Origin: a virus
Virus record (IMG/VR): IMGVR_UViG_3300030117_007386
Span: 1 to 40,453 of that record
Direction: 5' to 3' (one strand)
Length of the DNA stretch: 40,453 bases
Below are positions 1 through 40,453 of this stretch, piece after piece (the stretch's first letter is position 1; the number at the start of each line of letters is the position of its first letter). Both the position numbers and the translations under genes were made by a program. Under the pieces are notes generated by a model, which saw nothing but the letters and a program-made list of their open reading frames with translations, made no database searches and was not told the origin of the DNA.

Positions 1-1000
1 CAGTACCCCCAAGTGTGATGGCATCGGCTTCCAGTGTGCCGTGAAAGTGCCCGTCCTTGAACTGCTTGCTAGATGACCCAAGGTCAACATCTGCGTCTGT
101 TACAGGCTCAAGCACACCGTCTTTCAGAACAATCTGATCGGCAGCAGCAGCGCGGAAGATGATGTTGTTGTCCGTACCAAAGTCAATGTCGTTGTCAGCA
201 TCACGGCCGATCACCAAACTTGCGTTCAATACTGAAGTGATGCCTGTCTGGTCTGCATCTACAGTAAATGTCAGATCGTATGGGTCTGCATCAGTACCGT
301 TATCAGTGTCTGTCCAGTTGGTCGTGATACCTGAACCAATGAACTTTACTTCCTTGCCGTTGGATACTGTGACTTCATCCCCGCTGCTATCCTCAAGAAT
401 CCAGTTGTCCATATTACCGGAACCGGACGTCTGAGAATCAACGTAGGCTTTGATGCTTTGCTGCGTGGCCAGAGCAGTTGCACTGTTGCTCGTCATATTG
501 TCTTCGTCATTGATCGCGGTAACTGTGGCGCCGCTAGCAAGAGTCAGACTGGTGTTTGCTGTGATCCCGCCGCCATCTGCAATCGTGATTGCGTCGTCGC
601 CATCGGTAAACGAAACCTTGGCTGTTTTGATTTCACCGGTTGTTGAAATATCACCAGAAGAAGTGATGGCTCCTGTTTTTATCGCAGCATCGGTAAGAGA
701 TAAATCACCGGTTGTCGCGCCCGTAAACGAACCAGTCCCGACCGTGACCTTATCTTCACTTTCGTCCCACCCAATAAATACGTTGGTGTCGCTACCACGC
801 TCAATAACAATCCCCGCATCGCCTGAAGCTGAACCTGTTACGCCGTTACCCAACTCAATAATCTTATCCGTCAACACACTATTTGTTGTTGAAACTGTGG
901 TCGTCGTTCCGGTCACAGTCAAGTCACCCTCAACAGTGACATTACCACTAGCGTCTTGTTTTAGAACGTTACTAAAAAGACTGCCGACAAGATTAGACAT
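1..1000 (-). CDS. Tail fibre-like structural protein, 3' end outside window
   Basis: An open frame runs leftwards from an ATG at 1000 and is still open at base 1, giving 333 residues of an incomplete protein. It begins MSNLVGSLFSNVLKQDASGN and is rich in Thr, Ser, Gly, Asp and Val with short beta-type repeats such as GDLTVTG and ADGGGITANTSLTL. It also contains the stretch LATQQSIKAYVDSQ and, near the cut end, DVDLGSSSKQFKDGHFHGTL. I recall these phrases from tail fibre and appendage proteins of marine phages; the role in receptor binding or fibre shaft is inferred. The start is supported by a GGAG site about 7 bases upstream lying inside the last codons of the preceding gene. The ATG shares one base with that gene's stop (TAATG), so translation is probably coupled. 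Confidence 0.8.
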   Translation of the reverse strand, partial: MSNLVGSLFSNVLKQDASGNVTVEGDLTVTGTTTTVSTTNSVLTDKIIELGNGVTGSASGDAGIVIERGSDTNVFIGWDESEDKVTVGTGSFTGATTGDLSLTDAAIKTGAITSSGDISTTGEIKTAKVSFTDGDDAITIADGGGITANTSLTLASGATVTAINDEDNMTSNSATALATQQSIKAYVDSQTSGSGNMDNWILEDSSGDEVTVSNGKEVKFIGSGITTNWTDTDNGTDADPYDLTFTVDADQTGITSVLNASLVIGRDADNDIDFGTDNNIIFRAAAADQIVLKDGVLEPVTDADVDLGSSSKQFKDGHFHGTLEADAITLGGT

Positions 1001-1431
1001 TACGATCTCCAATTAAGGTGTACATTTGTAACCGTCGTAGCAGCACTTGCTTTTGCAACCAAATACAATGTACCACTTGTTGTATTTGAGACTGTGGTGT
1101 CAAAATGATAATCTTTCCCAATCGTATACGAAACACCGCCCGTTGTCGCCCCTCCAGCAACGCTCATGGTAACCGTTTGGGTTGCATCAGCCGCTTCAAT
1201 TGTGACAGGAACCTTTCCTGCTGAATCGCGGGCGAGGAAAATAGTAACCGTGTCCGACGATGCAACATCAGCAAGTTCAAGTTCAATCGAATCAAGAAAA
1301 CAATCGTCAGGAACACTGGTCGATTTTTTGTTTGACGCCAAACCAGTCAAAGCAATTACGGAATAACTTGTGGTTAGCGATGCCGACGTAAGTATCGTGG
1401 AATACCCGAACTTTGTAAACTGCCTAATCAT
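1000..1431 (-). CDS. Small beta-rich virion protein, unknown
   Basis: This 143-residue protein starts MIRQFTKFGYSTIL. It is dominated by Thr, Ser, Val and Ala in alternating patterns typical of beta-sandwich structural proteins, and has no Cys cluster or enzyme motif; the stretch VTIFLARDSAGKVPVTIEAA looks like consecutive strands. A GGGAG site sits about 7 bases before the ATG. It lies between the giant ejection-type protein and the fibre gene and overlaps the fibre gene by one base. The context suggests a minor tail or fibre-associated component. I do not recognise a named family. Confidence 0.7.
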   Translation of the reverse strand: MIRQFTKFGYSTILTSASLTTSYSVIALTGLASNKKSTSVPDDCFLDSIELELADVASSDTVTIFLARDSAGKVPVTIEAADATQTVTMSVAGGATTGGVSYTIGKDYHFDTTVSNTTSGTLYLVAKASAATTVTNVHLNWRS

Positions 1432-1472
1432 TTAAAACTCCCAACACAAACTGCGTATAGTGTAACACCTTT

Positions 1473-4400
1473 TTACTCCAGATCGATCTCCATGTCACCT
1501 GGATCAGACTTTTTCAATTTTTCCTGAATATCTTTTGCCTCTTCAAGCCGCTCGTCTGTTTCATCCGATTCGTATTTTGACGTGTCAACATACCTCGCAC
1601 GGCCCCGCTCTTTGAATTCTTGGAATGTGCCCTGGGCTTCCTTCTCACGCTCATAAGCCTCACCCGCTGCAGTTTTTCTTGGGTTTACGTCACGAACGTC
1701 CATGATTCCAAGGGTTCTCATCCATTTTTGAAAATCACCGCGAGCACCAGCTAACTCTTCTGCTGGCGTTTCCTCCATCTTTTTCATATAACCGTTCAGT
1801 TCATCAAATGGTGAGTGCTTCAAAAACATAGCAGGCAAACCACCGCTAATGTAATAACGTTTGGTCGGGGCTAAAACTCCGCCGCGCAAATACGGGTCTT
1901 CGGGCGGAACTTTAATTTTACCCGACCGATAGTCTTCCATAGCTTCTGAATACTGCATTTTTTTCGCTAATGGATCTTCCTTAGGATCAACTGCAAGAAT
2001 CTCAAATCCGCGCGAATCCAATAATTTAGCCAGTGGTGCCGCAATTCGATACGGTGCGGCTGATTTATTTAGATCAACTGCAGCAGCTAAATCGGCTGCA
2101 AGCAACGCTCTTTCAGGCTGAATAAGTTCCAACAAAGGATAGGCAACAGTAAACAAGTCGCTGCCGTCATCCTCATTTAAAATATACTCCGGTCCAATTG
2201 TCCGCATATTATCCATAATTTGGAAGATTGCTGACGTTGTAAGAACTGTATGGTTTGCGGCTGCTTTGTAACTTTGTTCCGGTATTAGAAACGTACTAAA
2301 CGTTCTATTGGGATCGCTAACCGAAAGTAACGCATGGAATGTCTTATTCGCCTCATTCATGGCGTATGGAACTTTAATCGCGTCACGAGTCAAATCGAAT
2401 CGAGCCATAGATGATCTCGACGGTTTCTCTACGTAAAAACGGTTGAACACACCCCGGTACTTTTTCATCTTGTTGCGTAGCTTAAGACCTTCAGAATCTA
2501 TTTCGTACCAACGACCATCTTCAAATATTGTACTTCGACCAGAAAACGCAAGCTGAATTTGACGTTTCAGCGGTTCAGGGATTTGAGCAATTGGCACACC
2601 ATATTCTTCGAACAAAGCATTTTTGAGTCCTTCATACGCATCACGCTCAGTGTCATTCATTTGGTCAACGTTAAACCCAAGAGGATCTACCATGTCTTCG
2701 TACAACATTTCAGACATAAAATCTGTGCCTTTCGAATATGACCGATTCAAAACACCGAGTCGGTAGGCGCCACGAGGACTAAAGACAACATCGAGTAGTT
2801 GACGATTGGCGTTCTTTTGGAACGCCCAGAAGGGGAAAAAGACACTGATGAGCCAGTGTCTGTCTGCTTTTGACATGGACCCAGCGTAGTCATACAAAGC
2901 GTCAATGCTAAGACGTGCCGCCTTGCGTGGGTCAACACCCATTTCGACAAGGGTCAGCATCGCGCCAAAACGTTCGCGCTCACTCCAACCTTCCGCCATG
3001 TCCTCGGCGATCTTAACCATATCGCGCGCAGTCGGTGCGCCAGGAATCTTCATTAATCCTGTGCGTTTCTGCATGTCAGAAATAAACATGTCGCCTACCT
3101 GGCGAATTTTTGTACCCAATTCAGCCGTATCAAAAGACGCGGCCAGCCCTTCCTCAACACCAATTCTACGCAGGTCGGCGTATGAATAAGCGACACCATC
3201 GACCATAAGGCTTCCTGGTCGACCCTCGAGTAGATCGTTCAAGTCTCCGCGCCATTTGGATGATCGAGTTAAACTCGCAGCCAAGCTTGCGCCCGCATCA
3301 CCCATGCTCGTAAGTTTTGATCTCAGTATCTCACCCGCTTCATTCTTTCCGGCTTTTTGAATACCTAAAAGAGCGGTTTGTATCGCAGGGTTCGCCGCAA
3401 AAGTTTGCGGGATAACTCTCATTGTAGACACAAGTGCTGGACGGAACCCTACAATTTGGCTCATTTGGTTAAAGTGATCCATCGTGTTCATCCAGAAATA
3501 TCTGGATTTCAACAAGAAATGACCTCGAACCATTCGGGTTTTCAGGTAGCGAGCCGTCCAAGCCATAGCTAATTGTTGTGTCGTCTCAGCCTCGCGAATA
3601 CCCTTACCGATTGCTTCAAAAAGATCCCCACCTTCAATCTTTATTGTGGGATCAGTTGCTTGCTCCAGCGCCATCGCAAGTTTTTGTCGCGCCATTTTGG
3701 GTACGTAAAAATCTAAACCCTCTAATGTTGCGGCTTCTAAAAAATTAGGATTGTAGCCATGCACCTGAAATATTTGCTGCACGCGTGCAAAGTCTTCAGG
3801 GTCGTCAATTGCCTCACCCATAATCCATTTCTTAAAGTTGGTGGCGTCTTTCGCGTCCACGACCAAGCCGAGATCAGCCCACTCCAATCGAGCCTTCATT
3901 GCTTGGCCGTGACCGGCGATTAAACAAGTAACTCTATTCGCCACTGGAGCATCTTTGATGCCCTTAGCCTTAAAAGCACTGCTAATATCTGTATAAAGTT
4001 TCTCGAACTGCAGGACTGAATTGTTTGACAAACCCTCTTTCGCAGCCACGTTACCGGTGATTTCAAAAATACTTTTGAGCACTTTGGCATGAGAGGGCTC
4101 GATTAATCCTTTTTCAGTAAGACCTGTTGCCTTGAATATGTCAGACAACAGCATGCTACCCGAAGGATTAAATACTAAATCCCTAAAAGCTTTTTCAAAT
4201 GCTTCCTGTTCTTTCTCACCGAAGGGAAGCTTGTCGCCGATCTTTTGGTCCAGCTTTTCCTGCAGAAGCATAATCTGCTTAAACCTTTCTGTATTTTCTG
4301 CACCCTGAAAGTTCGCAATATATTTTTGAAGCGACTCAACCGAAGCACCCATCATATCGTGACCAGCACTTAAAACGTTCCGACCAGATTTAAACTTTAC

Positions 4401-7400
4401 TGATGGACTTCCCGTAATGTACTGAACAAGTTTATCGCGTACACCCTCACTAATTAGAGTGACGGTTTCACCAACACTTTGTTGCGTGATCCTAACTCCA
4501 GCACGAATGCTATCCCGAATAGCAGGCGGTAAACCTCTCATATCTTCGATTGCATCACCACCGAGATAAATGAATCGGGCCGCTTTTGCCAACGGCTTTG
4601 ACTCTTTCACGTATTGATCTACCAATTGCGAGGGAGTCAATTCTTTGATGGCGCTAACCTGACTTTCCAAAGCAATTTTTTTAGTCGCAGGATTGTCTAT
4701 GAATTCTTGTTTTCGGGCAAACGCATGGGCACCATCAGCCCATTCTTGCAGCGTGTATGATGCTTGGGCCTTTTTGGTTCTTAAACCGCCCAAAGAAACT
4801 GGTCCTGGCAACTCAATCCTGACCTCTTTGGTTAAGTCTTTACTTTTTTCCTCGTATGCTTTGAGAACTTTCTTTTTAAGTTCTTTTACTGATATCGGAT
4901 AGCCCATCCGATCGGCGCGCTGAGATACTTGCAAAAGATATTTTTGCTGTGTGTTTGTCGGTAGGTCATCGATCAACGCACGACGAATTGCTTTAAATAG
5001 GTTTGGTGCGCCAGTATACCGAGGCTTTTGTCCGTACAAGAGATTGCCGAATACCTCTTCAATCTCAGACGACGGCGTAAATCGTGCGCCATCAGCTTGA
5101 GCCTTTTTAGCTGAAAAGAAACTCTCAACCACAAAGTCCCGAACTTTTTCAAACGTTGACCGTAAATCCTCAACTGGTGGTGGCGCATCCTTCACAAAAG
5201 CTGCAAAAGCCTTAGCAAAAGCTTGCTCTGCTTGCTCAACAACTTCGGGGTTATCGGCTATAAATGCAGAACCCTTTGCCTGTACTTTAATGCCTTTCGA
5301 AGACAACCAAGAAACAACCTTACCCATTTCGTCTGCGTTTAGATCACGTCGGGCAATACGGTTAATTTGAAGCATTAAGTTTTCAACTGTCGTCGCCTCT
5401 TCCATCACACGAACAATCGTCTGCGTATCAGCAATAAACCGTGATGGCTGCACGGCCTCATCAGCTTTAGCCAAGTCAGTAAACTCCGGTTTTTTCGTCG
5501 CTAAGATTTCATCGGGTAACTTTGCCAAATCGTCTTTTGAAATAACGTAACGATGCGAAATGCCTTTACCTTTGTCAACTCTAGCCAATCGGTCAAAGGG
5601 TATACCTTCGCTGTCTAAACGAGCGTAAATACGTTGGGCGTCTGCGGACGGATTTACGTCACTTGAAAAAGCCAATCCATCTTTTTTCGCTTTCTGTAAA
5701 GCAAGACGGTACAAGTTAGCGCCCAAGCCTCTACCCTTGAGATTTTCCGGTAGCGCCACAGATTTAACTACGAGTGCGCCGCCTGAGACTTCAAACACCA
5801 TACCGGAAACAAAATCCATACCTTCCGTGTCAACAGAATCACGTATAGCTTTTGTCGTTAAAAGTTGATTGCCCAACTCTAATTTACGTATTTCAGGATC
5901 AGCTAAAACATCAGGAAACAAATCAATTGCTTCAGACACTAAATCAGCATCGGCGCCAGTATCAGCCCCAACAGTCGGTCTACGCTGTAACTTAGGAATT
6001 AAACTTGAAAATCCACGAGTCGGATCAGCATAAATATCTGCAAGACTCTCACCTGTTTTATCGTGAATGTTCTTCAACATTGTGTCTAAGTGCCGCGTAA
6101 TATGCATTGCTGTATCGCCACGCATAGCGGGAAGGGCATCTTCAAGTTGAGCGCGGAACGCCAAAGCAACAGGAGACAGTTTGTCCGTGCCAATTTCCTC
6201 GTATTTGTTTGCAACGCTTTGAATTACAGGGGCGACATCAATTTTAGACTGCTTCGCAAAAGTCGAACGTACAAGCGCATGCGCCGCGCCTCGAGACTCG
6301 ACCACACCAGCCAATGAGTTTGTCACGTCGACAACAGCTTGATTTAAATCAGCTTCGCTAACTGACTTTACTGTTTGCCGCGCTAAGTTCTGCGCCGCAA
6401 CACTTTGTTTATTTATCGTTTCATCCAAAGAATCCATTATGGTTTTCTTGAGTTTCTTTTCTCCTTTTGGAAACTTCGAGACAAACTCATTGAGACGACC
6501 CTTGAATTCTGTGGGGTTTTGAACCAACAACCTTGATGCTTCAGTGCTTCTCAAAAATGTGAACGTGCTTTGAATTAAATCCGTTACTTGAGCCGTTTGC
6601 TCTTCTGTTTGTACGGTTTTAAATCCTCGCTTGCTAAGCTGTTTGCCCAAAGCTTCAGTAATCGGACTTATGTTTTCGTTGTAAACTTTTCGTGCCCAAG
6701 CGCCCGCAGTATCTTTGTTTTGAACTTTTTTCGTCAGTTCAATCAAGCCATCAATTTTTGGTACAACATCAAAAAACTGTTCGTACCCCACCAACTGTGA
6801 TTCGGCTTCGCCTCGGGCAAGAACACGGCCGACAGCCGGATGAACGTAGTCTTGGCGCAAACCAAAATCAGAAAACCCAAGAACTTCGTCTAGCTTGTCA
6901 CTGCCAGAGCCTCTCAACAAAGGCACTTCACGGGCGATCTCGCGGGAAACAACTTCATCGGTGCGGTCCACAGACCTCGCCATTTCAGGTATGTCTCTAC
7001 GGACGGGCTTCTCGGCATCCTGCGCCAGTCGAGCAGAATCCTTCGCTTGCTCTAAAAGTTTGCGGGCGTCACCATAATTACCTGCAGCAATGTCATTTGC
7101 GGCTCGATTGATCAAAACTTGAGTGTTAATCATTTCAGTCGCCGCTGTGCCCAAAAGGTCTAAGCCCTCCGAAACGCTAAGCACCGGGTCACCACCAGCC
7201 GCACGTTTAAGTTTGGTGATGCGGGTGTTGACGGCAGGAGCAAATTTTGCAGCCAGCTCCTTTGCTGTAGCACCGGCCTTAGCCAACCCAAGCGTTGGGT
7301 CCGGTGCCAAAATGTCAATCATCAAACCGCTCAAACCATAAACAAGTGCCTTCGTGTCGCTGCTCCTGGCGCCCTCGCTTGATAACATTAGCTTAGTAAA

Positions 7401-9260
7401 ATCTTTGGCTTCCTTTACACCTTCAATCGAGCCTTCCTTCAAAGCCTCAATAAACGACTCACCTTCTGGTCCACGCAACACCCGCTCTGCTCCGCCAGCG
7501 CCGACGCTCAGAAAAATGTTTAGTTTGTTGAACAGCGAATCTAAGTGGCCTTCCGCCCGGTAGACGGGAACACCTTTTTGATCTAAACCAATTAGTTGGA
7601 CGCGATTGCGGCTCGCCGCTTCAAACAAACGTGGCAAGTAAGCGCCATCTGGACCCAAACGCTCTTCTTGCATGTAGTTATCGGGGTCCATAAACTCGTA
7701 CGATACAAACGCAGGAACACCTAGCTTTCCGGTAGTCAGATACATTGCTACCTGTCGCACGTTGCCTTTAATAATGTCTTGTCGAATCTTGTACTCTTTT
7801 GAGTCTTCAGACATTGATTTCGCTAAAAAAGCTTCCTTGGTCAGACCCAACTTTTTCGCGATGATTCCGACGTCATACTCAACCCCCGTCTTCATCAATT
7901 CTTGAAAGGCACTATCTGAAAACGTTTCCCGAATGCTGTCAGCCGAGTCTTCACTAAACTGAGCAAGCTTATTGGCAATGAGTTTTGCACGTTCTTTCTG
8001 TGCTGGATCAGATACAGCGTCGGGATCAGTTAACTGACGTACCGTTTGATTAAACGTATTGTGTGCGGCGGTGCCTGGTGCCGCGATCTCGTTTAAAACA
8101 TTGCCGTCCTTCGCCTCTTTGTCGGTCATCAAACGATATTTAGATCGTGCATCACGCTGCATCATTTCTAAAATTTCAGCGCGTTTCTCAAATTCAATCT
8201 GGTCTCGAGCAGTTGTTGCCGGCGTCTGCTTTGCCGCCTGATCCAACAGCCGATTAGCTTGGCCTAAATAAGCTTGTCGGCCCTTAACATCACCAGGCTT
8301 TCGTGCAGGTTTCTCGAACTGAAGCATAAATTGTTTTGTAAGTTCGTTCGCATCAACGTTTTTGTCCCGAAAAACAGCTAAGTTATCTCGAGTGTTAACT
8401 GCCTCAATAATCTTTTCCATTTGAAATCGCGGATCTTGAAGCTGCTCTACAGTAAAGTTTCGACCCTCACCCGAACCCGCACGATTAAACTGCCACACAC
8501 CGTGGGAGTCTTCGCCACCAGCCTGATTTTTACCAAACGGGTCAAGACGGCTTTCCGCAATACCATTGGCAAGAATCGCAGCCATTTGAGGTTTGGTGAA
8601 TCCAGCTTCCGTACCCATTTCGTAAACAATCTTTGCAACTTCTGCCTGTCGTTTAGATGGGTCTCGGATTTTTTTAAAGTCGATTGGCTTTGTAGCTTTA
8701 GTTAGATCACTTGACTTGAATTTATCTAACTCAGCCTTTGTAACGTTAATTTTCTTTTCGCCCGAAATAACTCTGGCTTTCCCAATATCAGCAATTTGCT
8801 GCTTTCGAAAATCAACCCGATACTTGGTCCTGATGTCTTTTATTCCTGACTTACGTTCAGAAAGAGGTTTTAAGGACACCATGCCATCAGACTCTAAACC
8901 CTTAAGTACTTTATTAGGATCTTGACCCTGACGCCCCACTTTTTCGATTAACTCTCCAACCTCAAAACCTTGATTGATTGCCGCCTTAAAAAACTGTTCT
9001 TCTGTTAAACCTAAACGGTTGCTATGCTTTTTTACAATTGTGGGAAGGGAAAGAAAAACATTTTCTGCACCCTCAAAAGAACCAGGACCAAACGCAACGT
9101 CACGCTCAGACTTGACAAAATCAGCCAATTCACGAACCCGAAGATCGACACTAACAGAATCAATTTCCGAATTTTCTTTCTCTTCGAGCGATGAATTACC
9201 AACAACAGGCGTTATCGTTGACTTCGGCTCGGACTCAACTACCTGTTTATCTTGGGCCAC
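1473..9260 (-). CDS. Giant virion protein with lysozyme-like and acetyltransferase-like domains (likely DNA-ejection protein)
   Basis: At 2595 residues this is by far the largest protein here. Residues about 205-330 resemble a phage tail lysozyme/transglycosylase fold: AAILANGIAESRLDPFG places a candidate catalytic Glu near 236, followed by a GVWQFN motif near 254-259. Such domains cut peptidoglycan so the ejection apparatus can cross the cell wall. Residues about 1135-1240 look like a GNAT acetyltransferase-type module, with GRGLGANLYRLAL near 1176-1188 as the acetyl-CoA loop and helix. Near residues 2115-2165 is the sequence DYAGSMSKADRHW then FFPFWAFQKNANRQ, a style I recall from large internal phage proteins. 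Most of the rest is helical and charged. The start is GTG, chosen because a GAGGTG site lies about 5 bases upstream. Size and position suggest an internal or ejected protein of the T7 gp16 kind, though sequence identity with it is not visible. Confidence 0.8.
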   Translation of the reverse strand: MAQDKQVVESEPKSTITPVVGNSSLEEKENSEIDSVSVDLRVRELADFVKSERDVAFGPGSFEGAENVFLSLPTIVKKHSNRLGLTEEQFFKAAINQGFEVGELIEKVGRQGQDPNKVLKGLESDGMVSLKPLSERKSGIKDIRTKYRVDFRKQQIADIGKARVISGEKKINVTKAELDKFKSSDLTKATKPIDFKKIRDPSKRQAEVAKIVYEMGTEAGFTKPQMAAILANGIAESRLDPFGKNQAGGEDSHGVWQFNRAGSGEGRNFTVEQLQDPRFQMEKIIEAVNTRDNLAVFRDKNVDANELTKQFMLQFEKPARKPGDVKGRQAYLGQANRLLDQAAKQTPATTARDQIEFEKRAEILEMMQRDARSKYRLMTDKEAKDGNVLNEIAAPGTAAHNTFNQTVRQLTDPDAVSDPAQKERAKLIANKLAQFSEDSADSIRETFSDSAFQELMKTGVEYDVGIIAKKLGLTKEAFLAKSMSEDSKEYKIRQDIIKGNVRQVAMYLTTGKLGVPAFVSYEFMDPDNYMQEERLGPDGAYLPRLFEAASRNRVQLIGLDQKGVPVYRAEGHLDSLFNKLNIFLSVGAGGAERVLRGPEGESFIEALKEGSIEGVKEAKDFTKLMLSSEGARSSDTKALVYGLSGLMIDILAPDPTLGLAKAGATAKELAAKFAPAVNTRITKLKRAAGGDPVLSVSEGLDLLGTAATEMINTQVLINRAANDIAAGNYGDARKLLEQAKDSARLAQDAEKPVRRDIPEMARSVDRTDEVVSREIAREVPLLRGSGSDKLDEVLGFSDFGLRQDYVHPAVGRVLARGEAESQLVGYEQFFDVVPKIDGLIELTKKVQNKDTAGAWARKVYNENISPITEALGKQLSKRGFKTVQTEEQTAQVTDLIQSTFTFLRSTEASRLLVQNPTEFKGRLNEFVSKFPKGEKKLKKTIMDSLDETINKQSVAAQNLARQTVKSVSEADLNQAVVDVTNSLAGVVESRGAAHALVRSTFAKQSKIDVAPVIQSVANKYEEIGTDKLSPVALAFRAQLEDALPAMRGDTAMHITRHLDTMLKNIHDKTGESLADIYADPTRGFSSLIPKLQRRPTVGADTGADADLVSEAIDLFPDVLADPEIRKLELGNQLLTTKAIRDSVDTEGMDFVSGMVFEVSGGALVVKSVALPENLKGRGLGANLYRLALQKAKKDGLAFSSDVNPSADAQRIYARLDSEGIPFDRLARVDKGKGISHRYVISKDDLAKLPDEILATKKPEFTDLAKADEAVQPSRFIADTQTIVRVMEEATTVENLMLQINRIARRDLNADEMGKVVSWLSSKGIKVQAKGSAFIADNPEVVEQAEQAFAKAFAAFVKDAPPPVEDLRSTFEKVRDFVVESFFSAKKAQADGARFTPSSEIEEVFGNLLYGQKPRYTGAPNLFKAIRRALIDDLPTNTQQKYLLQVSQRADRMGYPISVKELKKKVLKAYEEKSKDLTKEVRIELPGPVSLGGLRTKKAQASYTLQEWADGAHAFARKQEFIDNPATKKIALESQVSAIKELTPSQLVDQYVKESKPLAKAARFIYLGGDAIEDMRGLPPAIRDSIRAGVRITQQSVGETVTLISEGVRDKLVQYITGSPSVKFKSGRNVLSAGHDMMGASVESLQKYIANFQGAENTERFKQIMLLQEKLDQKIGDKLPFGEKEQEAFEKAFRDLVFNPSGSMLLSDIFKATGLTEKGLIEPSHAKVLKSIFEITGNVAAKEGLSNNSVLQFEKLYTDISSAFKAKGIKDAPVANRVTCLIAGHGQAMKARLEWADLGLVVDAKDATNFKKWIMGEAIDDPEDFARVQQIFQVHGYNPNFLEAATLEGLDFYVPKMARQKLAMALEQATDPTIKIEGGDLFEAIGKGIREAETTQQLAMAWTARYLKTRMVRGHFLLKSRYFWMNTMDHFNQMSQIVGFRPALVSTMRVIPQTFAANPAIQTALLGIQKAGKNEAGEILRSKLTSMGDAGASLAASLTRSSKWRGDLNDLLEGRPGSLMVDGVAYSYADLRRIGVEEGLAASFDTAELGTKIRQVGDMFISDMQKRTGLMKIPGAPTARDMVKIAEDMAEGWSERERFGAMLTLVEMGVDPRKAARLSIDALYDYAGSMSKADRHWLISVFFPFWAFQKNANRQLLDVVFSPRGAYRLGVLNRSYSKGTDFMSEMLYEDMVDPLGFNVDQMNDTERDAYEGLKNALFEEYGVPIAQIPEPLKRQIQLAFSGRSTIFEDGRWYEIDSEGLKLRNKMKKYRGVFNRFYVEKPSRSSMARFDLTRDAIKVPYAMNEANKTFHALLSVSDPNRTFSTFLIPEQSYKAAANHTVLTTSAIFQIMDNMRTIGPEYILNEDDGSDLFTVAYPLLELIQPERALLAADLAAAVDLNKSAAPYRIAAPLAKLLDSRGFEILAVDPKEDPLAKKMQYSEAMEDYRSGKIKVPPEDPYLRGGVLAPTKRYYISGGLPAMFLKHSPFDELNGYMKKMEETPAEELAGARGDFQKWMRTLGIMDVRDVNPRKTAAGEAYEREKEAQGTFQEFKERGRARYVDTSKYESDETDERLEEAKDIQEKLKKSDPGDMEIDLE

Positions 9261-9273
9261 AAATACACCTCAA

Positions 9274-10335
9274 CTATTCTTCAGCCGTAACATCTGAGCC
9301 CGAAGACCCTAATAATTTTTCGTAGTAAGCTGCAGCCATCCTCAATCGATTACGTTCTTGTTTTTTTGATTCAAAATCGTCAAAAATCGGTCGCGCAATA
9401 TTTTTTAAGCGTTTGATTTCTTGATCAATAACCATAGGGTCGAGGCTAATATAGTTGTCTGATTCGTCCCTTACTGCATTTTGAATTTGCCTATACAAAT
9501 TAACACGCTCAACACCAATTTTATTTTTGGCTATTTTTATCCCCGGTGACTTTCGTTGCTTTGTCAAATCAAACTGAATTGGTCGAGCCCCGTGAGCCGT
9601 AGTAAGGACATGTGCTGCACGCTCAAGTTCAGGGTCTTGCAAGTTTTTAATCTGTTCCGCCAACAATTCGGATCGAGCCTTAAGAGCAGGAAAATTATTT
9701 TCCAAATCAAATTCTTCGATTTTACGTGCAATTTTGTTTCCGGCTTCTGAAATCTGTTTTCGCGATTTTCCCTGAGGCATAAAAAGAACGCCTGGATTAC
9801 TCTGAAACTCTTCGTAGTCAGGTGGTGTTTCTTCACCTTCAGGCGTTACCAATTTACGTATTAGCGTTTCCCCTAAATAAGCTCCTGGGGAATACTCCGC
9901 CTGGGGACTCGGAACTCGAATGGTTTTACCCTTAAGCCTAAATTTACCTCGCTCTTTTTCATAAACGTCTCTAAGTTCCTGTCGTTTTTCGTCACCGCGT
10001 GTGTCTTTTTTGGCCTTTTGACCCCGCTGTATTACCGCTTTTTCCTCGGCAGTACCCGTATCCGCCGTTGCCAGTTCCTCTCGAGTAGGTAATCTTCGAC
10101 CCTCTTGAGATTCACTCGAATAATCAATCGCGTCTGAATCAATCGTCGTGTCAGTATCCTCGGTGCCAGTATCCTCGGTGCCAGTATCCTCGGTGCCAGT
10201 ATCCTCGGTAGCTGCAGCACTAGCAGCCCCGGCGCCAGCACCACCAGTAGCTGCAGCATTACTCGCAGCAGCATTACTCGCAGCAGAAGCTTTAGTTCCA
10301 ACCTGCTTTGATGCTTTCATCAAGATTTCGATCAT
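9274..10335 (-). CDS. Ala-rich and repeat-bearing 353-aa virion protein
   Basis: The N-terminus is low complexity: an Ala/Gly/Ser/Asn stretch (residues about 15-42) is followed by four copies of a TEDTG-type pentapeptide and then an acidic segment. The rest is charged and probably helical, with many Lys, Arg, Glu and Gln, for example near EQIKNLQDPELERAAHVLTT. There is no enzyme motif. It sits one base after the stop of the 1017-aa gene (TGACATG) with a GGGAGAG site inside that gene's end, so the two are likely coupled. It lies 13 bases before the giant ejection-type gene. By position it could be a smaller internal or ejection protein, comparable in role to the multi-protein ejectosome of podoviruses; that is inference. 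Confidence 0.7.
   Translation of the reverse strand: MIEILMKASKQVGTKASAASNAAASNAAATGGAGAGAASAAATEDTGTEDTGTEDTGTEDTDTTIDSDAIDYSSESQEGRRLPTREELATADTGTAEEKAVIQRGQKAKKDTRGDEKRQELRDVYEKERGKFRLKGKTIRVPSPQAEYSPGAYLGETLIRKLVTPEGEETPPDYEEFQSNPGVLFMPQGKSRKQISEAGNKIARKIEEFDLENNFPALKARSELLAEQIKNLQDPELERAAHVLTTAHGARPIQFDLTKQRKSPGIKIAKNKIGVERVNLYRQIQNAVRDESDNYISLDPMVIDQEIKRLKNIARPIFDDFESKKQERNRLRMAAAYYEKLLGSSGSDVTAEE
10151..10210. repeat. Four tandem 15-bp repeats
   Basis: Four consecutive units of CCAGTATCCTCGGTG (first unit starts with T, last ends in A) encode TEDTG-type pentapeptides on the minus strand. A second short pair, two copies of GCAGCATTACTCGCA, lies at 10253-10282 and encodes the Ala/Ser/Asn stretch. 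Nearly identical DNA in adjacent units points to recent slippage or recombination. Confidence 0.95.
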
Positions 10336-10336
10336 G

Positions 10337-13300
10337 TCACTCTCCCGCCAAAAGATCCGAAGGACTTTGATCTTGTTTCAACAACCCTCGTTGGATTTGT
10401 CCGGCTTCTCGTAAATTCTTTCGTCTTTCTCTACGCCTTTGTTTCAGCCCTTCGCCAAAGACAGATTGCAGATTTGATTTCATTTCATCCATTTTTTGCT
10501 TCTGATCTGCCAGGTCACTTGGATCTGTGTCAACGCCAGGAACAATACCTGAAGCTGGAGTTCCTGCTTCATCTTTAACTTCATCTTTGTCAGTCGTTTC
10601 ATCACCTTCAGAACTAGTAACTGTTGGAGAACTAAAAGCCGGTAAGAGGGGCGCAACCACAGCCTCGTCAAGGCCTACGGACTTTGGATCAGGGGCTTGA
10701 GAAAGTTCACCAACTACCGCCAAGTGCGCGGGGGTGCCGGGCCTAATCGGAGTTCCTATGCCGCGACCGGTCGGAGAGCCTGCAATCGTAATGTTGCCGT
10801 CGAAGTCGACATTGTATTTGTAGCCGCCCTTGCCTTCATAGATGCCACGCTTGAGCGACTCCAATCTTTGACCCGCAGGCATACTCGCCGGTTCGCTCTT
10901 CACCGCTCTCTGGCGCCTACGTAAAATCGTTTGCTGTTCCTGTGTAAGACCAGGGGCAGGGCCGACAGCCCTTTGACGAGCCTGTTCGTCGCTCATACCA
11001 GTAAGGTCTAAAGGATCATCACCCGTGAGACTCGGATCAGGGGCTTCACCAATTTGATCTGCCAAACTAGTTTGACCGCCAGAACCGCGCGGCGCGGATA
11101 AAACTTCCTGTTGCTTCGCTTCGAAAGCTTGTTTCAGTTTCTCAGCCCTGCGACGAGCGAATGGCTTAGTATCCGCCGCTGCCGTGTCTGCAGCCTCGTC
11201 CGCTGTAGACGTCGCAATCGCTTCCAAGCCGGAGTCTGTAAGCGATGTGACTGACTCCGGTTGCCGACCCTCTTGCGCAGCCTTAACGGTTTCGACCGAC
11301 TTAAACTCTTTGACTGCCTCAGGATCACCTTCGAGTTCGACAAAACGATGGCCCATAACCGTACGTTCGTTTTTCGTCTGACCCCGAAGCGGATCATACT
11401 CTTCATCAGTAACCTCAACGTTCATTCCCTGTAGCGCTTGATCTCGACGTTGCTTAGCGACATTTGAAAAAATCAACCTGTCTTTTTCAGGAATGCCGCC
11501 TGGATCAGACTCCAGATTAGCCATTCCAATACCATCTAATTCGCCCGAGTCGAGTGCAGCTTGAGTCAGCGGAGGATACTGTTTCTCTCCGTTTTCATCA
11601 ACAATGATTGCGCTAAGCGCACGAGACTCAGCAGCGTTTACCGTCTGAAGCAAGGCTTCGTCCTCAACAGGATTAAGGTTTAGGTTGCCGTCATTATCAC
11701 GGTCCATTGAGAAAACGTTGCCGTTTGGATCAACGATATATTGTTTACCGCCTACAAATTTCCCGACAAACTCAGTTTCAGCCAGTTTACTTCTAAGTAA
11801 TTCATCAAAATCGGCTTGCTCAACATAACGGCCCGTAGCCTTATCCAAAACAAGACGACCATTCTCACGGGCCACAGATTCACTACGATCATCAATCTTG
11901 AACCTGTTGCTCAAAGACTCAATCTTATCGCCGCGACGAAACAGTAAACCTTTCGCGCGTCGAGCCAACGGTGACATTTTGTCGGGCTTACGATCGAGAA
12001 GTATAAACCGACGATTGGTTCCTGCCGGAATAACAATAGGCTCTTCAATGCCTGGAACGGCAACACGAACGGCGCCTCGATCAGCAGCGTGGAATTTCAG
12101 ACGCTCACCAACTAAAGTTTTACCTTCATGTTGAAACTGAACAATGTCACCAGTTCCAATACTTTGGAACCCATATCTTCCCGCACCACGCTGAAACTCG
12201 CGCTCAAATGTTTTTTCAATTGCCGCATCGTCCCGACCAGGAACGTACGAGCCTGGAATGGGTCGACCACTCTTGTCATACGCAACAGTGCCCATTTCAT
12301 CAAAGCCGTGATCTGCAGCCCACTCACGAATATAAGGATTCGCCGCTCGCTTCTCTAACTTAGACAAAAGTTGTTTCTGTTCTACCGTCTGTTGTTTTTT
12401 CGGTGTTCCGCTAAGTTGCTCGATCTCCTTTTTTAAGCCAGCCGCGTTTGCCTTTCGTTCGTTGTAGATTTCTATCTCTTCGCCAAGCTGTTCTACATTC
12501 TCAAGTTCAATTCCAGAGCCATCACGCATAACTTCGTCGACGAGAGTAAATCCGTCCGCGATTTGTTTTGCGACGTCTACAATTTTTTGTGGGTCTTGCA
12601 ACGTTTCAAGCGTTTCAATTTTCGCAGTTATCGCGGCATGCTCTTCGTTAATCGCATTCAAATCATCGACAATAAGCTGACGGCTCTTGTTGTACTCATC
12701 AAAAATATTGTTGGGCTTGAAGTAGTTTGTTTCTATTTCAGAAGGTTCAATTCCAAGCTGAAGTAAAGGTGAATTTTGAGGATCTGCTAACTCGTCATAG
12801 TTTGTCAGTATACCTTGTGCATCAAACTGAAATAGTTGTTTCCCTCCAAACTCAACCTGTTCAAGAGCCTTTCTTATTGAATTTGCTTGAGCAAGATTTT
12901 GTGGGTTGGCGATTCTCTTGCCGTCTGCGTATGCATTTTCTCTCGTCAGCGCCTGCAAAAGAGCGACATTTCGATCCCCGCCCTGAACCTTGACAGACTT
13001 CTCGAGTATTTGATCTAACTCTGGCCAACTATATTGATCCAAATCGTCGAGTATCTTTTGTCCATCTGCTTGGTTTTTCTTCAACGACGCAACCAAACTT
13101 TTCGCTTGATTCGCGTCCAAAGCGCTATCCGTCAAAAGACGGATCATCTTATTACGTTCTTGTTGGTACTTAAAACCAAGCTGCATTCTATCAATGTTTT
13201 CTTCCGACAAAGCAGACATAATAACTTCGTACTGCTTACGGCGATCCTGAAGAGCATCTAAGCGCTCTTTTTCTTTTAAGATACCTGCTTCGAGCAAGAA

Positions 13301-13390
13301 ATCTCTTTTATCTTTTCCACTTGGTTCTTCCTTACCCGAGCGAAGCGCCGCACCTAAAGTGGCAAAATAATTTGCGTCAAAAGCAGCCAT
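10337..13390 (-). CDS. 1017-aa helical virion protein, unknown
   Basis: It starts MAAFDANYFATLGAALRSGK. The first about 330 residues are rich in Glu, Lys, Gln and Leu and look like long helices or coiled coil. Residues about 380-620 are more beta-like, including IVQFQHEGKTLVGERLKF and FVGGKQYIVDPNGNVFSMD. After about residue 700 the chain is Ala/Glu/Asp/Pro-rich and probably disordered, then a short beta segment (KGGYKYNVDFDGNITIAG) precedes a charged, Arg-rich C-terminus. No catalytic motif is evident. The AGGA upstream supports the ATG. Its place between the membrane/coiled-coil protein and the giant lysozyme protein suggests an internal core or ejection component. I do not recognise a specific family. 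Confidence 0.7.
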   Translation of the reverse strand: MAAFDANYFATLGAALRSGKEEPSGKDKRDFLLEAGILKEKERLDALQDRRKQYEVIMSALSEENIDRMQLGFKYQQERNKMIRLLTDSALDANQAKSLVASLKKNQADGQKILDDLDQYSWPELDQILEKSVKVQGGDRNVALLQALTRENAYADGKRIANPQNLAQANSIRKALEQVEFGGKQLFQFDAQGILTNYDELADPQNSPLLQLGIEPSEIETNYFKPNNIFDEYNKSRQLIVDDLNAINEEHAAITAKIETLETLQDPQKIVDVAKQIADGFTLVDEVMRDGSGIELENVEQLGEEIEIYNERKANAAGLKKEIEQLSGTPKKQQTVEQKQLLSKLEKRAANPYIREWAADHGFDEMGTVAYDKSGRPIPGSYVPGRDDAAIEKTFEREFQRGAGRYGFQSIGTGDIVQFQHEGKTLVGERLKFHAADRGAVRVAVPGIEEPIVIPAGTNRRFILLDRKPDKMSPLARRAKGLLFRRGDKIESLSNRFKIDDRSESVARENGRLVLDKATGRYVEQADFDELLRSKLAETEFVGKFVGGKQYIVDPNGNVFSMDRDNDGNLNLNPVEDEALLQTVNAAESRALSAIIVDENGEKQYPPLTQAALDSGELDGIGMANLESDPGGIPEKDRLIFSNVAKQRRDQALQGMNVEVTDEEYDPLRGQTKNERTVMGHRFVELEGDPEAVKEFKSVETVKAAQEGRQPESVTSLTDSGLEAIATSTADEAADTAAADTKPFARRRAEKLKQAFEAKQQEVLSAPRGSGGQTSLADQIGEAPDPSLTGDDPLDLTGMSDEQARQRAVGPAPGLTQEQQTILRRRQRAVKSEPASMPAGQRLESLKRGIYEGKGGYKYNVDFDGNITIAGSPTGRGIGTPIRPGTPAHLAVVGELSQAPDPKSVGLDEAVVAPLLPAFSSPTVTSSEGDETTDKDEVKDEAGTPASGIVPGVDTDPSDLADQKQKMDEMKSNLQSVFGEGLKQRRRERRKNLREAGQIQRGLLKQDQSPSDLLAGE

Positions 13391-13405
13391 CAGTCGTCCA
13401 TCCTA

Positions 13406-14200
13406 TCAAGCGTAAGTCGGTAATTCGCCAACAATCGTAGATTCATCAATTGGAGAAGTGCCAGAATCAGTTGTGGTCTGTGTTCCGGTTTTTGTACCGC
13501 CACCGCCAAACTCACCGAATGCGCCCATCTGCGCTCCAGCCATCAACCCACCACCAAGGGTTCCCAAAAGACGAGAACCTAAACCTTCAAATTGAGGTGT
13601 TGTAGTAGGCATACCAGCCCTTGTCTTTGTGTAGTCAATCAACAAAGCATCATCAGCCCGTTTTTTCGCTTCAGCCAAATAGTCTGACTCACGCTCAATA
13701 CCCAATCGCGCACCAGCCAAAGCATCGGCTCGACGCTTTTGAAGTGCGTCCATCATTTGAAATTGCTTTCCTGAACCATAAGGAAGTTGAGCACCCCTAA
13801 TCAGTTGAGTTTCTGCGTCTTTTGTTTGGGCCTCAAGATCCTTTTGAACTTGAGCAAGCCTCTCTCTTCTCTGCGCGTCACTTAATTCGTACGATTCAGG
13901 GTCAGCCCTATTCTCTTCGGCTTCCTCAAGCAAAGGTGCAAACCCTTCCTCAACACCCTTAATGCGATCTGCTTCAGCTTTTTGTTGTTCTTCAAAGAAT
14001 TCCCGCTCTCTTTTCGCGTCGAGCCCGGCTTTGATACCCCCAAATAACATAGCGGTGCCCAAAGCTATGTAAGGCACCGCAGGCCCAAGATTTGCGGACA
14101 ACACTTCCATGTTTGAATCACCATAAATCAAACACAAAACATAAAAAGCAGCGATAAAAACTTTTGCTGCCGGATGAAATTTGGGTAGCAAGTAATTCAT
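13406..14200 (-). CDS. Membrane-segment and coiled-coil virion protein
   Basis: I start this at the ATG at 14200 (MNYLLPKFHP, 264 residues) because GAGG lies 5 bases upstream; a TTG at 14221 would extend it by 7 residues but has no such site. Two hydrophobic stretches, AAKVFIAAFYVLCLIYG and VPYIALGTAMLFGGIKAG, fall in the first about 65 residues. A Glu/Lys/Arg/Gln-rich coiled-coil region follows to about residue 190. The C-terminus is Gly/Thr-rich (GTLGGGLMAGAQMGAFG). A helical protein with membrane-active N-terminus next to other internal proteins resembles in layout the small ejection proteins of podoviruses, which form a channel in the host envelope; this is inference from composition and context only. 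Confidence 0.65.
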   Translation of the reverse strand: MNYLLPKFHPAAKVFIAAFYVLCLIYGDSNMEVLSANLGPAVPYIALGTAMLFGGIKAGLDAKREREFFEEQQKAEADRIKGVEEGFAPLLEEAEENRADPESYELSDAQRRERLAQVQKDLEAQTKDAETQLIRGAQLPYGSGKQFQMMDALQKRRADALAGARLGIERESDYLAEAKKRADDALLIDYTKTRAGMPTTTPQFEGLGSRLLGTLGGGLMAGAQMGAFGEFGGGGTKTGTQTTTDSGTSPIDESTIVGELPTYA

Positions 14201-14221
14201 GTAAACCTCGAACCAAAGCAA

Positions 14222-15229
14222 TTATAACAAATTCAACACCCGTGCGTTCCTAATACCAAGACTAAGTTTACCGACTAACTCAAAATAACCGCGACCAGTT
14301 GCAAATGTGCTTTGCTGGCTACCAAGGTTTTGCAAGTAAACACCTTCGCTTTCGGGCTCGGCAATAGACGCCTCAACAGAAATTTCATGGTAACCCTTAG
14401 ACAGGGCAACTTGGTGATGAAGGTCAAAGTGACGAGCAGTGTGCATTTCACTGGCGACATATTGAGGATTACCGCCTCTCGCTGTCTGATTAAATTTGTT
14501 CGTAAAAGTTCCTGGCGGTAGAGTCGCAGTCGCTACAGAATCAATGGGATGCTCACTGTGTTCGACTTTATCTGCCTGGAAATCCGTTAAAGCTGCATCG
14601 CCAGTTGCGTTTAACGCCGCTGTTTTTTGCATCGCAAATGTGTCTAATCCTGGTCCGACTTGATCGTCGCGTGAAACTGAACCTGGAGAAATGCAATGAA
14701 ACATGTTCTCTCCCAATCTTCGCGTACTTGCAGGAACGATTTCGTTGTCTAACCGACAACGAATAAAAATAGGTGTGCCAGTTCCTCGATTATAAACAAC
14801 ACCTTTTTTGTCTACATAAATACCGCGCCAACAATTGTAACTTAGAAAAAACGACCAGTTAATAATCGATACAGTTGTTGCGTATGGTTGATACCACCGC
14901 AAACTGCATCCAGGTAGCGTAAAATAATTTACGTCTTGAGACTGTTGAGTAACACCGTTTCCGTATATTGTGTTCGTGTGCTTCATAGACTCTGCACGAG
15001 CCAAAGCAGCTTGCTCTGGCTGCACATGATGCTGCTCAACTTCAAACTCGTCGGCTAAGTTTTCTATCGACAATCGACCATTGATTGTAGACATTAGCCC
15101 TTTATCTTTATCCGGTCCCATCTGAGCGTAAGACGAAACAACGTAAGGGTCGCTTATTTGCGTAACTCCCGCTGGAGTTAGGAGAAGCGAGCCATTTGTT
15201 GGGAGCGGTGGAAGCGTTACTTTAGGCAT
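14222..15229 (-). CDS. 335-aa appendage-like structural protein
   Basis: After a Pro-rich N-terminus comes MSTINGRLSIENLADEF, then VQPEQAALARAESMKHTN. This arrangement (Gly-x-Leu-x-x-x-Asn-Leu followed by a helical stretch and a beta-rich body) resembles the start of the neighbouring 894-aa protein and of other appendage proteins I recall from marine podoviruses. The body contains aromatic-rich strands such as CSLRWYQPYATTVSIINWSFF and a C-terminal set of probable strands ending GIRNARVLNLL. It follows the 894-aa gene after 4 bases, with a GAG in the end of that gene serving as a weak ribosome site. It is probably a tail-attached or fibre-base component; I cannot name it. Confidence 0.65.
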   Translation of the reverse strand: MPKVTLPPLPTNGSLLLTPAGVTQISDPYVVSSYAQMGPDKDKGLMSTINGRLSIENLADEFEVEQHHVQPEQAALARAESMKHTNTIYGNGVTQQSQDVNYFTLPGCSLRWYQPYATTVSIINWSFFLSYNCWRGIYVDKKGVVYNRGTGTPIFIRCRLDNEIVPASTRRLGENMFHCISPGSVSRDDQVGPGLDTFAMQKTAALNATGDAALTDFQADKVEHSEHPIDSVATATLPPGTFTNKFNQTARGGNPQYVASEMHTARHFDLHHQVALSKGYHEISVEASIAEPESEGVYLQNLGSQQSTFATGRGYFELVGKLSLGIRNARVLNLL

Positions 15230-15233
15230 AAAA

Positions 15234-17918
15234 TTACTCAGATATTTTAATGGCTGACAATCGAGAACTACCCGTGCGAACGACTATGCCGTCTAAAATG
15301 TTTCTCCCGCCCGAACCGGGAGTCGCCCAAGTGTAGCGTAACTCCGTAGAACTACCATCAAGCATTTCTGATCTTGGATTATGCTGGTCTGACCCAGACA
15401 ACCAATCACTTGGCGCAAGAGAAGCGACAAAGCCTGCAATCTGATCTATAGATATCGCCGCAGTCGTAGTGTTCTCAATCACCTGCATAATTGGAATATT
15501 AACGCCTAAATTATTGGGATTTAAATTCCCTCCACGACTAAAACTAAAGGGTATGCCTTTAGTAAGAACATCGTCTCTAACGCCAGAATGGAAGTCTGTG
15601 AAAGGGTTGATATCAAGAGGGTCCTCTGCAGAGTCGGCTGGACCCTTATAAAACACAGTTAACTCATCCGATGAACCCCCAACGTTGTGCCATCCAGGGT
15701 TTGCAGCCCACGGATCTGCACCACTCGCGTTATTATGATTAACGGGTAAGGTCGGTGAGGGTGAAAGATTGTACGCAGAATTTCGATTTACCCAATTAAA
15801 AGAGTTTACAACCGCAGGAGCAAAGTTTGAGCCAATTGTCCAGCTTCCCGTTGAACTACGGTAACCAAGAGCAAAAAATGCAAACAAGTCTAAATACCTT
15901 TCAGCCATCAAAGCTTGCGTAAAGTAGGCGTGATTTTTCTTTAATGTTGCGGCATCCGTATCAGGTCCGTCAGGACCAAGTAGTAACTCATTTGCTGCAG
16001 CAGAATAAATTGGATCAATGCCCAACAACTCAACATCTAAGTGCAGAATTAATTTTTCGCCGGGGTCTACCGTTAAACTTGACGAAGAAATAAATAATTC
16101 TTGGTCCGAATTGAGACCTATCATGTTCCAACCAGATTGGTCAGAAACTCCAGATGAAGTTGGTGTGTAGTTTGAAACGCGCGACCAACCTTTGGCTCTG
16201 GTTAGATCGGTTGTGTCGGCCATACCAGGAAAAATTGCAGTCGAGCGAGAAGAATTACCGACAACGGCAACAGCAGCCTTGCCGTCAAAAACACCGGTAA
16301 CAGAATTCGTACGTTGTAACGAGGTCAAGGTTTTCGTCTCAGAGTAGACAACTTTACTCGGCAAAAATTCATTCGAAAAAGTATTATCTGACAACGAAGT
16401 CGAATCAATCGAATTAACCCTATTGGCCAAAATACGTCTTTCATTGCGAATATTACTCACGTCAAGTGGAGTTTCACTCTTAAAATGAGTCGTCGGTAGG
16501 TTTCGAGGTTCAAGTCTGGAACTCCCCGATGAACTATCTTCTACGACTCTAAAATCAGGCTCTCGTCTTGATGATGTGAGGGGCAAATCAAATGCCAACA
16601 GTCGACGCGAAAACACACCAACAAAATCGCCTGGCGGAAAACTACCCTTTTTTCTTTGTAATCTTCGAACAACCAATTCAATTGTGTGCTCACCTGGCTG
16701 TAAATCTACTACCGCACCAATACGAACAGGCATCACTTCAGGACCATAACCAACTGCGCGCGACGATCTAACTTTTTGTCCCGGTCGAGAATCTCCCCGG
16801 TCACCATAGCCAGAACTAGTTGATACTGATCGCTGACCAAAAATTGTGCCTGCCTCCGAAAAAGTACCTAACAACGAAGTTAATCCAGGGTAGTTGCTCG
16901 GAATTGGGTCGGATTCGTCTGCCCCAGCTTCAGGTGTTTCGTCAATCTCAATAGGTGGGCTGTCACAAACTTTAAGGCCGTGAGCCGACTCTTCAAAAGG
17001 TAAGTACTTGCCCGTAATGGATTCCTCGACGATTTTTCCATCTACGCGCAAAGCAAATTGAATCAAACAAGGAAAAAAACCTTCTGAAATATGGTGGTAA
17101 CCATTTTTATTCGGCTGTCTTCTCTCAGCAAACATACTTGTTTCGTTCAATGGAAAAGAAAACGGATACGGTTCGGTTCTAATAAATTCATCTGTTGCCG
17201 TATTAGATGGGCTAGCAAGATACTCCCAACTGTCCGATGGACCAAAAGCGTTCAATACGTCTTTTTCATATAGCGGTAAGTCCTTTTCATGCGTACTCAT
17301 CCAACTATCACCATCTTCAGGGAACTCTACGTCGGGACTATCCTTATATTTTCTGTATCCAACAATCCACGGCGGCTTGTACTCATAAAAGCCCTGCCAA
17401 ATATACTGAGCATATGCAGAGATCCACACCTTTGATCGACCCGTACTGAAAGTAATCTGTTGATCGGCGCTTAAATTAGCATTCTTCACAACGGACCAGG
17501 CGCCATTGTTAGGAACAACAAAAGGGTACGCTCTTGGATTTGACCCGGTATAAAGGTGATCATCCCTCAAACCAGATCCATCAGATGCAACGGTGCCCTC
17601 AAGTTCAACAAAATTAGGTGGTCGGATTGTGCCAATGCTTGGCGCATCTGTTGGGTTAAACACCTGCCAAAAAGGCGGTGAAGTCTCTACGTTGTCAGAA
17701 TAACATTTGAAATAAGCGCCACTAGCAACTGCAGGACCAGAAGTCGTTGAGTCTAATGTCGTTGAACGCAAATTATCTTTTAAGTTTTGAGACATGAAAT
17801 TAGTATGATCAAGCTTACCGGCCAAAACATTACTGACTGGATCGACGTCCTCGTTCATATCTTTAGGAGTTAAAATATCGCGGCGACGTAGAAGTCGTCG
17901 GGGAAAAATATGTGGCAT
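15234..17918 (-). CDS. 894-aa beta-rich appendage or tail protein
   Basis: The N-terminus is strongly basic (IFPRRLLRRRDILTPKDMN) and is followed by NVLAGKLDHTNFMSQNLKDN. That resembles a short attachment module of virion proteins in which a Gly-Lys-Leu-x-x-x-Asn-Phe pattern precedes a large beta-rich body. The body is rich in Ser, Thr, Asn, Gly and aromatic residues with no obvious enzyme motif, as expected for a fibre, spike or appendage. The ATG shares a base with the stop of the beta-propeller gene (TAATG), so both products may be made in linked amounts. Exact role is unknown. Confidence 0.7.
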   Translation of the reverse strand: MPHIFPRRLLRRRDILTPKDMNEDVDPVSNVLAGKLDHTNFMSQNLKDNLRSTTLDSTTSGPAVASGAYFKCYSDNVETSPPFWQVFNPTDAPSIGTIRPPNFVELEGTVASDGSGLRDDHLYTGSNPRAYPFVVPNNGAWSVVKNANLSADQQITFSTGRSKVWISAYAQYIWQGFYEYKPPWIVGYRKYKDSPDVEFPEDGDSWMSTHEKDLPLYEKDVLNAFGPSDSWEYLASPSNTATDEFIRTEPYPFSFPLNETSMFAERRQPNKNGYHHISEGFFPCLIQFALRVDGKIVEESITGKYLPFEESAHGLKVCDSPPIEIDETPEAGADESDPIPSNYPGLTSLLGTFSEAGTIFGQRSVSTSSGYGDRGDSRPGQKVRSSRAVGYGPEVMPVRIGAVVDLQPGEHTIELVVRRLQRKKGSFPPGDFVGVFSRRLLAFDLPLTSSRREPDFRVVEDSSSGSSRLEPRNLPTTHFKSETPLDVSNIRNERRILANRVNSIDSTSLSDNTFSNEFLPSKVVYSETKTLTSLQRTNSVTGVFDGKAAVAVVGNSSRSTAIFPGMADTTDLTRAKGWSRVSNYTPTSSGVSDQSGWNMIGLNSDQELFISSSSLTVDPGEKLILHLDVELLGIDPIYSAAANELLLGPDGPDTDAATLKKNHAYFTQALMAERYLDLFAFFALGYRSSTGSWTIGSNFAPAVVNSFNWVNRNSAYNLSPSPTLPVNHNNASGADPWAANPGWHNVGGSSDELTVFYKGPADSAEDPLDINPFTDFHSGVRDDVLTKGIPFSFSRGGNLNPNNLGVNIPIMQVIENTTTAAISIDQIAGFVASLAPSDWLSGSDQHNPRSEMLDGSSTELRYTWATPGSGGRNILDGIVVRTGSSRLSAIKISE

Positions 17919-20419
17919 TACGTGTCACTCCGTTTAGGAACTCTACCCCTCGGCGAACCCTTCGTTGCGATACTTGTGTCGAAAGCAAAACATGCAATTT
18001 TAAGTCGACCCAATTCGTGATTGCTTATGTTTGAATCGGAGACTGGAATACTATCTATTCTGAAAGACGGGATGACACTTTGAGCAAAATCGGCGTTTTG
18101 GCGCGGTAACTCAGAGTACTCTAAGTTCAGTCTGCGAGGTAAAAATTGCCGCATTTTGGCCGTAACTGGAGCCTCAGAGTTAGACCCAAAAAATGGGGAA
18201 ACTGTACCCATAATCTCAATCTCAAACGCCCAAGAATCTGCATTCTGAATGTCTACTGGGATCTGGCGCCAAAATAATCTCGAGTCTCTCGCCCTCGAAT
18301 CACCGACAACAGCTTCAGAAGCTACATCATCTATGATCCCCGAACCTTTATCTAAGCCATGAAGCAGTACGTTATTTAATGTGCTTATCGGTTTCCACGA
18401 TCCGTTTTTATACAATCTAACCGTTGCAGAGCCAACCCACGAATCCATCAATCCTAAATACAACGTTCGAACATTTGTAGGAGTCAAACCAAACTCGCTT
18501 GATCTTAGCCAAGTAGATCGATACCGACACCGACGCACAGGAGCAAAATAGTCTGTTGACTGACGATCAAAAATAAACACTCGCGAAAGACGAAATGGGC
18601 TCGACACAGGAACAGACGAAGTACTACCAACAGTAATACTCAAGCCAGTTTCTGATTCAACGTTACGTTCTCTCCAATCAGTACCCACCGCTAAAATATG
18701 TTTCGTATGGTCATTAGAAACGCACATATCTGAGATTGTGATACCCAATTTTTTCCTTCGCCAATGAATTCCGTCAAAGGTCAAAATGATACTATTCTCG
18801 AACCGACCGGCTTCAGCAATAGCACAAGAGTACTCTCGTTTTTTCGGATCATAGACTCCAGCCGCAAGCTGAAACCGACTTGTATTCAAATCTTGGCGGA
18901 ACAATTTATCGATAGGCCCACTAATTTTAGTTAGCTGGCTTGCCGCATCTAGAGAATAAAATCCGTCACGATGAAGGAAGATTAAACTTCCGTCGTTAAA
19001 AGAATGAATCGTCTTTGGCGAAATACACCCAATAGATGACGATATTGGTTGAGGTACAGAAAAATCATCCGAAATTAAATAAATTGAGTTTTCTGTGAAC
19101 GCAATCAGGTTTCCACGATGCGACTTAAGCGCGGTAATCTCGCGACCACTACTATCAGGAAAAATAAATTCATTCTTTTCAAATGTTCCTGGAAAGCCCA
19201 ATTGAGATCGACGAACAATTCCTGGCTCGCCTGGAGTGTTACCAATAATTAATCGGCCCTGATGAGCACACGAAACACGAAAAATCGGCACAGATATAGT
19301 CTCAGTCCACTCAAAGCCTAAATCTGTATCTGCGTGATTATCATCGTAGTAAAATTGTTTTGACCCAGGAACTCGGTCGAGCAGTCGGGGAGTTGAGTCT
19401 TTATGAACCGTATCTTGGGTTCTATAAATGCGCGTAGCAACAGTATGTTCTGGTGCGTCACCAGAAGACGACACCAAAAAACGACGAGTTAGGTCGTCAA
19501 TTTCAACACCCATGGCGAGATTACGTGCAGATCGTGTTTCTCCACCAACTAAAAGTTCCTGATTATCCTCTTCTTTCGACACACCAATAGGGAAGAATGG
19601 ATCGGACTGATTAGTGTGAATCGTGACGCCGCTACTCGGACCAGACATTTCAGACAGATTGCCGTTTATATCTTCGTACTGAAAGTAATAGTACCACGTA
19701 CCTTTCAACAGTGACGCACGCTGACCAGCTAATTCATCGCCAGGAGTTCCAATTCGACCCTGCCAGGAATACCCCATAGCATTAGGATAATAATTAGCCG
19801 TTTCATCATAGTCGGGCTGTGACGGTGATTGAACGAAGGGCTCAGAAGCTGGACGAGAAAACCCAAGCGGGAACACAGAGCCGTCGTAAGTAATCACCTT
19901 GGGGGCATCAATACCGTTGGAATAAATAATCCGGTCGCTAATAACAGCGTAGCTGTCCAACACTTCACCGTCAGGGTTCAACGCTAAGTTCGAAATTAGT
20001 ACCTCGTCTGCGTCGTCGGCGCCCCCCTTAAACCTATATAGCTTGGTGCCAATCCGATACAGCAGCACGTTAATCGTGCCGTTCATTAAACGAGTAGAGA
20101 AAATGCTTTGTGGTGCGCCTGATTTACAACCGAATGGTCTCCCCTCCTTCGGACCCAAAATATTGGCCTCTAAGACTGATGCTTCGGAAACCGTGTCCTC
20201 AGAGTACGATGAATACCCACCTACAGTTGTAATGCGCGGATTGAATAGTTCTGTTTTGATCCTCAGAGAAGACGGACCCACAATGCTCTGCAGAATGCCG
20301 TCGTCTCCAATTTCAAGGTTCTCTACGATGGATGCGAGTGGTGACGGAGCAAATGTCTGATGCCCCTCACCGGGAGGGATGAAAACAGTACTTGTCGTTT
20401 GCTCTGTCGGACCACCCAC
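17918..20419 (-). CDS. Beta-propeller-like tail (nozzle/stabilisation) protein
   Basis: This 833-residue protein carries repeated beta-blade style segments: LYRFKGGADD, IIYSNGIDAPKVITYDGS, then the characteristic stretch QGRLIIGNTPGEPGIVRRSQ and LIAFTENSIYLISDDF. Such runs, where a report-like phrase of values and surfaces recurs, are typical of beta-propeller tail proteins of podoviruses (the T7 gp12 type nozzle and similar stabilisation proteins). The role would be to form the distal tail tube and hold DNA in. The start is GTG (GTGGGTGGT) with a GAGGTG site upstream. It lies 12 bases after a 166-aa gene and overlaps the next gene by one base. Assignment to the propeller class is moderately sure; orthology to T7 gp12 is not shown. 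Confidence 0.65.
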   Translation of the reverse strand: MGGPTEQTTSTVFIPPGEGHQTFAPSPLASIVENLEIGDDGILQSIVGPSSLRIKTELFNPRITTVGGYSSYSEDTVSEASVLEANILGPKEGRPFGCKSGAPQSIFSTRLMNGTINVLLYRIGTKLYRFKGGADDADEVLISNLALNPDGEVLDSYAVISDRIIYSNGIDAPKVITYDGSVFPLGFSRPASEPFVQSPSQPDYDETANYYPNAMGYSWQGRIGTPGDELAGQRASLLKGTWYYYFQYEDINGNLSEMSGPSSGVTIHTNQSDPFFPIGVSKEEDNQELLVGGETRSARNLAMGVEIDDLTRRFLVSSSGDAPEHTVATRIYRTQDTVHKDSTPRLLDRVPGSKQFYYDDNHADTDLGFEWTETISVPIFRVSCAHQGRLIIGNTPGEPGIVRRSQLGFPGTFEKNEFIFPDSSGREITALKSHRGNLIAFTENSIYLISDDFSVPQPISSSIGCISPKTIHSFNDGSLIFLHRDGFYSLDAASQLTKISGPIDKLFRQDLNTSRFQLAAGVYDPKKREYSCAIAEAGRFENSIILTFDGIHWRRKKLGITISDMCVSNDHTKHILAVGTDWRERNVESETGLSITVGSTSSVPVSSPFRLSRVFIFDRQSTDYFAPVRRCRYRSTWLRSSEFGLTPTNVRTLYLGLMDSWVGSATVRLYKNGSWKPISTLNNVLLHGLDKGSGIIDDVASEAVVGDSRARDSRLFWRQIPVDIQNADSWAFEIEIMGTVSPFFGSNSEAPVTAKMRQFLPRRLNLEYSELPRQNADFAQSVIPSFRIDSIPVSDSNISNHELGRLKIACFAFDTSIATKGSPRGRVPKRSDT

Positions 20420-20431
20420 ACATCACCTCAG

Positions 20432-20932
20432 TTACACTACAATTTCGTAGTTTTTATCTTTCCAGGCAGCAGAAAGCTTACCATAAATGTTTGCTGTGCC
20501 TTTAAGAGACGGCTGCGAATTCAAAACTCGAGACCTCCAAGACATAAACTTTTCCTCTGCCCAAGGCGCAGGAATATCGAACACGGTTTGCGCCGCTTCC
20601 TTTTCAGCCTCGTCAGGATCTTCTATTGGCAACTGATCCTCGTCGCCACGCAAAATTTCTTGTGGTGGAATCCAACCAACTCGCTGCTCATCAAACACCC
20701 AACCCATCGGCATCCAATCGTGAATCGATCGATGCTCAACAGCGCCGCTAATAAACTCGACTCCGTTCTTCGTCATCAATGTAGCAGTCCAAATAGGCGA
20801 GTCTTTTGAGTTAGCCAAAACACTTACCACCATGGCTTCCTCGTATTGGTGAATCAATGTTTTGCGAAACATCTGATCGCCGACATTAAGTCGTGGAATC
20901 GCTGTAAGTGTCGGATAGAATTTTTTACTCAT
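20432..20932 (-). CDS. 166-aa small virion-associated protein
   Basis: It starts MSKKFYPTLTAIPRLNVGDQ with an AGAGG site 5-6 bases before the ATG. The first half may be a small mixed alpha/beta domain (EEAMVVSVLANSKDSPIWTATLMTK), the middle is acidic (EDPDEAEKEAAQ), and the C-terminus KFMSWRSRVLNSQPSLKG may be helical and basic. It is sandwiched between the adaptor-like gene and the beta-propeller gene, with 9- and 12-base gaps, which suggests a neck or tail-completion role. I recognise no named family. Confidence 0.6.
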   Translation of the reverse strand: MSKKFYPTLTAIPRLNVGDQMFRKTLIHQYEEAMVVSVLANSKDSPIWTATLMTKNGVEFISGAVEHRSIHDWMPMGWVFDEQRVGWIPPQEILRGDEDQLPIEDPDEAEKEAAQTVFDIPAPWAEEKFMSWRSRVLNSQPSLKGTANIYGKLSAAWKDKNYEIVV

Positions 20933-20941
20933 AGATACCTC

Positions 20942-22939
20942 TTAGTCCTCAAGTGATGTTGATCCAAATGTACCGTAACGGTGCCTCCCAGGATAACCCA
21001 AAAGTGGAGTTGGTTCGACAATTCCGCCAGGATTCGCGTAACGTTGGCGGAAAACACGGACTAAATCTTGGTACCGGTTCAAGTGTGCTTGGGCACTTAC
21101 TTGGTCATTACCGTCAGCTAAACTAACGTAGTACAACGCCAATTCGATCAGAGTTGGAATCGCTTCAGGGTGAATTGGTGCCGTATCCGCGTCGTCTCTA
21201 AACTCCCGAGGCAAACGATTGACTCGAAAATCGAGTTCATATCGAGCATCTTGATGCGGAAAAACTTTCCACGCATAGTATCCCGTGCTGTGCTTTAACT
21301 GCCTGTGATAGTCATACAGTTCCTTTCCAGTCCACACAATGCGGGCTGCAGTAGAATCCGACGAAAGACGCACACTAACCGCGTCAGGAATCGGTACAGA
21401 CGACACAGTTTCTAATTCTGTCGGATGATCAAAGGTAGGCTCAACCTCGCACAACAAATGGAATCGTGTGTTGGTTTCAATATCATTGATGTTACCTACG
21501 TCACGCATATTCGCAGACAGTTGAGCAACATAATATCGAATCCGCATACCACTCCGACCAAATCGCTGGTGAGCAGGATCACCAAAACCCTGCATGGCAT
21601 CAATGTTCGTCGCAGAAATGACTAATGCTGAAGGGTCTGTCGTTTCCTTTCGCTGAACATAAATTGCAACTGGTGATGGAGCGCTCTCAAAAACGGGATC
21701 GTGAATACCTGAAAATTGATTCTCTCCTGTTACCACCGTCCCTTTTTTGTATGCCCAAGTCAAACCATAGGTACTGTCTTGCTCTGTGTCACCACCAGGC
21801 GTAACGAGGGGCGACTGCTGCCACTCTTCATCTTTTCTGCCCCAAACATATGTGTAACAAATAGCCCAAGTACCACGACGCAAACCTAAATTTTCGGTCC
21901 ACTTATACTCATTTGCTAGCGGAGGGGCCTCATACCCAGGTAAGAAAGTGTGTTTGCCGTACACAACGCCAGGTGTCATTGAAGCTAATTTGTTTACTGC
22001 CTCATCAACTTTTGCGTCTTCAGTCGAGTTATTTTTTGTCGCATTTGCCGCAGACGTGGAGTTCTGGCTTGCTTGATAATCTGATCCCTTCGACTCATTT
22101 TCATTAACCGGATTAGTGTAACCTATGAGTACGATATCTGGGTTCGCGTTCGTTGTTCCCGTTATCTCTGGTGGCTGCTGCACAGCACCCTGATCCTGAA
22201 TAAAGTCAACCTCGAGAACCTTCGGTGGTTCAGTTGGCGCCTTCATTTGAAAGTGACGTCCTCTCCAACACCTAAATGGTCGACCTTTGGAGTTGCCTTC
22301 GAAATCAAGCATGTCTTGACGACTTGCACCACCAGTGTCAATCTTCCACACTTGCTGGCGTGTTCCGTCAAAAATACGGGCAGGCTCAAGAACCTCCATG
22401 ACATCGTCGGAAAAGAATAGTTCCGGCTGGTGGATTCTAAAGTGTAGTCGACCGCCGCTGGCGTCAGAGTTGGGAATCAACTTCACGTAAGGCCGATCTA
22501 TCGTAACGTAATAATTAACTGTACCTTGAACCGTACTCTTGAACCACTCAAGACACTGACGACGGTGAATTCTACCGTTCTCGTCAGTAATCTCAATGTG
22601 CATAATTGCGTCCCATTCACCGGTAATCACAGGAAGCCAAGAGGTTAAACTTGAACCGGAACCGATTGAGGTGCCCGCACTGTCCGTAAACTGAAGTAGT
22701 CGTTTGTCGTTGTCGCCTGAAACAACCCGAGCATCGACCGCTGTATCACCACTCAAAACATCTGGGTGCAGAACAATATGCTCTTCATCAGGAACGAGGG
22801 CTTGTGGAACGTCGCTCGCCATTCGGCGCAAGGCAACATTCAATGCGTCTTTGATTTTAGCGTCTGCTGCGGTCCCTGACGAATCCCATGATCGCATCGC
22901 ATAAAGTTGTTTACGGAGCATAGCGAGAGCAATATTCAC
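20942..22939 (-). CDS. Head-tail adaptor-like protein (large)
   Basis: The ends of this 665-residue protein look like a podovirus head-tail adaptor. The N-terminal helices include AKIKDALNVALRRMASDVPQAL and then VPDEEHIVL, and the C-terminus has HPEAIPTLIELALYYVSLAD and QAHLNRYQDLVRVFRQRY, which match the helix pairs expected of a tail tubular A (T7 gp11-like) protein. Between them lies about 450 residues of beta-rich sequence, much more than the about 200-residue T7 protein, implying a large insertion or fused domain. The role would be to join the portal to the tail tube. The start is GTG (GTGAATATTGCT) because a GGAGGT site ends 3-4 bases before it and the later ATG at 22921 has none. The assignment is inferred from pattern and position. 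Confidence 0.55.
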   Translation of the reverse strand: MNIALAMLRKQLYAMRSWDSSGTAADAKIKDALNVALRRMASDVPQALVPDEEHIVLHPDVLSGDTAVDARVVSGDNDKRLLQFTDSAGTSIGSGSSLTSWLPVITGEWDAIMHIEITDENGRIHRRQCLEWFKSTVQGTVNYYVTIDRPYVKLIPNSDASGGRLHFRIHQPELFFSDDVMEVLEPARIFDGTRQQVWKIDTGGASRQDMLDFEGNSKGRPFRCWRGRHFQMKAPTEPPKVLEVDFIQDQGAVQQPPEITGTTNANPDIVLIGYTNPVNENESKGSDYQASQNSTSAANATKNNSTEDAKVDEAVNKLASMTPGVVYGKHTFLPGYEAPPLANEYKWTENLGLRRGTWAICYTYVWGRKDEEWQQSPLVTPGGDTEQDSTYGLTWAYKKGTVVTGENQFSGIHDPVFESAPSPVAIYVQRKETTDPSALVISATNIDAMQGFGDPAHQRFGRSGMRIRYYVAQLSANMRDVGNINDIETNTRFHLLCEVEPTFDHPTELETVSSVPIPDAVSVRLSSDSTAARIVWTGKELYDYHRQLKHSTGYYAWKVFPHQDARYELDFRVNRLPREFRDDADTAPIHPEAIPTLIELALYYVSLADGNDQVSAQAHLNRYQDLVRVFRQRYANPGGIVEPTPLLGYPGRHRYGTFGSTSLED

Positions 22940-22954
22940 AAGACCTCCAAAATA

Positions 22955-22984
22955 AGGGGGCGAGGCCCGAAAGCCACGCCCCCT
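22955..22984 (-). terminator. Intrinsic terminator between decoration-like and adaptor genes
   Basis: AGGGGGCG at 22955-22962 pairs with CGCCCCCT at 22977-22984, with an inner GGC/GCC pair and a short loop. Read leftwards the hairpin is followed by TTATTTT, giving a plausible Rho-independent terminator. It lies after the decoration-like gene stop (23003) and just before the GTG start of the adaptor gene, so it may give high capsid and decoration mRNA and reduced read-through into tail genes. Confidence 0.8.
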
Positions 22985-23002
22985 AAGTGTATCACGATTA
23001 AA

Positions 23003-23539
23003 TCAAACGCGAATGTACGCAGAAATCAGATTTCCTGCGCTACCACCACCAGCATCGAGGCCATATCCGATGACGAGGTGTTCCTCGCCAGCAGCAAAGA
23101 CATCAACACCCGCTGACTGGTCATCACCAGACGCCGCAGTAACAAGGGTTGCACCCTTAAAGTCAGTGCCCGTATCGCCAGCCATGACTTCGCAGACACC
23201 TTCCTTCACGATCCAACCGTACTTCTCTGCCCCGATTGTGTGCTGAGCCACACCAAGAGTCGCAACTGCGGCTGCTTGATTTGTGTTAGCAACACCATCG
23301 AATGGTCCCGCAGGTGTCGTCGAAGAATCACGTACAATGACATTACCAGCAGAAAACTCTGTGCCGTCATTGTAAATGAAAATCCAAGTACGATCGCCGC
23401 TGTGAGTCGAATCAGCCGCTGCGACTTCATCGGCAGGTTGAATACGAGTAGTGCCCAATGGGTACTGCTCATCATCATAAACCGTTGAATAAGCTGAGCC
23501 GCCGAGTGCTTGGTCCTGAAAAGAATTTCCAAGTGACAT
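23003..23539 (-). CDS. Decoration-like small head protein
   Basis: The correct start is the ATG at 23539 (MSLGNSFQDQ, 178 residues): AAGGAGGT, a near-perfect ribosome site, sits 5 bases before it, whereas the longer frame overlaps the capsid gene. The protein is acidic and beta-rich. The central stretch LGVAQHTIGAEKYGWIVKEG, then AGDTGTDFKGATLV, resembles small capsid decoration or head-stabilising proteins that bind the outside of HK97-type capsids. It lies 11 bases after the major capsid gene and before the terminator, so it is very likely co-expressed with capsid at high level. The role is inferred from fold style and position. Confidence 0.7.
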   Translation of the reverse strand: MSLGNSFQDQALGGSAYSTVYDDEQYPLGTTRIQPADEVAAADSTHSGDRTWIFIYNDGTEFSAGNVIVRDSSTTPAGPFDGVANTNQAAAVATLGVAQHTIGAEKYGWIVKEGVCEVMAGDTGTDFKGATLVTAASGDDQSAGVDVFAAGEEHLVIGYGLDAGGGSAGNLISAYIRV

Positions 23540-23550
23540 AGTGTACCTCC

Positions 23551-24594
23551 TTAAATCGCGCCGCCGGAAACACAACCTTGAGCCGGAAGCTTAGTGCAGA
23601 TCATGTTGCCTTGCATTGCAAAGATAGCGGTTACCACGTCCTGATCGCCAACCCGCTCCTTGAACTCCGATACATTCGGGGCTTCAAGCATTGGGAACTC
23701 GATGTAGTCCGTGTTGAGCATGTAAGTAACACCGTCTGCTGCGACACCAGTGAAGTTGGAGCGATCCAAATCAATGGACGAAGTAACAGAAGCAAGACCA
23801 AGGCTAAGGCCAAGGGTGTTGCTCTTGTCAATCTTGTCGTCGACGAGAGTTACGCGAACGTTTTCACTTCGAGCGTCTTCGAAGTTAGTGTAAGTGTCAT
23901 CATCCATGAAAATCATGTCTGGACCCTTACCGATACCACCAGCATAGTGAGCACACTGACGATAAGTCTTACGAAGCTGACTCATACCATCAGCGGTGAA
24001 AGACGAAATGTCGTTGTACTGGTTGAAGTGGAAGTAACTTGTGCTTGTTGTCACGTTTTGTACAGCAACAGAACGAGAAGTACTGAATCCGAGAAGACCA
24101 TTAGTCACGCCGGTTCCGATACCTGAGTTAAACTGACCGTTAAGAGTCAGGAAACCCTGAAGTTCTGAAGTGTTAAACGCAAGACCACGACTCGCACCTG
24201 TAAGCAGGTATTTGTTGAGGTCAGCTTTTGCAGCTTCCATAGCGGTTTGCGGGTACTCTTCAATCAGACGAATGATCGCCAGCTTGCCAGAGTTCTGAGC
24301 AAGTTCACGCTTAGGAATGTTAATCGCCATAACCAGACGATGAGGCTCAACCTCAAACTTCCGAATTTGTTGACGACGGGTCATGTTCAGCAGTTCGTCA
24401 CCGACGTAGACACCAACACCGCGAGCAGGAGCGCCACCAGAAAAGGAACGTTCAATCTTAGTTCCGCCTTCCATAGGCATGCGTGCTTTCGAGTTAAGTG
24501 CCTCGAACAGTTCATTACTGCGAACAAACGAGTTTACCAGAGGCCCACGGAGATCCGCGAACGTAGTATTCAGTAGTTCAGTACTGATAGTCAT
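23551..24594 (-). CDS. Major capsid protein (HK97-like)
   Basis: This 347-residue protein has the layout of an HK97-fold capsid protein of phages. An N-terminal stretch with MEGGTKIERSFSGG is followed by DELLNMTRRQQIRKFEVEPH, long helical regions (ELAQNSGKLAIIRLIEEYPQ) and a C-terminal domain ending YIEFPMLEAPNVSEF, EFKERVGDQDVVTAIFAMQG and KLPAQG. The size fits capsid proteins (about 300-400 residues). It starts at ATG 24594 with a weak GAG-type site. It heads the minus block, is divergent from the large terminase, and is followed by a decoration-like gene, as in many podoviruses. A sigma70-like promoter candidate lies upstream. The call is good, with sub-family unknown. Confidence 0.85.
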   Translation of the reverse strand: MTISTELLNTTFADLRGPLVNSFVRSNELFEALNSKARMPMEGGTKIERSFSGGAPARGVGVYVGDELLNMTRRQQIRKFEVEPHRLVMAINIPKRELAQNSGKLAIIRLIEEYPQTAMEAAKADLNKYLLTGASRGLAFNTSELQGFLTLNGQFNSGIGTGVTNGLLGFSTSRSVAVQNVTTSTSYFHFNQYNDISSFTADGMSQLRKTYRQCAHYAGGIGKGPDMIFMDDDTYTNFEDARSENVRVTLVDDKIDKSNTLGLSLGLASVTSSIDLDRSNFTGVAADGVTYMLNTDYIEFPMLEAPNVSEFKERVGDQDVVTAIFAMQGNMICTKLPAQGCVSGGAI

Positions 24595-24682
24595 TTTGTT
24601 CTCACATAAAGTGTTACAGGATTTTAAACGAGTTTCACGCCTGCCTGTTGCGTTATGCTGGACCTAAAGGCTACCCAACCGC

Positions 24683-24710
24683 GTTATAGGTGCGTGATTA
24701 AGGTTTACAA
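24683..24710 (-). promoter_or_regulatory. Sigma70-like promoter candidate for capsid block
   Basis: Reading leftwards there is a -35-like TTGTAA (24705-24710, reverse of TTACAA), a 16-bp spacer and a -10-like TATAAC (24683-24688, reverse of GTTATA). It is about 90 bases before the capsid ATG. Match to consensus is 4/6 and 5/6. No equally good rightward promoter for the terminase was found. Confidence 0.45.
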
Positions 24711-24721
24711 TACTTGCGCAA

Positions 24722-24737
24722 AAAGTGCAAACACTTT
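24722..24737. promoter_or_regulatory. Dyad AAAGTG-CAAA-CACTTT, possible operator
   Basis: A perfect 6-bp dyad with a 4-base centre lies in the divergent region just upstream of the leftward -35 candidate. Its arms AAAGTG and CACTTT occur again around the repeat array at 39941-39965. One copy of GTGTTAC, the reverse complement of GTAACAC, lies at 24611-24617 in the same intergenic region. Confidence 0.5.
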
Positions 24738-24771
24738 CATACAAAAACCCTATACATGATAAAGTTTATTT

Positions 24772-26421
24772 ATGGCTAATGCGCAACAAAAAGAAACAGA
24801 ACAAATTGGCGGTGCTGAATTTGCTGATGCTCCAGGGTTGCATCAGGGCAAAATTAGAGCGCTTTTTGCTACGCCCGATGCGTTTGTCTCAATGTGTCAG
24901 ATTGTCCGCGAGGACGAGTCTACAGGTTACATGGAGCCTACGCATACGCAAAAGAAACTACTAAAAGCCTACGATGAAAACAGATGGCTGATGGTAAACA
25001 AATTTCGTCAAGCAAAGATTACAACTGTGTCAGTCATGCTGCTACTGCGAGACTGTATGTATCTCAGCGGCGTCAAGGGATTGCTTATTGCAGAACGTCA
25101 AGACACGGCAGAAGATATCTTTGAACGGATATTATTTGCGTACAACAGGCTTCCAGCCGACGTGCGCATGCCACTTGCTCCAGGTCGAAAGGCAGGCGCA
25201 ACACAAATGCAGTTCATTCATGGCGGAGGAATCAAAGTTCTTACGGCTGGGGGGCGGTCGCCTGCAATCGGGCGCTCAATCGATCGACTTGTCATAACAG
25301 AGTTTGGTGAAGCGCAGTGGCAGCGCAAAGCGGCGATCAATATATTCCCCACAGTAAACAAACGTCCGAATGCAAAAGTGATTCTTGAGTCTACGCCAGG
25401 TCGAGCAGGCTCACACCACGAGCAAATGTGGCGCTCAGCATTGGAGGGTACAAGTAGATTTACGCCACTGTTCTTGGAATGGTGGGAAGACGATAGCTGT
25501 CGTGAACTTGTTGACGACTTTGAGCCAACAGTTTCTGAAATAGAGTATATGAAGCGACACTCAGGCATGAGTAAGTACAACCTGGCGTTTCGTCGACGAG
25601 GTCTAAACACAGAGTTTGTAGGCGACTCAAGACTGTTTTCCTGCAAGTACCCGTCTGACCCGTACGATGGGTGGCTTGGAACCACGAATCCAGTCATGCC
25701 TGCCGAAGTTCTCAAGCCTTGGCTGGCCAAAGCAAAAGCCGATCCCGATTTAATGCCCTCTGGTTGTCATGAGTTTGACGGGCCTATGCCAGGGCGGAAG
25801 TACCTAATTACTGCCGACCCCGCAGGTTTTGGAAGCACAGGCGATAAATCTGCTTTGACTGTGTGGGACGCACAAGATTGGAAAGAGGTCGCATTTTGGG
25901 AAGACCGAGAAACACCTGACCGATTCGCGCAAAGACTCAAACAGATTCAACACCACTACAATCAAGCGTTGCTTGCGGTCGAATCAAACGCGACAGCATG
26001 CATTGCGATACTTAAAGATCAGGGAACCAGGAATCTTTTGTGGACTGACCGGAATCACCCTGGATGGTACGCCACACAGAAACGCGTTCAAGAATCTGAA
26101 GCCCGACTTGTACAAATGCTCCGTCAAGGTGACATCGAGATTCGCAGTAGAGGCACTTTGCATCAACTGTTAAACTACGACGGATCAAAAAAGAAACGCG
26201 TCAGGGGAGAAGATGGGATACTCCATCACTTCGATAGGGCAAGAACTGCTGTAATGGCGGCAGATATTTTGTCTCGTAGGTCATTTAATACTGTACAAAG
26301 ACACTCAGAATCCACACATATTGCCGGACAAGTTACAATTAGGCAGCTTGACGAGCATAAACGACAAAAACGGCAGGGTGCAACCTCTCCGTTTACACCC
26401 GCATCAAGAACTTGGAGTTAA
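24772..26421 (+). CDS. terL: Terminase large subunit (ATPase-nuclease)
   Basis: This 549-residue protein is the DNA-packaging motor. Residues 77-85 (KFRQAKITT) form a divergent Walker A of the K-x-RQ-x-G/K-I-T/S-T class, in which the nucleotide-binding Lys may sit upstream of the usual P-loop. DRLVITEFGEA at 171-181 is the Walker B region with Glu, and LESTPG at 205-210 is the coupling motif. The C-terminal half has the RNase-H-like nuclease pattern: YLITADPAG with Asp 349, VESN with Glu 404, and an Asp at 488 or 498 in FDRARTAVMAADIL. It is first in the plus block. No strong Shine-Dalgarno precedes the ATG (GATAAAG at best). The call is confident; a non-canonical P-loop is the oddity. Confidence 0.92.
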   Translation: MANAQQKETEQIGGAEFADAPGLHQGKIRALFATPDAFVSMCQIVREDESTGYMEPTHTQKKLLKAYDENRWLMVNKFRQAKITTVSVMLLLRDCMYLSGVKGLLIAERQDTAEDIFERILFAYNRLPADVRMPLAPGRKAGATQMQFIHGGGIKVLTAGGRSPAIGRSIDRLVITEFGEAQWQRKAAINIFPTVNKRPNAKVILESTPGRAGSHHEQMWRSALEGTSRFTPLFLEWWEDDSCRELVDDFEPTVSEIEYMKRHSGMSKYNLAFRRRGLNTEFVGDSRLFSCKYPSDPYDGWLGTTNPVMPAEVLKPWLAKAKADPDLMPSGCHEFDGPMPGRKYLITADPAGFGSTGDKSALTVWDAQDWKEVAFWEDRETPDRFAQRLKQIQHHYNQALLAVESNATACIAILKDQGTRNLLWTDRNHPGWYATQKRVQESEARLVQMLRQGDIEIRSRGTLHQLLNYDGSKKKRVRGEDGILHHFDRARTAVMAADILSRRSFNTVQRHSESTHIAGQVTIRQLDEHKRQKRQGATSPFTPASRTWS

Positions 26422-26423
26422 AA

Positions 26424-26663
26424 ATGGCTGGAACGAATAAAAAGAAATCCTCTCGCGCACAACAAGAAGACTACACGCCCGTGTCTGAAGGTACGAAAAA
26501 GGACAGCGGCAAAAGTACCTTTGTCCCAAACGGAAAGTTGCCGGATGACGCATCTGTTATGGATAAGGCAAAGGCTGCGGCAAAGGAAGCTGACGAAGAG
26601 GCCGTCAAAGAGAAATCTGCACTACTAAAGGCCTTGGAAAAAAAAGAACAGTCGGGCAGCTAA
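26424..26663 (+). CDS. 79-aa charged small protein
   Basis: The start is the ATG at 26424 (MAGTNKKKSSRAQQ) because GGAG lies 7 bases upstream, inside the terminase gene's last codons, and the stop of terminase ends 2 bases before. A longer frame from inside the terminase is less likely. It is strongly charged, with an Asp/Ser/Lys-rich N-terminus and a Lys/Glu/Ala helix near the end (KAKAAAKEADEEAVKEKSAL). It lies between terminase and portal. It could be an accessory packaging protein, but no family is recognised. Confidence 0.65.
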   Translation: MAGTNKKKSSRAQQEDYTPVSEGTKKDSGKSTFVPNGKLPDDASVMDKAKAAAKEADEEAVKEKSALLKALEKKEQSGS

Positions 26664-26691
26664 AGATTAGTAACGAGCCAAAGGTTTAGGT

Positions 26692-28479
26692 ATGTCATCG
26701 CAACTATCAAAATTAATCGACCGACATTTAGATTTTTATAAACGGTCAGAGAAAACACAGTTTGATAAAGCGCGTAGGTTTTATCGGGGTGATTTTTTTA
26801 GTAGTTCCGACAGTGACTTGCATTCCTCGAGAATGGATTCATACCTTTGCTCGAAAAATATGATCTATGCAATCGCAGATACAGCGGTAAGTGCCCTACT
26901 CGGACCCAACCCAAATGTAGCTGCTGTTGCAAAAACGCCTAAATCTCAAGACGCCTCATCATCCGTAACAGGATTACTTGAGTACATTTTCCGTACAAAC
27001 AAGTTTCGACGTAAAGCATCTACAGCGCTGATCGATGCAGTGCTTTGCAAGCGAGGTATCTTCAAGACCGGGTGGGACGCAGAGCGAGACATGCCGATTG
27101 TTCGCGCAGTCAATCCGTCAACTTTGTTCTTTGACCTTACCGCGCGTGATCCAGACGACATTCGTTACTGGATTGAAGCTACTGTTATTTCCTTTGAGGA
27201 ATTTAAGGATCGTGTTCGATCGGGCCTGTATAAACCTGATCTTGTTGGTGACGTCGAGCCTGACAGATTCCCTAAGTGGTTAATGGATCGCAACCAACAA
27301 AGCGATACCCAACAAGTACGTGATGCGTTTCAATGGGTAACAATCTACGAATACTATGACCGCGAACGCGGACTTATTCAGCACTACGTAAAGCAAGCCG
27401 ATGCCGTCGTGTTTGAAGACAAGATTGATTACATTCCGTACTCAATGTTTAGCCTGAATCAATCGGGCATCGACTGTCTTGGCCTGAGTGAAGTACAGCT
27501 TGTACTAAAACAACAAGAGACGATTAACGACTTGCTCACGCATATGAAGCAAATCACTTATCTACAAATACCGAGAGTCCTGTATGATTCTGGTCGTATT
27601 ACAGAAGAGGATTTGAACAAAGCAGTAGAAGCAAGCGTAGGTTCATTTGTCGGAATCAATCCATCAAACAGTGAAGCGTTACGAACATTAGCCACGCTGT
27701 TCTATGAAATGCCTCAACCTCAAAACCCCGCAGGCGTTCAGGAATTTGTTGCCCGCCAGGAAGACGATGCTGCTTTTATTTCAGCACTTGCTGAAGCCGC
27801 CCGAGGACAGGTTGTGGGTGCTCGAACCGCCACGGAAATGGCGATCATCGACGCACAAATGCGTACACGACTTGCAACACGAGAAGGCCACCTTAACGAC
27901 GCAATCGAAGACGTCGCGAGAAAAGCGTTTTATCTCAGCAAGAAATATATGCGCGAGCCTCGTCTCATTCGTATTGCGGGTGATCGTCGCTGGGCGCAGT
28001 TGGCGCACAAAGATTTAAGAGACATTCAAATGGATTTTGAAATGGTGTCGTACAACCCCATTAGAAAGAATCCAAGCGTTATGATCGAAAGCCTCTTGCA
28101 ATTGATACCATTCCTTGCAGAAAACCCAAACGTCGACATTCGAAAGCTTACCGAGGAAGTTATTTCGGGTATGGGTTTGTCCCGACGAATCATTATTCCA
28201 CAAGCCGAATTAGAGGCCATGGAACAAGAAATGATGGCGCAACAGGGTGCTATGGCTCAAGCCGAAGCCCAAGCAAGCTTAGGTGGCGCTGCAGGCGGCG
28301 AAGCTTACATACAACAGCAACAGATTGCTCAAATACAACAAATGGTTTCACAACTTCCACCAGAGCAAGCGCAACAAGTGCGGGCTGCTGTAGCCAAACA
28401 AGCGGGCTTTGATTTGCCTGCGGCTGACGAAGCTTTAGCTGCTGGTGGTGGAGCGCCAATACGAGAGGGTGAGGCCTAA
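26692..28479 (+). CDS. Portal protein
   Basis: This 595-residue protein has the pattern of a phage portal. The N-terminal helix region KLIDRHLDFYKRSEKTQFD is followed by DSYLCSKNMIYAIADTAVSA, then MPIVRAVNPSTLFFD and a beta-rich wing. The stem/crown part includes QLVLKQQETINDLLTHMKQI and TATEMAIIDAQMRTRL. The C-terminal about 80 residues are Gln, Ala and Met-rich (IQQQQIAQIQQMVSQ), typical of the portal's terminal segment. It is the dodecameric ring through which DNA enters and leaves. It is located after terminase, and its stop overlaps the next start by one base (TAATG). Confidence 0.85.
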   Translation: MSSQLSKLIDRHLDFYKRSEKTQFDKARRFYRGDFFSSSDSDLHSSRMDSYLCSKNMIYAIADTAVSALLGPNPNVAAVAKTPKSQDASSSVTGLLEYIFRTNKFRRKASTALIDAVLCKRGIFKTGWDAERDMPIVRAVNPSTLFFDLTARDPDDIRYWIEATVISFEEFKDRVRSGLYKPDLVGDVEPDRFPKWLMDRNQQSDTQQVRDAFQWVTIYEYYDRERGLIQHYVKQADAVVFEDKIDYIPYSMFSLNQSGIDCLGLSEVQLVLKQQETINDLLTHMKQITYLQIPRVLYDSGRITEEDLNKAVEASVGSFVGINPSNSEALRTLATLFYEMPQPQNPAGVQEFVARQEDDAAFISALAEAARGQVVGARTATEMAIIDAQMRTRLATREGHLNDAIEDVARKAFYLSKKYMREPRLIRIAGDRRWAQLAHKDLRDIQMDFEMVSYNPIRKNPSVMIESLLQLIPFLAENPNVDIRKLTEEVISGMGLSRRIIIPQAELEAMEQEMMAQQGAMAQAEAQASLGGAAGGEAYIQQQQIAQIQQMVSQLPPEQAQQVRAAVAKQAGFDLPAADEALAAGGGAPIREGEA

Positions 28480-28787
28480 TGGCTCTTTCAAAACGAGACA
28501 AAATCCGTAAGGCAAGCTTACTCAAGAAACACAATCTCGAAGGCGTCAACAAACCTAAACGGACACCCAATCACCCAAAGAAAAGCCACATTGTGCTGGC
28601 TCAAGAGGGTAGTCAACTTAAGTTAATTCGATTTGGTGAACAGGGCGCAAGCACCGCAGGTAAACCTAAAAAGGGTGAGTCTGATCGCATGAAGAAAAAA
28701 CGGAAAAGCTTTAAATCGCGTCACCGCAAAAACATCGCGAAAGGTAAGCTGAGTGCGGCTTATTGGGCAGATAAGGTAAAATGGTAA
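28479..28787 (+). CDS. Small basic protein A (102 aa)
   Basis: The protein is very Lys/Arg-rich with the ordered stretch KSHIVLAQEGSQLKLIRFGE, then a Lys-rich arm (SDRMKKKRKSFKSRHRKNIA) and the end KLSAAYWADKVKW. I recall this combination from small proteins in marine phages and some larger viruses; the family name is not certain. The charge suggests DNA or RNA binding, but function is unknown. It starts one base inside the portal stop (TAATG) and is the first of three similar-sized basic genes. The portal link suggests a role in the head or packaging machinery. Confidence 0.75.
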   Translation: MALSKRDKIRKASLLKKHNLEGVNKPKRTPNHPKKSHIVLAQEGSQLKLIRFGEQGASTAGKPKKGESDRMKKKRKSFKSRHRKNIAKGKLSAAYWADKVKW

Positions 28788-28972
28788 TGAAAAAGAAATC
28801 AAAAAGCACAGTTAATAAAGCAGGCAACTACACAAAGCCAGGTATGCGTAAGGGCATGTTTGAGCGCATTAAGGCTAGTGGCAAAGGCGGCAAACCAGGC
28901 CAGTGGTCTGCACGTAAGGCTCAGATGCTTGCTAAGCGATACAAAGCAAAAGGTGGGGGTTACAAAAACTAA
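28787..28972 (+). CDS. Small basic protein B (61 aa)
   Basis: It starts MKKKSKSTVNKAGNYTKPGM and has the motif GKGGKPGQWSARKAQMLAKR followed by a Lys/Gly-rich end. The ATG at 28787 overlaps the previous stop by one base (TAATG); an ATG at 28781, two codons earlier, has a nearer AAGG and cannot be excluded. The sequence resembles, from memory, one half of a small viral protein that occurs fused to the partner encoded next. The role is unknown, perhaps nucleic-acid binding. Confidence 0.7.
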   Translation: MKKKSKSTVNKAGNYTKPGMRKGMFERIKASGKGGKPGQWSARKAQMLAKRYKAKGGGYKN

Positions 28973-29211
28973 TGGCCCTCAAGGACACACAGAAGTCGCT
29001 GAAAAAGTGGACTAAACAAAAATGGCGTACCAAGTCTGGTAAGCCAAGCGTCCAGGGGCCGAAAGCAACGGGCGAAGTATATGCGCCGTCAGCAACATTT
29101 AAGTCCGTAAGCCGGGGTAAGATTGCAGCCGCAACGCGAAAGAAACGCGAAGCTACTCGAGCAGGTAAGCAACACGCAAAACACGGTCTACATAAAGGTA
29201 AAAAGCGATGA
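28972..29211 (+). CDS. Small basic protein C (79 aa)
   Basis: The protein starts MALKDTQKSLKKWTKQKWRT and contains KSGKPSVQGPKATGEVYAPS, then ATRKKREATRAGKQHAKH. The pattern KKWTKQKWRTKSGKPS I recall as the second half of a viral basic protein whose first half matches small basic protein B. Here the two halves are separate genes. The start again overlaps the previous stop (TAATG), and its end overlaps the next gene by four bases (ATGA). The function is unknown; high charge fits DNA binding or condensation. Confidence 0.7.
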   Translation: MALKDTQKSLKKWTKQKWRTKSGKPSVQGPKATGEVYAPSATFKSVSRGKIAAATRKKREATRAGKQHAKHGLHKGKKR

Positions 29212-30152
29212 CCGAATACTCAGACAAAATGAAAGCGTTACGCCAGAAAACAACACAGGCGCTGGACAAGCCTAAGCCCGCGTATCGCATCACAGCAGCG
29301 CTACCAAAAGGCGGCGACATCGACGAGCAGTTTGCGTTAATCGAGACCGAGTATGCCTACGGGTCACCATCATCGGACCCAACTCACAGAAAAATTCGTG
29401 TCGGCGACTCGCTTCCAGAGGGAGAGGTCACTGAAATTACACCTGAAGGCATTAAGGTTATTCCTGACTACGGTAATGAGTACGTCATTCCCTTGGGTGA
29501 AAGACCGGGCTACAAGCCTCCCACGATAAAGAAATTACCGACCGTTCAAGTAAAGCCGCCACTGGAATCTGTGTTTGCTGCAGCCGATAAGTTGGGCGTT
29601 AGCCCAAGAGAAGCGGCGTTATATATGACACCGGGCAGTGTTGCCGATGCGATCATCCCCTTTCATACTTTCCGGGACACGGCTTCGGAACAAACATTCA
29701 GCCGAGAAGATGAGAAACCGGGCCAATTTGAGTTTAATCCAGACGGAACAATAGACCGCGAGCCCGCGCTTTGGTATGACGAAGAGACCGATACCTTCGA
29801 GCCTTACGATCAGGAAAAGCATGGCGGTAAACGCGCCGTCGATAAGAACACTGAAATTTACGGTGACTACATACCTGGCGCAGAGGATATGAGCGCCGAC
29901 GAACTTCGTGAAGCGTCTTTTGATGCGGCAGCAAAGAACTACGGACAAAAATACGAAGACAGACAGCCGTATGCCGAAGAGGACGTAGAGATTGACGGCA
30001 TTCCATATACAAGAGAAACGTATGAATCAGGGGAAGTGTTTTTAGTGCCTACAGGCGAAGAGGGAGACATCATGCGTGATTATGATGACGAGGAACAAAA
30101 AGAAAAGTTTGAGAGTGATGTGGCCAAAATAAACGCAGCTTTCGGTGGTTGA
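29208..30152 (+). CDS. 314-aa acidic protein, unknown
   Basis: The start overlaps the previous stop (ATGA) and an AAAGG is nearby. The N-terminal region is small and Lys-rich, then acidic throughout, with probable beta segments (DGTIDREPALWYDEETDTFE and IEIDGIPYTRETYES-like strands) and an Ala/Asp/Glu end. No catalytic motif is visible. It lies in the packaging/head block, between the basic trio and a zinc-ribbon gene; acidic charge might complement the basic partners. Unknown function. Confidence 0.65.
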   Translation: MTEYSDKMKALRQKTTQALDKPKPAYRITAALPKGGDIDEQFALIETEYAYGSPSSDPTHRKIRVGDSLPEGEVTEITPEGIKVIPDYGNEYVIPLGERPGYKPPTIKKLPTVQVKPPLESVFAAADKLGVSPREAALYMTPGSVADAIIPFHTFRDTASEQTFSREDEKPGQFEFNPDGTIDREPALWYDEETDTFEPYDQEKHGGKRAVDKNTEIYGDYIPGAEDMSADELREASFDAAAKNYGQKYEDRQPYAEEDVEIDGIPYTRETYESGEVFLVPTGEEGDIMRDYDDEEQKEKFESDVAKINAAFGG

Positions 30153-30158
30153 GTAGTT

Positions 30159-30620
30159 ATGAGTTTTAGAACAAACAATATTGAATGTACCGGCTGTGAC
30201 TTTTTTGAGTACGAAGTGTTCTACCGTACCTCGGAAGGTCCACCCGACTGCCCTGAGTGTGGCAGCAAGCGTAAGATGAGTTTTAAGGGCTTTACCTGCG
30301 CCATCCATGGTCAGGGACCAGGATCATTCGCAGCAGTCGACTTTGGTGTGCTCGGAAAAGCTGAAACCAGAGAAGACTATGACCGATGCATTAAAACCAT
30401 CGAAGAACGGTTTCCAGGTAAACGAGTCAACATTCAGGGCGAATCTGCCGCCGAAAAATCAGATCGACTCGAAACAATCAAGCACAACTCGTGGAAACGA
30501 AACAAGTCCAAAGGGCTCAACGATAAAATTATTAACGAGGTATCAAACCATAAAAAACGGTTGCTAGCTGAAGGGCGAAAGGAAACTCGTAGCCCGGCTC
30601 AACTGGTAGGAAATAAATGA
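30159..30620 (+). CDS. Zinc-ribbon protein (CxxC...CxxC)
   Basis: Residues C10 and C13 with C31 and C34 (IECTGCDFF then PDCPECGSKR) form a classic four-Cys zinc ribbon in the first 40 residues. The remainder is helical and basic with a run of Lys and Arg (NSWKRNKSKGLNDKI), consistent with nucleic-acid binding or a virion-assembly role. It overlaps the next start by four bases (ATGA). A second zinc-ribbon protein is encoded at 35411-35599 and a third Cys-rich protein at 39512-39874. Confidence 0.75.
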   Translation: MSFRTNNIECTGCDFFEYEVFYRTSEGPPDCPECGSKRKMSFKGFTCAIHGQGPGSFAAVDFGVLGKAETREDYDRCIKTIEERFPGKRVNIQGESAAEKSDRLETIKHNSWKRNKSKGLNDKIINEVSNHKKRLLAEGRKETRSPAQLVGNK

Positions 30621-30877
30621 TGCCTGATCCAAGCACGCGCAGTCTTTTGTCTGATATTGAACTTGTTGAGTACGCAAATCATATGGCGTCACAAACAAAT
30701 CGCTCGTTACGACAAATAAAGGATGACACACTTAGAGACGCTAAAGTCATTCAAGACCGCAAAACTGGTGAACAACTCAGCGTACCAAACAAATTTATTC
30801 GTTCAATAGGAATAAACTCTGCTTTTGAGTTGATGAGGCCTGATCTGTTTCAGGAATATCAGCAACAAAATAAATAA
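30617..30877 (+). CDS. 86-aa small protein, unknown
   Basis: It starts at the ATG at 30617 (overlapping the previous stop by four bases); a second ATG directly follows. It is helical and polar, with RSLRQIKDDTLRDAKVIQDR and a C-terminal FELMRPDLFQEYQQQNK. No Cys cluster or enzyme motif. It is followed by a palindrome and then the acidic 154-aa gene. Nothing points to a specific role. Confidence 0.6.
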   Translation: MMPDPSTRSLLSDIELVEYANHMASQTNRSLRQIKDDTLRDAKVIQDRKTGEQLSVPNKFIRSIGINSAFELMRPDLFQEYQQQNK

Positions 30878-30881
30878 CCCC

Positions 30882-30899
30882 ACTGGTAATCTTACCAGT
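30882..30899. promoter_or_regulatory. Perfect palindrome between 86-aa gene and acidic protein gene
   Basis: ACTGGTAA-TC-TTACCAGT has 8-base arms and a 2-base centre. It lies 18 bases before the start of the next gene. No U-run follows on either strand, so it is more likely an operator or mRNA structure than a terminator. Confidence 0.6.
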
Positions 30900-30917
30900 A
30901 TGTAATAGGATAGTACC

Positions 30918-31382
30918 ATGGCCATCGAAAAACCAATGACACCCGAAGAGGATAAAGCACTTGACGACCAACTTACGCAGTTGCTCAATGATGCTACGGC
31001 AGAAATACAAGCTAAGGGTGGTGCCGCTGAAGGCGCTGACATGGCGCAAGAGGGCGAAATGGAAATGGAAGCCGGTAAAGCTGAAGAGGAAAAGGCTACT
31101 GAAGGGGTAGACCTTAAACCTTTGATGGAGACCTTAGGTGCTACCGAAGAACGCGCACAGATGCTTTACGATGCGGCTCAACAAATGCAGCAAACTCAAG
31201 GGAAGACTCCCAAAGAGTTGTCAGACATGATTGCCGATAATTTTGAAATTCTCATGCAGCTTGAAATGGTTGCGGCCCGTGGTGAAGGCGGTGCTATGGG
31301 CGGACCACCCGCAGGAGAAATGCCACCAGCAGGACCAGAAGGCATGCCTGCACCTCCAATGATGCCGCCAGAGGGTATGTAG
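30918..31382 (+). CDS. 154-aa acidic, Met/Pro-rich tail protein, possible scaffold accessory
   Basis: The N-terminal half is acidic and Ala/Glu-rich, with likely helices, including EEDKALDDQLTQLLNDATAE. The last about 30 residues are Gly/Pro/Met-rich (GGPPAGEMPPAGPEGMPAPP). It starts with AGGA upstream and stops one base before the scaffold-like gene. It is probably head-assembly associated by position (portal, this, scaffold-like). Function is inferred only. Confidence 0.55.
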   Translation: MAIEKPMTPEEDKALDDQLTQLLNDATAEIQAKGGAAEGADMAQEGEMEMEAGKAEEEKATEGVDLKPLMETLGATEERAQMLYDAAQQMQQTQGKTPKELSDMIADNFEILMQLEMVAARGEGGAMGGPPAGEMPPAGPEGMPAPPMMPPEGM

Positions 31383-31383
31383 T

Positions 31384-32325
31384 ATGTGGGAAGAGGACAA
31401 CGAAGCTGTCGAAACCGAACAAACAGAGACGACGGAAGTCGCAGAATCAACTGATGCTGCACAGGCGCCGAGCGAGCCGGTAGAGGCCGCACCGGTTGAG
31501 ACATCGTCAGAAGCCGCGCCCGAAGTGTTTGATTGGAATGGTGAACTCGAAGGCTTGCGACAAGCACAGTGGTTCAACGAATTAGACGAAAACATGCAGG
31601 GCTCTATGCTCCGTGGGTTCGAAACTAAGTACCAAAACTGGGCGCGCGGATATCAAAAGAAATTTGACGAGTTGTCCCATCAGAGAAAAGAGGCTGATAG
31701 GGTTCTTGAGGCTGCAAGAGCACAAGAACGTAAAGTAATGCAGTGGCTTCACGGTGACGTTGACCCAATGCTCGAAAAGCAAAAGGAAATTGACGGCCTT
31801 AAGATTGCCCACAAATCTGCTCTTGAGGCTTTGCGTCAACAAGCCGAGTCTGAACATGAAAGAGCAAAAGTAAGTTTTGGCGCCGAACTTGAAGAGGCTA
31901 TTCAAGCGCGTGATCAAGCACTTCAACAACACGTTGAACTACAGCAACAACTGGAGTCGTTTGAAGCCGCAATCACTGAGCGTGAGGTAGATAGCATTGA
32001 AGACTATCTTGTAAAACAAGCATCCGATATCTACGAAAACGATGAAGCCTTTGAAGATTTCTTGATGGCCTGGAAAGCCGGCGCAGACATCGACAAAGCG
32101 ATTAAAATGGTTCGTGCTCTGTACCCAACACCAGAACCCGAACCAGAACCAGAACCGGAGCCTGATCCAGAGCCAGAACCTGTACCCGAAGGCATGAAGC
32201 TTATGAACATGAAGCCCGATGCTGCAGCGGCTACAGAGGGTGGGAACCCCAAAAGCTTTGAAGAAATGATGCAGGCCCTGAAACGAGAAGGGCAGCGCGA
32301 AGCCGACGTTCTGCGCAACGCGTAA
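31384..32325 (+). CDS. Scaffold-like coiled-coil protein
   Basis: This 313-residue protein has an acidic disordered N-terminus (Glu, Thr, Ala rich), a region with EVFDWNGELEGLRQAQWFNE, and then a long coiled coil at about residues 95-205 (EADRVLEAARAQERKVMQ, ALEALRQQAESEHERAKV, QQHVELQQQLESFEAA). A PEPEPEP repeat comes next, and a C-terminal helix (SFEEMMQALKREGQREAD) ends it. That is the profile of a phage capsid scaffold: acidic and helical, with a C-terminal capsid-binding part. It is last in the plus block and precedes the terminator. The sequence class is inferred, as scaffolds diverge rapidly. Confidence 0.7.
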   Translation: MWEEDNEAVETEQTETTEVAESTDAAQAPSEPVEAAPVETSSEAAPEVFDWNGELEGLRQAQWFNELDENMQGSMLRGFETKYQNWARGYQKKFDELSHQRKEADRVLEAARAQERKVMQWLHGDVDPMLEKQKEIDGLKIAHKSALEALRQQAESEHERAKVSFGAELEEAIQARDQALQQHVELQQQLESFEAAITEREVDSIEDYLVKQASDIYENDEAFEDFLMAWKAGADIDKAIKMVRALYPTPEPEPEPEPEPDPEPEPVPEGMKLMNMKPDAAAATEGGNPKSFEEMMQALKREGQREADVLRNA

Positions 32326-32330
32326 ATAAA

Positions 32331-32366
32331 AAACCCCCGATGGCCCAAGCTACCGGGGGTTTCTTT
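32331..32366. terminator. Bidirectional intrinsic terminator
   Basis: AAACCCCCG (32331-32339) pairs with CGGGGGTTT (32354-32362). On the plus strand TTTCTTTT follows; on the minus strand a TTTTTTATTT follows. It sits between convergent genes ending at 32325 (plus) and 32379 (minus), so it stops both. Confidence 0.9.
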
Positions 32367-32378
32367 TGTCTACGCTGT

Positions 32379-33032
32379 TTAGGCGAAGATGACGTAAGTA
32401 GCATCATCAGTAGATGAAGCATGGTGAATAGTCAGTGTGCCCGATGCAATGACCGCGCCTGTTGTCGCGATGTTTGCGTCCATAGACACGACGACAGGAG
32501 CACCATCAAGCTCGGCAGTAAAGCCGGTGACTGTCGATGATGTACCGCTGCATGTCACCTTACCGACGATAGGAGCGCCGTTGGCAACACCAGGCTCGAG
32601 AACATAAGCGCCTGTGCTCGCGTTTACGGACGTAATCCGACCGACACGAATGTTCGCACTAAATGCAGCGCCGTCAGCGGTGGCCGCAGGAACAGCACCC
32701 AAAGTAACGCCGCCAGCAGTAGCTGCGTCAAGGTAAACCGCATCACCAACTTGGGCGGCAGCAGAAGTGTCTTTACCTGTGATTGTTTTCAATGGAACAG
32801 CCACAGGAGTATACTCGCCTGCAGCAGCCGCATAGTCAGCCACAAAGAAAGGACCGCGACACTTGGTAAGTACGTTAGCGTCTGCGGGCTCGACCGACAG
32901 GAAATCACCCTGCATACCAGTAGCGACGATAATGTCGTTCTCGGCGACAGCAGAAGCAACATATACCTTCAAAGCGTTTGATCGAGTTTTAGTTACGCCA
33001 GGGTGGATTTGAGTTTGTTTAAATTTAGCCAT
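32379..33032 (-). CDS. Decoration/head-fibre-like small protein (second copy-like)
   Basis: This 217-residue protein is Ala, Thr, Val and Gly-rich with strand patterns including AQVGDAVYLDAATAGGVTLG and NIRVGRITSVNASTGAYVLE. It resembles capsid decoration or head-fibre-type proteins (DUF2190-like style, from memory) that carry loops decorated with a short fibre. It starts MAKFKQTQIHPGVTKTRSNA; GGAG is 7 bases upstream. It is the last gene of the minus block and converges with the scaffold-like gene. Compare the other decoration-like protein at 23003-23539. Confidence 0.65.
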   Translation of the reverse strand: MAKFKQTQIHPGVTKTRSNALKVYVASAVAENDIIVATGMQGDFLSVEPADANVLTKCRGPFFVADYAAAAGEYTPVAVPLKTITGKDTSAAAQVGDAVYLDAATAGGVTLGAVPAATADGAAFSANIRVGRITSVNASTGAYVLEPGVANGAPIVGKVTCSGTSSTVTGFTAELDGAPVVVSMDANIATTGAVIASGTLTIHHASSTDDATYVIFA

Positions 33033-33090
33033 TAGATTCTCCAGTCCCTCAAGGGGAATTCAATACGCAAAATCACGTGGCATTACTATA

Positions 33091-35091
33091 TCACTTTTTA
33101 TCTGATTTAGCCTCGACTGTGCGCTTTTTCTTTTTCGCAAGACCGCGTCTTCGTGCAAGATCGTCAGCCTTTGCCTCCGTAACCTTTGCCTTGCCCAAAG
33201 TAGGTAGTTTCGCAGGGCTCGAAGATTCTGCAGGCGGAGCATCTGGTTTAGCCTTTCGCCTTGTAGGTGTGGTCGGAGACTTTTTCTGTACCGTAACGTA
33301 CTCACCAAGCCTCTTGTCATACACAACATTCAAGCCTTGCTTCATTTGCTCAAACTGATCCAACGCCTCTGCCGTCGCAGGCATGTCTCCGCGCTTGACT
33401 TGCTGCTCAATAAACTTCATTTCGTCAGGGCTAAACCTGGAACTCATATCCTTGAGATCAGTGAGAAACTGTTTCTGTGGCAGACCCTCAATCTCACCTT
33501 CGCGAACAACACGCTTTTTAAGCTGCTCTGTGGTACCTACAGCGCGACGTTTACCTTTCAAAGCAGCTTGAGCCTCAGATCGAGTCAAATCGTCCGCACG
33601 CTCAGTTGCGCGGCGTTTAGCTATGTCTCGTACCAGCTTGTCTCTCGCCTCAGGACTTAAATTATCACCAGGGTTAATAGTTGCAGCCTCTGCCAAAGCC
33701 CGTTCGTGACGAGCAAGATCACGCCCGAGGCCGGGCATTTCCTTTGCCTTTGCCAACACTTGTTGTTGCTGCTCGAGGGAGAGAGAATCGTAGTATTTGC
33801 CGGGGTCAACAACAAGTCGCCTTTCGTCAAAGTGAGCGGGAAACTCTTTCTTCGCCAAAATGCTCAAGTCATTAACTAATGAATCGCTCATTCCAATCGT
33901 GCCCTCACTGACGCCACGAGTAGCTTCAGGCGTCAAAGGCATACGAGCAATAATTTCTGCAGTTTCTCCAGGGTAAGGATCAGGCGCATCCTTCGCGGCC
34001 TTCATTCCCGGCTTACCTACCAGAACCCGACCAGATTCATCGACAACTGCAGCCCGAGTCGCCTTTGGATCTACAGTTACAATTTCACCCAATTCGTCTA
34101 GTTGCTTGCGCTCGCTTGCGGTGGGCAACCGAGTAGTTGTACGATCAACAACTTGACGAGCCTCACGCATTTCGTCTTCGACTGTTTTTACCTGCGCGCC
34201 CTTGCGACCCGCACCAGCACGAGGACCGCCACCCAAAAACGGCTTGGTCAACGGCTCTTCCATCATCCCGCCAGTACCAAATTGAAGTGGGGGCTTGTAT
34301 GGAAGTGGTGCCTTACCTTCGGCAACACGAGCCTCATTCATCGCCGCGTGCTCAGCACGACGAGTCATTTCTGTCTTACCACCGGTGCGGGACTCCCTGA
34401 AAGCAATCTCGGCTTTATTGACAGCACGACTCGCGGCACCTTCAACATTTTTCCGCGCTAAATCAGCCTGACCTTGAGTTATTTTACCGGCCTTAAGATC
34501 AAAGGCAATCTGAGATAATCGTTCAGTCGCTCTATCGTCGATCGCCGCCAGATTTTTTCGAAGCGTATCTGCCGATAAACCCTGCATTGATTTTGCTGCT
34601 TTCTGCAAACCTTTGTTCATTGAACGAAGTATTAGCGGGGAAAAAGGTAGGGCCATAAAACCAACACCCATTGCGGCGTCAGCGCCCGCACCCTCTTCAC
34701 CTATCAAATAACGGCCTGTTGCCGCACCCGTATAAAGTATGTCACCCGCCGTCTGAGTAAGTAGTTCAGGGGAGTACCCCAACAATTCACCCCGCTCTTG
34801 AAGCCTTTCAAGAGTTTGCCGCTTACCCATACGATCCACAACTTTCTGTATTTCAGCATCTTCAGCGCGCTGATCACGGAGCATCGAAAAAATTTCATCC
34901 TCCGTCATAGGCTTGTCTTCTGTAATGGAAACAGTGGGCTCCCCTACCGACAAAACAGTGGGCTCTGAGGACACAATACCGCTACCAGCCAGCATTGAGT
35001 CGTCTAAGGTAGGGGGAAACTGAGCAGACGTACCACGACGCTGCTCCTGCATTAGGCGATCATACTCAGTCATATCAGACATATCAGCCAT
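33091..35091 (-). CDS. 666-aa helical protein, unknown
   Basis: The N-terminus is polar and acidic (DMTEYDRLMQEQRRG), then DILYTGAATGRYLIGEEGAG with a hydrophobic segment, MGVGFMALPFSPLILRSMNK, near residues 140-160. The rest is Lys/Arg/Glu-rich, likely helical or coiled coil, with a highly basic C-terminus (LAKKKKRTVEAKSDKK). It starts 2 bases after the stop of the small basic gene. An internal or minor head protein is possible; I see no enzyme motif and recognise no family. Confidence 0.6.
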   Translation of the reverse strand: MADMSDMTEYDRLMQEQRRGTSAQFPPTLDDSMLAGSGIVSSEPTVLSVGEPTVSITEDKPMTEDEIFSMLRDQRAEDAEIQKVVDRMGKRQTLERLQERGELLGYSPELLTQTAGDILYTGAATGRYLIGEEGAGADAAMGVGFMALPFSPLILRSMNKGLQKAAKSMQGLSADTLRKNLAAIDDRATERLSQIAFDLKAGKITQGQADLARKNVEGAASRAVNKAEIAFRESRTGGKTEMTRRAEHAAMNEARVAEGKAPLPYKPPLQFGTGGMMEEPLTKPFLGGGPRAGAGRKGAQVKTVEDEMREARQVVDRTTTRLPTASERKQLDELGEIVTVDPKATRAAVVDESGRVLVGKPGMKAAKDAPDPYPGETAEIIARMPLTPEATRGVSEGTIGMSDSLVNDLSILAKKEFPAHFDERRLVVDPGKYYDSLSLEQQQQVLAKAKEMPGLGRDLARHERALAEAATINPGDNLSPEARDKLVRDIAKRRATERADDLTRSEAQAALKGKRRAVGTTEQLKKRVVREGEIEGLPQKQFLTDLKDMSSRFSPDEMKFIEQQVKRGDMPATAEALDQFEQMKQGLNVVYDKRLGEYVTVQKKSPTTPTRRKAKPDAPPAESSSPAKLPTLGKAKVTEAKADDLARRRGLAKKKKRTVEAKSDKK

Positions 35092-35093
35092 GT

Positions 35094-35378
35094 TTAGTAC
35101 GCCTTTTTATCTCTACCTACTCGTCTAGCGGCAAGACGACTAGACATTCGGTTTCTTCTGGCAATATCTAAACCCCCCGCCTGAGACTCAGAAAAATGAT
35201 CCATGTGACGGTATAGGGGTAGTTGATGTTCAGGGCCAAACTCTACGCCCGCATACGTATTTTGCCCCTTTAATTTTCCTCGAGCCCTCTTTTTAGCCTT
35301 TACTTTTTTACCGCCTTTGGGAAAAAATATTGTGTTAATTAAATTTGGCGGGGGCTTGTACAAAGGATTTTTAGACAC
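35094..35378 (-). CDS. 94-aa basic small protein
   Basis: The start is a GTG at 35378 with a GGAG upstream. The protein begins MSKNPLYKPPPNLINTIFFP and continues Lys/Arg-rich (KKVKAKKRARGKLKGQN), then a short Tyr/His-containing stretch (LPLYRHMDHFSESQ) and an Arg-rich C-terminus. It is coupled by position to the 666-aa gene. The charge suggests nucleic-acid binding. Unknown. Confidence 0.6.
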   Translation of the reverse strand: MSKNPLYKPPPNLINTIFFPKGGKKVKAKKRARGKLKGQNTYAGVEFGPEHQLPLYRHMDHFSESQAGGLDIARRNRMSSRLAARRVGRDKKAY

Positions 35379-35410
35379 GATATTCTCCGTCGATAACTAC
35401 TTTAACACAA

Positions 35411-35599
35411 CTAACCGGTATTTTTGAGACCGTAATTGTCTTTTGCCCAACCATCGCCCCGCAAGGCAAAACTCGTCAACGCTACTTTCTTTTTCATTTG
35501 CTTACTACACTTCGTGCAATCGGGCCACCTGTCGCCAAATTTCTGAAGCACTTCGGCAGTGCAACCACAAGCGTTACACTCAAAAACATAAAGGGGCAT
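35411..35599 (-). CDS. FmdB-type zinc-ribbon protein (62 aa)
   Basis: I start this at the ATG at 35599 (MPLYVFECNACG...), the standard beginning of the FmdB/zinc-ribbon family. The pairs C9/C12 and C29/C32 (ECNACG and PDCTKCSKQ) bind zinc. The longer frame from 35653 lacks support. Such proteins bind zinc and often act in regulation, but phage copies have no defined role. A GGGAG lies upstream at about 11 bases. The upstream region holds paired ACTATATAG repeats. Confidence 0.8.
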   Translation of the reverse strand: MPLYVFECNACGCTAEVLQKFGDRWPDCTKCSKQMKKKVALTSFALRGDGWAKDNYGLKNTG

Positions 35600-35624
35600 A
35601 ATTCTAAAATCTCCCAAAGATCGG

Positions 35625-35674
35625 ACTATATAGTATGTTACCAAAGTTGACACACTATATAGGTAAACGTTACC
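35625..35674. repeat. Paired ACTATATAG ... GTTACC elements
   Basis: ACTATATAG occurs at 35625-35633 and 35654-35662, each followed by GTTACC (35637-35642 and 35669-35674). A TTGACA lies at 35647-35652. These may be a tandem operator or phage-promoter-like element upstream of the zinc-ribbon gene (leftwards). Confidence 0.45.
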
Positions 35675-35710
35675 CTGGACGAGACCGCCAGGTCAGTCCG
35701 ACAAATTTAG

Positions 35711-35748
35711 CGCCCGATCAGTACCTCTCCACTGGTCGGGCGTTTTTT
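35711..35748 (+). terminator. Strong plus-strand intrinsic terminator, possibly of a small RNA
   Basis: CGCCCGATCAGT (35711-35722) pairs with ACTGGTCGGGCG (35731-35742), with one G-U, and is followed by six T at 35743-35748. It points rightwards, yet both adjoining genes are on the minus strand; the minus-strand read lacks a U-tract directly after the hairpin. A short rightward transcript (about 35660-35748) with a further CCTGG/CCAGG stem at 35673-35692 is possible. Confidence 0.65.
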
Positions 35749-36133
35749 AGTAGTTGTGTTTTTTGCCGTACGGATTGTGGTCACCATACGACTTGTGCGG
35801 TTTCTCATCCGACTCATTATCGGACTTATATTCCGAATCGTCGGAATCCTTTCCACCATGCTCCTTGCCGTACATTTCTTCGCAGATTTCAATAAGCTTA
35901 TCCGCCTGACCTGCGTGCAATTCAGACGCCTTGTACAACTCTTTGGCCATTTTCTTCATCGCCATGTGAGGATCGTCCGAATATTTGTCACCCTTTTTGG
36001 ATTCACCCATATCCTCGCCCATCATCATCTTTTTCTTGGCGTCGACAAAAGAATCACCGCCGAAATCGGGCATGGCATCGCCAAGCACCTCTTTTTTCGC
36101 CATGATAATAAGTTTTGGTCCAGATCCGTGCAT
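35747..36133 (-). CDS. 128-aa charged small protein, unknown
   Basis: The ATG at 36133 has AAGGAAG upstream. The protein starts MHGSGPKLIIMAKKEVLGDA; it is Lys/Asp/Glu/Met-rich, with DMGESKKGDKYSDDPHMAMK and an acidic, His/Tyr-rich C-terminus (SDDSEYKSDNESDEKPHKSY). It is probably helical in the middle (MAKELYKASELHAGQADKLI). No motif; located between the terminase-small-like gene and the putative RNA/zinc-ribbon region. Unknown. Confidence 0.55.
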   Translation of the reverse strand: MHGSGPKLIIMAKKEVLGDAMPDFGGDSFVDAKKKMMMGEDMGESKKGDKYSDDPHMAMKKMAKELYKASELHAGQADKLIEICEEMYGKEHGGKDSDDSEYKSDNESDEKPHKSYGDHNPYGKKHNY

Positions 36134-36147
36134 GATACTTCCTTATA

Positions 36148-36690
36148 TTAGCTATTTGAGCCCGATATTGCGCTACCAGCTACGATTCGGGCCAATCGTT
36201 CGTCGAAATCTACGTCAACTGTAACGCCAACCCGCGTTTCTGCCGACTCTGACTGCGGTGTTATTCCGCATCTGTCCAATATGGCCTCAGATGCCTTGAC
36301 TCGGTCCCGTGGTTGCGCCCCAACGTCCGTAGCCACCTCTAAAAGTGCGCTCAATGCGGCTTCTGCCGCCTCTTGAAGGCCCTCACCAAGGACTTGTTGC
36401 CGCCTTTCCGCACCATCTTGGATGGCATCCACAAATTCTGGCTCTTTTGACCAAGACCAAACTGTTGTTGGGCGGATTCCAAGGCGCCTGGCGGTAGTCG
36501 CAACCGTATATCCGGCCCCAAGCAGACTTTTTGCGGTAGTTTTTAGGGCATCGTTACCGTCAAAACGTGTTTGCTCGGCCAACATCGCAACAACTTCGGA
36601 CTCGCCAGCGGGTACAACAGTGCTCGGCACCAATTGTAGGCCTTCAGGCGACGGTAAAGTCGGTTGAGTGCGTTCTGATTCGTCTTCCAT
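36148..36690 (-). CDS. Terminase small subunit-like HTH protein
   Basis: In 180 residues, the stretch AKSLLGAGYTVATTARRLGI then RPTTVWSWSKEPEFVDAIQD is a helix-turn-helix typical of small terminases and related DNA-recognising proteins. A long helix follows (RRQQVLGEGLQEAAEAALSA), then QPRDRVKASEAILDRCGI, the style of the small terminase central oligomerisation part. The role would be recognition of the packaging site. The weak point is that the large terminase is about 10 kb away on the opposite strand, and small HTH proteins of this type may also be regulators. Confidence 0.6.
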   Translation of the reverse strand: MEDESERTQPTLPSPEGLQLVPSTVVPAGESEVVAMLAEQTRFDGNDALKTTAKSLLGAGYTVATTARRLGIRPTTVWSWSKEPEFVDAIQDGAERRQQVLGEGLQEAAEAALSALLEVATDVGAQPRDRVKASEAILDRCGITPQSESAETRVGVTVDVDFDERLARIVAGSAISGSNS

Positions 36691-36740
36691 AGACCCACAT
36701 TACCCTGACGGAAAACTATTCACAAGCGCAGCCCCGAAAA

Positions 36741-37130
36741 CTACTCTTCAGATTCGGGGGTTCCAGACATGTATTTGCCGATAAATATTTCTGTGGCGTT
36801 TTCATTGCCCTGAATCGGAATATCCTCACCAACGGGGTAACGAATACCTACCGGGTCGAGGTTAAATGACCCGATAAACGGAGTATTTGGCCCTGCCCAA
36901 CAACCTTCTACGTTGTAACAAAAATAATCCAAGGCCTCTTCATACGTAGCGCCCTTATCCATCAATATCTGAAGACACTTTTCTCGGTCATAAAGCGCCA
37001 AAGGCTCGGTGCCACAACGCGCAATCATGCCCACAAGCGCTTCGTCAAACCCGTCGTACATGATTGCTTCAGGATTTAAGTCCTCTAAAGTCGAAACAAT
37101 ATCTGCGGGCGTCGAAATCTCTAAACTCAT
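36741..37130 (-). CDS. 129-aa conserved-looking hypothetical protein
   Basis: I start at the ATG at 37130 (MSLEISTPADIVS), which overlaps the previous stop as TAATG, rather than the in-frame ATG at 37142. The distinctive stretch EEALDYFCYNVEGCWAGPNT, TPFIGSFN resembles a hypothetical-protein pattern I have seen in phages. Cys residues occur (C43-like, C56, C74, C80) but without the CxxC arrangement. It is acidic, 129 residues. Unknown role; it is in an operon with the ribbon-helix-helix-like gene. Confidence 0.65.
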   Translation of the reverse strand: MSLEISTPADIVSTLEDLNPEAIMYDGFDEALVGMIARCGTEPLALYDREKCLQILMDKGATYEEALDYFCYNVEGCWAGPNTPFIGSFNLDPVGIRYPVGEDIPIQGNENATEIFIGKYMSGTPESEE

Positions 37131-37696
37131 TACACTGACCATCCATGAGGAATAATATGACCTGGGCCATATGGGGTTGTTTGTACTTTAATCGTCTTTC
37201 CTGAGTTGTCTGTACCGTCGTAAGCCTCTACGTCTTGTAGTGACGGGTCTGGAGACCAGTAAAAAACCATCGTTTCGTTGTTCGTCTTACCCCAATACCT
37301 ACGCCAACCCTGACGATCGTAGTAAGAATGAATATCAGACTGCGAATCTGGAATGCGTTCGCCAGAACCCCAACGATGCCAACCTTCAGGAACGCGAATC
37401 ATACCCGCGTTATCCAGTTCATATTCCTCGACGACCTCAACAGGCGTCACCTCTTTAGATTCAGTAGAGGCTTTTGAGGGTGTGTCAGGGGTAGCGCTCA
37501 CCTTGGTGGGAGCCCCTGGCGGTGGAGGCGCGAGGCTGCGGTCTTTCAACCCACGAACCAAAGCCAAACGTGCAACAGTTTCGCGTGTAACGATGATGCC
37601 AAGTTCGCGAACAGCGTCAGAGTCACTGACAATTGGGACAAGTTCGTCCAGTTTGGCAAGGATTTGATCGTCGATTGGAACTTCGATTGTTTGCAC
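37130..37696 (-). CDS. 188-aa protein with possible RHH-type N-terminus
   Basis: The start is a GTG at 37696 with GGAGG 5 bases upstream. The first about 50 residues, QTIEVPIDDQILAKLDELVP then VRELGIIVTRETVARLALVR, have a strand followed by two helices, as in ribbon-helix-helix regulators. A Pro/Ser/Thr linker follows, and the C-terminal part has aromatic-rich strands (EGWHRWGSGERIP, YDRQGWRRYWGKTNNETMVF). Its upstream DNA has a 30-bp dyad at 37734-37763 that could be its operator. Both the DNA-binding assignment and autoregulation are inference. Confidence 0.6.
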   Translation of the reverse strand: MQTIEVPIDDQILAKLDELVPIVSDSDAVRELGIIVTRETVARLALVRGLKDRSLAPPPPGAPTKVSATPDTPSKASTESKEVTPVEVVEEYELDNAGMIRVPEGWHRWGSGERIPDSQSDIHSYYDRQGWRRYWGKTNNETMVFYWSPDPSLQDVEAYDGTDNSGKTIKVQTTPYGPGHIIPHGWSV

Positions 37697-37733
37697 TTGG
37701 GCCTCCAGACAAAGAACCTACCACGCGGGGATA

Positions 37734-37763
37734 ACCGTAGCAAGGTGGTAATACCATTACGGT
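37734..37763. promoter_or_regulatory. Nested dyad, candidate operator
   Basis: ACCGTA (37734-37739) mirrors TACGGT (37758-37763), and between them lies TGGTA-A-TACCA (37746-37756). It is 38 bases upstream of the GTG start of the RHH-like gene, a typical location for an autoregulatory operator. Confidence 0.5.
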
Positions 37764-37914
37764 AAGGTGTTTTGGAAAATATTTTTGGAAAAGGAAAGGC
37801 CCCCCCAACAAGGTACCATGGGGACTCTAAGTAGGGTGTACCCCCCTCCCCCCTCGCGGCGATCTTACAGACACAATCCGGCGCCGGCACTATCAACGTC
37901 TCTCTTTCAATCAC

Positions 37915-37976
37915 CGGGGGGCGGATTGGGTAAGTTTTTCCGTACACAACCATCCACACCACGGCGGGGGGCGGAT
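37915..37976. repeat. Direct repeats CGGGGGGCGGAT
   Basis: Exact 12-bp copies at 37915-37926 and 37965-37976, 50 bp apart start to start, in the divergent control region. They may be protein binding sites or part of a packaging (pac/cos) site; neither is shown. Confidence 0.8.
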
Positions 37977-38364
37977 CGACATATCTTACCGAGCATACCT
38001 GGCCACGGTACACACCATTCAACCTTTCCGGTCGGATCGACCATGTCGCGGTGATCAACGATGCGGCTCGGTGAAGAACGTGGCCGGGCCTCGTCCCGAT
38101 CAAGCCCTTCAGTCATACCATGCGTTCAGAACCCTGGGAAAAACAAAGAGTATTTTTTTGCTGCTGGTACTTAATTTGTTTCGACTAAAAAAATCTTCCT
38201 TTCTTTTTCCCATGAACCTGCCCACCTGGTCGGACTGGGTCGTGATCGGGACGGTCCCGCCCACAACCTTCACCCTCACCACATCGTTGCTCCCTCGCGC
38301 CACGCTCGCTCCACCCTCCAAGGGTGAAGGGTGCGCGGCGCCGGGAGCGCAAGGAGAGACAGCC

Positions 38365-38601
38365 ATGTCCGCGTACAAACGCCTGTGGCTCGAGCGCGAG
38401 CAGCGTGACCACGCCGCCGCGAGAGCCGCCGAGAGAGAGACCACCACGCCCGAGGCTCCCGATGCTGCCGCATCGGAGCCAGCCGTTCACCCCGACCAAC
38501 AACCGCTCTTCGTGCGCGGCGACGTATCCGTGCTCGCTGCCGGACTCGCTGCCATGATGGAAGACGACGATGACGATCAGTGGATCGGAGGTGCCGAATG
38601 A
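38365..38601 (+). CDS. 78-aa acidic C-terminus small protein
   Basis: I start at ATG 38365 (MSAYKRLWLEREQRDHAAAR) because AGGAGAG is 9 bases upstream; the longer frame from 38071 adds sequence with no support. The N-terminal half is Arg/Glu/Ala helical, the middle is Pro/Ala-rich, and the C-terminus is acidic (MMEDDDDDQWIGGAE). The G+C content is high. It overlaps the next gene by four bases (ATGA). Unknown; candidate early gene. Confidence 0.65.
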   Translation: MSAYKRLWLEREQRDHAAARAAERETTTPEAPDAAASEPAVHPDQQPLFVRGDVSVLAAGLAAMMEDDDDDQWIGGAE

Positions 38602-38954
38602 GGTGCCCGCACACCGGAGAGACGCTTGACTGCGCGTTCCTCCGTCGATTCATCAACGAACTGGGAACTTTGGACGATACTTCCAAGCGCGACCGATACC
38701 AGCTTGAGAAGATAGCTAGGTACTCGCGTGTCGCGTACAATCAGCTTACCGACAAACATCTTCGGGCCTGTGCCGTTCGCGAGGGCGACGTCACTCCAGA
38801 AAAATCCGAACGGAAAGCGAGCGACTGGGAAATGGAGCGGATGGGTCTCATGAGACAAATCCTAAAGAACGTAAACCTGTACGCACAATCGAAAATGCAT
38901 ACGTCGTTCCTCCCCATTGATCCTGAAATCACGCTTGTAGGCTACGAGCCATAG
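38598..38954 (+). CDS. 118-aa early-region protein, unknown
   Basis: The start is ATG 38598 (MRCPHTGETLDCAFLRRFIN) with GGAGGTG 5 bases before it and an ATGA overlap with the previous stop. The protein has C3 and C12 near the N-terminus and is otherwise helical and charged (DDTSKRDRYQLEKIARYSRV, then SDWEMERMGLMRQILKNVNL). No motif is recognised. A regulator or host-takeover protein is possible only by position. Confidence 0.65.
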   Translation: MRCPHTGETLDCAFLRRFINELGTLDDTSKRDRYQLEKIARYSRVAYNQLTDKHLRACAVREGDVTPEKSERKASDWEMERMGLMRQILKNVNLYAQSKMHTSFLPIDPEITLVGYEP

Positions 38955-38971
38955 GGATTCCACTGCATGCT

Positions 38972-38993
38972 CATCGGGCTTCGCTGTCCGATG
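38972..38993 (+). other. Intergenic UUCG-type hairpin 1
   Basis: CATCGGGC (38972-38979) pairs with GTCCGATG-type bases (38986-38993), with a loop starting UUCG. A second dyad, TGTGAA-ATCC-TTCACA, lies at 39001-39016. No U-run, so a processing or regulatory RNA structure is more likely than a terminator. Confidence 0.6.
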
Positions 38994-39039
38994 ACCATTC
39001 TGTGAAATCCTTCACAATATCAACCACTTAGGAGGCCAC

Positions 39040-39171
39040 ATGGCTAAATCCAACGACCGCGTAGAGACTATCTGCAACGTGATCGGCAACATCTGTTTGC
39101 TAATCACCGTAGCTTGTCTGCTCGCTATCCCGATCACCTACGAGTTGTGGCTCGCTGGCTACATCGACTAA
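39040..39171 (+). CDS. 43-aa single-pass membrane protein
   Basis: This small gene reads MAKSNDRVETICNVIGNICL then a hydrophobic stretch LLITVACLLAIPITYELW, ending LAGYID. One membrane segment spans about residues 15-34 and the short ends are polar. AGGAGG lies 5-6 bases before the ATG, within the leader shared with the neighbouring genes. Small phage membrane proteins can be holin-like, superinfection-exclusion or signalling peptides; none is supported specifically. Confidence 0.65.
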   Translation: MAKSNDRVETICNVIGNICLLITVACLLAIPITYELWLAGYID

Positions 39172-39195
39172 ACCCTAACCAACCTGGAGGTCCAC

Positions 39196-39435
39196 ATGGA
39201 CTACACCGCACTGCTCACGCTTCTCGTTAACCTTTGCGAGGAGCGCGATGCCGCAGTGCTCGCTAAACTTGCAGACGACATCGACGTTGTCCGCAAGATG
39301 TACTCCGAAGATTACGACATGAGTCGTGGGTCGCTTACATACGGTGAGCGTCCCGAATCCGAAGAGTACATTCGTTCCGCGCTTGACGCACTCAGTGCTT
39401 TCTGCCGCGCAAACGATGAGTACAACGCAGCTTAA
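39196..39435 (+). CDS. 79-aa acidic helical protein
   Basis: It starts MDYTALLTLLVNLCEERDAA and is mostly helix: VLAKLADDIDVVRKMYSEDY, then EYIRSALDALSAFCRANDEY. GGAGG is 6 bases upstream in the shared leader. No catalytic motif. Unknown; part of the right-hand early-like cluster, which is transcribed rightward and separated by hairpins. Confidence 0.65.
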   Translation: MDYTALLTLLVNLCEERDAAVLAKLADDIDVVRKMYSEDYDMSRGSLTYGERPESEEYIRSALDALSAFCRANDEYNAA

Positions 39436-39449
39436 TTCCTTTCCGCGCT

Positions 39450-39469
39450 CATCCGGCTTCGGTCGGATG
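39450..39469 (+). other. Intergenic UUCG hairpin 2
   Basis: CATCCGGC (39450-39457), UUCG tetraloop (39458-39461) and GUCGGATG (39462-39469) give an 8-bp stem with a single G-U. It is closely similar to the hairpin at 38972-38993, including the flanking GCTCATC. Confidence 0.75.
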
Positions 39470-39511
39470 GACGTTGTGAGTAATTAAACTCTAACCAACA
39501 TAGGAGGCCAC

Positions 39512-39874
39512 ATGGCTTATTCCGATAACTCCTGCCGTGTTTGCGGCAAAACCACAGACGGTCTACCGATTGCGTTCTGCTCTGGTCGATGTCTGTACCA
39601 TTCCAACCTCGACCGCGAAATGAAAGTTCTGTTCCGCAACACGGTGTTCGTTCACACCAAGGTAACCAAGCGTAACTGCTCCATCCTGCCCGATTGGATT
39701 CGCAACGACCCGAACGAGCATCAGGTTTTGCGCAGCAACGCTGGTTACTACATCGGTTCTATGTGCGATGACGGTATCCCCTACGCTCGCTACACACCGT
39801 ACCTCAGTGAAGAACGTGCAACCTTCCTCTTCAACACACAACGCTGGGTATTCATCGCTCGCGAAACCCCGTAA
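39512..39874 (+). CDS. Cys-rich small protein with putative zinc site (120 aa)
   Basis: The N-terminus MAYSDNSCRVCGKTTDGLPI, AFCSGRCLYHSN has C8/C11 and C23/C27, suggesting a zinc-binding knuckle. The remainder is basic then mixed (KVTKRNCSILPDWIRNDPNE, PYARYTPYLSEERATFLFNT). The ATG follows the shared AGGAGGCCAC leader. It directly precedes the repeat array; a role in binding it is a testable idea but is not shown. Confidence 0.65.
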   Translation: MAYSDNSCRVCGKTTDGLPIAFCSGRCLYHSNLDREMKVLFRNTVFVHTKVTKRNCSILPDWIRNDPNEHQVLRSNAGYYIGSMCDDGIPYARYTPYLSEERATFLFNTQRWVFIARETP

Positions 39875-39913
39875 CACCACGTAACACTCTGTAACACAAC
39901 CAGTGTTACGCCA

Positions 39914-39975
39914 TATAGTAGGTTCATCCAAGCACATTCTAAAGTGTAACACTGTAACACACTTTTCCTACTATA
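39914..39975. other. Nested inverted repeats in the array
   Basis: TATAGTAGG (39914-39922) mirrors CCTACTATA (39967-39975) and encloses AAAGTGT (39941-39947) mirrored by ACACTTT (39959-39965), with two GTAACAC copies between. The nested structure suggests a complex DNA site or a cruciform-capable element. Confidence 0.7.
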
Positions 39976-40086
39976 CCCTTACGTGACGAGAGTGACAGTG
40001 GGTTTGCAGCACAACGCTTGCGCTAAACCCATTGTTCATTTCTATATGTACGTCCTATCCACAATATCCGTGTTACAGTGTTACAC
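39944..40086. repeat. 17-bp perfect inverted repeat
   Basis: GTGTAACACTGTAACAC (39944-39960) and GTGTTACAGTGTTACAC (40070-40086) are exact reverse complements separated by 109 bases. Each holds a pair of the 7-mer in opposite orientation, framing a central segment that contains the DnaA-box-like site. Confidence 0.85.
40055..40063 (+). promoter_or_regulatory. DnaA-box-like site
   Basis: CTATCCACA differs from the DnaA box TTATCCACA at one base. It lies in the middle of the repeat array, 7 bases before the minus-oriented pair at 40070. Single near-matches also occur by chance. Confidence 0.35.
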
Positions 40087-40088
40087 CT

Positions 40089-40121
40089 CGCGATACCTCC
40101 GGTTCTTCCTACCGTATCGCG
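40089..40121. other. 8-bp inverted repeat next to repeat copy
   Basis: CGCGATAC (40089-40096) mirrors GTATCGCG (40114-40121), with a 17-base loop, and abuts the GTAACAC at 40121. Another dyad, TGGGTTT (39999-40005) with AAACCCA (40025-40031), lies upstream. These add to the structured nature of the region. Confidence 0.6.
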
Positions 40122-40255
40122 TAACACACCACCTGTTACACTGTGTAACGCCAGTCTGAACACTGCAGCAAAAGCCAGGTTCAACCGTACAACACAGCGT
40201 AACACCAGGCTTTCACCAGCGTTCATAGAAACAACCAACCGACCAGGAGGTCAAC

Positions 40256-40453
40256 ATGGCAACACCCAAACTCAAAGTTCTTTACGTCAACACAGACGGC
40301 ACCCTTCCAGGCGCCCCAAACCTCAAGCAGATTTGGACATGCGGCCCCGGTCACTGGACTGCAGAAGTCGTTGCAATCTACGCAGAAGCTTCAGACCCCA
40401 ACGCGAAACCGTACCACACGCATATCGAAATGACGAGAACCGAAGCCTACGAC
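40256..40453 (+). CDS. Small protein, 3' end outside window
   Basis: The frame is open for 66 codons to the window end: MATPKLKVLYVNTDGTLPGA, then NLKQIWTCGPGHWTAEVVAI and YHTHIEMTRTEAYD. AGGAGG is 6-7 bases upstream in the shared leader. It follows the repeat array, so it may be the first gene controlled by it. No family recognised. Confidence 0.6.
   Translation, partial: MATPKLKVLYVNTDGTLPGAPNLKQIWTCGPGHWTAEVVAIYAEASDPNAKPYHTHIEMTRTEAYD

Follow-up and report, generated by a model that had tools for sequence, protein, structure and literature searches.

A two-fold symmetric iteron array as the probable replication origin of a marine tailed phage

The window, i.e. the whole stretch of DNA analysed (40,453 bases, the entire IMG/VR record), carries an array of GTAACAC heptamers that is very probably the replication origin of a marine tailed phage of about 70 kb, namely an iteron origin of the SaPI Rep type served by a phage initiator helicase. 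An iteron origin had already been proposed from the repeats in a preliminary description, and this interpretation is now supported by the conserved geometry of the array, by a concerted change of its heptamers in a relative, and by similar arrays in unrelated phages, where they recur directly 3′ of genes for helicases of the SaPI-Rep/Cch type. The contig is probably a fragment of a longer phage genome, because its large terminase matches 67 loci, some of which are in records of 65-74 kb. A megablast search of window positions 20000-40453 against named phages gave no match, and our interpretation assigns an origin and, by homology, a putative initiator mechanism to a marine phage family without a close named relative.

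Organisation and conservation of the array

The ten exact heptamers are found in both orientations within 335 bp (39871-40205), and their earlier reported spacing was reproduced, with the first three copies 10 bp apart and two pairs having an 8-bp step (Table 1). In the whole window, GTAACAC occurs 15 times against 3.74 expected from dinucleotide shuffles, none of which reached 15; therefore about 0.03 copies are expected per 335 bp (about 0.04 in the preliminary description), and P(≥10) is about 2e-22. The region, which had been called gene-free, is mostly so, the next ORF beginning at 40256, except that the left-hand ORF reaches into the first copy with its stop codon.

Table 1. Features of the array and the small terminase gene in the window
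Feature	Position	Strand	Remark
Outer iteron GTAACAC	39871..39877	+	overlaps stop codon, ORF 39512-39874
Outer iteron GTAACAC	39881..39887	+	
Outer iteron GTAACAC	39891..39897	+	
Left outer iteron, symmetric core	39903..39909	-	43 bp from inner pair
Left inner iteron pair GTAACACtGTAACAC	39946..39960	+	8-bp step; starts 39946, 39954
Central spacer, 109 bp	39961..40069	.	presumed melting region
Inverted repeat TGGGTTT...AAACCCA	39999..40031	.	centred on dyad
Right inner iteron pair, inverted, GTGTTACaGTGTTAC	40070..40084	-	starts 40070, 40078
Right outer iteron, symmetric core	40121..40127	+	43 bp from inner pair
Degenerate iterons TGTTACActGTGTAACG	40134..40150	.	one mismatch each
Distal iteron GTAACAC	40199..40205	+	
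Small terminase subunit gene (phrog_2538)	36148..36690	-	not claimed to bind array

The array is two-fold symmetric about a dyad near 40015. Its 109-bp centre is flanked by two tandem pairs, direct on the left and inverted on the right, and each pair is accompanied, 43 bp further out, by a single copy in the opposite orientation; additional GTAACAC copies are present beyond this core on both sides. Neither the symmetry, with its two 43-bp outer spacings, nor the degenerate copies at about 40134-40150 had been seen earlier. The central spacer is only slightly AT-rich (44.0% GC vs. 47.5% in the window), with clearer AT-richness in two other genomes (42 vs. 52.5 in G014 and 44 vs. 62 in G024). 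The central inverted repeat is weak in the window (p 0.19) and reaches p<0.05 in three relatives; since it is significant in some relatives only, it was kept as a minor feature, and relatives have a stem of differing length at the dyad position. A telomere-resolution site was considered and rejected, as the array centre is not a perfect palindrome, and an Rfam search matched no structured-RNA family. The GC-skew inflection envisaged in the preliminary description was not found at the array; skew tracks gene orientation and transcription, and its lack of inflection therefore argues neither way.

Clustering of the heptamer extends to relatives, with G001, G004, G006, G014, G017 and G068 carrying the same array. 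The six core heptamers (42 bases) are 100% identical across seven genomes and the spacers are 59% identical, the central spacer being variable in sequence and constant in length (109-110 bp) in this family. No counterpart of the left-hand neighbour gene was found in any of the relatives or collections searched; conservation of the array thus does not depend on this gene, which cannot be used as a synteny anchor. In G009, the geometry is the same and the heptamers have changed in concert to GTAACCA; its helicase and that of G014 share 65% identity. Further relatives have one main array with one heptamer each, of types that include GTAACC, TGTAACA, GTCGTA and GTACCA. The array of G092 is doubtful, and in G012, in which the contig seems to stop before the corresponding place, no array was found. 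An SSB-like gene, consistent with a replication region, is located 2-3 kb beyond the array (L213 8964-9449 in G014, with homologues in G006, G017 and G001).

The associated helicase and its iterons

A scan based on the GTAACAC motif only yielded 64 loci with clusters, and subsequent clustering of the neighbouring ORFs picked out a helicase at a median distance of 24 bp from the GTAACAC cluster, in an ORF component that also took in PrimPol-AAA_25 proteins via their common PrimPol domain. Its Pfam domains are DUF927 and a C-terminal HTH_56 (“Cch helix turn helix domain”), and it is sometimes fused to a PrimPol or a CHC2 zinc-finger primase domain. In relatives of the window it matches PDB 8tch, labelled as a pathogenicity island protein (E 5e-31), and 5dgk, an active helicase (E 1e-16). 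The DUF927 + HTH_56 helicase is homologous to SaPI Rep and SCCmec Cch.

Such a helicase is encoded on the same element in G004, G014, G017, G068, G009 and G015. The window has no helicase gene, as the contig ends before the syntenic place, and the gene of this phage presumably lies beyond the contig end. Within the window's family, the array is 2.4-12 kb from the helicase gene and not immediately 3′ of it; in the longer relatives with a GTAACAC array, the distance is 7.5-12 kb. A search with the convergent pattern GTAACACNGTAACAC-N90..120-inverse retrieved 13 viral and 2 bacterial-MAG contigs, 11 of which encode DUF927, the remaining four being fragments, while the divergent arrangement, serving as a geometry control, matched no contig. 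For most unrelated phages, only 0-150 bp separate the helicase stop codon from the array on its 3′ side; G049 and L180 are exceptions, with a distance of some kilobases.

The association was also approached in reverse, by collecting helicases regardless of repeats and scanning 520 bp 3′ of their stop codons. At least five copies of one heptamer were present at 26 of 37 distant helicase loci, as compared to 2.6% of 499 control windows, and at least eight copies at 20 of 37, as compared to none of the 499; by the criterion used, 11 of the 37 had no array. The heptamer itself varies among these phages (TGTCGCC, TGTACGG, GTATACG, GTAACAA, GTCCGAC, TTTACGG and others). The full symmetric geometry was seen in 22 of 42 arrays, a set which includes motif-first and related loci and in which rows are not all independent, vs. 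0.9 on average and at most 4 when the strand labels were shuffled. Among named phages, THSA-485A, FP_Epona and phiRg507T2_3 have an array after the helicase, and the SaPI-like element PT1028 exhibits the same pattern in the same location, with outer spacings of 43 bp.

In a partial Mantel test, HTH_56 similarity predicted iteron similarity beyond that of the ATPase core (partial r 0.15, p 0.026), and in the reverse test ATPase-core similarity carried no heptamer information (p 0.74); the HTH_56-iteron correlation is weak and in the expected direction. The helicase/heptamer pairs make the reading of the iteron by HTH_56 directly testable, and are relevant to the ways in which phages and satellites evade or make use of one another's origins. 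The regions 3′ of the helicase stop in L298-L336 constitute a natural initiator/iteron table, in which many DUF927 phages display their own heptamer in the same geometry.

Origin interpretation and its alternatives

If it acts like its homologues SaPI Rep and SCCmec Cch/Cch2, the phage-encoded initiator helicase, with its MCM-like ATPase domain (Pfam DUF927) and C-terminal Cch-type HTH_56, would bind the GTAACAC heptamers. The convergent inner pairs and oppositely oriented outer copies may then place two hexamers head-to-head across the 109-bp centre, which would melt and let two forks leave. Points counting against an origin are the lack of a helicase in the window, the distance between array and helicase in this family, the missing skew inflection, the modest AT-richness of the central spacer, the 11 distant helicase loci with no array by the criterion used, the weakness of the HTH_56-iteron correlation, the location of the array directly 5′ of the small terminase gene in several relatives, and the existence of phages with GTAACAC clusters and no DUF927.

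Lambda-type origins are similar in that their iterons are bound by a phage initiator, the O protein. Lambda iterons, however, lie inside the initiator gene and are not known to be arranged as two convergent groups, and the O protein is not known to be a helicase. The SCCmec Cch/Cch2 operon is closer in its proteins, since Cch, a relative of SaPIbov1 Rep, contains DUF927 and gave HTH_56 its name, and Cch2 is reported to bind direct repeats downstream of its gene; the putative SCCmec origin has three 5-bp iterons only, and no such symmetric array (PMC7581432).

The preliminary description recognised no known phage system of this type, which proved wrong, as the array matches the origin organisation of phage satellites (PICIs/SaPIs). 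In the Rep-ori systems of SaPIbov1 and PT1028, two inverted sets of short iterons likewise flank a central region; the outer copies are about 43 bp from the inner pair, and the initiator is a DUF927-type protein whose C-terminal domain binds DNA. In contrast to these systems, the present array resides in a tailed phage proper, with a genome of about 70 kb, rather than in a satellite, its heptamer is GTAACAC instead of AGTTCCC, and it is detached from the helicase gene and sometimes adjoins terS. The usual SaPI/PICI position of the origin is immediately 3′ of rep, which is seen in unrelated phages and not in the window's family; both this separation from the presumed initiator gene and the occurrence in marine phages of about 70 kb are unusual for an origin of the SaPI Rep type. 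The window is not itself a PICI satellite, as it encodes a large terminase, a portal and a major head protein. A 2018 survey (PMC6092414) considers the symmetric iteron layout exclusive to PICI satellites among known bacterial replicons; the present analysis shows that large tailed phages and many gut phages have it too.

The most serious rival, in our opinion an improbable one, is that the small terminase subunit binds the array as a packaging (pac/cos) site. It gains from six of the 14 relatives (G004, G015, G096, G097, G098 and G100), in which terS and array are no more than 66 bp apart, and from GTAACAC clusters adjoining terminase-like genes in two unrelated phage groups, as well as from the fact that SaPIs also have terS after ori (PMC6092414). 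In another 6 of the 14 (G009, G017, G093, G094, G095 and G101), however, terS is 7-11 kb from the array and adjoins the helicase, while the array stays in place, and the distance in the window is 3.2 kb. Moreover, where unrelated phages show this geometry, the array has the helicase as its neighbour, with an SF2 helicase, a VRR-NUC protein or other genes on the far side. Packaging is also disfavoured by the symmetric convergent arrangement, which one would not expect at a pac site. Overall, in 12 of the 14 relatives terS is a neighbour of the origin array or of the helicase (homologues in G004, G009, G015, G017 and G093-G101); helicase, terS and origin behave as if shuffled as modules.

The intergenic location, the mixture of direct and inverted heptamers and two weak sigma-70-like matches in the region could also fit an operator or partition cluster, through which a phage regulator or ParB-like protein would control the neighbouring genes. 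This is very unlikely, given that the left neighbour gene is not conserved and the array is, and that its geometry remains constant across differing gene contexts and follows the helicase rather than a regulator gene. As for an attP with arm-type sites for a tyrosine integrase, repeated arm-like heptamers do flank a core containing an inverted repeat, but no tyrosine recombinase was detected in 15 records (the family and others with the array), with all control genomes positive; integrase is absent both from the window, a fragment, and from longer relatives, and arrays adjoin helicases, not integrases, which leaves this explanation with hardly any probability.

Returning to the SaPI-Rep-type origin, we tentatively suggest, as a possibility somewhat short of a favoured one, that DUF927/HTH_56 helicases and symmetric origins may form a widespread re-programmable phage replicon, in which the geometry is fixed and the heptamer has diversified with the HTH domain, so that each phage or satellite would have its own origin specificity. 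The origin of the marine clade might then be a separate module acting at a distance and shuffling with terS and the helicase, extending the PICI-type organisation to free-living phages.

Other GTAACAC clusters and minor observations

Differently laid-out GTAACAC clusters were found in L095, L144, L152 and L167, about 10-24 bp 3′ of a gene for a PrimPol + AAA_25 (RepA-like) helicase, which belongs to a class different from DUF927. In the L075 group (14 contigs) and the L071 group (12 contigs), GTAACAC clusters lie beside terminase-like genes and are candidates for an origin or a packaging site; no DUF927 helicase was found for these two groups in the records searched. The left-hand run of large minus-strand ORFs in the window includes a 2595-aa ORF (1473-9260, minus strand). 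A GTAACAC array of the opposite, divergent polarity (+ / -- / ++ / -), which is symmetric as well, is present at L127 7064-7447. Finally, L082 and L085, two contigs of 23,456 bp, contain 24 and 39 GTAACAC copies in the stretches examined, far above any origin array.
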